From NCBI GenBank assembly GCA_020249045.1, contig JADCGK010000161.1:1-39803 (forward strand): 39,803 nt of DNA. Direction: 5' to 3'. The position numbers and the translations under genes are program-made. Shown one piece after another: positions 1 to 39,803 of this stretch (positions are counted from its first letter, which is position 1; each line of letters begins with the position of its first letter). The DNA comes from Azospirillum sp. GTDB lineage: Bacteria; Pseudomonadota; Alphaproteobacteria; CACIAM-22H2. The notes beneath the pieces were generated by a model that worked only from the letters and a program-made list of their open reading frames with translations, had not been told where the DNA came from and searched no databases.

Positions 1-119
1 ACGGCCGCGAGCACGCCGTCGACGAGAACGGCAAGGTATGGCTCGACGGTCACCACGTCGGCAATCTGCTTTCGAGGCCCGGCGGATTCCGCCTGCGCTA
101 TTCTGGGCTGGTAGCCTAA
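1..119 (+). CDS. C-terminal part of a small hypothetical protein cut by the window edge
   Basis: An open frame runs from the first base (codon phase: first complete codon at position 3) to TAA at 117-119 and encodes 38 whole codons, ending in LRYSGLVA. The ATG of the next gene overlaps this stop (TAATG), as in the other tightly packed genes here. The frame is the direct continuation of the truncated gene at 39722-39803: the last base G of the window plus the first two bases AC form a GAC codon. Together they would make a 66-residue acidic/hydrophilic protein of unknown function. I do not recognise the family. Confidence 0.75.
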   Translation, partial: GREHAVDENGKVWLDGHHVGNLLSRPGGFRLRYSGLVA

Positions 120-361
120 TGCCCATCACCCTCACCCGCAGCCGCGACACGGGCGCGATCTTCTGGAACCACACCTGCGAGACGTGCGGCCAGCCCGCGG
201 CGTTCGGCGTGGACTGCTTTCCCAAGGCCGGGCTCGACCTGATCCTTGCCGGCGAGCGCGAGCGCGGATACCGCAAACTCGGCCGCTGGTATTGCCGCGA
301 GCACCGGCCGCCGTCGCCGCCCCAGCAGCAGCCCCAGCAGCAGCAGACGAGTTTGTTCTAG
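119..361 (+). CDS. Small Cys/His-rich hypothetical protein
   Basis: 80 residues starting at the ATG that overlaps the preceding stop (TAATG); an upstream in-frame ATG at 38 would overlap the previous gene heavily and is less likely. The protein has a CxxC pair (CETC, residues 20-23), a further Cys and a C-terminal CREH segment, which together suggest a small zinc-binding fold. It ends in a low-complexity proline/glutamine tail. No function is known to me. It is the last gene before the operator-like palindrome at 373-387. Confidence 0.7.
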   Translation: MPITLTRSRDTGAIFWNHTCETCGQPAAFGVDCFPKAGLDLILAGERERGYRKLGRWYCREHRPPSPPQQQPQQQQTSLF

Positions 362-372
362 TGCCCGAAGCC

Positions 373-387
373 TTGGGAAAATCCCAA
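373..387. promoter_or_regulatory. Operator-like 15-bp palindrome (perfect copy)
   Basis: TTGGGAAAATCCCAA: perfect 6-bp arms around an AAA centre, sitting in the 25-bp gap between two genes and ending on the A of the ATG at 387. It is one of about ten copies of TTGGGAWWWTCCCAA in this genome. Position over a start codon suggests repression of transcription or initiation of the helicase operon segment. No convincing -35 was found directly upstream. Confidence 0.65.
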
Positions 388-497
388 TGAGACACCGCGA
401 CTCCGATCCGACCGTGATGCTCGGCTGGGCGCTGATCGTCGTCGGCACCACCGTCCTCGTCGCCACCGTCATGCTCGCCCGCGCCATCCTGCGATGA
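387..497 (+). CDS. 36-residue single-span membrane peptide
   Basis: A short gene (ATG 387, TGA 495-497) whose stop overlaps the helicase start (ATGA at 494-497). After a charged N-terminus (MRHRDSDPT) there is one hydrophobic stretch of about 20 residues (WALIVVGTTVLVATVML), followed by a basic tail, so it is probably a single transmembrane segment with the C-terminus inside. The start lies in the operator palindrome. Function unknown. Confidence 0.55.
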   Translation: MRHRDSDPTVMLGWALIVVGTTVLVATVMLARAILR

Positions 498-2920
498 CCT
501 TCGCGCTCCGCCCCTACCAGACCAAGATCATCGACACCGCGCGCGGCTATCTGCGCGAGGTTTCGAGCGTGCTGATCCAGGCTCCGACCGGCGCCGGCAA
601 GTGCCTAGGCCGAGGGACGCCCGTGCTGCTGTTCAACGGGACCGTCAAGCCGGTTGAGGACATTCGCCCCGGCGACCTGCTTATGGGCCCCGACAGCACC
701 CCGCGCACCGTTCTAACCGTGACGAGTGGGCACGATCGCCTGTACCTCGTGACCCCGACCAAGGGCGATCCCTACGTCGTAAACGAGGCGCATATTCTTT
801 CGCTTCGCATGACACCAGGCGGGTGCAAGAGCGCCAAGCCGCGCACCACGAAGTTCCTCGCCGACAAGATCCACAACATCGACGTGCTGAGTTATCTGGC
901 AGAAAGCCGGACGTTCAAGCATTGCGCGAAAGGCTGGCGGACCGGCGTGGAGTTCCCGCCGCACGATAAGGCGCCCCTCGTCGCCCCGTATTTCCTAGGC
1001 GTTTGGCTGGGCGACGGTACGCGCAAGAAAACCGCGATCACGTCTGGCGACATGGAAATCGTGCAGGAGTGCATGGCCTATTTCCAGACGCTCGGCCTTC
1101 GTATGCGCGTCGAGAACAATTCGCCGGGCTCGGTCAACCTCTATGGCGTCAACAAAAAGACCGAGAAAAATGTCCTGCGCGAGCGCCTTCGCAGCATCGG
1201 CGTCTGGGAGCGCAAGCATGTCCCCCATCGCTACAAGACCGGATCGCGGCAGGAGCGCCTAGACCTGCTCGCCGGCATCATCGACACGGACGGATACCTC
1301 GGGAAGAACTGCTACCACATCACCCAGAAGAACGGCGAACTAGCATGCGAGATCGCCTTTGTGGCGCGCTCGCTCGGCCTCGCCGCCTACGTCACGACCG
1401 GCCTTAAAACTTGCACGAACAACGGCGCCGTTGGCGTTTACCACACGGTCAACGTATCGGGCGACGTCGACATAATCCCGTGCCGAGTCGCCCGGAAAAA
1501 AGCCGCGCCGCGCGCGATCAAGAAGAACGCCTTGCGCGTCGGCATCAAGGTCGAGCCCTACGGCGAGGGCGAATATTTCGGGTTCGAGATCGACGGCGAC
1601 CGCCTGTTCCTGCTGGGCGATTTCACCGTCACGCACAACACCGCCCTGACCGCGAGCATGCTCGGCACCGCCGCGTCGCGCGGGCATCGCTCGTTTTTCA
1701 TCTGCCACCGCGCCGAACTCGTGGAGCAGGCCGCCGCCACGTTCACCGATGTCGGGATATCCTACGGCATCATCGCCGCTGGATATCGCGGCAACCCGTT
1801 CGCGCCCGTCCAGATCGCGAGCATCGACACCCTGAAAAACCGCCTCGACAAGGTGGACGCGCCCGCGCTCGTGGTATGGGACGAGTGCCACCACGTCGCC
1901 GCCGCCGGCTGGACGCGCGTGATGCACGCCTACCCCCACGCCAAGCACATCGGCCTGACGGCGACGCCCTGGCGCCTCGACGGCACCGGCTTGGGCCGCC
2001 ACTTCGCGCGCATGGTGCGCGGCCCCAGCGTGCGCTGGCTGATCGAAGGCGGATACCTGAGCCCGTACCGCGCCTTTGCGCCGTCGCACCCCGACCTGGG
2101 CAACGTCCACACGCGCGCGGGCGACTACGTTCAGACCGAGCTTGCGGCCGTCATGGGCAAGTCCGCGATCGTCGGCGACGCCATCGGCCACTACCGCAAG
2201 CTCGCCGCTGGCAAGCGCGCCGTCGCGTTCTGCGTCAGCGTGAAGCACTCCGAGCACGTCGCCGCCGAGTTCCGCGCCGCCGGGTTCGTCGCCCACCACC
2301 TCGACGGCACGACGCCGCGCGACGAGCGCCGCGCCGCGATCAAGGCGTTCCGCGAGGGCCATATCCAGGTGCTCACGAACGTCGACCTGTTCGGCGAGGG
2401 CTTCGACCTGCCCGCGATCGAGGCCGCGATCCTGTTGCGGCCGACGAAATCCCTGAGCCTCTACCTGCAGCAGGTCGGCCGCGCGCTGCGTCCGTTTCCG
2501 GGGAAACAGCACGCCCTGATCCTCGACCACGCGAACAACATCGCGACGCACGGCCTGCCCGACGAGGACCGCGACTGGTCCCTCGCGGACCGCGAGAAAA
2601 AGAAAAGCGGCAACAGCGGCGAGCCCAATTTCGCCGTGCGCCAATGCCCGACCTGCTACCTCACGCACCGCCCCGCGCCCGTCTGCCCGCATTGCGGCCA
2701 CGTCTACGAGCGCGCGGGCCGCGAGATCGAGCAGGTCGACGGCGAGCTGCACGAGGTCGATCCGTCGCTCGTGCGCGACATGCGCCGGCGCGAGCAGGCC
2801 AGCGCCTCGACGCTCGACGACCTAATCCGGCTGGCCCAGTCCCGGGGCTACAAGAACCCCGAGAAGTGGGCGGCCCACGTTCTAACCGCCAGAGCCGCGA
2901 AGCGGCAGAGGGCAGCATGA
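494..2920 (+). CDS. Superfamily 2 DNA helicase interrupted by an intein
   Basis: An 808-residue precursor; removing the intein (residues 37-382) leaves a 462-residue helicase. The Walker A motif APTGAGK (30-36) is directly split before its Thr, which is residue 383. Other helicase motifs: DECH box at 463-466, GLTATP at 487-492, and motif VI QQVGRALR at 659-666. A C-terminal zinc ribbon (Cys 718, 721, 731, 734) follows, as in phage and restriction-type DEAD/DEAH helicases that unwind or translocate on double-stranded DNA. It overlaps the upstream peptide gene and the downstream methyltransferase by ATGA. Activity should depend on protein splicing because the unspliced P-loop is broken. Likely role: replication or recombination with the Exo/RecT pair; the exact role is inferred. 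Confidence 0.93.
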   Translation: MTFALRPYQTKIIDTARGYLREVSSVLIQAPTGAGKCLGRGTPVLLFNGTVKPVEDIRPGDLLMGPDSTPRTVLTVTSGHDRLYLVTPTKGDPYVVNEAHILSLRMTPGGCKSAKPRTTKFLADKIHNIDVLSYLAESRTFKHCAKGWRTGVEFPPHDKAPLVAPYFLGVWLGDGTRKKTAITSGDMEIVQECMAYFQTLGLRMRVENNSPGSVNLYGVNKKTEKNVLRERLRSIGVWERKHVPHRYKTGSRQERLDLLAGIIDTDGYLGKNCYHITQKNGELACEIAFVARSLGLAAYVTTGLKTCTNNGAVGVYHTVNVSGDVDIIPCRVARKKAAPRAIKKNALRVGIKVEPYGEGEYFGFEIDGDRLFLLGDFTVTHNTALTASMLGTAASRGHRSFFICHRAELVEQAAATFTDVGISYGIIAAGYRGNPFAPVQIASIDTLKNRLDKVDAPALVVWDECHHVAAAGWTRVMHAYPHAKHIGLTATPWRLDGTGLGRHFARMVRGPSVRWLIEGGYLSPYRAFAPSHPDLGNVHTRAGDYVQTELAAVMGKSAIVGDAIGHYRKLAAGKRAVAFCVSVKHSEHVAAEFRAAGFVAHHLDGTTPRDERRAAIKAFREGHIQVLTNVDLFGEGFDLPAIEAAILLRPTKSLSLYLQQVGRALRPFPGKQHALILDHANNIATHGLPDEDRDWSLADREKKKSGNSGEPNFAVRQCPTCYLTHRPAPVCPHCGHVYERAGREIEQVDGELHEVDPSLVRDMRRREQASASTLDDLIRLAQSRGYKNPEKWAAHVLTARAAKRQRAA
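602..1639 (+). mobile_element. Intein with LAGLIDADG homing endonuclease inside the helicase P-loop
   Basis: 346 residues (37-382 of the precursor) from Cys1 (CLGRGTPV) to the terminal VTHN; the first C-extein residue is Thr. Splicing blocks are recognisable: block A at the N-terminus, a block-B-like segment with His (NEAHILSL, 97-104), block F/G at the end (FGFEIDGDRLFLLGDFTVTHN region). Two dodecapeptide endonuclease motifs are present with their acidic residues intact: FLGVWLGDG (167-175) and LLAGIIDTDG (258-267). It is therefore a full-length, probably active bifunctional intein. The insertion point, between Lys and Thr of GAGKT, is a classical intein site in ATPases because the DNA there is highly conserved. 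Confidence 0.95.
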
Positions 2921-4032
2921 CCGTCCGCATACTACTCGGCGACGTGAGATCGCGCCTGCAGCAACTCCCGTCCGACAGCGTTCATTGCGTCGTGACCAGT
3001 CCGCCCTATTGGGGTTTGCGCGATTACGGGGTGCCGGGCCAGATCGGACTTGAGCCCACGCCGCAGGCCCACGTTGCCGCCATGGTCGACGTGTTCCGCG
3101 AAGTGCGCCGCGTGCTGCGCCCGGACGGCGTGTGCTGGGTAAACTACGGCGACAGCTATGCCACAGCCGTCAACGGCCGCAGCGCCGCCGACACAAAGGC
3201 CGCAGGCAACGACGACCGCACGTTCCGAGACAAGCCGTTCTCGACCGTCGCGGGTGGCCTCAAACCGAAAGACCTTTGCATGATCCCGTCGCGGTTCGCG
3301 ATCGGCATGCAGGACGATGGCTGGTGGCTTCGTTCGATGCTGCCTTGGGTAAAGCGCAACAGCATGCCGGAGTCGATTGCCGACAGGCCCGCAACGGCGA
3401 CCGAGTACGTTTTCCTTTTCAGCAAGTCCGAACGCTACTGGTACGACGCCGAGGCCGTTCGGCGGCAAGCGGCACCGTCTAGCCTGCAACGATGGGATCA
3501 GAACATCGAGGGCCAGACCGGATCGGCGCGCGCCAATGGCGGCCGGAAAACCAACGGCAACATGAAGGCAGTCGGCGGACCGCGCGCAGACAAGCAGCGC
3601 GGCCACGGGCGCCGTCACCAAGGCTTCAATGAACGCTGGGATGCGATGGAGCGCGACGAGCAAATTGCGGCGGGTCGCAATTTTCGGAACACGGACCTGT
3701 TCTTTGAGAGCTTGAAGGAACCGCACGGGCTTATCACCGACAGCGAAGGCCGCCCGCTCGCGCTCGACGTTCCCCCGCAGCCGTTCCGCGATGCGCACTT
3801 TGCGACGTTCCCGCCCGCGTTGATCGAGCCCATGATTAAAGCCGGGTGCCCAATTGGCGGAACCGTGCTGGATCCATTCGGGGGCGCCGGCACGACCGGC
3901 CTCGTTGCCGACCGTAACAAACGCAACGCGATCCTGATCGAACTCAATCCGGAATATGCCGCCATCGCTCGACGCCGGATCGAGGGCGATGGAGGGCTGT
4001 TCGCCGCCGTTCAGATCGAGGCCGCAGCATGA
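2917..4032 (+). CDS. DNA methyltransferase (N4-cytosine/N6-adenine, beta-type order)
   Basis: 371 residues starting at the ATG overlapping the helicase stop. The catalytic motif IV TSPPYW (27-32) lies near the N-terminus and the SAM-binding motif DPFGGAGTTG (319-328) near the C-terminus, which is the order of the beta class of amino-methyltransferases. TSPPYW is typical of enzymes modifying N4 of cytosine, but N6-adenine cannot be excluded. A middle section of about 150 residues (120-270) with Gly/Lys/Arg-rich parts is probably the target-recognition region. No restriction endonuclease is adjacent, so it is an orphan phage methylase, probably protecting phage DNA or marking regulatory sites. 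Confidence 0.92.
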   Translation: MTVRILLGDVRSRLQQLPSDSVHCVVTSPPYWGLRDYGVPGQIGLEPTPQAHVAAMVDVFREVRRVLRPDGVCWVNYGDSYATAVNGRSAADTKAAGNDDRTFRDKPFSTVAGGLKPKDLCMIPSRFAIGMQDDGWWLRSMLPWVKRNSMPESIADRPATATEYVFLFSKSERYWYDAEAVRRQAAPSSLQRWDQNIEGQTGSARANGGRKTNGNMKAVGGPRADKQRGHGRRHQGFNERWDAMERDEQIAAGRNFRNTDLFFESLKEPHGLITDSEGRPLALDVPPQPFRDAHFATFPPALIEPMIKAGCPIGGTVLDPFGGAGTTGLVADRNKRNAILIELNPEYAAIARRRIEGDGGLFAAVQIEAAA

Positions 4033-4274
4033 CCCGCAAGATGCGCGAGGGCGACGTTCTCGTGGTCGTGCGCGTGCCCCGTGGGCACCGGCCGCCGCCC
4101 GGTTTCAAGCACAGCGACGCCGCTATCGGCACGCACCACGGTCAATACAGCACCCACGCAACGCGATTAATTCGGAAGGGAGGTGATCCGCATGGGCATG
4201 AAGAAGAAGGGCAAGGGCGGCAAGAAATACTGAGGCCGCGCGCCAAACGGCGCACCAAGCGGGGCGGCGCGTGA
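4029..4274 (+). CDS. Small basic hypothetical protein
   Basis: 81 residues; ATG overlaps the methyltransferase stop (ATGA) and the stop overlaps the GTG of the following nuclease gene (GTGA at 4271-4274). The first 50 residues look like ordinary protein; the last 30 are very rich in Arg, Lys, Gly and Glu. This distal part shares its DNA with a strong ribosome-binding site and a 13-codon reading frame (4192-4233), so its sequence there may be constrained by that second frame. Function unknown. Confidence 0.6.
   Translation: MTRKMREGDVLVVVRVPRGHRPPPGFKHSDAAIGTHHGQYSTHATRLIRKGGDPHGHEEEGQGRQEILRPRAKRRTKRGGA
4179..4189 (+). promoter_or_regulatory. Perfect 11-nt Shine-Dalgarno inside a gene
   Basis: GGAGGTGATCC is complementary to the 3' end of bacterial 16S rRNA over 11 consecutive bases, with GGAGG 8 nt from the ATG at 4192. 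This is much stronger than any other ribosome-binding site seen in the window, where most genes are started by stop/start overlap. Confidence 0.75.
4192..4233 (+). CDS. 13-residue Lys/Gly micropeptide, nested in another frame
   Basis: The frame reads MGMKKKGKGGKKY and stops with TGA at 4231-4233. It is preceded by a perfect extended Shine-Dalgarno at ideal spacing, and lies within the 4029-4274 gene in a different frame. 7 of 13 residues are Lys and 4 are Gly (counting both), so the product would be a highly basic peptide able to bind nucleic acid or membranes. Alternatively the translation of the short frame could be a leader that delivers ribosomes to the nuclease start 38 nt downstream. 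Both ideas are inference. Confidence 0.5.
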   Translation: MGMKKKGKGGKKY

Positions 4275-4627
4275 AGGAATCGAACCTCATGCGCCGCCTC
4301 ATGGTGGCGATCGGGCGACGGGCCACCGTGTTCCGAAACCACGTCGGCATGATCCGCGACGAGCGCGGCCAGGTGCACCGCTTCGGCCTATGCGTGGGCT
4401 CGTCCGACCTGATCGGCTGGACGACGCGCACCGTGACGCCGGACATGATAGGCCAGCGCATCGCCGTGTTCACGGCCATCGAAGTCAAGACCCCGACCGG
4501 CCAGCCCACCGACCAGCAATCGCATTTCCTCGAGACGGTGCATCGCGCGGGCGGCATTGCGTTCATCGCGCGCAGCGAGGCCGACCTTGCGCGCCTCGGC
4601 AACGAGCGTCCACAAGATACCAGATAA
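4271..4627 (+). CDS. VRR-NUC domain nuclease
   Basis: 118 residues from a GTG start coupled by GTGA to the previous gene; the beginning MKESNLMRRLMVAIG matches the way phage VRR-NUC proteins usually start, so GTG is preferred over ATG 4289. The single-domain VRR-NUC fold (restriction-like PD-(D/E)xK superfamily) is indicated by the FRNHVG segment, SSDLIGW (Asp) and AIEVKTPTG (Glu-x-Lys) followed by QQSHFLETVHRAGG. In phages these act as structure-specific or junction nucleases; here it sits in a recombination cluster with Exo and RecT. Confidence 0.88.
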   Translation: MKESNLMRRLMVAIGRRATVFRNHVGMIRDERGQVHRFGLCVGSSDLIGWTTRTVTPDMIGQRIAVFTAIEVKTPTGQPTDQQSHFLETVHRAGGIAFIARSEADLARLGNERPQDTR

Positions 4628-4641
4628 TCCCAATTTAGCCC

Positions 4642-4670
4642 TTGACGCGCGCCGGGCGCATTGGCATATT
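4642..4670 (+). promoter_or_regulatory. Promoter of the Exo/RecT operon
   Basis: TTGACG (4642-4647), 17-bp spacer, CATATT (4665-4670), placed about 30 bp before the ATG of the exonuclease gene. It lies in the first real gap after a long run of overlapping genes. The -10 hexamer lies inside the operator-like palindrome at 4661-4675. Confidence 0.65.
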
Positions 4671-4675
4671 CCCAA
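4661..4675. promoter_or_regulatory. Operator-like palindrome over the Exo/RecT -10 box
   Basis: TTGGCATATTCCCAA, 11 of 12 arm bases matching TTGGGA...TCCCAA. The -10 hexamer CATATT is positions 5-10 of the palindrome, so binding would block RNA polymerase. An additional half-site (AATCCCAA) lies at 4626-4633. Confidence 0.7.
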
Positions 4676-4702
4676 CGTCAAGCAACGGGAGACACCCACG
4701 AC

Positions 4703-5641
4703 ATGCCCAAGATCATCAACCCCGAGAACCGCGACCACTGGCTGGCCCTGCGCATGGAGGACGTCACCTCTACGCAGTCCGCCGCGCTGTTCGGCCTCAG
4801 CCCCTACGCCACCGAGTTCGAGCTTTACCAGCAGAAGGTCGGCGCGCTCAGCGACGAGATCGAGCCGAACGAGCGCATGACCTGGGGCATCCGTCTGCAG
4901 GACGCCATCGCGCTCGGCGTCGCCCAGGACAACAACCTGCGCATCCGGCGCATCAAGACCTACTGGCGCCACGACGACGCCACCCTGCGCATGGGCTCGT
5001 CGTTCGATTTCGAGATCATCGACCACCCGGACGGGCCCGGCATCATGGAGGTCAAGAACGTCGATTACCTCGTCTATCAGCGCGAGTGGCTGGACGACGA
5101 GGCGCCGCCGCACATCGAGGTCCAGGTCCAGCACCAGCTCGAAGTCGCCAATCGCGAGTGGGCTCTGATCGTCGTGCTCGTCGCCGGCAACACGCCCAAG
5201 GTGATCCGCGTGCCGCGCGACCGCGAGATGGGTGCAAAAATCCGCGACGCGATCCGCGCGTTCTGGGCCCGCGTGGACGCCAAGCAGCCGCCCAAGCCGG
5301 ACTATGCCAAGGACGGCGAGGCGATCCGCTCGCTGTATCGCGACGGCAAGGGCGCGCCGTTCATGGCGCACGGCAACAACTATCTGCAGGCGCTCGTGCA
5401 GACCTACGCCGCCGCCCAGCGCGAGGAAAAGGACGCCGCCGCCCGCAAGGAAGCCGCGCGCGCCGAGATCGTCACGATGATCGGCAACGCCTCGAAGGTG
5501 CTTGGCGATGGCTGGTCGATCTCGTGCTCGGAGACGAAGGACAGCCCCGGCACGCTCGTCACGCCGGACATGGTGGGCCAGACGATCGGCGCCCGCAAGG
5601 GCTACCGCCAGTTCCGCCTGACCATGAAGGAGGTGGCGTAA
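4703..5641 (+). CDS. YqaJ/lambda-Exo family recombination exonuclease
   Basis: 312 residues; ATG 4703 is chosen over an upstream TTG (4661) because the latter lies in the promoter. Core features of the PD-(D/E)xK exonuclease fold: conserved TSTQSAALFGLSPY near residues 22-35, the metal-binding Asp in GSSFDFE (Asp102), and EVK (116-118), followed by HIEVQVQHQLEV (137-148). The family digests one strand of double-stranded ends to give 3' single-stranded tails for a partner annealing protein, which is encoded two genes downstream (RecT). Confidence 0.93.
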   Translation: MPKIINPENRDHWLALRMEDVTSTQSAALFGLSPYATEFELYQQKVGALSDEIEPNERMTWGIRLQDAIALGVAQDNNLRIRRIKTYWRHDDATLRMGSSFDFEIIDHPDGPGIMEVKNVDYLVYQREWLDDEAPPHIEVQVQHQLEVANREWALIVVLVAGNTPKVIRVPRDREMGAKIRDAIRAFWARVDAKQPPKPDYAKDGEAIRSLYRDGKGAPFMAHGNNYLQALVQTYAAAQREEKDAAARKEAARAEIVTMIGNASKVLGDGWSISCSETKDSPGTLVTPDMVGQTIGARKGYRQFRLTMKEVA

Positions 5642-5847
5642 TGAGCCGCCCCCGCAAGTACCGCAAGGGCCGGGCGATCCTCAACCTGCGCGCGCTCGTG
5701 AGCGAGTTCGAGCACGGTCGATATGTGATCTTCCGCGACAAGCCCCTGCACCCCGGCTGGTGGGGCTCGTGGCAGATGCACTACGCCCGCACGCAGATCG
5801 CCCGCCGCCACCTGTTCTACGCCCACCAGACCACCAACCAGGAGTAA
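5641..5847 (+). CDS. Small hypothetical protein between Exo and RecT
   Basis: 68 residues, start overlapping the Exo stop (TAATG). Basic N-terminus (MSRPRKYRKGR), an aromatic-rich middle (GWWGSWQMHY) and a basic C-terminus. Position suggests a role with the recombination pair, but I know no family for it. Confidence 0.7.
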   Translation: MSRPRKYRKGRAILNLRALVSEFEHGRYVIFRDKPLHPGWWGSWQMHYARTQIARRHLFYAHQTTNQE

Positions 5848-5853
5848 CCACCA

Positions 5854-6777
5854 ATGGCCGACGCCACCAACGCCCCCGCCCCGCAGTCCCGCGCGCTCGC
5901 ACCGATCGACGTGCTGCGCGACGGGCTCACGAAGATGCAGCCCCAGTTCGCCGCCGCGCTTCCGGCGCACATCCCGCCCGAGAAATTCGTGCGGACCGTC
6001 ATGACCGCGCTGCAGGTCAACCCCGGAATCGTCGAGTGCAGCCGCCCCTCGATCTACGCCGCCTGCATGAAGGCCGCGCAGGACGGGCTCGTGCTCGACG
6101 GCCGCGAGGCCGCGCTGGTCAAGTTCGGCAGCGAAGCGCAGTACATGAAGATGGTTGCGGGCATCCTAAAACAAGCCCGCAACAGCGGCGATATTTCGAC
6201 GCTCAACGCGCACGTTGTCTATGAGCGCGATACCTTCTCGTACACGCTCGGCGACGACGAGAAGATCGAACACAAGCCCCATCTTGGCGAGGATCGCGGC
6301 AAGCCCGTGCTGGTCTATGCCGTCGCGCGCCTCAAGGACGGCGGCGTACAGCGCGCGGTGATGACCGTCGCCGAGGTTGAGAAGGTCCGCGCCGTCAGCC
6401 GCGCCAAGGGCGCCGGGCCGTGGACGCAATGGTGGGACGAAATGGCTAAGAAAACCGTCATCCGGCGCCTCGCAAAGTACCTGCCGTCGAGCACCGACCG
6501 CGACGGCTTCGACGAGGTGGTGCGCCGCGACGACGACCTCTACGACGTGGACGCCGCCGCACCCCAGTCCCCGGCCCCCGCCGCCCCGGCCGAGCCCGAG
6601 CCCCGCAAGCGCCGCACCCGCGCGTCGCAGGTGATCGAGGGCACGGCCGTCCAGACGCCCGCCCCGGCCGCCGCGCCGCAGACCGCGCCGCAGGCCGAGG
6701 ACTTCGACGATATCCCCGAGAGCCTGCGCCGTGCGCCCGCGCCCGCCGGCGCTCCCACGGGCGAGGATCTGATCTAG
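5854..6777 (+). CDS. recT: RecT-type single-strand annealing protein
   Basis: 307 residues. The N-terminal two-thirds carries the RecT signature: LPAHIPPEKFVRTV, NPGIVECSRPSIYAACMKAAQDGLVLDG, and GILKQARNSGDI with VVYERDTFSY; WTQWWDEMAKKTVIRRLAKYLP follows around residues 190-210. The C-terminal 80 residues are a low-complexity Pro/Ala/Glu tail, common in RecT proteins. RecT anneals complementary single strands exposed by the upstream exonuclease. A start codon follows 6 bp after the previous stop. Confidence 0.95.
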   Translation: MADATNAPAPQSRALAPIDVLRDGLTKMQPQFAAALPAHIPPEKFVRTVMTALQVNPGIVECSRPSIYAACMKAAQDGLVLDGREAALVKFGSEAQYMKMVAGILKQARNSGDISTLNAHVVYERDTFSYTLGDDEKIEHKPHLGEDRGKPVLVYAVARLKDGGVQRAVMTVAEVEKVRAVSRAKGAGPWTQWWDEMAKKTVIRRLAKYLPSSTDRDGFDEVVRRDDDLYDVDAAAPQSPAPAAPAEPEPRKRRTRASQVIEGTAVQTPAPAAAPQTAPQAEDFDDIPESLRRAPAPAGAPTGEDLI

Positions 6778-6908
6778 TGCGCGCCTACGACCTGCCGGCG
6801 CTGGGCGAGTTCCAGCGTCGGCGGCGACGCTGCCAGCGGCTCGCGTTCCTCGGCTGGATCGTCGCCTGCGCCATGATCGGATTCGCCATCGGATACCACT
6901 GGGGATGA
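6777..6908 (+). CDS. 43-residue membrane peptide with GTG start
   Basis: Starts at the GTG overlapping the RecT stop (TAGTG) and ends at TGA 6906-6908, just before the next gene. A basic N-terminal half (five consecutive Arg) is followed by one hydrophobic helix (LAFLGWIVACAMIGFAIGY) spanning about 19 residues, which predicts a single-span inner-membrane protein. Function unknown. Confidence 0.6.
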   Translation: MRAYDLPALGEFQRRRRRCQRLAFLGWIVACAMIGFAIGYHWG

Positions 6909-6912
6909 CGCC

Positions 6913-7260
6913 ATGAACCCCGACCACATCACCGCAGGCAAGCGGTTCCGCCGCCGCGTCGCCAAGGAAATGCGGCGCGCCTTCAAACAGATTCGCCGTG
7001 ACTGCGCATTTGTGTGGCGCAGCGGAAAGGTGCCGCCGCCGCCCTATAGCCGCTGCCCGCAGCCCCAGTTCGTAATTGGCGACGTTGCGTATAGCGCCGA
7101 CATGACCGCCGACGAACTGCGCGGGTTCCTGTTCGGCACGCGCGATTTAGACGTTCATAGAATGGGCAAGCTCGCGTGGACGCTGGGCCTGAAATTCAAG
7201 CACGAGTTTTTCGTCGAGGCCGACGCCGCGTCGCCCGATGAGTCGAGGCTGGCGTCATGA
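6913..7260 (+). CDS. Hypothetical protein
   Basis: 115 residues; the stop overlaps the next gene by ATGA. The first 35 residues are strongly basic, then a short proline run (VPPPPYS), a beta-rich middle and an acidic C-terminus. No family recognised; it sits between the recombination genes and the integration genes. Confidence 0.7.
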   Translation: MNPDHITAGKRFRRRVAKEMRRAFKQIRRDCAFVWRSGKVPPPPYSRCPQPQFVIGDVAYSADMTADELRGFLFGTRDLDVHRMGKLAWTLGLKFKHEFFVEADAASPDESRLAS

Positions 7261-7529
7261 CCCCCGCCGGCATGCGCATCAACGAGGCCGCGGCTTACCT
7301 CGGCATCAGCCGCAACACGCTCAAACGGCACGGCCCCAAGCCCGTCCGCCTCGGGCCGCGCACCGTCGTCTGGACGCGGGCTAGCCTCGATGCTTGGCTT
7401 GCATCCAAGTCCGCCACCACCGCGCGCGCCGACGCCGACGCCGCCACGGAGATCGCCGTCAATGCCATCCGACAAGAACGAGCCCAGGGACAAAACCGTC
7501 AGGCGCCGCCTAAGCGACGGCACCGTTAA
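7257..7529 (+). CDS. AlpA/excisionase-like helix-turn-helix protein
   Basis: 90 residues. RINEAAAYLGISRNTLKRHGPKPVRLGPRTVVWTRASLDAWL (residues 7-50) has the layout of the winged-HTH of AlpA and excisionase proteins: helix-turn-helix, a basic wing and a W/DAWL terminal helix. Such proteins usually bend attachment-site DNA or activate int/xis expression. The gene overlaps the integrase by 68 bp, supporting a directionality-factor role, though a transcription regulator is equally possible. Confidence 0.8.
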   Translation: MTPAGMRINEAAAYLGISRNTLKRHGPKPVRLGPRTVVWTRASLDAWLASKSATTARADADAATEIAVNAIRQERAQGQNRQAPPKRRHR

Positions 7530-8385
7530 AACGTACACCTACGCCCGCCGGCCGGCCGCGAACGTCTGGACGGTGGGCAAGGTGATCGTCGCCTACAAGC
7601 GCAGCCCGGCGTTCACCAAGCTCGCCCCCGGCACGCGCCGCCAGTACGACGGCCTGCTCCGCCTGCTTGAGCCCTTGGCCGACGTGCCGATCGCCGACGT
7701 GAAGCGCCGTCACGTCCGCGCGATCCGCGACGAGCTCGCCGACACGCCGGGCAAGGCCAACAATTTCGTGCGCACGGCGCGCGCGCTCATGGCGTTCGCC
7801 CTTGAGGACGACCTGATCGACTTCAATCCCCTGCTCCGCATGAAGGCCCTGCCCGGCGGCGAGCACCAGTTCTGGGAGGACCACCACGTCGCGGCCCTCG
7901 ACGCCCTGCCCGAGCGGTTCCGGCGCGCCGCAGTCCTCGCCCTCTACACCGGCCAGCGCGCCAGCGATACCGTGCGCATGACCTGGACCGACTACGACGG
8001 CGAGGGGGTCCGCGTCGTGCAGGAGAAAACCGGCGCCCGCCTTTGGATTCCCTGCCACAGCGCGCTCCGGGCCGAACTCAGCGCGTGGCCGCGCGAAGCC
8101 GTCACCATGCTCACGACGCTCGACGGCCGCCCGTGGACGAGCGCCGCCTCGTTCTGCTCGTCGTTCTCGCTCGCCGTCCGCGACGTGCCCGCACTCGCCG
8201 GCTGCGTCTACCACGGCCTGCGCAAGACGGCCGCCGCGCGCCTCGCCGAGGCCGGGTGCTCGACGCACGAAATCATGGCGATCACGGGCCACGCCTCGAT
8301 TGCCATGGTGCAGCACTACACGAAAAGCGCGAACCAGAAGCACCGCGCGCGCGCCGCCATCGTGAGATTGGAGGGTAAGCGATGA
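7462..8385 (+). CDS. int: Tyrosine-family phage integrase
   Basis: 307 residues, ATG 7462 within the end of the HTH gene. N-terminal arm-binding segment contains a DGTVKTY motif (19-25), then a core-binding helical region (40-130) and the catalytic domain. Catalytic residues: Arg166 (YTGQRASD), Lys189, His251/Arg254 (HGLRKT), His277 (TGHAS) and the nucleophile Tyr286 (QHYTK). All are intact, so site-specific integration and a temperate lifestyle are expected. No attachment site or tRNA-like sequence could be identified nearby. Confidence 0.94.
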   Translation: MPSDKNEPRDKTVRRRLSDGTVKTYTYARRPAANVWTVGKVIVAYKRSPAFTKLAPGTRRQYDGLLRLLEPLADVPIADVKRRHVRAIRDELADTPGKANNFVRTARALMAFALEDDLIDFNPLLRMKALPGGEHQFWEDHHVAALDALPERFRRAAVLALYTGQRASDTVRMTWTDYDGEGVRVVQEKTGARLWIPCHSALRAELSAWPREAVTMLTTLDGRPWTSAASFCSSFSLAVRDVPALAGCVYHGLRKTAAARLAEAGCSTHEIMAITGHASIAMVQHYTKSANQKHRARAAIVRLEGKR

Positions 8386-8546
8386 CCGACGACACCGATC
8401 AGGACTGGTACGCCCGCTATCGGCGGGAGGTAGAAGCCGCGCATTGGCAGCGCAAATTCAGTGAGCTGGTGGCGGAAATCCAGTTCAAACACGGCCCCAT
8501 AGACCCGCGCGCCAGCGTCTTTTTGGCGCCACCCTGGACCACCTGA
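8382..8546 (+). CDS. 54-residue hypothetical protein
   Basis: ATGA overlap with the integrase stop; ends at TGA 8544-8546. The product is charged (MTDDTDQDWYARYRREVEAAHWQRK...) and ends in a hydrophobic/proline tail. Unknown function; downstream position suggests co-expression with int. Confidence 0.6.
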   Translation: MTDDTDQDWYARYRREVEAAHWQRKFSELVAEIQFKHGPIDPRASVFLAPPWTT

Positions 8547-8549
8547 CCC

Positions 8550-8741
8550 ATGCGCAACGCGCTCGACGCCGACCGGGTGTTCCGCCTCGCGCGGCAGGGG
8601 TTGAACGGCCAGCAGATCGCCGACCGCTTGGGCGTCCGGCGCGCGGCTGTCTACAGCCTGCTCAGGCGCCACGGCACGACGATCGAGGAAGTGCGGGCAG
8701 AAGCCGATCAATCCACGTCGCGAGCGGAGACGCGCTTGTAA
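8550..8741 (+). CDS. Small HTH protein (resolvase-type DNA-binding domain)
   Basis: 63 residues; residues 8-45 (VFRLARQGLNGQQIADRLGV then AAVYSLLRRHG) form a helix-turn-helix like the C-terminal DNA-binding domain of resolvases and small phage regulators. Last gene of the rightward operon; its end overlaps the end of the convergent GIY-YIG gene by 34 bp. It is one of two candidates in the window for the protein that binds the 15-bp palindromes. Confidence 0.7.
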   Translation: MRNALDADRVFRLARQGLNGQQIADRLGVRRAAVYSLLRRHGTTIEEVRAEADQSTSRAETRL

Positions 8742-9133
8742 TGGTACGTTTTCACCGTTCCGTCCGCCAGCATGCGCCGCACGACCTTCGCGCTCGTCGG
8801 CACGACCCTTGCGGCAAAGCCCTTGTATTGAACGAACGGCAGGGATTCCTTGCCAAAGAACTGCAGGATGATCCGGCGCGTTTCCTCGCCGTCCCGATAC
8901 CACTCGCCTTTAAGGTGATGGGCAGACAGCAAGCTTTGCAGATCCATTTCCCGCGAGAGATCACCGGGCTCGCGATGGACCACAAATATCTTGAACGGAT
9001 TGGCGTTGTCGATTTGCTTCCAGCGGTCCGACACAACCTTAGCCGTGCCGATTTTTATTGGCCCGACCTCAGCCTGCATGACATACACGTTGGTCGGGTC
9101 TTGATCGCTACGCGGGCCACCTTCTCTTTTCAT
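8708..9133 (-). CDS. GIY-YIG-like (T5orf172/MUG113) protein
   Basis: 141 residues. Residues 15-95 match the T5orf172/MUG113 subgroup of GIY-YIG nucleases: YVMQ...GPIKIGTA, Arg37-Trp in SDRW, a LHxxF-like region replaced by LLSAHHLKGEWYRDGEE. The C-terminal tail carries KVVRRMLADGTVKTYHYKR (116-134), which closely resembles residues 11-29 of the integrase. Transcribed leftward, opposite to the early operon, with its own control region (9134-9317). Nuclease activity is inferred only from the fold. Confidence 0.8.
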   Translation of the reverse strand: MKREGGPRSDQDPTNVYVMQAEVGPIKIGTAKVVSDRWKQIDNANPFKIFVVHREPGDLSREMDLQSLLSAHHLKGEWYRDGEETRRIILQFFGKESLPFVQYKGFAARVVPTSAKVVRRMLADGTVKTYHYKRVSARDVD

Positions 9134-9141
9134 GGAAATAC

Positions 9142-9163
9142 CTCCGTCAAAGAACGGACGGAG
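9142..9163. repeat. 7-bp inverted repeat at the ribosome-binding site of the GIY-YIG gene
   Basis: CTCCGTC (9142-9148) and GACGGAG (9157-9163) separated by 8 bp. On the transcribed (minus) strand the 3' arm contains the GGAGG Shine-Dalgarno just before the ATG at 9133. In a transcript starting upstream of 9163 the hairpin would hide the ribosome-binding site. Confidence 0.5.
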
Positions 9164-9180
9164 TATAGCCGTTTTCCCAA
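9162..9180 (-). promoter_or_regulatory. Possible GIY-YIG gene promoter with an operator half-site
   Basis: On the minus strand TATACT (complement of 9162-9167) is a good -10; the -35 region (TTCCGT) is poor. Immediately upstream is TTGGGAAAACGGCTA (complement of 9166-9180), whose left arm matches the 15-bp palindrome perfectly while the right arm does not. The promoter assignment is uncertain. Confidence 0.4.
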
Positions 9181-9240
9181 TTCACACGGAAGGAAAACGC
9201 GAAGAAAACGCGGCGAAACGCGCGCCTATGTTACTGTATA

Positions 9241-9263
9241 TCAAGGGCAAAAAATGTCCTTGA
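9241..9263. repeat. Second palindromic element, TCAAGG...CCTTGA
   Basis: TCAAGG (9241-9246) and CCTTGA (9258-9263) flank an A-rich centre; a further CCTTGA lies at 9278-9283, 20 bp downstream. Unlike the TTGGGA palindrome, so possibly the site of a different regulator. It lies in the 220-bp control region between the late-operon end and the GIY-YIG gene. Confidence 0.4.
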
Positions 9264-9302
9264 ACAGACCCATTTTTCCTTGACTCCCCAGAACCTTGCG
9301 CA

Positions 9303-9317
9303 TTGGGATTGTCCCAA
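9303..9317. promoter_or_regulatory. Operator-like palindrome (perfect arms)
   Basis: TTGGGATTGTCCCAA, perfect 6-bp arms. Located between the end of the late operon and the leftward GIY-YIG gene, adjoining the 9-bp inverted repeat at 9317-9355. Confidence 0.65.
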
Positions 9318-9355
9318 GACTGCCCAGATTGTTCCACCTTTGCCCCGGGCAGTCT
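9317..9355 (-). terminator. Inverted repeat at the end of the late operon
   Basis: AGACTGCCC (9317-9325) and GGGCAGTCT (9347-9355), a perfect 9-bp inverted repeat with a 21-bp loop. It begins in the stop codon of the last leftward gene. It could form a hairpin in late mRNA, but no T-run follows on the transcribed strand, so termination would be weak or Rho-dependent. Confidence 0.45.
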
Positions 9356-9425
9356 AGCCGCCGCCGAGCAGCGTGAGCGCCACCCAGGCGCCGAGGAACA
9401 GCGCGACGGGGGCGAGCGGGCTCAT
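9354..9425 (-). CDS. 23-residue hydrophobic peptide at the end of the lysis cassette
   Basis: ATG at 9425 overlaps the stop of the lipoprotein gene (ATGA); stop TAG at 9356-9354. The product MSPLAPVALFLGAWVALTLL... is almost entirely hydrophobic and would span the membrane once. By position it may help lysis (holin-like or accessory), but a peptide this short may also be chance. Confidence 0.4.
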   Translation of the reverse strand: MSPLAPVALFLGAWVALTLLGGG

Positions 9426-9631
9426 TTCCGCACCGGCCCGCAGACGCGCTCCCACGCCTCGTTATGGGCGAGGATCTGGCGCGCGGTCCCGTCCGTCAGG
9501 ACGTCGGCCCGCGAAATGTAGACCGGCTTGGCCCACTCGCAGCCGCCCGCGCTAATCGCGGGCCCACTTGTCCCGCAGCTTGCCAGCAGCAGCGCCGTCA
9601 GGCTGGCGAATAGTGTCGCGTTCCACCGCAT
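9422..9631 (-). CDS. Small outer-membrane lipoprotein, probable o-spanin (Rz1-like)
   Basis: 69 residues from ATG 9631. The start has a lipoprotein signal, with a hydrophobic helix and lipobox LLAS-Cys19; the rest contains Cys pairs and the segment DVLTDGTARQILAHNEAWERVCGP, typical of the small lysis lipoproteins that lie beside phage lysozymes. It overlaps the end of the preceding Rz-like gene by 80 bp in another frame, the classical Rz/Rz1 layout. Together the pair would fuse inner and outer membranes at lysis. Confidence 0.75.
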   Translation of the reverse strand: MRWNATLFASLTALLLASCGTSGPAISAGGCEWAKPVYISRADVLTDGTARQILAHNEAWERVCGPVRK

Positions 9632-9797
9632 CACGCACCTCTCGATTCTGGTCCCGCTGGCCGGCCGCCTCGACGCGCACCGCGTCGCCGCCCGCCTTCC
9701 GCGCCCGGCCCATGAGCAGCAGCAACCCCCACAGCACGGCCGCCGCCGCAACGATGTAGCCCCACGCGCGCGCGCCGACGCCCGTCAGCATGCCCAT
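9552..9797 (-). CDS. Probable i-spanin (Rz-like) membrane protein
   Basis: 81 residues from ATG 9797 (TGATG overlap with the lysozyme stop). One N-terminal transmembrane helix (residues 12-29, YIVAAAAVLWGLLLLMG) is followed by a charged, probably coiled periplasmic tail (RDQNREVRDAVERDTIRQ). This is the layout of inner-membrane spanins, and the overlapping lipoprotein gene supports it. A second Met two codons downstream is an alternative start. Confidence 0.7.
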   Translation of the reverse strand: MGMLTGVGARAWGYIVAAAAVLWGLLLLMGRARKAGGDAVRVEAAGQRDQNREVRDAVERDTIRQPDGAAAGKLRDKWARD

Positions 9798-10510
9798 CAC
9801 AGCCCGCCCTCCTGCTGGCGCTTGCGTTCGTTCCAGACGAACCAGGCGAGGCCCGCGATCGCCGCGGCCCCGAGCACGGCCAGCACGACGTTCGGGCTCA
9901 GGCCGAAACGCGAAAGGCCGTCCCACACGTCCGCTGCCTGGGCTATCGCCTGCTGGGCCACCGTCAGGCCGGCGCCAGCGCTTGCCATCACGGTCACGGG
10001 CGACACGGCGCGCGCGTCCGGCCCCTCGACCGTGGCGGAGCTGGTCGTCTGCGGCCGGTCGTCGACCGGGGTGAGGTACAACGCCGCCTCGGCCGCGCGG
10101 CGGCGCGTCAGCCCGGCAAAGGGCTCGAGCTTGCCCGTCTCGGCGTTGCGCGCCTTGTTCCACATGGCGAACGCCTTGGCCGCCCCGACGAAGTTCCCGC
10201 GATTGTGCAGGCGCAGCACGGTCGACTTGCGGAATCCGGCCGCGCCGACGTTGAAGGCCAGCGACACCATGGCGTCGAACTGGTTGCGGTTTGGGACTTC
10301 AATGCAGGCGTCCCAGACCACCGCCTCGAACGTGTCGAGATCCGCGCGCAGCAGGCGATCCGCCTCCGCCTGCGTGATCCGCATGCCCTCGCGCGCCGTG
10401 CGTGTGTGGCCGTATCCGATCGTCCAGACCCCGGCCACGTCGCGGTAGGCAGTCAGCTTACAGCCCTCGAATTCCTTGAGCAGTTTCAGCCCGGCTTTTC
10501 CGATCTGCAT
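9797..10510 (-). CDS. T4-type lysozyme (endolysin, GH24) with a C-terminal membrane helix
   Basis: 237 residues. The T4-lysozyme catalytic triad has the exact spacing E15-8-D24-5-T30 (FEG...YRD...WTIGYGH). Residues 1-150 cover the muramidase domain, with NQFDAMVSLAFNVG and a basic substrate-binding region. The C-terminal 40 residues contain a transmembrane helix (NVVLAVLGAAAIAGLAWFVW) and a basic tail, unusual for endolysins. There is no N-terminal signal, so release may need a holin or anchoring by this C-terminal helix. Confidence 0.92.
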   Translation of the reverse strand: MQIGKAGLKLLKEFEGCKLTAYRDVAGVWTIGYGHTRTAREGMRITQAEADRLLRADLDTFEAVVWDACIEVPNRNQFDAMVSLAFNVGAAGFRKSTVLRLHNRGNFVGAAKAFAMWNKARNAETGKLEPFAGLTRRRAAEAALYLTPVDDRPQTTSSATVEGPDARAVSPVTVMASAGAGLTVAQQAIAQAADVWDGLSRFGLSPNVVLAVLGAAAIAGLAWFVWNERKRQQEGGL

Positions 10511-10519
10511 GACACCCCC

Positions 10520-10783
10520 TCAGTTCGACGGGCGCCAGGGGTGCGGCATGTGCTGCCACGCCCACGCCAGCCCGCCGGCCACCGTCAGGATCAGGCCGCC
10601 GACCTTGACCGACGCCCACCACATGCCCTTGCCCATGTTCGCGGCGTCGACGAGCTGCTGCAGTTTGTCCTCGATCGACTCGAGCCGGGCTTTCACGGCG
10701 GTCATGTCGGCCTGCAGCGCGCCGATTTCCTTGGCGTGCCCGAGCACGGCCGCCCCTACGGGATCTTGGTTCATTTCGCGCAT
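10520..10783 (-). CDS. Small coiled-coil/single-TM protein, candidate holin or lysis accessory
   Basis: 87 residues, TGATG overlap with the previous gene. Residues 15-45 form a charged heptad-like region (KEIGALQADMTAVKARLESIEDKLQQLV), followed by a transmembrane helix around 58-75. This resembles XhlA-like haemolysin/holin accessory proteins. It lies directly before lysozyme, so a part in lysis timing is likely; not certain. Confidence 0.6.
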   Translation of the reverse strand: MREMNQDPVGAAVLGHAKEIGALQADMTAVKARLESIEDKLQQLVDAANMGKGMWWASVKVGGLILTVAGGLAWAWQHMPHPWRPSN

Positions 10784-11379
10784 CAGACCTTGAACTCCGT
10801 GACAAAGAGCGAGGAAATGAGCGCGCCCCCGAACTGCCGCGAGCCCAGCGTGCCGTTGAGCGTGACCGTGGCGGCCGTCGAGAATCCGGCGCGAACCCGG
10901 AACGTCGTGGCCGCAGTCGAGCCCGCCGTCACGCGATGGCTGATCCGCACCTGCGTCATCACTCCGCTGTTCGCCATGATCATCGGCGCGACCGCCAGAG
11001 CGTCCGCGCCACTGTCGCGGAACAGCGCCGCGATCATCGTGCCGGCGCCGGTAGAGTTGGAAAGATTCAGCAGCGCGTCGATCTGCAGGACGTTGCTCGC
11101 CGACAGCGGCGTGATCGAGCGCGTCAGGAATTCGGTGCCCTCGGTGCTTTGCTGGGGCAGCGTGTCGTCCAGGGGAATCGTCGTCGTCCCCGTCGCCACG
11201 GCGCCCGTCGTCGTGCCGACCGTCTGCACGAGCGTCCCGGCCGCCAGCAGCGTGTGATCGACAAAGCCAAGCGCGAACTTGGCCCGCCCGGCGGCGTCGG
11301 CCGTGAACAGGCCGTCCGGCATCTTGCCGAGCAGCACGGCGCCGTTCTCGATCAGCGCGGCGGGGACTTGCGTGGTCAT
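10783..11379 (-). CDS. Tail-fibre-tip-like structural protein
   Basis: 198 residues from ATG 11379. The body is Thr/Ala/Ser-rich beta structure: TTTIPLDDTLPQQSTEGTEFLTRSITPLSASNVLQIDALLNLS is of a kind common in small prophage proteins downstream of tail fibres. Followed by holin and lysozyme. Probably a virion component or host-recognition accessory. Confidence 0.6.
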   Translation of the reverse strand: MTTQVPAALIENGAVLLGKMPDGLFTADAAGRAKFALGFVDHTLLAAGTLVQTVGTTTGAVATGTTTIPLDDTLPQQSTEGTEFLTRSITPLSASNVLQIDALLNLSNSTGAGTMIAALFRDSGADALAVAPMIMANSGVMTQVRISHRVTAGSTAATTFRVRAGFSTAATVTLNGTLGSRQFGGALISSLFVTEFKV

Positions 11380-11864
11380 GCGAGGGACGCTCCGTATAGG
11401 GCCGCGCCTATCGCGCAGCCGGTCAAGAATTCCGCGCGCTCGGTCCAATCGAGGCCCCAGCGGCGGCCGAGCGGTTTCTGGCTGGCGTAGGCCGCCACGG
11501 CGAGCGCGCCGAGCGCCGCCCAGGCCCAGACGTGTGGGGCGGCAAAGACGAGCGCCGGCATGATCGCGCAGCCCGCGACGCACACGCCCCAAGCGGCAAG
11601 CCAAAGGTGATCGCGACCGGGCTGTTCGAGGCCCATGCTTTCGTCGAAATAGCCGAGCGTCATGGCGACGTAGATTGAGGCCCAGAGCGCGAGCGCCCAC
11701 CAGCCGACGACGAACGCCAACGGCCCCGCCATGAGACCCGCGCAGACGATGCGCGTGACCGTCGTTCCGGGCTCGCCGAACACGGGCCGCACGATCGCGC
11801 CAAACTTGCCGCCGCGCAGCACCCACACGACGCCACACCAGAGGATGTAAGCCGCGGCCGTCAT
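11376..11864 (-). CDS. Multi-span membrane protein
   Basis: 162 residues; ATG 11864 (ATGA overlap with its upstream neighbour) is chosen over a longer frame. Roughly four to five hydrophobic segments are seen (AAYILWCGVVWVL, AGLMAGPLAFVVGWWALALWASIYVAMTL, WLAAWGVCVAGCAIMPALVFAA, WAALGALAVAAYA). Proteins of this sort occur beside tail-fibre genes of phages and could modify receptors or take part in lysis; no clear family. Confidence 0.65.
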   Translation of the reverse strand: MTAAAYILWCGVVWVLRGGKFGAIVRPVFGEPGTTVTRIVCAGLMAGPLAFVVGWWALALWASIYVAMTLGYFDESMGLEQPGRDHLWLAAWGVCVAGCAIMPALVFAAPHVWAWAALGALAVAAYASQKPLGRRWGLDWTERAEFLTGCAIGAALYGASLA

Positions 11865-12040
11865 TGCGGCAGAGCGTCCAAGATCGCTTGCTTCTCGGGC
11901 GGCATGACCCACCCGCTCGGCGTCAGAACCATCCACCCATGCGGCGGCGGCTCGGGTATCTCGATTGCGCCCTCGGGCGGATCGACGCCTTCGAACCCGC
12001 CGAGATAGTTGCCGTTTGCATCGACAAAGTATTTGGTCAT
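11861..12040 (-). CDS. Small tail-fibre-associated protein
   Basis: 59 residues from ATG 12040 (ATGA). Starts MTKYFVDANGNYLGGFEG and has a Pro-rich middle (EIPEPPPHGWMVL), a pattern frequent in small proteins encoded directly after phage tail fibres, possibly fibre chaperones. No catalytic motif. Confidence 0.6.
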   Translation of the reverse strand: MTKYFVDANGNYLGGFEGVDPPEGAIEIPEPPPHGWMVLTPSGWVMPPEKQAILDALPQ

Positions 12041-13491
12041 CGCCAAGCCCTCACGCGAAGTCGCCAGTTGGCGTTGGTCAGCGGCTGCACGATTCCAGTG
12101 GTCTTGTCCGGCAAAGCGAACGGGCTAGCCGCAGCGCCGAACCGAACGCTTACGTTGGTGGCGTCGGCGAGAACGGCCGCGCCAAAACTCCCCGAGGCGT
12201 TGCTTTGCGCCGAGTACCAGAAAACGACATCTCCGATTGAGTAGTTGTGTTCTGCCGTGGCGCAGACCACCTGGCAGAACACCAGCGTCGGCGCACCGCC
12301 AAGGCTATGCGCCAGCGTGAGTAGGCCCGCCGACGTGATAGTCTGGTCGGACGAGGTGTAAGCGGCGGAGAAAATCGCCACAGGCGCCACAACCGCCTGC
12401 CCGCTCGCACGCTGGTAATCCGTGCAGCGCCAGTTGCCGGTGCCGCTTTCCTTGACGAACTCGGCCGTGTCCCCGGCCGCCGTCGTGATGTTGGCGCCGC
12501 TCGGCAGGATCAGCGACGTGGCGTTGTGCGTAAGCGTCAGCGCGCCCGAGAAACGCACGCGGATGACCCGGCCCTCGCCGCCCGTGTTGCCGAACGAGGT
12601 GATCGTCGTCGTGCCGGTGATCAGCGCGTTGCGCGAATTGACCGCACCCAGATCGACCGTCGCCGCCGACGCCACGCTCGACCAGGCGTCGTCGCTTTCC
12701 TTGCGCGCGGTGACCGCCGCATCCTGCATCTCGTTCGTGCCGACCGTGTTCGTGAACGCCGTCGAGTTCAGCGGCGCACCGATGACGACCTGGATAGGCG
12801 CGCCGTTCGGCGGCGCCGTGACGAACGTAAGCGTCGTGCCGACATACGAGAACTTCGTGCGCTCTTGATGCACGCCGCCGACGAACACCATGATCGCGTT
12901 CGTGCTCGGCGGCGTGGCGGGGAGCGTGAACACCGTTTGCGAGCCGTTGCCCGTAAACACGCCCAGCGAGGGCACGCCCACGGTGGACGCCGCCGACACG
13001 GCCGTCGCAGCGCTCGACGCGGCCGACGACGCGCTGGCCGCCGCGTTCGCTTCGCTTGCCGCGATGCTCGCCAACAGGTCGTCCGGCGACGTGGCGGCCG
13101 AGGGCGACACCTTGATCGACCGCTCGACCTTTTCGTTGACCTGCTGCACCGCCATCGCGAGCCGGTCGAAAACCCGCTCGTGGACCTCGGGATAGAAGCC
13201 GCCCTGTTGCCGCAGATCGGTCAACTGCGTCAGCGGCACGTTCCGCAGGATCGTGATTTTCTCGCCCGTCGCCGGCGCCGTCGTGCAGGTGACGTTGCCG
13301 CCGCCGTCCGCGCCGACGCCCGACACCGTGTAATCGGTCGCCAGCGTCAGAATCGTGTCCGCGCCCGCAATGCTCGTGCGAATGACTCGCAGTTCGGTAT
13401 TGGCGAAAACCTTGAAGCCGTAGGCAAAGACGGTCTGAGAACCGTTGCCGGTGTAAGGGCCGCTTTTGGCCGTTGCGCTGGCGACAGTCAT
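12037..13491 (-). CDS. Tail fibre protein with T7-gp17-type N-terminus
   Basis: 484 residues. The N-terminal 140 residues (SGPYTGNGSQTVFAYGFKVF, VIRTS, DYTVSGVG, ITILRNVPLTQLTDLRQQGGFYPEVHERVFDRLAMAVQQVNEKV) are the T7 tail-fibre attachment domain. An Ala/Ser-rich linker follows (150-170), then a repeat of a GNGSQTVFTLP segment and a beta-rich C-terminus (350-484) that should bind the receptor. It starts after the 104-bp gap that carries two operator-like sites. Confidence 0.85.
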   Translation of the reverse strand: MTVASATAKSGPYTGNGSQTVFAYGFKVFANTELRVIRTSIAGADTILTLATDYTVSGVGADGGGNVTCTTAPATGEKITILRNVPLTQLTDLRQQGGFYPEVHERVFDRLAMAVQQVNEKVERSIKVSPSAATSPDDLLASIAASEANAAASASSAASSAATAVSAASTVGVPSLGVFTGNGSQTVFTLPATPPSTNAIMVFVGGVHQERTKFSYVGTTLTFVTAPPNGAPIQVVIGAPLNSTAFTNTVGTNEMQDAAVTARKESDDAWSSVASAATVDLGAVNSRNALITGTTTITSFGNTGGEGRVIRVRFSGALTLTHNATSLILPSGANITTAAGDTAEFVKESGTGNWRCTDYQRASGQAVVAPVAIFSAAYTSSDQTITSAGLLTLAHSLGGAPTLVFCQVVCATAEHNYSIGDVVFWYSAQSNASGSFGAAVLADATNVSVRFGAAASPFALPDKTTGIVQPLTNANWRLRVRAWR

Positions 13492-13511
13492 TGACCACCT
13501 ACCCCTTGGGC

Positions 13512-13526
13512 TTGGGATTTCCGCAA
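13512..13526. promoter_or_regulatory. Operator-like palindrome upstream of the tail fibre
   Basis: TTGGGATTTCCGCAA (10 of 12 arm bases conserved) in the 104-bp gap before the tail fibre gene. Exactly 30 bp farther (13542-13556) is a weaker copy TTGGGTTTTCCACAT, in phase on the helix. No convincing promoter was fixed. A short GC hairpin (CGCGCG repeats, 13565-13582) follows the stop of the giant gene. Confidence 0.5.
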
Positions 13527-13595
13527 GATACTACGGGCTGCTTGGGTTTTCCACATCGTAATTCCCGCGCGACAGGCGCGCGCTTTCCTTAATAG

Positions 13596-16500
13596 TTACC
13601 GGAACTTATTGGGGTCGCGGGTGACGAACATCTCGAACGGGGTGATATCGTACCCCTCGGCCCACAGATAGATGCCCTCGGCCGTGATCCAGGCTTGGCC
13701 CGTGGGCAGGTGCAGCACCGGCCCGGCCGCGCGGAAAGCCGCCTTGGCCAGCCCGCGATCCGCCTCGCCCTGCCCGATTTCCTTGCCCAGCGTGACCACG
13801 GCCTCGACCGCGCTCCCGACCGGCGAGCCCGCATAGCCGAAATTCGTGCCCAGCGCGTTCACCACGTCGCGCACGCCCACGAAGCCAGACAGCGCATATT
13901 TGAGCGTCATGCCCGCCATCCACTTCGCCCAGCCCGCCTCGTCGTCCTCGCCCTCCTCGGGCCCGCGCCCCATCAGCAATTCCGACAGCACGGCCGGCAG
14001 GAACGTCAGGAACGCCATGTTCGCGACGAAGCGCGGCATGTCGGTCGGCCGCTTGAGTTGCTTCATCTCGTCGACCATCAGGTTGTAGGTCGCCGAGAAA
14101 TACGAATAGAACATCGTGAACATCTTCTGCGTCGGCCCGCCGCGCTGGATGCCCGCGAGATCCTTCATCAGCCCCGAGGATTGCGTCGTGCGCACCATCT
14201 GGTCGGCGTAGTCGATCGCCTGCGCCTCGTCGCCCTTGAACTTCTCCATGCCCCGCTCATAGGCGGCCGACCACACGGGCACGGCAACGCCCATGTCCAT
14301 CATGGCCGTCAGGTAGAAGAAGGACCGCTTGACCTGGGCCGAGGTGTCGTTGCCCTCGATCTTGCGCATCTCGTCGCGGATATCGCGGTCGTAGGTGTTC
14401 GCGCGCGTGCGCAGTTCAACGGACTTCGAAAACGCCCAGTCGACCTTGGCCTTCATGGCGAACGGGTTGCCGTAGAACGAGCCGACGTGCTTGACCATCG
14501 GCCCGACGCCCACGCGCGGCACCGACTGCAGGAAGCCCGTGACCTGCACCAGCGCCGTCGTGAGTTTCCAGCCCATCGCCGCGATCGACATGCCGCCGCG
14601 CAGGTGGTTGATCGTCTTGTCCATCCAGTTCAGCGCGGGAACGTCGCCGGCCGCGATATCGCGGACCTGCTGTTTCATCGCCCGGTGGAACTGCGGCCCA
14701 GCCGTGTTGAGCACGGCGCCCTTGACCTCGGGGTGGTCGAGCAGCCGGTTCACGTCCAGCACCGCCTCGCGATGGCTGACATCGTGGATCAGTTCGGCGA
14801 CGTGCTCGAACAGCACGTCCATTTCGAGCCGGACCGGCATGCCGCCAGAACCGACGCGCTCGATCGCGGCGCCGGCGCGCGTGCTCGCCTTCGCGACGAA
14901 CCCGCTCATGAGCTGCTGGGCCATCTTGTCGACCGAGTGCGAATAGGCGCGCTCGCTCCGGTCCGCGTCGTATTTCAGCGGATAGTAGCCGCCGCGCAGC
15001 GTGCCAAACGGGGTGACAACCGGCGACGCCTCGACTTTCTGGGGCTCGACGCCCTTGACCCGCTTTTCCAGCCCGGCCAGTTGCGGCCAGAAGGAATCGA
15101 CGTAATCCCAAGCCTCTTGCACGAACTGCCAGTCGCGCTCCGTCAGCGTGCGGTCGAGCACCGCTTTCACCTGGGCGTCGTCCCACTTGTAGCCCTTACG
15201 GATTGCCTCGCGGTTGCCCTCGTTGCCCCAGTTCAAGGCCAGCGCCATAACGGTCGACTTCGTGAGCGACTGCCCGAGTTCGGGGTAATAGACCGGCTTC
15301 GTGCGCCACGTCTTGCGGGCGTCCTCGGGGAACCGCTCGAACAGCTTGCCCATCGCTTCGTGGGCTTCCAGAGACATGCGCGTCTCGACGTTCTGGGCGT
15401 CCTGCAGCGGCTTGAACAACGCCGTCCAGACCGGCCCAAGGTCGACGAACCCGTCCATTTCGCGGGCGAGGAATTCGAGCTTGCGATGCGAGGCAAAGAA
15501 CCCGTCGACAAACTGGCGCGCGCGATAGCCCGGCCCTTTCTCGATCTGGTCCTTGTCCCCGCGCTCCTTCATGTTCTGGCTGATCGTCTCGCCGACGAGC
15601 GCCGCCACGCGGTTCAGGTCGCGCTCTTTCGCCTCGCGCAGCAGCCGGTTCTTGTTCCGGCCCACGGCGACAAGGTTCTCGACGCTATCGCGCAGGCCCA
15701 TGAACTCGCCGACCTTCATGTCGCGATAGTGCGTCTTTTCGTCGGCCGCCAGAATTTCCGGCGGCACCTCGAGTTGCGCCTGCTGGTTTTCGTCGAGCGC
15801 CTTGATCCAGTTGTTGATCGCCCGCAGTTCGAGGATCGTGCGCTTGCGGTCCGACAGTTGCGGCCCGAACTGGTAGGCGTCGAGGATCGTGCGCACCTGC
15901 TGCAGATAGTCCGCGTCGATCGACTTCGGCGCCTTGCGGCCCGCGTACTTCGTGAACCGCTCGATGGCCTTTTCGACTTCGGCCCGGACCTTGCCCGACT
16001 CCCGCACGAGATAGGCGTTGATGATCCGCTGGCGTTGATGCCACGCCGCCGCCGCATAGTCGCGCGCCGCGATCGCGTCGGCCACCGCGTCGGCCGCGGC
16101 CTTTTCGGCCCGTCGCCATTTATTCGTGTTCAGCAAATCGCCGACCGTGGCGTCGGCCACGATCTGCTCGGACGCCTTTTCGAGCGCCTTGCGATCCACC
16201 CTCAGCGCGTCGACGGCGATCTTGCGCGCCTTGGCCTGGTCGCGCCGCGCGGCCTTGGCCTCGCCCGCCTTCGCGTCCGTCGCCAGACGTTCCGTCGCCA
16301 CCTGCGCCCGCGAGCGCGCATCGGCCCCCTCGCCCATGCGCAGCGCCTCGGATTCCTGCTGATCGACGCGCGCGGCCTGCACGTCGCCCACGGACGGCGC
16401 CGCCTTGCCCTCCATCTCCCGGCGCACCGCCGCCTCGACCATCTTGCCCGCGCCGAGTTTCTTGAGCGCCCGGAACTCGGCTTCGAGCACCAGCATTTGC

Positions 16501-19500
16501 GCGTCGCCGTGCAGCGCCTGGATTGCCTCCTCGTGCGCGGTCCCGTCCTTGGTCGGGTCGGGGAACCGCTCGCGCATGATCCGGTCGGTGCGCGCCTGCA
16601 CCTCGGCGTTGAACGGCGCGGCGTTCAGCATGGCCTGCACCATCTCGTCGGCCGACGTGAACCCGAACATGGGCGCCACCAGATCGGCCGGCACGCCGCC
16701 CTTGACCGTCACGTTGCGCGGCAGGCGCTTCACTACGCCCTCGCCATAGGCTTCCTTGAGCAGCTTGCGGTCGAGCTTGTAGGACCGCCCCGCCGACTTG
16801 CCGTCCGGCAGCGTGCCGTCCTGCATGAGCCGGATGGCCGCATAGACGGGCTCGGCCCGCATCTGAGCCTCGACCTCGTTCGCCACGCCCTCGCGCGCCT
16901 CGCGGTACTCGTCGGAATCCACGCGCGCGGCTTCGCGCTGCAGGCGCGCCAGCACCTTCTGCTCGGCTTCCATGCGCGCCTTGGCGGCTAGGTTCTGGTA
17001 GCGCTCGAATTCCTGGTCGGTCATGCCGGCGTCCTTGGCCGCGCGGAACATGCCGACGAATTTGTATTGCTCTTGAGCCTGGGCGATTTCGGCGTCGGTC
17101 GCGAGCATGCGGTCGAACACGCCCCGGATATCGTCGTTGATCGGCACGTTCAGGTCGCGGATCGACCGATAGATGCGCACCAGCCACGCCTTGAAGCGCT
17201 CGAACGCCGACGCCAGTTCGAGGCTCGGCGCCTTGCCTTCCATGAAATACGCCTCGCCCGTGCGCGCAAAACGCTCGTGCGCCTCGACGGGGATCTCCGC
17301 CACCTCGGGGTCGATTTCCAGATAGCGCGCGATGCGCTCCCAGTCCGCGCGGATATCGGCCGGCGCATCGGTGCGCGCGGCGTCGGCCTTCATTTCCTCA
17401 AGCCAGCCGTGGCTCATTTCGTGGAGGAACGTCGAAAGGTCCGCCTTGCCCGTGAGCGTGATGATCGACCGCCCGCCCGGCAGGAACTGAATCGAGCCGC
17501 GCGGCGTGTCGCCCTCGCGTTGCTCAAGCGCTTTGCCGTCCGCCGGCTGGTTAAGCAGCCGCTCAAATTCAGGACGCAGCGAAAACTCGCCATCCGGCGT
17601 CGGATAGGCGTCCTCGCGAACGTCGAACACTTCCGAGATAACCGGCGCGCCCTTCGTCTTGCTGTAGCCGACGACGCTATCGTATCCAGCGCCTCGCACA
17701 GCAAACGCCACGATGTTCTCCTGCACGGCATACGGCAGTAAATTGCCGCCCTTGGAATTCTGGACGATCTGCCAAGCCAAGTCGGGGTCGGCGCCGTACT
17801 GCTGCAGCACCTCGGTCACCCCCTCGACGATTTGCGCTTCGCCCTTGCCCCAGCCCACCGCCACGCGCAGCACGTCATTGCGCATCTTCTCGTAGGCGCC
17901 CTTACCTTTAATCTGATCGTATGCGGCCTCGGGCGCCTTCCCGCCGGTCGCGCCTTTGACGAACAGCGGCGCGCGCAGCAGCGTTTCGCCCTGCACCTTT
18001 TCCGTGCCGCCATAGCCCGTCTTGCCGGTCTTGTAATGCTTGGCCGTTGCCGCGCCGTTTGGCAGATAAAACACGCCGGTTCGCACCGACTGATCGCCGC
18101 TTTGCTCGGGCTTTTGGAACCGCACCAGGTCGATCAGCAGCCCGTCCGGCGTGATCGAGGCGCCCGGCGTATTCGCAACAGCCTCAGCAAACAGGGGATC
18201 GGTCGGCAGGCTCACCGGATAGGCCATGCGCTTCACAACGTCGACCGGCACTTGATCCATGATCGTCCGCTTGCGCTCGGCCGGCATGCCGACCTGTTCG
18301 GCCGCCCAGCGTTCGTGCGCCTCGCGCACCTCGGCCGCCGTCACGCGGTTCGGGTCCAGCCCCAGCACGGACAGTTGCTCGTCGAGCGTAGCGCGCGCTT
18401 CTAGCCGCCGGGCCCGCGTCTCGTCGCGGTTTTGCAACGAATAGACCGGCTTCCCGTCCATTTCCTGCGTAAACAGTTCCATGAACTTGTCAACCAACTG
18501 GTCCGGCGGCACGCTCTCGTCGATGTAGCCCGCGTCCTGCATGCGCTTGGCGACAACATCGACATGGAACCGCGCCGTGAACCCGGTGCCGCCCAACATG
18601 TCGGCGCTCTCGGGGCCCACGTCGCGCACCAGCTTTTTGCGGCCGGGCTTGCTCAGGTGCCACTTATCGGCCTTGAGCGTCTTGAACTCGCCGCCCCGGT
18701 CGACGATGCCTCCGTAGTCGGCCACGGCCTCCAACATCGACGGGCCATACGCCGCGCGGTCGGAAATCCGCACCTTCGAGCGCAGGTCGTCGAGCGCCAG
18801 GTCGAGCATGTCGACGTCCTGCCGCCCTTGCAGTTGGCGCCGGACGGCCGGCCGCTGGTCGAAATACATCTCGACCGGATCGACGCCCAGACGCTCGGCC
18901 CGGGTCCGCACGCGCGCGGCCACGATCGCCGCGTATCGCGTCGCCGCCGCATCGTCGACCGCCGCCGCCTTCAACTGGCGGAACATATCGTCGAACACGA
19001 CTTGCGCCGCGTTCTGCTGGCCGACCGCCGACGCCACGTCGTCGCGCAGCATGTTGACCTGGCGCTCTAATTCCTCGGGCGACCACTCGGCGGCCTCGCG
19101 CGCGGTCGGCGCGTCCTCGGTCACGCGAACGTTTTCGGCCAGCTCGTCGAACCGCTCGTTCCCGACGAAGGCCCCCACGAACGTCGAGAGCGGCATGCGC
19201 ACGTCCGCGCCCGTTTCCTGGGCCAGCGCCACCTCGCGCGTGAGGCGCGCGACTTCCTCGGGCGACATGAACTGCCCCATGTCGGGCTGGTCCTGGAACA
19301 GCACCGCCGCCGTGCGCGCGTCGATCTCGACGGCGCGGTCCTGTTCGACGAGGCCGCGCACGAACTCCGCGAATTTCTCCGGCGAGCGCTGGCGCAGGTT
19401 CGACTGCTCGGCCAGCGCGTTGATCTGCTTGAGCGCGTCCGCGTCGCGCGTCGCCTGGTCCGCCGCCTGCTGGCCGCGCGCCGCCCCCTTGCCGCCCATC

Positions 19501-20576
19501 GCGGCCAGGATCAGCGACCGCACCACGGCCGCAGCGCCGCCGGCGGCCAGCGCCTCGCGGCTGAAATCCTGCACGATCTCGGCGTCGGGGTTGTAGAACG
19601 CATATTCGACGACGTTCTGCAGGATGCCCTCGACGACCTCTTGCGCGGCCTCGTTCCCGGCCGACAGCATCACGTCGCGGATTTTCCCCATGATGCCAGC
19701 CCGCACGGGGTCCGGCAGCTTGCGCATGAGGAAGTCTAGCCCGTAGCGCTCCGTCAGCGCGGTCACGGCGCCGCCCGCAAACAGCGCGGCGTCCGTCGTC
19801 GCATCGCGCCCGTAGACCCCTTGCCGGTCCTGGCGTTCGCGCTGCTGGTCTACGCCCTGCGAAAACAGCATCGTCGTGCCAGCCACGCCGCCCGTCATGA
19901 TCATCATGGCGAGCTGCTGGCCCAACTGCCCGACGCCCTCGGAAATATCCGTCGCGAGGTTCTGCCGTTCCGCCGGCACGCCGACGCCAGCGCCGACATC
20001 CTTCAGGAAATCGCCGCCCTGCATCAGCCCCGTCGCCGGGTTGAACCCGTCGAACCAGAACAGGTTTGCGGCGCTATCGCCAAACAGCGACCGCACGCCC
20101 CGGTCGATCTGGCGCGCGCCGGCGTCGATCGCCGAGCCAAACCCCGCCGCCGCCGAGCCCAGGCCCTTGATAGCGCCCGCAGGCAGCGAGCGCGCCACGT
20201 CGGACACCGCTTGCAGCGTGTCGAAATCGTCGCGCGCCAGCCGGTAGTTTGTCGGGTCCGTCACGAACGCCGCCATGTTCGGATCTTCGGCCACGCGCCC
20301 GAGTCGGTCGAATTCCGCCTTGCGCTCGACCTCGCTCATATTGCGCTCGACCACGGGCACCGGCAGGCCCGTCTGGCGCGACAGGCCCAGCGCGCGCGCC
20401 GTCGTGTCGGGCGTCGAGCCCTGCGCCCCCACGGCCGTCTGGCGCAGCGCCTGCTCGTCGCGCTCGGCGCGCATGCGCTTGGCCTCGGCTTGCAGGTCGA
20501 TCGCCGTGGGCGCCTCGCGCGCGCGGTCCAGTTCCGTCCGCAGCCGCAGCGCCTCGTTCATCAGGGAATCGGTCAT
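13596..20576 (-). CDS. Giant internal virion/ejection protein with HExxH motif
   Basis: 2,326 residues. N-terminal 120 residues are charged helix; 120-400 alternates amphipathic and Gly/Ala-rich hydrophobic segments; a metallopeptidase-type HEMSH motif lies at 1052-1056 (FLHEMSHGW) preceded by a beta region rich in FYLPNG/GGTEKV. Long helical parts (1400-1700) follow, and hydrophobic stretches occur near 1900-2250, including FYSYFSATYN (about 2155), which is like the C-terminus of large polyvalent phage proteins. T7 gp15/gp16 counterparts are ejected into the cell to form the DNA channel. Protease activity is inferred from HExxH alone. Confidence 0.82.
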   Translation of the reverse strand: MTDSLMNEALRLRTELDRAREAPTAIDLQAEAKRMRAERDEQALRQTAVGAQGSTPDTTARALGLSRQTGLPVPVVERNMSEVERKAEFDRLGRVAEDPNMAAFVTDPTNYRLARDDFDTLQAVSDVARSLPAGAIKGLGSAAAGFGSAIDAGARQIDRGVRSLFGDSAANLFWFDGFNPATGLMQGGDFLKDVGAGVGVPAERQNLATDISEGVGQLGQQLAMMIMTGGVAGTTMLFSQGVDQQRERQDRQGVYGRDATTDAALFAGGAVTALTERYGLDFLMRKLPDPVRAGIMGKIRDVMLSAGNEAAQEVVEGILQNVVEYAFYNPDAEIVQDFSREALAAGGAAAVVRSLILAAMGGKGAARGQQAADQATRDADALKQINALAEQSNLRQRSPEKFAEFVRGLVEQDRAVEIDARTAAVLFQDQPDMGQFMSPEEVARLTREVALAQETGADVRMPLSTFVGAFVGNERFDELAENVRVTEDAPTAREAAEWSPEELERQVNMLRDDVASAVGQQNAAQVVFDDMFRQLKAAAVDDAAATRYAAIVAARVRTRAERLGVDPVEMYFDQRPAVRRQLQGRQDVDMLDLALDDLRSKVRISDRAAYGPSMLEAVADYGGIVDRGGEFKTLKADKWHLSKPGRKKLVRDVGPESADMLGGTGFTARFHVDVVAKRMQDAGYIDESVPPDQLVDKFMELFTQEMDGKPVYSLQNRDETRARRLEARATLDEQLSVLGLDPNRVTAAEVREAHERWAAEQVGMPAERKRTIMDQVPVDVVKRMAYPVSLPTDPLFAEAVANTPGASITPDGLLIDLVRFQKPEQSGDQSVRTGVFYLPNGAATAKHYKTGKTGYGGTEKVQGETLLRAPLFVKGATGGKAPEAAYDQIKGKGAYEKMRNDVLRVAVGWGKGEAQIVEGVTEVLQQYGADPDLAWQIVQNSKGGNLLPYAVQENIVAFAVRGAGYDSVVGYSKTKGAPVISEVFDVREDAYPTPDGEFSLRPEFERLLNQPADGKALEQREGDTPRGSIQFLPGGRSIITLTGKADLSTFLHEMSHGWLEEMKADAARTDAPADIRADWERIARYLEIDPEVAEIPVEAHERFARTGEAYFMEGKAPSLELASAFERFKAWLVRIYRSIRDLNVPINDDIRGVFDRMLATDAEIAQAQEQYKFVGMFRAAKDAGMTDQEFERYQNLAAKARMEAEQKVLARLQREAARVDSDEYREAREGVANEVEAQMRAEPVYAAIRLMQDGTLPDGKSAGRSYKLDRKLLKEAYGEGVVKRLPRNVTVKGGVPADLVAPMFGFTSADEMVQAMLNAAPFNAEVQARTDRIMRERFPDPTKDGTAHEEAIQALHGDAQMLVLEAEFRALKKLGAGKMVEAAVRREMEGKAAPSVGDVQAARVDQQESEALRMGEGADARSRAQVATERLATDAKAGEAKAARRDQAKARKIAVDALRVDRKALEKASEQIVADATVGDLLNTNKWRRAEKAAADAVADAIAARDYAAAAWHQRQRIINAYLVRESGKVRAEVEKAIERFTKYAGRKAPKSIDADYLQQVRTILDAYQFGPQLSDRKRTILELRAINNWIKALDENQQAQLEVPPEILAADEKTHYRDMKVGEFMGLRDSVENLVAVGRNKNRLLREAKERDLNRVAALVGETISQNMKERGDKDQIEKGPGYRARQFVDGFFASHRKLEFLAREMDGFVDLGPVWTALFKPLQDAQNVETRMSLEAHEAMGKLFERFPEDARKTWRTKPVYYPELGQSLTKSTVMALALNWGNEGNREAIRKGYKWDDAQVKAVLDRTLTERDWQFVQEAWDYVDSFWPQLAGLEKRVKGVEPQKVEASPVVTPFGTLRGGYYPLKYDADRSERAYSHSVDKMAQQLMSGFVAKASTRAGAAIERVGSGGMPVRLEMDVLFEHVAELIHDVSHREAVLDVNRLLDHPEVKGAVLNTAGPQFHRAMKQQVRDIAAGDVPALNWMDKTINHLRGGMSIAAMGWKLTTALVQVTGFLQSVPRVGVGPMVKHVGSFYGNPFAMKAKVDWAFSKSVELRTRANTYDRDIRDEMRKIEGNDTSAQVKRSFFYLTAMMDMGVAVPVWSAAYERGMEKFKGDEAQAIDYADQMVRTTQSSGLMKDLAGIQRGGPTQKMFTMFYSYFSATYNLMVDEMKQLKRPTDMPRFVANMAFLTFLPAVLSELLMGRGPEEGEDDEAGWAKWMAGMTLKYALSGFVGVRDVVNALGTNFGYAGSPVGSAVEAVVTLGKEIGQGEADRGLAKAAFRAAGPVLHLPTGQAWITAEGIYLWAEGYDITPFEMFVTRDPNKFR

Positions 20577-22825
20577 CGGCCACCAGTCCGGCGCCAGAGC
20601 GCGGCAAGGTTGTCGGGGGTCACGGGCACGTTCGCGGCCTTGAGCGCGTTCGCGTAGGCGTCGATCTGGTCGACCGGCACCCCGGTCACGCGCGCCACGC
20701 GGGCGCGGTCCTTGGCGTCGGACAGGAACCCGCGAATGTCGAACCGGCCCCGTTCCTCGGGCGACATATCAAATACCTCAAACGCCCGGCGGTTCGGGTC
20801 GGGACGCCACCAGCTACCCGTCAAAAGCTCGCCTTGGATAAGCAGCGAGTCCGCCAGCCTTTTCATGTCGTCGATCGTGATGATCTTGTTCGGATTGCTC
20901 GCCTTCCAGCCCGCGATGCTGGCGTCCAGCGCGTCGTTGAACCTGCGCACCTTTTCTGATCCGCTCGCGTCCGTATCCCTCGGCGTCGGGTCTATGCCAG
21001 CCTCGCGCAGGCGCTCGCGCACGATCGCCGCGCGCTGTTGCTCGACCAAGCGTTCGGCCCGCACAGCAGCAGAGTTGTCGCCCCTTCGCTGGGCCACCTG
21101 CATGTCGGAAAAGCGCTTCAGATCCTCGGGCGACAGCTTGGTCGCAAACTCCGGCGACGTAAGGTCAAGCGTCTCGAATTCATCCGTGCCGCGCATGTTG
21201 TTGATGCGGTTGTAGGTGGGGAAGTCCGTCGTGACCCGACCCGCGCGCGCGATCCAATCAAGCCACCTTTCTTTTTCCATCGGATCATCCGAAAGAACGG
21301 CCAACTCATTCGGCGTCAGGGTATCCAGTGACTTCGACGTGGCGATCTTCTTGCGAATTTCCCGCAGCGCCTCGCGCCGGGTATCTTCCTCGGCTTGGCG
21401 CTGCTCGCCGAAATCCTGCCGCAGTCGCGTCTGCGCGATTTGAAGCTGGTCTTCGGTCAACTCGCCGCGCTGGCGCATGTCGTCGAGCCGCCGCCGCGCG
21501 GCCTCAAGCGTTCCGTCGATTCGCGCGCCCCGCTGCTCGGCCGTGCCGCCCACGACCTTGCCCTGCACCGCGTCCAGCACCTCGCCGACCGTCATGCCGG
21601 GCCGCATCATGGCGCCGTTCACCCGGAACGCCTGGTCCGCGATGCCCGCGCCCGCCGCCTGCCGATAGACCTCCTGCGCGTCCGCGTTGCGCGGCGCGTT
21701 CATGAACGCCTTGGCGCCGCCGATGCCGAGGAACCACGCCGCATATTGCTCGCCCGGCGTCAGCGGCCGGCCGATCGCCGCCGTGGCGTCCTGCTGATAC
21801 GCGGTCCAGACCGCATTGAAACCCTCGCGCGTGCCGCGCTGGGCGTCCGTCAGGCCAAGCCGCCCGGCGTACTGGCGCCACGTCCCATCGGTAATGCCGC
21901 CGCCGCGCGCCGTCTGGCCGGGCTCGGGGTTCTGCGCCTCGCCGCCCTCGATCCGCCACACGCGTTCCCGAATATCGCCGCCTTCCAGAGCGGCTCCGCG
22001 CGGGAACACCGCCGCCGCCGCCATGTTGCCCTTTTGCCGGTCGACCGCGCCCTTGAGCGCCTTTTCGATGGCCTGTTGCGTCGTGCCGTCCAGATCGCCC
22101 TTGTTCGCCTCGTAGTACCGCATCGCGGCCATCGGGTTGTCGATCGCCATGCGCTCGATCACCGAGCGCCGGATCGACGACCGCGCCGCGCGCGCGTTCA
22201 GGTCGATCAGTTCGGGCGCCTGGCCCATGCGCCGGCCCCACTCACGCAGCGCGCCATCGGCTTCGAGAATGATGCCGTTGACCTTGCCCTCGTCGTTGTA
22301 GGCCGCCGCAGCGTCCGCCACGAGCCCCTTGACCCGCGCGTCCGTGACCTCGCCGATGTAGGTCTGGCGCTCGCGCGCGACGTGCCGCGCCACGCCGTCC
22401 AGCGAGGCGTCGCGGCGCCGCAGCAGGATGCCTCGCAGCAGCCGCTGCTGGTTCGGGTTCGCCATCCCCTCGACGGCCGCGCGCGTGGACTCGTCCCACC
22501 ACTTCGTCGCGTCCTCGTAGGCTCTGATGGCATTGCCGCCGCGCCGCGAGAAGATGCCCCGCTCGGGGTCGTTCAGGAACACGCGCTCCTGGTCCGAGAA
22601 CGCGGCGTAGGCTTGCTCCGCCGCCAGCGCGTCGTTCTCCCGGCTGATCTCGATCTCGCGCTGTTTCAGCCGGTCCCCAACCTGAGCAACCTGCCCGCCC
22701 GTGCGCTCAAGCGCCTGGCCGATGCCAGCCCCGAAATCCGCCGGCGTCGCCTGCACCCGCTGAAACGGCGCCGGCACGGCGTTCGGCATGACGGACTGGC
22801 CGGTGACGGCAGGAACGCGCGGCAT
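20573..22825 (-). CDS. Internal virion protein with lytic-transglycosylase-like region
   Basis: 750 residues. Residues 1-250 are helical and charged with coiled-coil character. Around 285-420 the segment WRIEGGE...GGGITDGTW and EQYAAWFLGIGGAKAF looks like the lysozyme/transglycosylase region of T7 gp16-type ejection proteins, Glu 293-295 being the possible catalytic acid. Such domains open the peptidoglycan during DNA entry. ATGA overlap with the giant gene. The catalytic claim is moderate. Confidence 0.72.
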   Translation of the reverse strand: MPRVPAVTGQSVMPNAVPAPFQRVQATPADFGAGIGQALERTGGQVAQVGDRLKQREIEISRENDALAAEQAYAAFSDQERVFLNDPERGIFSRRGGNAIRAYEDATKWWDESTRAAVEGMANPNQQRLLRGILLRRRDASLDGVARHVARERQTYIGEVTDARVKGLVADAAAAYNDEGKVNGIILEADGALREWGRRMGQAPELIDLNARAARSSIRRSVIERMAIDNPMAAMRYYEANKGDLDGTTQQAIEKALKGAVDRQKGNMAAAAVFPRGAALEGGDIRERVWRIEGGEAQNPEPGQTARGGGITDGTWRQYAGRLGLTDAQRGTREGFNAVWTAYQQDATAAIGRPLTPGEQYAAWFLGIGGAKAFMNAPRNADAQEVYRQAAGAGIADQAFRVNGAMMRPGMTVGEVLDAVQGKVVGGTAEQRGARIDGTLEAARRRLDDMRQRGELTEDQLQIAQTRLRQDFGEQRQAEEDTRREALREIRKKIATSKSLDTLTPNELAVLSDDPMEKERWLDWIARAGRVTTDFPTYNRINNMRGTDEFETLDLTSPEFATKLSPEDLKRFSDMQVAQRRGDNSAAVRAERLVEQQRAAIVRERLREAGIDPTPRDTDASGSEKVRRFNDALDASIAGWKASNPNKIITIDDMKRLADSLLIQGELLTGSWWRPDPNRRAFEVFDMSPEERGRFDIRGFLSDAKDRARVARVTGVPVDQIDAYANALKAANVPVTPDNLAALWRRTGGR

Positions 22826-23403
22826 TAGCCAGCCCCCGAATAACCGGCCATGTAAGCCGAGGGCGAGTTCCCGCCGCCCGGTTTACTGCCCTTGTTCCGC
22901 TGAGCCCATCGATCCATGACCGTCCCGGCGCCCGACAGCAGCGTGCCCGCCGCGCCGATCATGCCGGCCTGCCGTGCCGCGCCCGCGCGCGCATCGGCCA
23001 GCCCCGCCTCGGCCGCGAAATTCATGCCCTGCACCCGGTAACCGTAGGCTTCGCGGTCCGCGTTGTTGCGGATCGTGAGCGCGTCCAGTTCCCCGAACGC
23101 CGCCGTGTCGCCGAGGATATCGAGCGGCGCACCCTGGTCGAGCGCCACGCCCGACGCCGCCAGACTGGCGCGCTGGGCGCCCTTGATCTGCGCCGTCTTG
23201 CGCCGCTGCTCGTCCTCGGCGATCTGCCCGCGCTTGAGCGCGTCCTGCGCCTGCTGCTCGGCGATGATCTGGTTGTTGCGCGCCACGGCCGCGTTGTAGT
23301 TCGCGGCCTTAGCCGCCGCGTCGCCGGCCTGCAACTGGCCGACCGCGCCCATGACCGTGCCGGCGATCGAGGCGGCCGCGGCGATCGTTGCGAGTTCACA
23401 CAT
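22825..23403 (-). CDS. T7 gp14-like internal virion protein
   Basis: 192 residues with an Ala/Gly-rich hydrophobic N-terminus (IAAAASIAGTVMGAVGQL), then a long helical, Gln/Ala-rich middle (NYNAAVARNNQIIAEQQAQDALKRGQIAEDEQRRKT) and the conserved LGDTAAFGELDALTIRNNADREAYGYR. This is the layout of gp14-type proteins that form the outer-membrane part of the ejection channel. It overlaps the gp13-like gene by 8 bp. Confidence 0.8.
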   Translation of the reverse strand: MCELATIAAAASIAGTVMGAVGQLQAGDAAAKAANYNAAVARNNQIIAEQQAQDALKRGQIAEDEQRRKTAQIKGAQRASLAASGVALDQGAPLDILGDTAAFGELDALTIRNNADREAYGYRVQGMNFAAEAGLADARAGAARQAGMIGAAGTLLSGAGTVMDRWAQRNKGSKPGGGNSPSAYMAGYSGAG

Positions 23404-23869
23404 TGCCAGCCCTCAGCGTGAAGGGAACGAAATCGAGCCCGAGCGCCCCGTAGGGCTGGGGCGCGCCGAACTGGGCGCCGAGCCGCCGCAGCCACGAAAG
23501 CGTCGCGCGGTTCCGCACGTCGACGTAGTTCATCAGGGTCGGGAACCGTTCGAGCATCATGGCGACGTAGACCCGGCTTTCCGTCAGGAAGAACCTTGGG
23601 ATTTTCGCAATTTCCGGCGTCCCAAGCAACCACGCAGACGCCCCGCCCCCGATGACCGACAAGGGCCCCCCCGCGCCGAACATGGCCGCCGGCCGCCCGT
23701 CGATCAGCCCGGTCCAGGCCATTTCCGACCGGCCCAGCGACCGGGCCAGCGCGGCATGGGGTTCGGCCAGCGAGGCCGCCCAAATCTCCCGGCGATCCGC
23801 CTCGCGCATATTCTGGGCCAGCGGCGGGATATCGGCGGGATCAGCATGGCGGATCTCAATGTGAACCAA
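23396..23869 (-). CDS. T7 gp13-like protein with GNAT acyltransferase fold
   Basis: 157 residues. Starts at TTG with GAGGTG about 6 bp before it, overlapping the tail-nozzle gene by 14 bp. The sequence IRHADPADIPPLAQNMREADRREIWA and then PAAMFGAG...SAWLLGT...NYVDVRNRATLSWLRRLG follows the GNAT acetyltransferase pattern, and T7 gp13-type proteins are known to adopt it. It is an assembly factor or ejection protein rather than a proven enzyme. An operator-like copy lies inside it. Confidence 0.8.
   Translation of the reverse strand: MVHIEIRHADPADIPPLAQNMREADRREIWAASLAEPHAALARSLGRSEMAWTGLIDGRPAAMFGAGGPLSVIGGGASAWLLGTPEIAKIPRFFLTESRVYVAMMLERFPTLMNYVDVRNRATLSWLRRLGAQFGAPQPYGALGLDFVPFTLRAGNV
23596..23610. 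promoter_or_regulatory. Operator-like palindrome inside the gp13-like gene
   Basis: TTGGGATTTTCGCAA, 11 of 12 arm bases as in the consensus. It is the only copy inside a gene, so it may be coincidence with the codons for AKIPR, or may regulate the downstream ejection genes. Confidence 0.35.
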
Positions 23870-26408
23870 ATTGCACCTCGGGGATGATGCCCAGGAGCGT
23901 GCAGGGCAGCGGATATTCCTGCCGGAAAAACAGTTGCCCGCCCGTGCTTTGATCCGAGGGCACGCTCAGCCGGTAGTCGCCCGTCACCAGACCGGCCGCC
24001 TCGTTGTAGCCCGTCAGCAGCGACTTCATTTCCCTGAGGTGCGTCTCGCGCGGCCCGGCCTTGAGCCCGCGCGTGCGCTCGAGCCGCAGCGTGACGTAGG
24101 GGATCGCCTTCTTGCGGCCCTGCATCGTGCCGTCCGGCGAGCCGCCCGTGTCGAGCCGCAGCGTCTGCAGGTCCGAATAGTACGACAGCCCGACGTGGAT
24201 GCGCGACGCCGCGCGCTCAAGCGTGATCGTGCCGTTCGCCACCACCTGGTTCGGCAGCACGTCGCCGTTCGCCAGAATCGCGACCGATTTCCCGTTGAGG
24301 TGTTCGAGGCCCGAGAGCGTCGTGACCGCCCGGCGCACGTTGCCGCCCCGCCCCCACGCCGCCCACGCCGAACCGTCGACGTTCACCCCCGTCAGGTAGT
24401 CGCGGAGCTGGAACGTCGTGCCCGACAGCACCGTGACCTGATAGCGCTGGCGCGCCGTGGCGTGCGCGAGGAACCGGTCGTCCGACGTGGCCGGATAGTC
24501 GGGATTGAACACCTGCGTTCCCTCGACGTCGACCAGATCGCCCGTCGTCAGGCCGTGCGCCGTCGCCGTAGTGATGACCGGCGGGTTCGCCGAGGTGATG
24601 CCCGAGATCGCGACCGGCGCGTTCAGCGTGAGGCCGCAGTCGACGAAGAACGCATCCTCGACGTCCAACACGAGCCGCGACGCCATGCGCTCGACGTAGC
24701 GCCGCGTCTGGCCGCCGATGGTCCGGCGCACGATGAAATAGGGCACGTCCTCGGTCCCGTCCGAGATGACCGCGACGGACTCGAAATCGCCGTCCGTGTC
24801 GTGTCGCGCCCACGCCCAGACCTCGTGCTCGCGCAGGTAGGTGAGCGACATGAGCCCGCCGTCCGACATGACGCACCAGATGATCGAGTGCGGCGCCTGG
24901 GCATAGGCCCATTCCTTGATGGTCCGGCCCTCGAACAGGTGCCGCGCGAGCAGCGTCAGGTCGTCGCCCGTGTAGCTATCGACATCGAACTTGTAGCCGA
25001 GGTCGCGGACGATCTGCCCGCGGTCCTGCACATAGAGCGCCATATTGCCCACGACGATCGGCCGCACGTCCGACGAGCCGCGATAGGATTGCGGCTTGAC
25101 CGTCAGGCTGAGCGGCGTGATCGCGTCCGACTGGCCGCCGGGCTTGGCGATCCACTCGCCGCCGCTCGTCATGACCAGCAGGCCGCCCAGCGAGATCAGG
25201 TGCCGGATCTCGTGCACCTGGCGCGACACCAGCGCGACCTCGATCCCGTCGTCGTCCTTCGTCGGCGTCGACACGCCGAAATTGTTGTACGCACCGGGCT
25301 GGGAAGCGAACAGCGTCTGCCGCTTCGTGTTCGTGCGCCCGAACCACTTGCGCTCCTCGTGGAAGGTCACGCAGCCCGGATAGTTCCCCGCGCTCGGGAA
25401 CGGGTTATTCGCCGTCTGGGGGCTATCCGTCTCGTCGGGCTTGATGTTGCTATCCGTGAACGTCAGCGCCGTCGAGCGCCCGATGAAGCCCAGCAGGCCC
25501 GAGCCCTGCTTATAGATGACATACGACACCGCGCCCGACACGGCGCCCCAGGTGATCGTGTTGTTCGCCGCAGCGTTGCCGTTCGTGATCGTCGTCGTCG
25601 GCGACGCCACCGATTCCTCGCCGCTCGCCGCGATCGCCGTGACGACATACGAATACGTCGTCGAGCCGGTCGTGTTCGGCGTCACCGCAGGCGCGGCCGG
25701 CGCGGAGATCGAGGGCGCGAACACGACGGACGTGAGGGTCCACGACGCATCGCTCGTGCGCGTCAGGTCGCGCGGCGCGTAGGACGGATGCACGAGCGTC
25801 ATGGTATCGGCCGACTGCTCCCACTTGAGCAGCGCCAGGTCGGCCGCCGTATAGGGCACCGTGAGCTGGTAGATGCGCGCGGCCGTGCCGCCCGAGGTGA
25901 AGGCCGCCAGCGCCGTCGTGTTGACCGCAGCGCCCGCCCGGGTTTCCAGCGTGAACGTGTTCGTCGTCGCGTTGCGCACGATGAAGTTCCGGCCGTTGAG
26001 CGCCGTCATGCCGCCGACGCCCGCGACATAGATTTCCTCGCCGTTCGCGTAGCCGTGCGCGTTCGACGTGACCACGCCCGGGTTCGCCTGCGTGATCGCC
26101 GTGATCGTTTTCGCGGACTCGAGGACATAGGCGCCGTTCTTGACGACGCGCATGACCCCCTCGCCGAACTCGAGGGCGTAGGCGTCGGTCGTGTTGAACT
26201 GGAACGGCACCAGCCGCCCGGCCACGCCGGACGCCTTCACCTCGCCGCAGAACCGGAGCCCCGCGCGGTTCGAGGCGCCGCCGTGCGCCTGGATGAAGAA
26301 ATTCCGGCACAGCGCGAGGCCCGTCTGGTACTTGGCAAGGTCGACGCGCGCATGCAGCGCCGGGCTGATTTCCCCGCCGGCAAACGACGGCTTTATGAGC
26401 GTCGCCAT
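23856..26408 (-). CDS. Tail tubular protein B (nozzle, T7 gp12-like)
   Basis: 850 residues. The N-terminus LIKPSFAGGEISPALHARVDLAKYQTGLALCRNFFIQAHGGASNRAGLRF is highly typical of T7 gp12-type proteins; long beta-rich region with repeated Ig-like segments (250-310), then HEIRHLISLGGLLVMTSGGEW around 390-410. This forms the hexameric nozzle of the short tail. It starts where the gp11-like gene ends. Confidence 0.9.
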   Translation of the reverse strand: MATLIKPSFAGGEISPALHARVDLAKYQTGLALCRNFFIQAHGGASNRAGLRFCGEVKASGVAGRLVPFQFNTTDAYALEFGEGVMRVVKNGAYVLESAKTITAITQANPGVVTSNAHGYANGEEIYVAGVGGMTALNGRNFIVRNATTNTFTLETRAGAAVNTTALAAFTSGGTAARIYQLTVPYTAADLALLKWEQSADTMTLVHPSYAPRDLTRTSDASWTLTSVVFAPSISAPAAPAVTPNTTGSTTYSYVVTAIAASGEESVASPTTTITNGNAAANNTITWGAVSGAVSYVIYKQGSGLLGFIGRSTALTFTDSNIKPDETDSPQTANNPFPSAGNYPGCVTFHEERKWFGRTNTKRQTLFASQPGAYNNFGVSTPTKDDDGIEVALVSRQVHEIRHLISLGGLLVMTSGGEWIAKPGGQSDAITPLSLTVKPQSYRGSSDVRPIVVGNMALYVQDRGQIVRDLGYKFDVDSYTGDDLTLLARHLFEGRTIKEWAYAQAPHSIIWCVMSDGGLMSLTYLREHEVWAWARHDTDGDFESVAVISDGTEDVPYFIVRRTIGGQTRRYVERMASRLVLDVEDAFFVDCGLTLNAPVAISGITSANPPVITTATAHGLTTGDLVDVEGTQVFNPDYPATSDDRFLAHATARQRYQVTVLSGTTFQLRDYLTGVNVDGSAWAAWGRGGNVRRAVTTLSGLEHLNGKSVAILANGDVLPNQVVANGTITLERAASRIHVGLSYYSDLQTLRLDTGGSPDGTMQGRKKAIPYVTLRLERTRGLKAGPRETHLREMKSLLTGYNEAAGLVTGDYRLSVPSDQSTGGQLFFRQEYPLPCTLLGIIPEVQFGSH

Positions 26409-27019
26409 CAGGCCAGATCCTCGCGCCCGCCGTCATACCGCGCGCGTATCCACTCGGCCTCGATCGGCTCGTCGGGGATGCCTTCGCTGCCGTCCGACAC
26501 CCAGGCAGAATTGATGACGTTGCGGAACTGGGTTTCGGCCATCTGCTTCATCTGCACCGAGCCCGTCAGGACCAGCGCCATCTCGCTCGCCAGTTGCCAC
26601 GCGAACGCCGTGACGAACTGCGCGTCGTAGATGTTCGGGTCGTCGACGAAGGCCGTGTATCGCGCCGTCGCGTCGTCGACGTTGCACATGATGACCTTGG
26701 CCGTGCCGTTGAACGCGACCTCGTACTTGTTCGCCGGCGTGCCCGGGATCTCAGGCATGATCGCGCGGATCGCCACCGCGTCGGACGGCACGGCATACAT
26801 GACCGTCCAGCTCGGCGAGATCGGCGTGCCGAGGTTCGCCAGCGTGGCGTAGCGCATGGCGAAGTTCCACGGGAACGCCCGCAGCGTCGCCCGCAGCGCG
26901 GGCTCGTAATACAGGCTGCATTGATCCGCCTCGTTCGAGTTCTCGTCGAGCGCGGCGATGCGAATGGCGTGGTTCAGGTAGCCCAGCGCCATGTTGCAGA
27001 TCGAGACTTGCGAGGGCAT
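26408..27019 (-). CDS. Tail tubular protein A (adaptor, T7 gp11-like)
   Basis: 203 residues. Starts SQVSICNMALGYLNHA and contains LDENSNEADQCSLYYEPALRATLRAFPWNFA, PSWTVMYAVPSDAV and NIYDAQFVTAFAWQLASEMA, the standard gp11/adaptor signature. The protein forms the dodecameric gatekeeper ring between portal and nozzle. Downstream gene overlaps by one base (26408). Confidence 0.92.
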   Translation of the reverse strand: MPSQVSICNMALGYLNHAIRIAALDENSNEADQCSLYYEPALRATLRAFPWNFAMRYATLANLGTPISPSWTVMYAVPSDAVAIRAIMPEIPGTPANKYEVAFNGTAKVIMCNVDDATARYTAFVDDPNIYDAQFVTAFAWQLASEMALVLTGSVQMKQMAETQFRNVINSAWVSDGSEGIPDEPIEAEWIRARYDGGREDLA

Positions 27020-27022
27020 GGA

Positions 27023-27136
27023 TTACCTCCGACGACGGCGAAGGATGGGAACCTGATAAAGCCCGCCACCGCCCTCGAGCGGCGGCGGCGGCCCGGAGCC
27101 GATATCGGGAAAAAAGAACATCAGGATCGTCGTCAT
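27023..27136 (-). CDS. 37-residue Pro/Gly-rich peptide
   Basis: ATG 27136 overlaps the stop of the previous gene (TGATG) and TAA lies at 27025-27023, just before the adaptor gene; the end of the frame carries the Shine-Dalgarno of that gene (GGAGGT). Sequence: hydrophobic start, PPPPLEGGGG middle, five terminal Arg. Translation may couple expression of the adaptor. Not recognised. Confidence 0.5.
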   Translation of the reverse strand: MTTILMFFFPDIGSGPPPPLEGGGGLYQVPILRRRRR

Positions 27137-27321
27137 CAGGCGCCCCGCGGCGACTGAAACAGAACGGTCGTCCCGACCAGGGTGACGCGCTCGATGCTCG
27201 CGGTTTCGATTCCGACGTTCGCGGCCTGCGCATCCTCGAACGTGTCGAAGGTGCCCACGAGGATTTTATCCCCGTTGGCCTGCACGTCGTAGAGCATGAA
27301 CCGGTCTGCAGTGTTCGACAT
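27136..27321 (-). CDS. Small hypothetical protein
   Basis: 61 residues, ends in QSPRGA. Mixed alpha/beta composition with VGTFDTFEDAQAANVG and VTLVGTTVLF; the FDTFEDAQAAN part suggests a small compact domain. Sits between a large structural gene and the tail adaptor. Function unknown. Confidence 0.65.
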   Translation of the reverse strand: MSNTADRFMLYDVQANGDKILVGTFDTFEDAQAANVGIETASIERVTLVGTTVLFQSPRGA

Positions 27322-27324
27322 GGC

Positions 27325-29217
27325 CTAGAACCCCTTGAGTGTGAGCGTCGTGAGGGTTGCGCCCGTGCCGGCGCTGGACACGCGCGCGCGCGCGAGCTGC
27401 GCCTGCACATCGGTCGCGGCGAACCGGACGGTGCTGGACGCCACGCCCGCCGTGGCCGTGCCGATGGCGTACCAGTTGGCGCCGTTGTCGTCGGAGCCCT
27501 CGATCTGGATCGTCGGCGGCGTCGTGGCGGCGCCCAGCGTCAGCACGCATTGGAGGTTGCGGCAGTTCTGGACGTTGAGCGATGCCGTGACCGAGTTCAG
27601 CGTGTTGACCGCCAGCGTGCGGTCGATGATCTGGCGGATCGGGTCGACGGACGTGCCGATCTGCGAACGGTTTACCGCGCGCGTGAACGACGGCGTGGTG
27701 CCGCCGACCGTCTGCACGTAGCGGATACGATTGCCCGCCCAAGGCAGGACGGGCGAGCGATACGCGCCGGTCGCCGTGATGCGCGGGAAATCGTAGACCC
27801 GAAACCAGTTCGTGCCGCCGTCGTCGCTTTCTTCGATACCCACGTCAAGCGTCGGCGTGGTGCCCGTGACCGCCGTGACCGGAATGGCGACTTGGTAGGC
27901 GTTGCCGTGCGACGGCGTGAGGGTCGCCGTCGTGGTCGTGGTCGTGAGCGCGGCCGACGCGACATCGGTGATCAGAAGCGGCGCAACAGCGGCGGCTATC
28001 AGGTTGCCAGCACCGTCGACGCGGACACGCTGCGCGTTCGTGCCGTCCGAGCCGCCCATCAGAACCGGGTTGCCCGAATGAGCCGAACCGGCAGCGGCGG
28101 CCCCGACGACGTTCGGGTTGCCAGTGATGTTGACGAACGGCGCGTTCGTGTTGCCCAGCGCGCGGAAGCCTTGGATGTAAACGGGCAGGTTCGCGAACTT
28201 TTCGAGCGAAACGAACCCAAGCGTAAAGGTTGTGCTCGACGCCGGGGCAACCGTGCCGTTGAAATTCCAGATCCAGACGTAGAGATTGAGGTTGTCGTCA
28301 GGGATGTTCTCGACGCGGTTCGCGCGGGTCACAACGTTCGGTGCGCCGCTCGATGCGCGAAGCTGATCCATTAGAACCACTTCGCGGCCCGTCGCTTCGT
28401 TGTGGATGACGGTGCCGGGCGAAGCCGTCGTGTTGATCGTCGCCGTCGTGTCGCCAGTCGCCCAGCCGTTGCGCTGCGCGTCGAACGCGACGTTTGTGGC
28501 CGTGGCGCCCGTGAACAGGTTGCGGACGTAGGAGTGCCCCATCAGCGTCAGCGTGCCGGTGCCGGACGCAGGCCAGCCCGCGACCGTGAACGTGATCGAC
28601 GTACCCGCGACAACGGATGCAATGGCATATCGGCCCGGCACGCCAGCCGCACCCGTGATGCCCGCAAGGTTGACAAACTGCCCAACCGACAGGGACGTAA
28701 ACGCATGGCCCGGAGCCGTGACCGTCACGCTCGTCGACGAGTTGATCGTGTAGCTCAGGTTCTCGCCGATCAGGTCGGCCAGCATCACGGCAAAGTTGTT
28801 GTTGACGATGCGCTGCGAGGCCACGATGCCGAATTTCAGGCGCATCGACCCCTGCCACGCGCGCGTCGAGCGCGTCAGGAATTCGGCGTTGACGTTCGTG
28901 CCGGCGACGACGTTGAGCGCGCTCGTGCCTTGGTTATAGGTGACGCCGCCCGTGACGACCGGCGACGTAAAATCTGCCGACAGCACCGAGGCGCCGGTAT
29001 CGGCAAACGAAACGTTCCAAACCTCTTGACCGACCGCCCGCACGGGGGTCGCGAGGGCATCGTTCGGCGGAACCGACCTGAACCCGACCAGCGGATCGTG
29101 CACGCCATCGCCGCCGAGATCCTGCTTCGTGTACGGGACGTGGGTGTCACCGCCAAGATCGTCCGTTCGGAACGTCGCGCCGCCGCTGCCGGGGTTCGCG
29201 GTTACATTGTCGGCCAT
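27325..29217 (-). CDS. Large beta-rich structural protein (head or tail fibre-like)
   Basis: 630 residues. The N-terminal 400 residues are Thr/Val/Ala-rich beta structure. The C-terminal 200 residues contain two copies of a domain with the motif I-E-x-SDDxGxNW (EESDDGGTNWFRV and EGSDDNGANWYAI, about 75-110 residues apart), the same motif as in the small neighbour at 29718-30083 (QGSNNGTNW). Such modules occur in phage surface and decoration proteins. Exact location in the virion unknown. Confidence 0.7.
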   Translation of the reverse strand: MADNVTANPGSGGATFRTDDLGGDTHVPYTKQDLGGDGVHDPLVGFRSVPPNDALATPVRAVGQEVWNVSFADTGASVLSADFTSPVVTGGVTYNQGTSALNVVAGTNVNAEFLTRSTRAWQGSMRLKFGIVASQRIVNNNFAVMLADLIGENLSYTINSSTSVTVTAPGHAFTSLSVGQFVNLAGITGAAGVPGRYAIASVVAGTSITFTVAGWPASGTGTLTLMGHSYVRNLFTGATATNVAFDAQRNGWATGDTTATINTTASPGTVIHNEATGREVVLMDQLRASSGAPNVVTRANRVENIPDDNLNLYVWIWNFNGTVAPASSTTFTLGFVSLEKFANLPVYIQGFRALGNTNAPFVNITGNPNVVGAAAAGSAHSGNPVLMGGSDGTNAQRVRVDGAGNLIAAAVAPLLITDVASAALTTTTTTATLTPSHGNAYQVAIPVTAVTGTTPTLDVGIEESDDGGTNWFRVYDFPRITATGAYRSPVLPWAGNRIRYVQTVGGTTPSFTRAVNRSQIGTSVDPIRQIIDRTLAVNTLNSVTASLNVQNCRNLQCVLTLGAATTPPTIQIEGSDDNGANWYAIGTATAGVASSTVRFAATDVQAQLARARVSSAGTGATLTTLTLKGF

Positions 29218-29220
29218 GTT

Positions 29221-29715
29221 TTAGACCCCCAGCTTTGCGGCCAGCTTCGCCATGTCCTCGCGCAGCGCCTCGCGCTTGGCTTCGAGGCCGGACACCTCGA
29301 CCAGCAGCGCATTGCGCTCGTCGACCAGCGCGTCGCGCCGGGCAACGCCCTGCGCCACCTCGTCGGCCGTCTTGTTGAGCAGCACGCTCGAGTCCTGCTT
29401 GGCGCGCTCGACGATCGCCTCGGCGTCCGCGCGCGCGGCGGCCAAGATATCGGCGGCCTTCGCCTCGGCCGCGGCCTTTGCCGCAGCACCCTCGGCCTCG
29501 ATCGCGGCCAGCGTGTCGCGCGCCTGCGCCTGCTCGGCCATGATCGCGTCGCGGTCGGCCAGCGCCTTCGCGTGCGCAGCCTTTGCCTCGTCGGCCGCCT
29601 GGATCAGCGTCGCCGCGCTGCCCACGATATCGCGCAGGCGATGCAGGCCATCGAGCATGCGAAGGAATTTCGCGATGTCCTCTTGGCCCTTGAACAGTTC
29701 GGTCGCGGTCATCAT
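29221..29715 (-). CDS. Coiled-coil protein
   Basis: 164 residues; two adjacent Met codons at the start (ATGATG). From about residue 40 to the end it is a long Ala/Glu/Lys-rich coiled coil (AKAAHAKALADRDAIMAEQAQARDTL and on), ending EALREDMAKLAAKLGV. The N-terminus FLRMLDGLHRLRDIVG is more compact. Between structural genes, so possibly a trimeric structural or scaffold element. Confidence 0.7.
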   Translation of the reverse strand: MMTATELFKGQEDIAKFLRMLDGLHRLRDIVGSAATLIQAADEAKAAHAKALADRDAIMAEQAQARDTLAAIEAEGAAAKAAAEAKAADILAAARADAEAIVERAKQDSSVLLNKTADEVAQGVARRDALVDERNALLVEVSGLEAKREALREDMAKLAAKLGV

Positions 29716-29717
29716 TC

Positions 29718-30083
29718 TCAAACCCTCCGCAGCAGCATCGTGACGGTCAGGTTGGTCGAGCCGTCGCCCGCCGTGATCAACGGCCGGACGTAGCGCGCCA
29801 GTTCGGAAATCGCCTCGAGGCTTTCCGTGCTCATGTTCAGCGCGTTGCCTTGGGGGTCCGTCAGCGTGGCCCAGTTGGTGCCGTTGTTCGACCCCTGGAT
29901 GCGGCAGTTGCCGCCCGTGCCGAACGAGCCGAAAACCTGCACAGAGCGATCGGCGAAAGCCGCAAGCTCGACCGGCGCGCCGTCGTCGGTGTTCAGCAAG
30001 CCGGACCAGGTGACCAGACGCGCGCCCGCGTTTTCGTTCGAAATTGCGTCCAGCACCGTGACAGTCGGAGTTCGCGTCGCCAT
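29718..30083 (-). CDS. Small beta-sandwich structural protein
   Basis: 121 residues. Contains VQVFGSFGTGGNCRIQGSNNGTNWATLTD and LNMSTESLEAISELARYVRPLI, matching the SxxGxNW domain repeated in the 630-residue neighbour. Probably a virion surface or decoration protein. Starts with RBS-like GAGGGAAAC before ATG 30083. Confidence 0.65.
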   Translation of the reverse strand: MATRTPTVTVLDAISNENAGARLVTWSGLLNTDDGAPVELAAFADRSVQVFGSFGTGGNCRIQGSNNGTNWATLTDPQGNALNMSTESLEAISELARYVRPLITAGDGSTNLTVTMLLRRV

Positions 30084-30106
30084 GTTTCCCTCGCAATTCC
30101 GGGTTT

Positions 30107-30130
30107 GGGGCGGCCGTCGCCGACCGCCCC
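30107..30130. repeat. GC-rich inverted repeat between capsid and tail genes
   Basis: GGGGCGG (30107-30113) and CCGCCCC (30124-30130), perfect 7-bp arms, 10-bp loop, in the 55-bp gap between two leftward genes. It can form a stable hairpin in the late mRNA. No T-run follows on the transcribed strand, so RNA processing, attenuation or mRNA stabilisation is as likely as termination. Confidence 0.5.
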
Positions 30131-30138
30131 GCGCCCGA

Positions 30139-30363
30139 TCAGATCAAGTCCTTGCCGCCGTCCGACGCGGAACCGACGGGCGGCTTCGCGTCCTCGGGAG
30201 ACTTCGCGGCCTTGGGTTCCGCCTTCGCGGCACCCTTGGCCTTGTCGCCGCCCTCGATCGGCTGCATCCATTTGCCAGGCTTGCGCCCGGCAAACTCGAA
30301 AACGGCGCCCTTCGCGCGGAACTCGCCGGCGTAGAACCCGTCTTGAGTTGCCTGGACCTTCAT
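30139..30363 (-). CDS. Small hypothetical protein with disordered C-terminus
   Basis: 74 residues. The first 36 (VQATQDGFYAGEFRAKGAVFEFAGRKPGKWM) resemble a small beta domain common beside phage capsid genes; the remainder is low-complexity Lys/Ala/Glu/Pro. It may be a head-completion or decoration accessory; function not established. Confidence 0.65.
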   Translation of the reverse strand: MKVQATQDGFYAGEFRAKGAVFEFAGRKPGKWMQPIEGGDKAKGAAKAEPKAAKSPEDAKPPVGSASDGGKDLI

Positions 30364-30375
30364 GGGCTAGCCCCC

Positions 30376-30813
30376 TCAGATGGCGTCGTTGTACGAGCGC
30401 CAGTTCGCGGCGGCCGGCGTCAGGAACGCCGAGATCGCGCCCGCCGTGAACGCCGCCGTCCCGGTCACCTGCTGCACGCCGACGTAGCGCGCATAGTTGG
30501 CCGAGGCCGGCACCGTCACGCGGAAGATCGTCGACCCCGCCGTGAGCGCGGCCAGCGCGAACGCCGGCGACGACACGATGATCGTGGGGGACGACATATC
30601 CGCGTTCGCCGAGGTGATGAGGTTCACCTGCAGCGTGGCAGCGCCGCCGGACGTGGCCGTGGTGTCGACCGACACCACAAAGTCCAGGTCGTGCCCGTTG
30701 CCGATGTCGCGGGCGATACCGGTGTCGATCCAGTCGCCCAGGAGGTAGGAGCCCGCGGCGCCCGTATTGAGCGCCGTGGCATCCAAGAACTCCGTCCGTT
30801 CGTCGAGAATCAT
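30376..30813 (-). CDS. Bbp16-like capsid cement protein
   Basis: 145 residues starting MILDERTEFLDATAL; ATG 30813 chosen over a longer frame. The start, the segment DTGIARDIGNGHDLDFVVSVDTTAT and LQVNLITSANADMSSPTIIVSS match the Bbp16 family of BPP-1-type phages. It stabilises the HK97-like capsid, bound at capsomer junctions. Located directly after the major capsid gene as expected. Confidence 0.85.
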   Translation of the reverse strand: MILDERTEFLDATALNTGAAGSYLLGDWIDTGIARDIGNGHDLDFVVSVDTTATSGGAATLQVNLITSANADMSSPTIIVSSPAFALAALTAGSTIFRVTVPASANYARYVGVQQVTGTAAFTAGAISAFLTPAAANWRSYNDAI

Positions 30814-30841
30814 GGTCTGGTTCCTTTCCTTCTGGGCGGCG

Positions 30842-31843
30842 TTAGACGCCGGCCTCGGTGTTGAGCAGAGCGTCGACGCGACGAACCGGCACGCCCGAGA
30901 ACATCGTGACGAGCTTGCCGCCGATGTTTTCCTGGGTGAGGGTCGAGTTCGTCGTGGCCGACACGATCTGACGGCGCAGGAACGAGCGCACACGGCGGTT
31001 CATGTAGAACGCCGGGCGGCCCATCGACAGCGACGGAACCAGATCGAGCGCCTGGGTCATCACGTCCCACAGGACCGGGCCGGTTGCGCCCGTGCGAACC
31101 AGATCCTCCTGGTTCAGCGTGATGCGCACGACGTAGCGCCAGTCGCGGACGGAAATGCCGCACATCCACTTGTAGTGCGTGCGGTAGATTTCCGCGCGGC
31201 CGTTCGCGCCGTCGATGTTTTCGGCGGTCACGCGGCCCTTGTCCTCGATCTCGAGGCCGCCCGGGATGCCCTTGGGATAAATCCCGTGGACCGTGTTCGG
31301 ACCCCAGACCACCAGCCAGATCGACGTGTTGTCGTTCGCGTCGGGCTGCGAGCCTTCGGCGCGAATGATGTTGTCGCCGTTCGGGGCCGTGATCGAGTTG
31401 AATCGCGGCGCGAGGCCCGTGAAAGCCTCGGGCTGCGAGCCCTCGTTCCCGTAGATCAGCGTATTCGCGAACTGCTGGTTCATGCCCTCGATGTGGGCCA
31501 TGTCCTCAGACAGCCGGAACGCCGGCGCATTGTTGTTCAGGTCGACCAGACGCGCATCGACTTCCGCATACGCCTGCAGATCGCCGATCGTGTCGCGGAC
31601 CTGCGCGGTCGTGCTCTTGGTCGGCTGCACGCCGCCATAGAGCTTGCGCCACGTCGGGGTCGGCAGACCCGTGCGGATCGTCGTCAGGTGCGACGTCACG
31701 TCGTTCGCTTCGATCCAGACGCAATCGTCGAGGATTTCGTTCGTCTGGTTCAGGATTTCGACCACCTTGGCGACCTTGCCATCCGGGTCGAGGCGCTTCG
31801 CCACGTCGAGCAACGTGGGATGCGTAGCGTTCAGAAGAGGCAT
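30842..31843 (-). CDS. Major capsid protein (Bbp17-like, HK97 fold)
   Basis: 333 residues. The N-terminal MPLLNATHPTLLDVAKRLDPDGKVAKVVEILNQTNEIL and the body with PTWRKLYGGVQPTKSTTAQV, WLVVWGPNTVHGIYPKG and FYMNRRVRSFLRRQI are characteristic of the BPP-1 Bbp17 family. The scaffold gene precedes and the cement protein gene follows. No separate prohead protease gene is visible. Confidence 0.92.
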   Translation of the reverse strand: MPLLNATHPTLLDVAKRLDPDGKVAKVVEILNQTNEILDDCVWIEANDVTSHLTTIRTGLPTPTWRKLYGGVQPTKSTTAQVRDTIGDLQAYAEVDARLVDLNNNAPAFRLSEDMAHIEGMNQQFANTLIYGNEGSQPEAFTGLAPRFNSITAPNGDNIIRAEGSQPDANDNTSIWLVVWGPNTVHGIYPKGIPGGLEIEDKGRVTAENIDGANGRAEIYRTHYKWMCGISVRDWRYVVRITLNQEDLVRTGATGPVLWDVMTQALDLVPSLSMGRPAFYMNRRVRSFLRRQIVSATTNSTLTQENIGGKLVTMFSGVPVRRVDALLNTEAGV

Positions 31844-31846
31844 GGA

Positions 31847-32593
31847 TTAAGTTCCTTTCTTTTGCATGGAGGTGTAGAGGACTTCCTCGGGCCGGGAGTC
31901 GCGCGCCGGCGCCGCGGCATCGCCACGGACCAGCGAACCCTCGCCGACCATTTTCCCGACGCGGTAGAGAAACCGGGCCATTTCGGGGTGGTTGCCCGCC
32001 CCAGTCATGTCCAGCATCTCCTTGAAGGCATGCGCCTGCTCGCCACCGATCTTGTTGATGGCGCGCCCGATCAGTTCCGACGAAGCCCCTGCGAGCCTGC
32101 CGTCCTTGACCGCGAGTTTGCCGTCGCCGCCGTATTCGGCGTCGCCGACCATGCTCTTGACCCAGCCCTCGTGCTGCTTCTTCCAAGCCTCAGTCGACTG
32201 CGCTTGCAGCTTTTGGACCTGCTTCGCGTACACGTCCGCCAGCTTTTGCGCCTGGTCCTGCTTCAGCCCGAGTTCCTTGAACACGGGCGCAGCCTCGGCC
32301 AGCGCCGCCTCATCGAGCGTCATGCCCTCGGGCATTTTCAGCTCGTAAGTTTCCGGCACCTCGGCCTTGCCATCCTTGCCGTCCTTCGCTTCGCCCTCTT
32401 TGGCGTCGGTCTGGTTCGGGTCGGGCTTGGCGGCGTCGGCGCCGGTTGCAGTCGCGTCTGCCTTGGGGTCGGCAGCGCCAGCGGTCGACAGCGGCGATGC
32501 AGGCGCGCCGGCGCCCTGCTTGCCCTGGTCGGCCGCAGCCTGTCCGGCACCCGCGTCGGTGGAAGCCTGTGCGGTATTGCTCGGGTCAGACAT
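31847..32593 (-). CDS. Scaffolding protein
   Basis: 248 residues. The N-terminal 75 residues are Ala/Asp/Lys-rich and disordered, followed by a helical, charged section (LADVYAKQVQKLQAQSTEAWKKQHEGW) and an acidic/Pro region; this is the standard layout of phage scaffolds. Located immediately before the major capsid gene in transcription order. Confidence 0.8.
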   Translation of the reverse strand: MSDPSNTAQASTDAGAGQAAADQGKQGAGAPASPLSTAGAADPKADATATGADAAKPDPNQTDAKEGEAKDGKDGKAEVPETYELKMPEGMTLDEAALAEAAPVFKELGLKQDQAQKLADVYAKQVQKLQAQSTEAWKKQHEGWVKSMVGDAEYGGDGKLAVKDGRLAGASSELIGRAINKIGGEQAHAFKEMLDMTGAGNHPEMARFLYRVGKMVGEGSLVRGDAAAPARDSRPEEVLYTSMQKKGT

Positions 32594-32912
32594 CTCGTGA
32601 TTTCTCCTTCGTCAGCAAATTCGCGTACCCCTTGGGGTCCGCCTCGATCATTTCCGAGATCAGGAACAGGCCGATGTTGCGCTCGCCCTCGAGGAACGAG
32701 TCGCGCGATCCGTGGCCCGTAAAGCTCGTCTGGTAGACGTGGCAGCGTTCGAGCACGCGCCACAGCACGCGCGCGGCCACCTGGTCGGCCATCACGGCGC
32801 GCAGATCCGCGAGTTCGCCCTCGCGCTTGCGCAGCGTCTCGCGGTCGCGCTGGGCCACCGCGTCCTTGTCCGCCGCATTGAACGGCACGGGCTTGCGAGC
32901 GGGCTGGTTCAC
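32586..32912 (-). CDS. Bbp19-like conserved phage protein
   Basis: 108 residues; residues 50-95 (RVLERCHVYQTSFTGHGSRDSFLEGERNIGLFLISEM) are the hallmark of the Bbp19 family of BPP-1-type phages, of unknown molecular role but always between portal and scaffold. Overlaps the portal by 4 bp and the scaffold by 8 bp. Confidence 0.82.
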   Translation of the reverse strand: MNQPARKPVPFNAADKDAVAQRDRETLRKREGELADLRAVMADQVAARVLWRVLERCHVYQTSFTGHGSRDSFLEGERNIGLFLISEMIEADPKGYANLLTKEKSRDV

Positions 32913-34606
32913 GCGCCGACCCCCATGCCCGCCAGCACGCGCTCGAGGCCGTTCTGGTCGCCGATCGGCGTTTCGGCCATCGTCTTGGCCGTGTTCGCCG
33001 CGGCGTCGGTCATCTGCATGGCCTGCGCCTGTTGCGCGCGCCGCGCCTTCTCGTCGCGGATCTTCTTCACCTCGTCGTCGGCGCGGATCAGGTCGGACGG
33101 CACGCCGATATCGAGGCCGTAGGTTTCCACGCCCTTGTCGAAATTCATGCGGTCCAGCACGTCGGGGTTCGCACCCGCGAGGCCGATGCCGAACGTGAAA
33201 TAGTCGCGGATCGAGGCCGTGCGCACCGCGCGCTGAGCCTGCGCCAGCATCGAGATATACTCGACGCGCAACTCGACGCCCTGCATTTCGGGCGGCGCCT
33301 CGGGCAGCAACTGGTTGCGCGCCATGATCGAGAACGTGCGGTCGATCAGGGGATCGAGCAGTTCGTCATGCAGCCGTTCGAGCATGGGCCCGAGGGCGAG
33401 CAGCTTTTCCTCTTGGCGCACGTCGACCTCGCGCGCCGTAATCTCGCGGCGATCGGTCTGCGCAAACATCAGGAACAGGTCGGCAAAGAACGTGCGCTCG
33501 ATGTCGCGCTGCTTGTTCTGGATGTCGAGCATCATCTCGTTGACGCGCGGGTTCACCTCGAACGCCGGCCGGAACGCCGACTGCCCGGCCTGACCGGCGG
33601 CCATGTCGACGTAGGTGACCGCACCCGGCAGGATCGACGTGGCCTGACCGCGCAGCGACGACGGCGCGATCATCGGCGGGTTGACCATCTTGTCGATCGC
33701 CTGCGCCTTGCGCTTGACCATCACGGAGATCTGCCGCAGCGAGGGCAGCGCATCCATGCCCGGGGAGCGGCCGTAAACGTCGGTCGCCAGCACATGCCAG
33801 CGCGGCGCCATGATCGGGAATTCCTCGAAGCCCTCGACGCGCAGGAACTGCTGGCGCTCCGTTTCGGCGGCACCCAGTTCGTAGTAGACCGCGCGAAACG
33901 GCATGCCGCGCGCGCCGGGCATGTTCATCACGCGCCGGTCGTTGGGCTCGATCGCGTGGACGACGTTGACCCACTGGTCGAGTTGGCCCTCGCGATAGCG
34001 CTGGGCCACGCCCTGCGACACGTTCTCGATGCCGAACTCGCCGACGAGTTGCGCCACCGTCATCGGGAACTCGCGGTAAAACGTGTCGACGACCATGCGC
34101 GGGCCGTTCGCCAGCATGTATTCGCCGACCGTGAACGGGTAGCAGCGGACGATATCCTCGTCGTCCTCGAGGACGGCCATCGCCGCCGTGCCGAACGCGC
34201 CCAGTTCCTCGTAGACCACGGGCAGCACGTTGTAGAGGTTCGAGCGCACGAACACGGTCTGCATGCGCCGCTCGACCGCTTCAAGCCAGGTGCGCACGGG
34301 CCCGAACTGCATCATCTCGGGGTCCGGCGCCTGCAGCTTGAACCACGGCCGCGCGGGCGACGTGATGCCCGCCATCATGCCCGAGGCCAGCGTGCGCAGC
34401 GCTAGCGTGCCCGTCTCGTCGACGATCTTGCCGTTGCGCTTGTCGCCCTTGTTCGCCTCGCCGGTTTGCAGCGTCAGGAACTTGCCGCGACGCGGGATCA
34501 GGTAATCCGCGATCTCGCGCCAATGCTGCAGCCAGGACTCGCGCTCGTTCCTCAGCGCCATGCGGCGCCGCTCGAACTGCCGACGAGGGGTCATGTCGTC
34601 GGCCAT
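32909..34606 (-). CDS. Portal (head-tail connector) protein, T7 gp8-like
   Basis: 565 residues from ATG 34606 (MADDMTPRRQF). Typical features: RRMALRNERESWLQHWREIADYLIPRRGKF, TLALRTLASGMMAGITSPARPWFKL and GRSPGMDALPSLRQISVMVKRKAQAIDKMVNPP. The dodecameric portal forms the DNA channel of the capsid. ATG 34606 avoids an N-terminal Arg-rich extension in the longer frame. Confidence 0.92.
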   Translation of the reverse strand: MADDMTPRRQFERRRMALRNERESWLQHWREIADYLIPRRGKFLTLQTGEANKGDKRNGKIVDETGTLALRTLASGMMAGITSPARPWFKLQAPDPEMMQFGPVRTWLEAVERRMQTVFVRSNLYNVLPVVYEELGAFGTAAMAVLEDDEDIVRCYPFTVGEYMLANGPRMVVDTFYREFPMTVAQLVGEFGIENVSQGVAQRYREGQLDQWVNVVHAIEPNDRRVMNMPGARGMPFRAVYYELGAAETERQQFLRVEGFEEFPIMAPRWHVLATDVYGRSPGMDALPSLRQISVMVKRKAQAIDKMVNPPMIAPSSLRGQATSILPGAVTYVDMAAGQAGQSAFRPAFEVNPRVNEMMLDIQNKQRDIERTFFADLFLMFAQTDRREITAREVDVRQEEKLLALGPMLERLHDELLDPLIDRTFSIMARNQLLPEAPPEMQGVELRVEYISMLAQAQRAVRTASIRDYFTFGIGLAGANPDVLDRMNFDKGVETYGLDIGVPSDLIRADDEVKKIRDEKARRAQQAQAMQMTDAAANTAKTMAETPIGDQNGLERVLAGMGVGA

Positions 34607-34610
34607 CAGG

Positions 34611-34847
34611 TCACATCCCCAGCAACGTCTTGCCAGCCGTCGCGGTCTGCGACTGGCCAAGGCCACCCTGCCCGCCCGCATTGGCGATCGTGCTCGAGTA
34701 CCCGGCGGCCGCACGGGCCCGGCTGCGCTCGTCGGAGCGCGCGCGCGTCACGGCCTCGTCCACAGCCTTGGGGGGCTCGGGCGGCGGAGGCGGAGGCGGC
34801 GGGGGCGGCGACGGCTTCGGCGCGGACATGGACATGCACATGGTCAA
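34611..34847 (-). CDS. Small proline-run protein upstream of portal
   Basis: 78 residues. About ten consecutive Pro codons near residue 14-24, then a basic helix and a Gly/Gln-rich tail ending TLLGM. Located 4 bp before the portal gene start; its start overlaps the preceding gene (ATGA). Similar short Pro-rich proteins sit next to portals in related phages; function unknown. Confidence 0.65.
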   Translation of the reverse strand: MTMCMSMSAPKPSPPPPPPPPPPEPPKAVDEAVTRARSDERSRARAAAGYSSTIANAGGQGGLGQSQTATAGKTLLGM

Positions 34848-35086
34848 CGGCCTCCAATGCCGAACAGGAAGCGCGCGGCGATCGCCAGCCGGCCAAGCCA
34901 GCCGTAGGCGCGCGGATTGAACAGGTGATTGACCACCCAGGCATGGTGACAGACGAGCCGGTCGACCTGCGCTTGCGTCAGGTCCAGCTCGGCGAAAACC
35001 GCGTCGGCTTGCGCCGCCATGTCCTCGGAGAACCGCAGCCCATGCGTTTCGCAGTATTGGCGCGGGACTTCGTAGCTATACCGCAT
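34844..35086 (-). CDS. Small hypothetical protein
   Basis: 80 residues, starts MRYSYEVPRQYCETHGLRF, with a HHAWVVNHLF segment and a hydrophobic C-terminus. The first gene after the promoter at 35116-35144. No family recognised. Confidence 0.65.
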   Translation of the reverse strand: MRYSYEVPRQYCETHGLRFSEDMAAQADAVFAELDLTQAQVDRLVCHHAWVVNHLFNPRAYGWLGRLAIAARFLFGIGGR

Positions 35087-35115
35087 CTTGCACCCCTGCC
35101 GATCAGGATGCCCAA

Positions 35116-35144
35116 CGTATAGCCTAACCTTGCGAATTTGCCAA
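35116..35144 (-). promoter_or_regulatory. Late capsid promoter
   Basis: On the minus strand TTGGCA (complement of 35139-35144), 17-bp spacer, TATACG (complement of 35116-35121), about 30 bp before the ATG at 35086. The -35 box is the left arm of the palindrome at 35130-35144. Good candidate for the promoter of portal, capsid and downstream late genes. Confidence 0.6.
35130..35144. promoter_or_regulatory. Operator-like palindrome over the late -35 box
   Basis: TTGCGAATTTGCCAA; 10 of 12 arm bases match the consensus. It overlaps the -35 hexamer of the late promoter and lies exactly 30 bp from the next copy (35160), about three helix turns, suggesting two regulator dimers on one DNA face. Confidence 0.6.
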
Positions 35145-35159
35145 TAACCCTGTCAGCCG

Positions 35160-35174
35160 GTGGGATATTCCCAA
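35160..35174. promoter_or_regulatory. Operator-like palindrome
   Basis: GTGGGATATTCCCAA, 11 of 12 arm bases match. It lies between the terminase stop and the late promoter; pair partner of the site at 35130. Confidence 0.65.
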
Positions 35175-35182
35175 CGTCGCGC

Positions 35183-36532
35183 TCAGGCAAACGGGTCGTA
35201 TTCGTGCGCTGCAACGGGCGCCGTGCGCTTGGCCGCCGAGCCGGGCAGATACACCTCGGTCATGGCGACGGGCGCCGCAAACGTGAGCGCCAGCGCGTCG
35301 GCGAGGTCGGGCGAGCGCTGCCCGCGTTCCTTGATCTCGTCCTTGGTTTCCAGCCGGAATCGGTTCGACTGGTCGAACGAATACGTCGGCACGCACAGGT
35401 CGGTCTTGAGTTCGGGGTCGTTCGGGATCGATCCGCCGTCGTGCAGCCACTGGCGCATGTCGTCCCACATTTCCGCGCGCTTGTTGACATACCGCGGGTT
35501 CGTGGGCTTGCCGCCGAAATTCACCTCGACCACGTTGAACCCGAGCTGCCGCAGGCGATCAATCACGCCCTCGCCGCGCCCGGCGTCGATGAAGATTGCG
35601 TTCGCCTTCGTGTCGACGACTTCCTGCGCCACGAGCCCCGCGACGTGCATGTTGTCCATGCCGCGAATGACGCGCGGCGGGAACGACACCGAGCCCTGCC
35701 GGCGCATGATGACCGTGCGGTCGTCGCCAAAGCGCGCGACGTCGACACCAAGGATGACCGGCATGCCGCGCAGGTCGCGCTCGACCGGCGTGCGCGCGGC
35801 CGCCGAGCCCACGAGGTCGATCGTGATCAGCGTGTTGTCCGTCGCCGCCGAGAAATCGCAAAGCCATTCCTGGCGATATTGCGCGTCCGACATGATCGCG
35901 CGCGACGCCTCGAGTTCGGCCACGTCGATCAGATCCGTCTCGTCGGCGCGGAACATCACCGCCGACCAGTCGGGCGACTTCACGAGATCGCCGCGCTCGT
36001 TCTTGAACCCATCGCGCGCGCCGACGAACAGCTCGTAGAATTGGTTCATGCCCTTCGGCGTGCCGATGAACACGGCCCAGCCCTTGCGGTCGGCCAACGC
36101 GGGCCGGATGATTTCGGGCCACGTTTCCGGCCGGCAATCGGCCACCTCGTCGATCACCACGCCGTCGAAATACACGCCGCGAATGGCCTCGCCGTTGTCC
36201 GAGCCGTAGAGCCGGATCCGCGCGCCGTTCGGAAAATCGATCGAGAGTTCGGCCTCGTTCGCCTTCGCGCCGGGGATCTTCAACGCGAAGCGCCGCAGAT
36301 AGTCCCACGCGACTTGCTTGGCCTGCTTGAGGAACGGCGCGACATAGCCGAACCGCGCGGCCTGCTTGCGCGTGCGCACGGCCGCATCGACGAGCACGTT
36401 GACGGCCATGTACGTCTTGCCCCAGCGCCGATGACAGCAGAGCACCGAGAACCGACGCAGCGCATTGTGCGCGCGGAGCTGGAATTCATGCGGCCGGTAG
36501 CCGGTGTCGATCGTCTGGGGCCCGGCCGTCAT
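35183..36532 (-). CDS. Terminase large subunit
   Basis: 449 residues; ATG 36532 (ATGA overlap with the small-terminase-like gene) is chosen over a longer Arg-rich frame. ATPase: Walker A HRRWGKT (34-40), Walker B VVIDE (125-129). C-terminal nuclease with Asp264 (LGVDVARFG), Asp316 (FIDAGRG) and Asp409 (SPDLADAL). It packages DNA into the head using ATP and cuts it. End of the gene just before the operator pair 35130-35174. Confidence 0.95.
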   Translation of the reverse strand: MTAGPQTIDTGYRPHEFQLRAHNALRRFSVLCCHRRWGKTYMAVNVLVDAAVRTRKQAARFGYVAPFLKQAKQVAWDYLRRFALKIPGAKANEAELSIDFPNGARIRLYGSDNGEAIRGVYFDGVVIDEVADCRPETWPEIIRPALADRKGWAVFIGTPKGMNQFYELFVGARDGFKNERGDLVKSPDWSAVMFRADETDLIDVAELEASRAIMSDAQYRQEWLCDFSAATDNTLITIDLVGSAAARTPVERDLRGMPVILGVDVARFGDDRTVIMRRQGSVSFPPRVIRGMDNMHVAGLVAQEVVDTKANAIFIDAGRGEGVIDRLRQLGFNVVEVNFGGKPTNPRYVNKRAEMWDDMRQWLHDGGSIPNDPELKTDLCVPTYSFDQSNRFRLETKDEIKERGQRSPDLADALALTFAAPVAMTEVYLPGSAAKRTAPVAAHEYDPFA

Positions 36533-36864
36533 TCGGCGGGATCGTCCGGTGCTCGCGGCACGCCCGTCACGACGTTGAACTGAATCGGCGCGCCGTCCTT
36601 GCCCGTGACCTCGTGCGCCTGGATCGGCTTGCCGTAGCCGCGGTCGAGCAGCACCTGCGCTGCAGCGACGCGCGTTTTGCCAGCCTGGTCCTCGGACTTC
36701 ATGAGCGACACGAGAACCTTGATCGCGTCGGGCCCGTGCTTGCGAGCTTCCTTTGCCAGGCCGAAAGCGTCCTTGGGCCGACCGCCGGGGTTCGGCGACT
36801 TGCCCTTTTTCCACAAATGCGAAGTGTTCTCAGTTGCCTTCGCGCTGGCTGGCTCGTCCGTCAT
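36529..36864 (-). CDS. DUF5681-like protein, probable small terminase component
   Basis: 111 residues from ATG 36864 (an in-frame TTG at 36882 would add six residues). Contains KGKSPNPGGRPKDA, the typical DUF5681 start, followed by a helical part (AGKTRVAAAQVLLDRGYGKPIQ). This family is encoded directly before large terminases and may substitute for a small terminase. No Shine-Dalgarno is visible and the promoter's -10 (CAAAAT, complement of 36873-36878) lies about 10 bp before ATG, so the message may be leaderless. Confidence 0.75.
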   Translation of the reverse strand: MTDEPASAKATENTSHLWKKGKSPNPGGRPKDAFGLAKEARKHGPDAIKVLVSLMKSEDQAGKTRVAAAQVLLDRGYGKPIQAHEVTGKDGAPIQFNVVTGVPRAPDDPAE

Positions 36865-36867
36865 AGG

Positions 36868-36882
36868 TTGGGATTTTGGCAA
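36868..36882. promoter_or_regulatory. Operator-like palindrome at the start of the terminase genes
   Basis: TTGGGATTTTGGCAA; in the minus direction TTGCCAAAATCCCAA. The possible -10 box CAAAAT occupies the same relative place (positions 5-10) as CATATT does in the 4661 copy, with TTGCGT 17 bp upstream as a weak -35. Lies directly before the ATG at 36864. Confidence 0.65.
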
Positions 36883-37026
36883 TGCGGGCGGCGGAACGCA
36901 AGGGGTTCCGGTTGATACTGGCTGATACTAGGGGTCTGAAACCTGAAACCCCCAATCAAATCAGCCCCCTAGAAGAAGAAGAAGAATGAAGTAACAGATA
37001 TTTATTTTATTTAAGGGGGGTCTATT

Positions 37027-37061
37027 TTGTGAGAATGTATAGAGGGGGTTCTTTCTCACAA
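37027..37061. repeat. 9-bp perfect inverted repeat in the AT-rich region
   Basis: TTGTGAGAA (37027-37035) and TTCTCACAA (37053-37061), 17-bp spacer. Could be a regulator site or RNA hairpin; its arms are unrelated to the TTGGGA palindromes. Confidence 0.5.
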
Positions 37062-37193
37062 TATCACTCCATGTATTAAAAAAATATTCGGGCCGCTGCT
37101 GGAAACCTGTAACCCGTTGAATTCACTCAATACACGTTTTTGCGCATGAAACCCTTGCTTCGATGCCTGCCGGTTTGATAGTGATTCTGTGAG

Positions 37194-37208
37194 TTGGGTT
37201 TTTCGCAA
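37194..37208. promoter_or_regulatory. Operator-like palindrome before the first early gene
   Basis: TTGGGTTTTTCGCAA; 10 of 12 arm bases match the consensus. Ends 17 bp before the ATG at 37226. A TTGATA (37175-37180) upstream could be a -35 box, but no clear -10 was fixed. Confidence 0.55.
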
Positions 37209-37225
37209 GAAAGGAATTTGCACCC

Positions 37226-37459
37226 ATGTCGGTCGACTATCTCCCACCCCCGCCCGAGCGCCATCGGTGGACCCTGCACGAGATGCAGGTCGGGGAAATG
37301 CGGTTCTACCCAGACGCCCAAGTCAAGGGCGAAAACCTTCGGAGCGCCGCTCAGACGGCTAAAAAGAAGCACGGCATGCGGTTCAGGATCCGCAAGGCCA
37401 TGCGGGCCAATGGCGTCGACCAACCCGTGACCGGCTTCAATATCTGGCGATTGGAGTAG
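37226..37459 (+). CDS. Early small protein, paralogue of the next gene
   Basis: 77 residues, AAGGA Shine-Dalgarno 12 bp before ATG. Shares with the next protein: Pro-rich start, LHxMxVGExxxY (residues 18-29), an AKxKHG segment and a basic C-terminal half. Probably a small nucleic-acid-associated protein; the family is unknown to me. First gene of the rightward arm. Confidence 0.75.
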   Translation: MSVDYLPPPPERHRWTLHEMQVGEMRFYPDAQVKGENLRSAAQTAKKKHGMRFRIRKAMRANGVDQPVTGFNIWRLE

Positions 37460-37463
37460 AGCC

Positions 37464-37682
37464 ATGACGATTTACACGCCACCCGCGCGCAAGCCCCAGC
37501 CGCTCGACCTGCACACCATGAGGGTCGGCGAGTCTTGGGTCTATTCAAACGTCGACCAGTCGATCCACCGTATTCGCGCCTACATCAGCATCGCCAAGCG
37601 TAAGCACGGCGTGATCGTCGAGATCAAAGAGGAGCCTGGATCGTTCGGCGAAATATTCTATCGCGTCGTGCGCGTGAGATAA
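37464..37682 (+). CDS. Early small protein, paralogue of the previous gene
   Basis: 72 residues, begins 4 bp after the previous stop. LHTMRVGESWVY (17-28) and IAKRKHGVIVEIKEE correspond to LHEMQVGEMRFY and AKKKHGMRFRIRKA of the neighbour. Tandem duplicates in early genes are often targets of host-defence driven divergence; that is inference. Ends just before the promoter with TTGACA at 37686. Confidence 0.75.
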   Translation: MTIYTPPARKPQPLDLHTMRVGESWVYSNVDQSIHRIRAYISIAKRKHGVIVEIKEEPGSFGEIFYRVVRVR

Positions 37683-37685
37683 CCG

Positions 37686-37713
37686 TTGACATTTTCCCAA
37701 CGGCCTGTAGACT
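37686..37713 (+). promoter_or_regulatory. Early promoter with overlapping palindrome
   Basis: TTGACA (37686-37691), 16-bp spacer, TAGACT (37708-37713), then the ATG at 37752. The first 15 bp (TTGACATTTTCCCAA, 37686-37700) fit the operator consensus with 10 of 12 arm bases. A regulator bound there would cover the -35 box. Confidence 0.65.
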
Positions 37714-37751
37714 GGCCTCGTTTTCATCACCACCGAATTGCGAGGATAGCA

Positions 37752-37925
37752 ATGCCCGCCGCAGACCTCCGCCCCGACCCCCGCGATATCGCCCTCGAAG
37801 CCGCGCGCGAGCGGCTGCAGGAGTGCCTGCGCCTCAGCGCGTGCCCGACGCCGACCGAGGCGCTGCGCATCGCCGGCACGATCGAGCTGATCGACGCCAC
37901 GCTCAGCGCGCAGGTGCCGGCATGA
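37752..37925 (+). CDS. Small helical early protein
   Basis: 57 residues with GAGGA before ATG 37752; a helical sequence DPRDIALEAARERLQECLRLSACPTPTEALRIAGTIELIDATL with no known domain. Next gene overlaps by ATGA. Function unknown. Confidence 0.7.
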   Translation: MPAADLRPDPRDIALEAARERLQECLRLSACPTPTEALRIAGTIELIDATLSAQVPA

Positions 37926-38137
37926 CCACGCGCATCGCTCCCGGCTATCGCGTTTCGGGCCCCGGCGGCAATGGCCGGATCGTGCGCACGATGGGCCCGC
38001 TCCTGGCCGAAGTCGCATACGACGAGGGCTACATGCCCACGGTCGAGGAAATCGACGACCTCGGGCCCGAGCGCCATGGCGACGAGCCGGTCGAGCGCCA
38101 CGACCGCGACACCGACCGCTCGTGGGTGGCGTCGTGA
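37922..38137 (+). CDS. Small hypothetical protein
   Basis: 71 residues, ATGA start, stop overlapped by the next GTG. First half GYRVSGPGGNGRIVRTMGPLLAEVAYDEGYMPTVEEIDDLG looks like a small beta domain (KOW/SH3-like in feel); second half acidic and Arg-rich. Unknown. Confidence 0.65.
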   Translation: MTTRIAPGYRVSGPGGNGRIVRTMGPLLAEVAYDEGYMPTVEEIDDLGPERHGDEPVERHDRDTDRSWVAS

Positions 38138-38316
38138 GCCTGCGCGACGAGGATCTCGCCGCCCTGCTGCAATGGTGGTCGACCGGCACGCCCGAGGGAA
38201 TCGAGCGCCGCCATATCCGCCGCTTGAAGGCCGCGCGCTATGCCGTCGTGACCGAGCGCGGCCTCGTGCTCAGCCTCGCCGGCCAGCTTCGCGCCGCACG
38301 CCTGGCCGGGCCATGA
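38134..38316 (+). CDS. Small hypothetical protein
   Basis: 60 residues from GTG 38134 (GTGA overlap). MSLRDEDLAALLQWWSTGTPEGIERRHIRRLKAARYAVVTERG looks like a short helical, basic protein that might contain a winged or HTH-type fold; no family assigned. Confidence 0.6.
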   Translation: MSLRDEDLAALLQWWSTGTPEGIERRHIRRLKAARYAVVTERGLVLSLAGQLRAARLAGP

Positions 38317-38495
38317 ACTGGGTGCTCATGCTGTGGCTGGCGAGCGCGCCGGGCGTCCTCACGCCGCTCGGCTGGTACGCGACCGAGCGCGAGTGCGCCG
38401 CCGCCAGACGCGCCGAGGTGGTGTCGAACCTCGCCGCCGGCGCCCGCGGCGGTATCCGCTACGAGTGCATGATTCAGAAGGAGGGAGAGCGATGA
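38313..38495 (+). CDS. Small secreted protein
   Basis: 60 residues, ATGA overlap at both ends. Hydrophobic N-terminus MNWVLMLWLASAPGVLTPLGWY resembles a signal peptide or anchor; two Cys downstream could form a disulphide. Possibly periplasmic; function unknown. Confidence 0.6.
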   Translation: MNWVLMLWLASAPGVLTPLGWYATERECAAARRAEVVSNLAAGARGGIRYECMIQKEGER

Positions 38496-38836
38496 CCGAA
38501 CCGAACGACGAAGAACTGATCGCGTGGATGCGGAAGGTTATGGGCGACGAGTGCCTAGCCGCCGACCGCCTCGAAGCCCTGCGCGCCGAGCGCGATGCGC
38601 TTGACCGGCAGTTGGACGGGGCGCGAGGATGCCTTGCGGAGCAAACGTCCCGCGCCGAGAAAGCCGAGGCCGAGAACGCGCGGCTGCGGGAGGCGGGAGT
38701 TCGGTTCTGCGATGATTTCGTGTCGCGGTTCTCGGAGCCGTTGACCGATCCCGAGCGCGGGATGCTGCGTGCTGCCGCCGAACTTCGCGCCGCGCTCGCG
38801 CCGGTCGAGAGTAAGGGAGGCGACGATGGCCGATGA
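38492..38836 (+). CDS. Coiled-coil early protein
   Basis: 114 residues from ATG 38492 with GGAGAG before it. The middle (RLEALRAERDALDRQLDGARGCLAEQTSRAEKAEAENARLREAG) is a long coiled coil; C-terminus Ala/Glu-rich helix. Overlaps the next gene by 11 bp. Confidence 0.7.
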   Translation: MTEPNDEELIAWMRKVMGDECLAADRLEALRAERDALDRQLDGARGCLAEQTSRAEKAEAENARLREAGVRFCDDFVSRFSEPLTDPERGMLRAAAELRAALAPVESKGGDDGR

Positions 38837-39254
38837 ATTGACGCGCCGGATAGAGGTTTGCTTGAAAAACTGGGCGGAAGATAAACCGCATCGGGATAAT
38901 GGCTACCCTCTCTATGACGCCGCCGATCAATGGGCCGCGTGCGTTGAGGTTTTGCAGGAAGTCCTAGAAACCCGCGCCGCCCCGCCGCCGGAGCCGAGCG
39001 AGGCAAACACATACGCGGCGCTTTTGGCGCATTGGAAGTCTTTGACCCCACTCGTACCTGACCCCGAATTGGAGCTTGTGGCGCGGGCTATCTACGAAGT
39101 TTGCTTGGCAGACGAGCCTTGCAACAACGAGGAATGGGCTGAACTGCGGGCCAGTACCGACCCGCGCCAATCTGGACTGTTCAAGCACTATCTAGACATG
39201 GCCCGCGCCGCCATCGCCGCCCTGCGCGCGGCCAAAGGAGGGAGAGTGACATGA
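38826..39254 (+). CDS. Hypothetical acidic protein
   Basis: 142 residues, ATG 38826. Two helical parts separated by a Pro-rich linker (AAPPPEPSEA); DPELELVARAIYEVCLADEPCNNEEWAEL and the C-terminal ARAAIAAL are typical of small phage proteins of unknown role. ATGA overlap to next gene. Confidence 0.65.
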   Translation: MADELTRRIEVCLKNWAEDKPHRDNGYPLYDAADQWAACVEVLQEVLETRAAPPPEPSEANTYAALLAHWKSLTPLVPDPELELVARAIYEVCLADEPCNNEEWAELRASTDPRQSGLFKHYLDMARAAIAALRAAKGGRVT

Positions 39255-39469
39255 GCTTGGACTACATTAGAAGCTACTACGGAGTTCCCGCCAAAAAAGG
39301 TGCGCGCGTCGAGGCTTACGGAAAGCCGGGCGTCATAACGGGCGCAAGCGGACCCCACATTTTGATACGGCTCGACGGCCACAAAAACGCTCACCCATAT
39401 CACCCGACAGACGGCATCGAATACGCCGCCCTGCGCGCGGAGCAACAAAAGGAGAAGGACAATGGCTAA
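39251..39469 (+). CDS. Conserved small phage protein
   Basis: 72 residues. Begins SLDYIRSYYGVPAKKGARVEAYGKPGVITGASGPHILIRLDGHKNAHPYHPTDGIEY, a pattern I recognise from small phage proteins carrying a KOW-like beta barrel. Function unknown. Confidence 0.7.
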   Translation: MSLDYIRSYYGVPAKKGARVEAYGKPGVITGASGPHILIRLDGHKNAHPYHPTDGIEYAALRAEQQKEKDNG

Positions 39470-39725
39470 GAAGATGACGCTTAAAGAGCGCGCCAAAGAA
39501 TGGCTGCGCAAAACGTGGCCGGCGCCTAGCTACTTGGACGCAAACCGAATGGTAAACGCATGGCTCGCAGGCTACCGCGCCAACCGCCTGACCAAAGCCG
39601 AGCGGGCCGTGGTGAAGGCGGTCGCTGCGTATGTCGCTGAACTGCACAGGTACGGGTGCGCGTCCACCGGGAAAATTCTCGATGCGTATGACGCCTATGA
39701 CCGCGCGAAAGGCGGTGCGCGATGA
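39462..39725 (+). CDS. Hypothetical helical basic protein
   Basis: 87 residues, overlaps neighbours by 8 and 4 bp. Contains RAKEWLRKTWPAPSYLDANRMVNAWLAGYRANRLTKAE, basic and helical; likely a small DNA- or RNA-associated protein, function not known. Confidence 0.6.
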   Translation: MAKKMTLKERAKEWLRKTWPAPSYLDANRMVNAWLAGYRANRLTKAERAVVKAVAAYVAELHRYGCASTGKILDAYDAYDRAKGGAR

Positions 39726-39803
39726 CCAAGCCCGAAACGTGGTACGCGCTCGTCAGCGACTACGACGAGTTCCAGATGGCCCAGCCGCCAGAGTTCAAGG
39801 CTG
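39722..39803 (+). CDS. N-terminal part of the gene continuing at position 1
   Basis: ATG at 39722 (ATGA overlap) and 27 codons before the window ends inside a codon. The frame continues at position 1 (codon GAC formed by G39803 plus bases 1-2) to the stop at 117-119, giving a 66-residue protein. Supports the conclusion that the window is a complete circular molecule. Confidence 0.75.
   Translation, partial: MTKPETWYALVSDYDEFQMAQPPEFKA

Follow-up and report, generated by a model that had tools for sequence, protein, structure and literature searches.

A short module of phage integrase N-termini recurs as the C-terminal tail of nuclease-like proteins encoded beside integrases

A short protein module that forms the N-terminus of a group of phage tyrosine integrases is shared by small nuclease-like proteins of three unrelated folds, whose genes lie next to integrase genes. 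The homology of the module, its N-terminal placement in the integrases, its recurrence on three nuclease folds, and the adjacency of the carriers to integrases are direct observations. The explanation that we consider best, and on balance probable, is that an integrase arm-type hairpin has been appended to nuclease-fold proteins as a predicted DNA recognition tail. Modular phage nuclease-like proteins are known; what is new is the integrase-type arm hairpin and its recurrence on three folds at the integrase locus. These findings suggest that phages use part of the integration machinery to direct nuclease-like proteins.

The module pair in the window

The window (the whole 39,803-nucleotide stretch of DNA that was analyzed) encodes a tyrosine integrase of 307 amino acids (positions 7462 to 8385, plus strand), identified by matches to Phage_integrase (PF00589; E = 6.5e-16) and to the phrog_1 integrase family (9e-42). 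The minus strand carries the gene for a 141-amino-acid GIY-YIG-superfamily protein, designated P0002 (8708 to 9133), which matched MUG113 with an E value of 0.0044 and, by tblastn, phage homologues at ~3e-4. Since its scores fall under the curated Pfam cut-offs (18.0 bits versus 22.3 for MUG113 and 14 versus 20 for T5orf172), we call the predicted protein T5orf172/MUG113-like and not a member. An alignment of six proteins revealed conservation of Gly76-Glu77-Trp78 together with Tyr17, Lys27-Ile28-Gly29, Arg37, and Glu62, the latter four elements being invariant in all six. Arg37 (codon at 9023 to 9025, minus strand) and Glu62 (8948 to 8950, minus strand) are the predicted catalytic arginine and glutamate, and Gln66 takes the place of the usual His of the LH motif after the Glu. 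Searches of viral contigs found no close relatives of P0002. The GC content of its gene is 0.57, versus 0.67 for the window and 0.70 for int, a difference that would fit its having arrived later.

A sequence-only reading of this DNA had noticed that integrase residues 11 to 29 (7492 to 7548, plus strand) and P0002 residues 116 to 134 (8732 to 8788, minus strand) are alike at about two-thirds of positions. Both stretches lie exactly where that reading had placed them, and the likeness is closer than it had claimed: the integrase sequence KTVRRRLSDGTVKTYTYAR and the P0002 sequence KVVRRMLADGTVKTYHYKR are identical at 14 of 19 positions (74%), including a common DGTVKTY core, and blastp aligned the pair with an E value of 1e-6 (16 of 25 residues identical). 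The best ungapped segment scored 74, compared with a mean of 28 and a maximum of 52 in 3,000 shuffles (fitted P of ~2e-7). When all 236 open reading frames (ORFs) of the window were compared with one another, the integrase and P0002 formed one of two pairs below an E value of 0.01; at 5e-4, their likeness thus survives correction for having looked everywhere. At the DNA level, agreement is limited to 37 of 66 bases, and different codons specify half of the identical residues, indicating that the likeness is old and has been maintained at the protein level. With codons and flanks both diverged, a recent duplication of the module between the two genes was ruled out.

Distribution and predicted structure of the module

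Module loci were gathered by pattern scans of viral and genome contigs, and a 24-position profile was then built from the matches. In the host genome (3.87 Mb), this profile, whose 17 rows include both window copies, matched the P0002 C-terminus (residues 115 to 136; 8726 to 8791, minus strand) with an E value of 3.2e-13 and the integrase N-terminus (residues 9 to 31; 7486 to 7554, plus strand) with an E value of 3.9e-11. The sole further good match there was the N-terminus of a second integrase, which had been left out of the profile (1e-6).

Most occurrences of the module are at the N-terminus of tyrosine integrases, which form a broad group; 44 nonredundant loci were collected and, where the organism is named, belong mostly to alphaproteobacterial phages and prophages. 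Module matches are well separated from noise, with E values of 1e-10 to 1e-13, and few genomes have the module: in a sample of 385 genomes from the class, it occurred in at least 3 or 4. Since it is rare and specific, a widespread low-complexity motif was rejected as an explanation. The outcome that would speak against a common DNA-binding arm, a motif widespread in unrelated proteins with no DNA-related role, was looked for with the profile and did not appear. Pattern matches in ribonucleotide reductases (L010, L011, L013, L015, L016, L018, and L019) and at four other loci (L024, L034, L070, and L074) were unsupported by the profile or weak. A serine recombinase (L033, 552 to 2585, minus strand) has a zinc-ribbon segment that matches the profile at 6e-6, a likeness that is probably convergent.

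In an alignment of 28 integrases, only ten columns are invariant; these include R18, G23, Y28, and Y30 of the module along with R209, K232, and R309 of the catalytic domain. The module precedes the core-binding and catalytic domains in all 28, each of which is positive for PF00589. In some members, the core-binding domain follows the module directly. The window integrase lacks the segment of the third strand and helix described below and has the hairpin part alone, so that in this protein the hairpin alone would have to bind; with its module shortened in this way, the label "arm" is extended to it by homology within the family. At L003 to L009, related integrases have other N-terminal segments at the module position, as expected of exchangeable arm-binding domains, which suggests that this N-terminal domain is exchanged among these integrases.

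Structure prediction, which had been proposed along with the original observation, returned a hairpin in both settings. The model of a long-form integrase (L039; mean pLDDT of 89) has strands at residues 13 to 19 and 25 to 31, joined by the D-G turn, then a short third strand at 37 and 38 and a helix at 45 to 57, all ahead of the core-binding domain; block pLDDT values are 94 to 96 over residues 11 to 50 and 85 over residues 51 to 60. Arm-binding domains of tyrosine recombinases consist of three strands and a helix (PMC8138268). In this confident model, the module is accordingly predicted to be the β1-β2 hairpin of a β-β-β-α N-terminal domain with arm-binding topology. The P0002 tail was likewise modeled as a hairpin (strands at 116 to 121 and 127 to 132), with a mean pLDDT of 97 over residues 121 to 130, a confidence derived from an alignment that is deep only over the tail; the nuclease domain was modeled with low confidence (mean pLDDT of 55).

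Comparison of the module with the lambda Int N-terminal domain by hhalign was not significant (P = 0.063), and none of the Pfam arm-binding models, nor any other Pfam model, matches the module. The arm-binding assignment therefore rests on position and topology. Among solved structures, sequence searches returned no module match except short DGTV repeats in designed proteins, and tblastn of a 26-residue tail against phages and plasmids returned phiKX integrases and noise only. The module resembles the arm-binding domain of lambda Int and Tn916 Int (PMC8138268) in being N-terminal, before the core-binding domain, and in having three strands and a helix in the long-form model. It differs from the lambda Int domain in that it has no significant sequence link to it, is present as the hairpin only in the window integrase, and also occurs on proteins that are not recombinases.

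Module carriers and their place beside integrase genes

Outside integrases, convincing matches to the module were confined to four kinds of protein, all nuclease-like or helix-turn-helix (HTH): P0002; PD-(D/E)XK-like proteins at L032 (2277 to 2876), L026 (523 to 1101), and L130 (8879 to 9439); an HNH protein at L017 (1 to 420; phrog_959, 9e-6); and a GcrA-like HTH protein at L014 and L020. In every nuclease-like carrier, the module lies at or near the C-terminus. The PD-(D/E)XK assignment was made by inspection, with no match in Pfam or PHROG; D42 (of GDMW), E55-x-K57, and Q70 are invariant in the three proteins. Their tails hold seven invariant positions, and the linker ahead of the tail hardly aligns. 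The GcrA-like proteins (L014, 1049 to 2074, minus strand; L020, 5162 to 6010) are nearly identical and match GcrA weakly; in them, the module lies inside the protein, between two predicted DNA-binding segments.

Neighborhood of an integrase was not a search criterion for carriers, and yet each nuclease-type carrier with an integrase on its contig has that integrase next door. In the window, the P0002 gene and int are convergent, with 322 bp between their ends. The L032 PD-(D/E)XK-like gene begins 67 bp past the integrase stop codon, and the L017 HNH gene begins 9 bp past it. At L026, an integrase truncated by the contig is followed by the PD-(D/E)XK-like gene, and the gap between them holds the 3′ half of a tRNA-Ser (assigned by inspection) and no complete tRNA, as expected of attP or an att half-site. 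L130 and L014 are on fragments without an integrase. Under simple assumptions, the probability of such adjacency arising by chance is ~3e-4.

Most module-bearing integrases have no nuclease-like neighbor, and upstream of 43 of them we found no T5orf172-like, PD-(D/E)XK-like, or module-bearing gene. A tRNA 3′ end lies just downstream of many other integrases of this kind, indicating that the slot beside the integrase 3′ end is commonly the attachment site. The slot can also hold nuclease genes that have no tail. At L127 (297 to 2027), in a phage that was not selected for its int-att-nuclease order, a module-bearing integrase is followed by a tRNA 3′ half and then by a tailless T5orf172/MUG113 gene (MUG113, 3e-10), and at L151 an int-adjacent HNH gene has no tail. 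The tail thus looks like an add-on to nucleases resident at int/att.

No tRNA or Rfam match marks attP in the window. The start of the integrase gene is overlapped by a gene for an AlpA/excisionase-like HTH protein, a candidate directionality factor (7257 to 7529, plus strand; HTH_17, 2.8e-6; Phage_AlpA, 1.4e-4; phrog_66 excisionase and transcriptional regulator, 3.8e-7). A small HTH gene (8550 to 8741, plus strand; HTH_23, 2.6e-5; phrog_664, 6.7e-7) overlaps the 3′ end of the P0002 gene with its own 3′ end by 34 bp. The intergenic region upstream of the P0002 gene (9134 to 9420) holds two exact GAAAACGCG repeats at 9193 and 9204, 11 bp apart, which were equaled in 37 of 2,000 shuffles. The 9-mer is not enriched across the whole window, and the repeats are weak candidates for operator or arm sites.

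Possible roles of the tail

Tails were compared with 41 integrase modules. The similarity of the tail to the module of its own integrase ranked 5th of 41 in the window, 3rd of 41 at L032, and 40th of 41 for the HNH protein, and coevolution of the tail with its own integrase is not supported. The sequence-only reading had proposed a common DNA-binding arm through which the GIY-YIG protein binds the arm sites of the integrase and competes with it. The common arm gains support from the position of the module at the arm-binding end of integrases, its high conservation, the modeled hairpin, and its restriction outside integrases to nuclease-like and HTH proteins, mostly beside an integrase; the sharing of sites with the resident integrase finds none in these ranks. 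Since the tails are not closest to their own modules, direct competition for the sites of the same integrase is just one possibility. The ranks argue against strict co-recognition of those arm sites and are compatible with targets in other phages or with recognition that depends on a few variable positions.

In the explanation that we favor, one subtype of integrase arm-binding domain would have the module as its β-hairpin core, made up of strands 1 and 2. In phages of this group, several small nuclease-fold proteins that are unrelated to one another would have received this hairpin at their C-termini, and their genes lie next to the integrase gene and, in the cases where one can be seen, an attachment site. 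We infer that the tail folds as a hairpin and likely binds DNA; its most likely role would be to guide the attached nuclease-fold domain to phage DNA of the arm type or a related kind. There, the protein might cut, excluding or homing into competing phages with the same kind of int/att region, or it might merely occupy the DNA, modulating integrase and transcription of the int region. Taken further, the cutting alternative would amount to a class of nucleases directed by the integrase arm, with at least three unrelated folds, in which the hairpin reaches int/att DNA and cuts that of competitors in att-targeted exclusion or homing; we regard it as a rather unlikely proposal.

Instead, P0002 could compete as a regulator: bound to the arm sites of its own integrase, it would leave the DNA uncut and either block integration and excision or bias them. 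This seems doubtful to us. Its gene does lie beside int, tail and integrase do have the DGTVKTY core in common, and I-TevI is a precedent for a GIY-YIG protein that acts as a repressor with no cleavage site in range (PMC10448857); however, the likeness between tail and own integrase is unexceptional, and very low in the HNH case, and the predicted catalytic Arg37 and Glu62 have been retained, although pure repression does not need them. Much the same low probability attaches to a module that, instead of binding DNA, docks integrases and nuclease-like proteins onto a partner that both use, which might be a host factor, the replisome, or the integrase itself. That would fit the almost invariant core (R, L-x-D-G, and Y-x-Y) across integrases with presumably different arm sites, as well as tails that differ from the resident integrase, but the module stands at the arm-binding position with arm-domain topology, and the GcrA-like carrier is predicted, on weak matches, to bind DNA in its own right.

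The tail might also be a leftover with no role, left when nuclease genes in the recombination-prone int/att slot gained an old integrase 5′ end by illegitimate recombination. The tailless nuclease genes at the same place (L127, where the gene lies across the tRNA half-site, and L151) and the GC content of the P0002 gene (0.57 versus 0.67 for the phage) speak for such an origin. We give it still less credence, since residues have been kept even though half of the codons for identical residues differ, three diverged PD-(D/E)XK proteins preserve the tail and not the linker, and three different folds did likewise. A chance or convergent likeness of short basic hairpins is very improbable: pattern matches in clearly unrelated proteins such as ribonucleotide reductase (L010 and others) and the serine recombinase ribbon (L033) do occur, but the clean separation of the profile E values, together with the significance of the pair after correction for all ORF pairs, largely refutes this reading.

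The closest precedent for the predicted arrangement in P0002 is Odn (ICP1 Gp88), a T5orf172 nuclease that has taken on RepA_N, a domain of its target, and cuts at the target protein's sites (PMC8263062). Like Odn, P0002 combines a T5orf172-type GIY-YIG-like domain, with conserved predicted catalytic Arg and Glu, and a module homologous to the recognition domain of another mobile-element protein. Given the sequence and profile homology of the module and the conserved nuclease residues, P0002 qualifies as an Odn-like fusion in which DNA recognition by the module is presumed. The two differ in that the domain borrowed by Odn is an N-terminal replication initiator RepA_N domain and that of P0002 a C-terminal integrase-type hairpin of ~22 residues, and in that the target of Odn, shown by experiment, is the origin of a parasite, whereas the homologous integrase of P0002 is in the same phage. 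A further parallel comes from phage homing endonucleases, whose T5orf172 (CapR or RepA_N) and HNH-AP2 genes encode DNA-binding domains that can be exchanged (PMC10448857). As in these, a nuclease domain lies at one end and an exchangeable predicted DNA-binding domain at the other. Unlike theirs, the module has no Pfam model, is common to integrases of the same phage group, and occurs on three unrelated nuclease folds at the integrase locus. AP2 and arm-binding domains both consist of a three-stranded sheet and a helix. A literature search that covered few subscription journals found no paper describing the module on nucleases.

A probable recognition piece of the site-specific recombination machinery thus appears to move between protein families. 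We predict that nuclease-like proteins beside integrases bind int/att-type DNA through the ~22-residue tail. If proteins of the P0002 type cut, phage-against-phage conflict would have attachment sites among its targets in addition to replication origins; if they bind without cutting, they would be integration modulators of a new kind. The profile is also useful as a label for an integrase subtype and for neighbors that otherwise lack annotation.

Three further features of the window were recorded. Two adjacent small, putatively coding ORFs (37226 to 37456 and 37464 to 37679, plus strand) are alike at 32% over 53 residues (E = 1e-5), perhaps reflecting a tandem gene duplication. A 2,326-amino-acid protein (13596 to 20576, minus strand) has three stretches that match phrog_9880, of unknown function. 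Upstream of the integrase gene, the plus strand encodes a pair consisting of a RecE-like exonuclease (4661 to 5641) and a RecT-like annealing protein (5854 to 6777).
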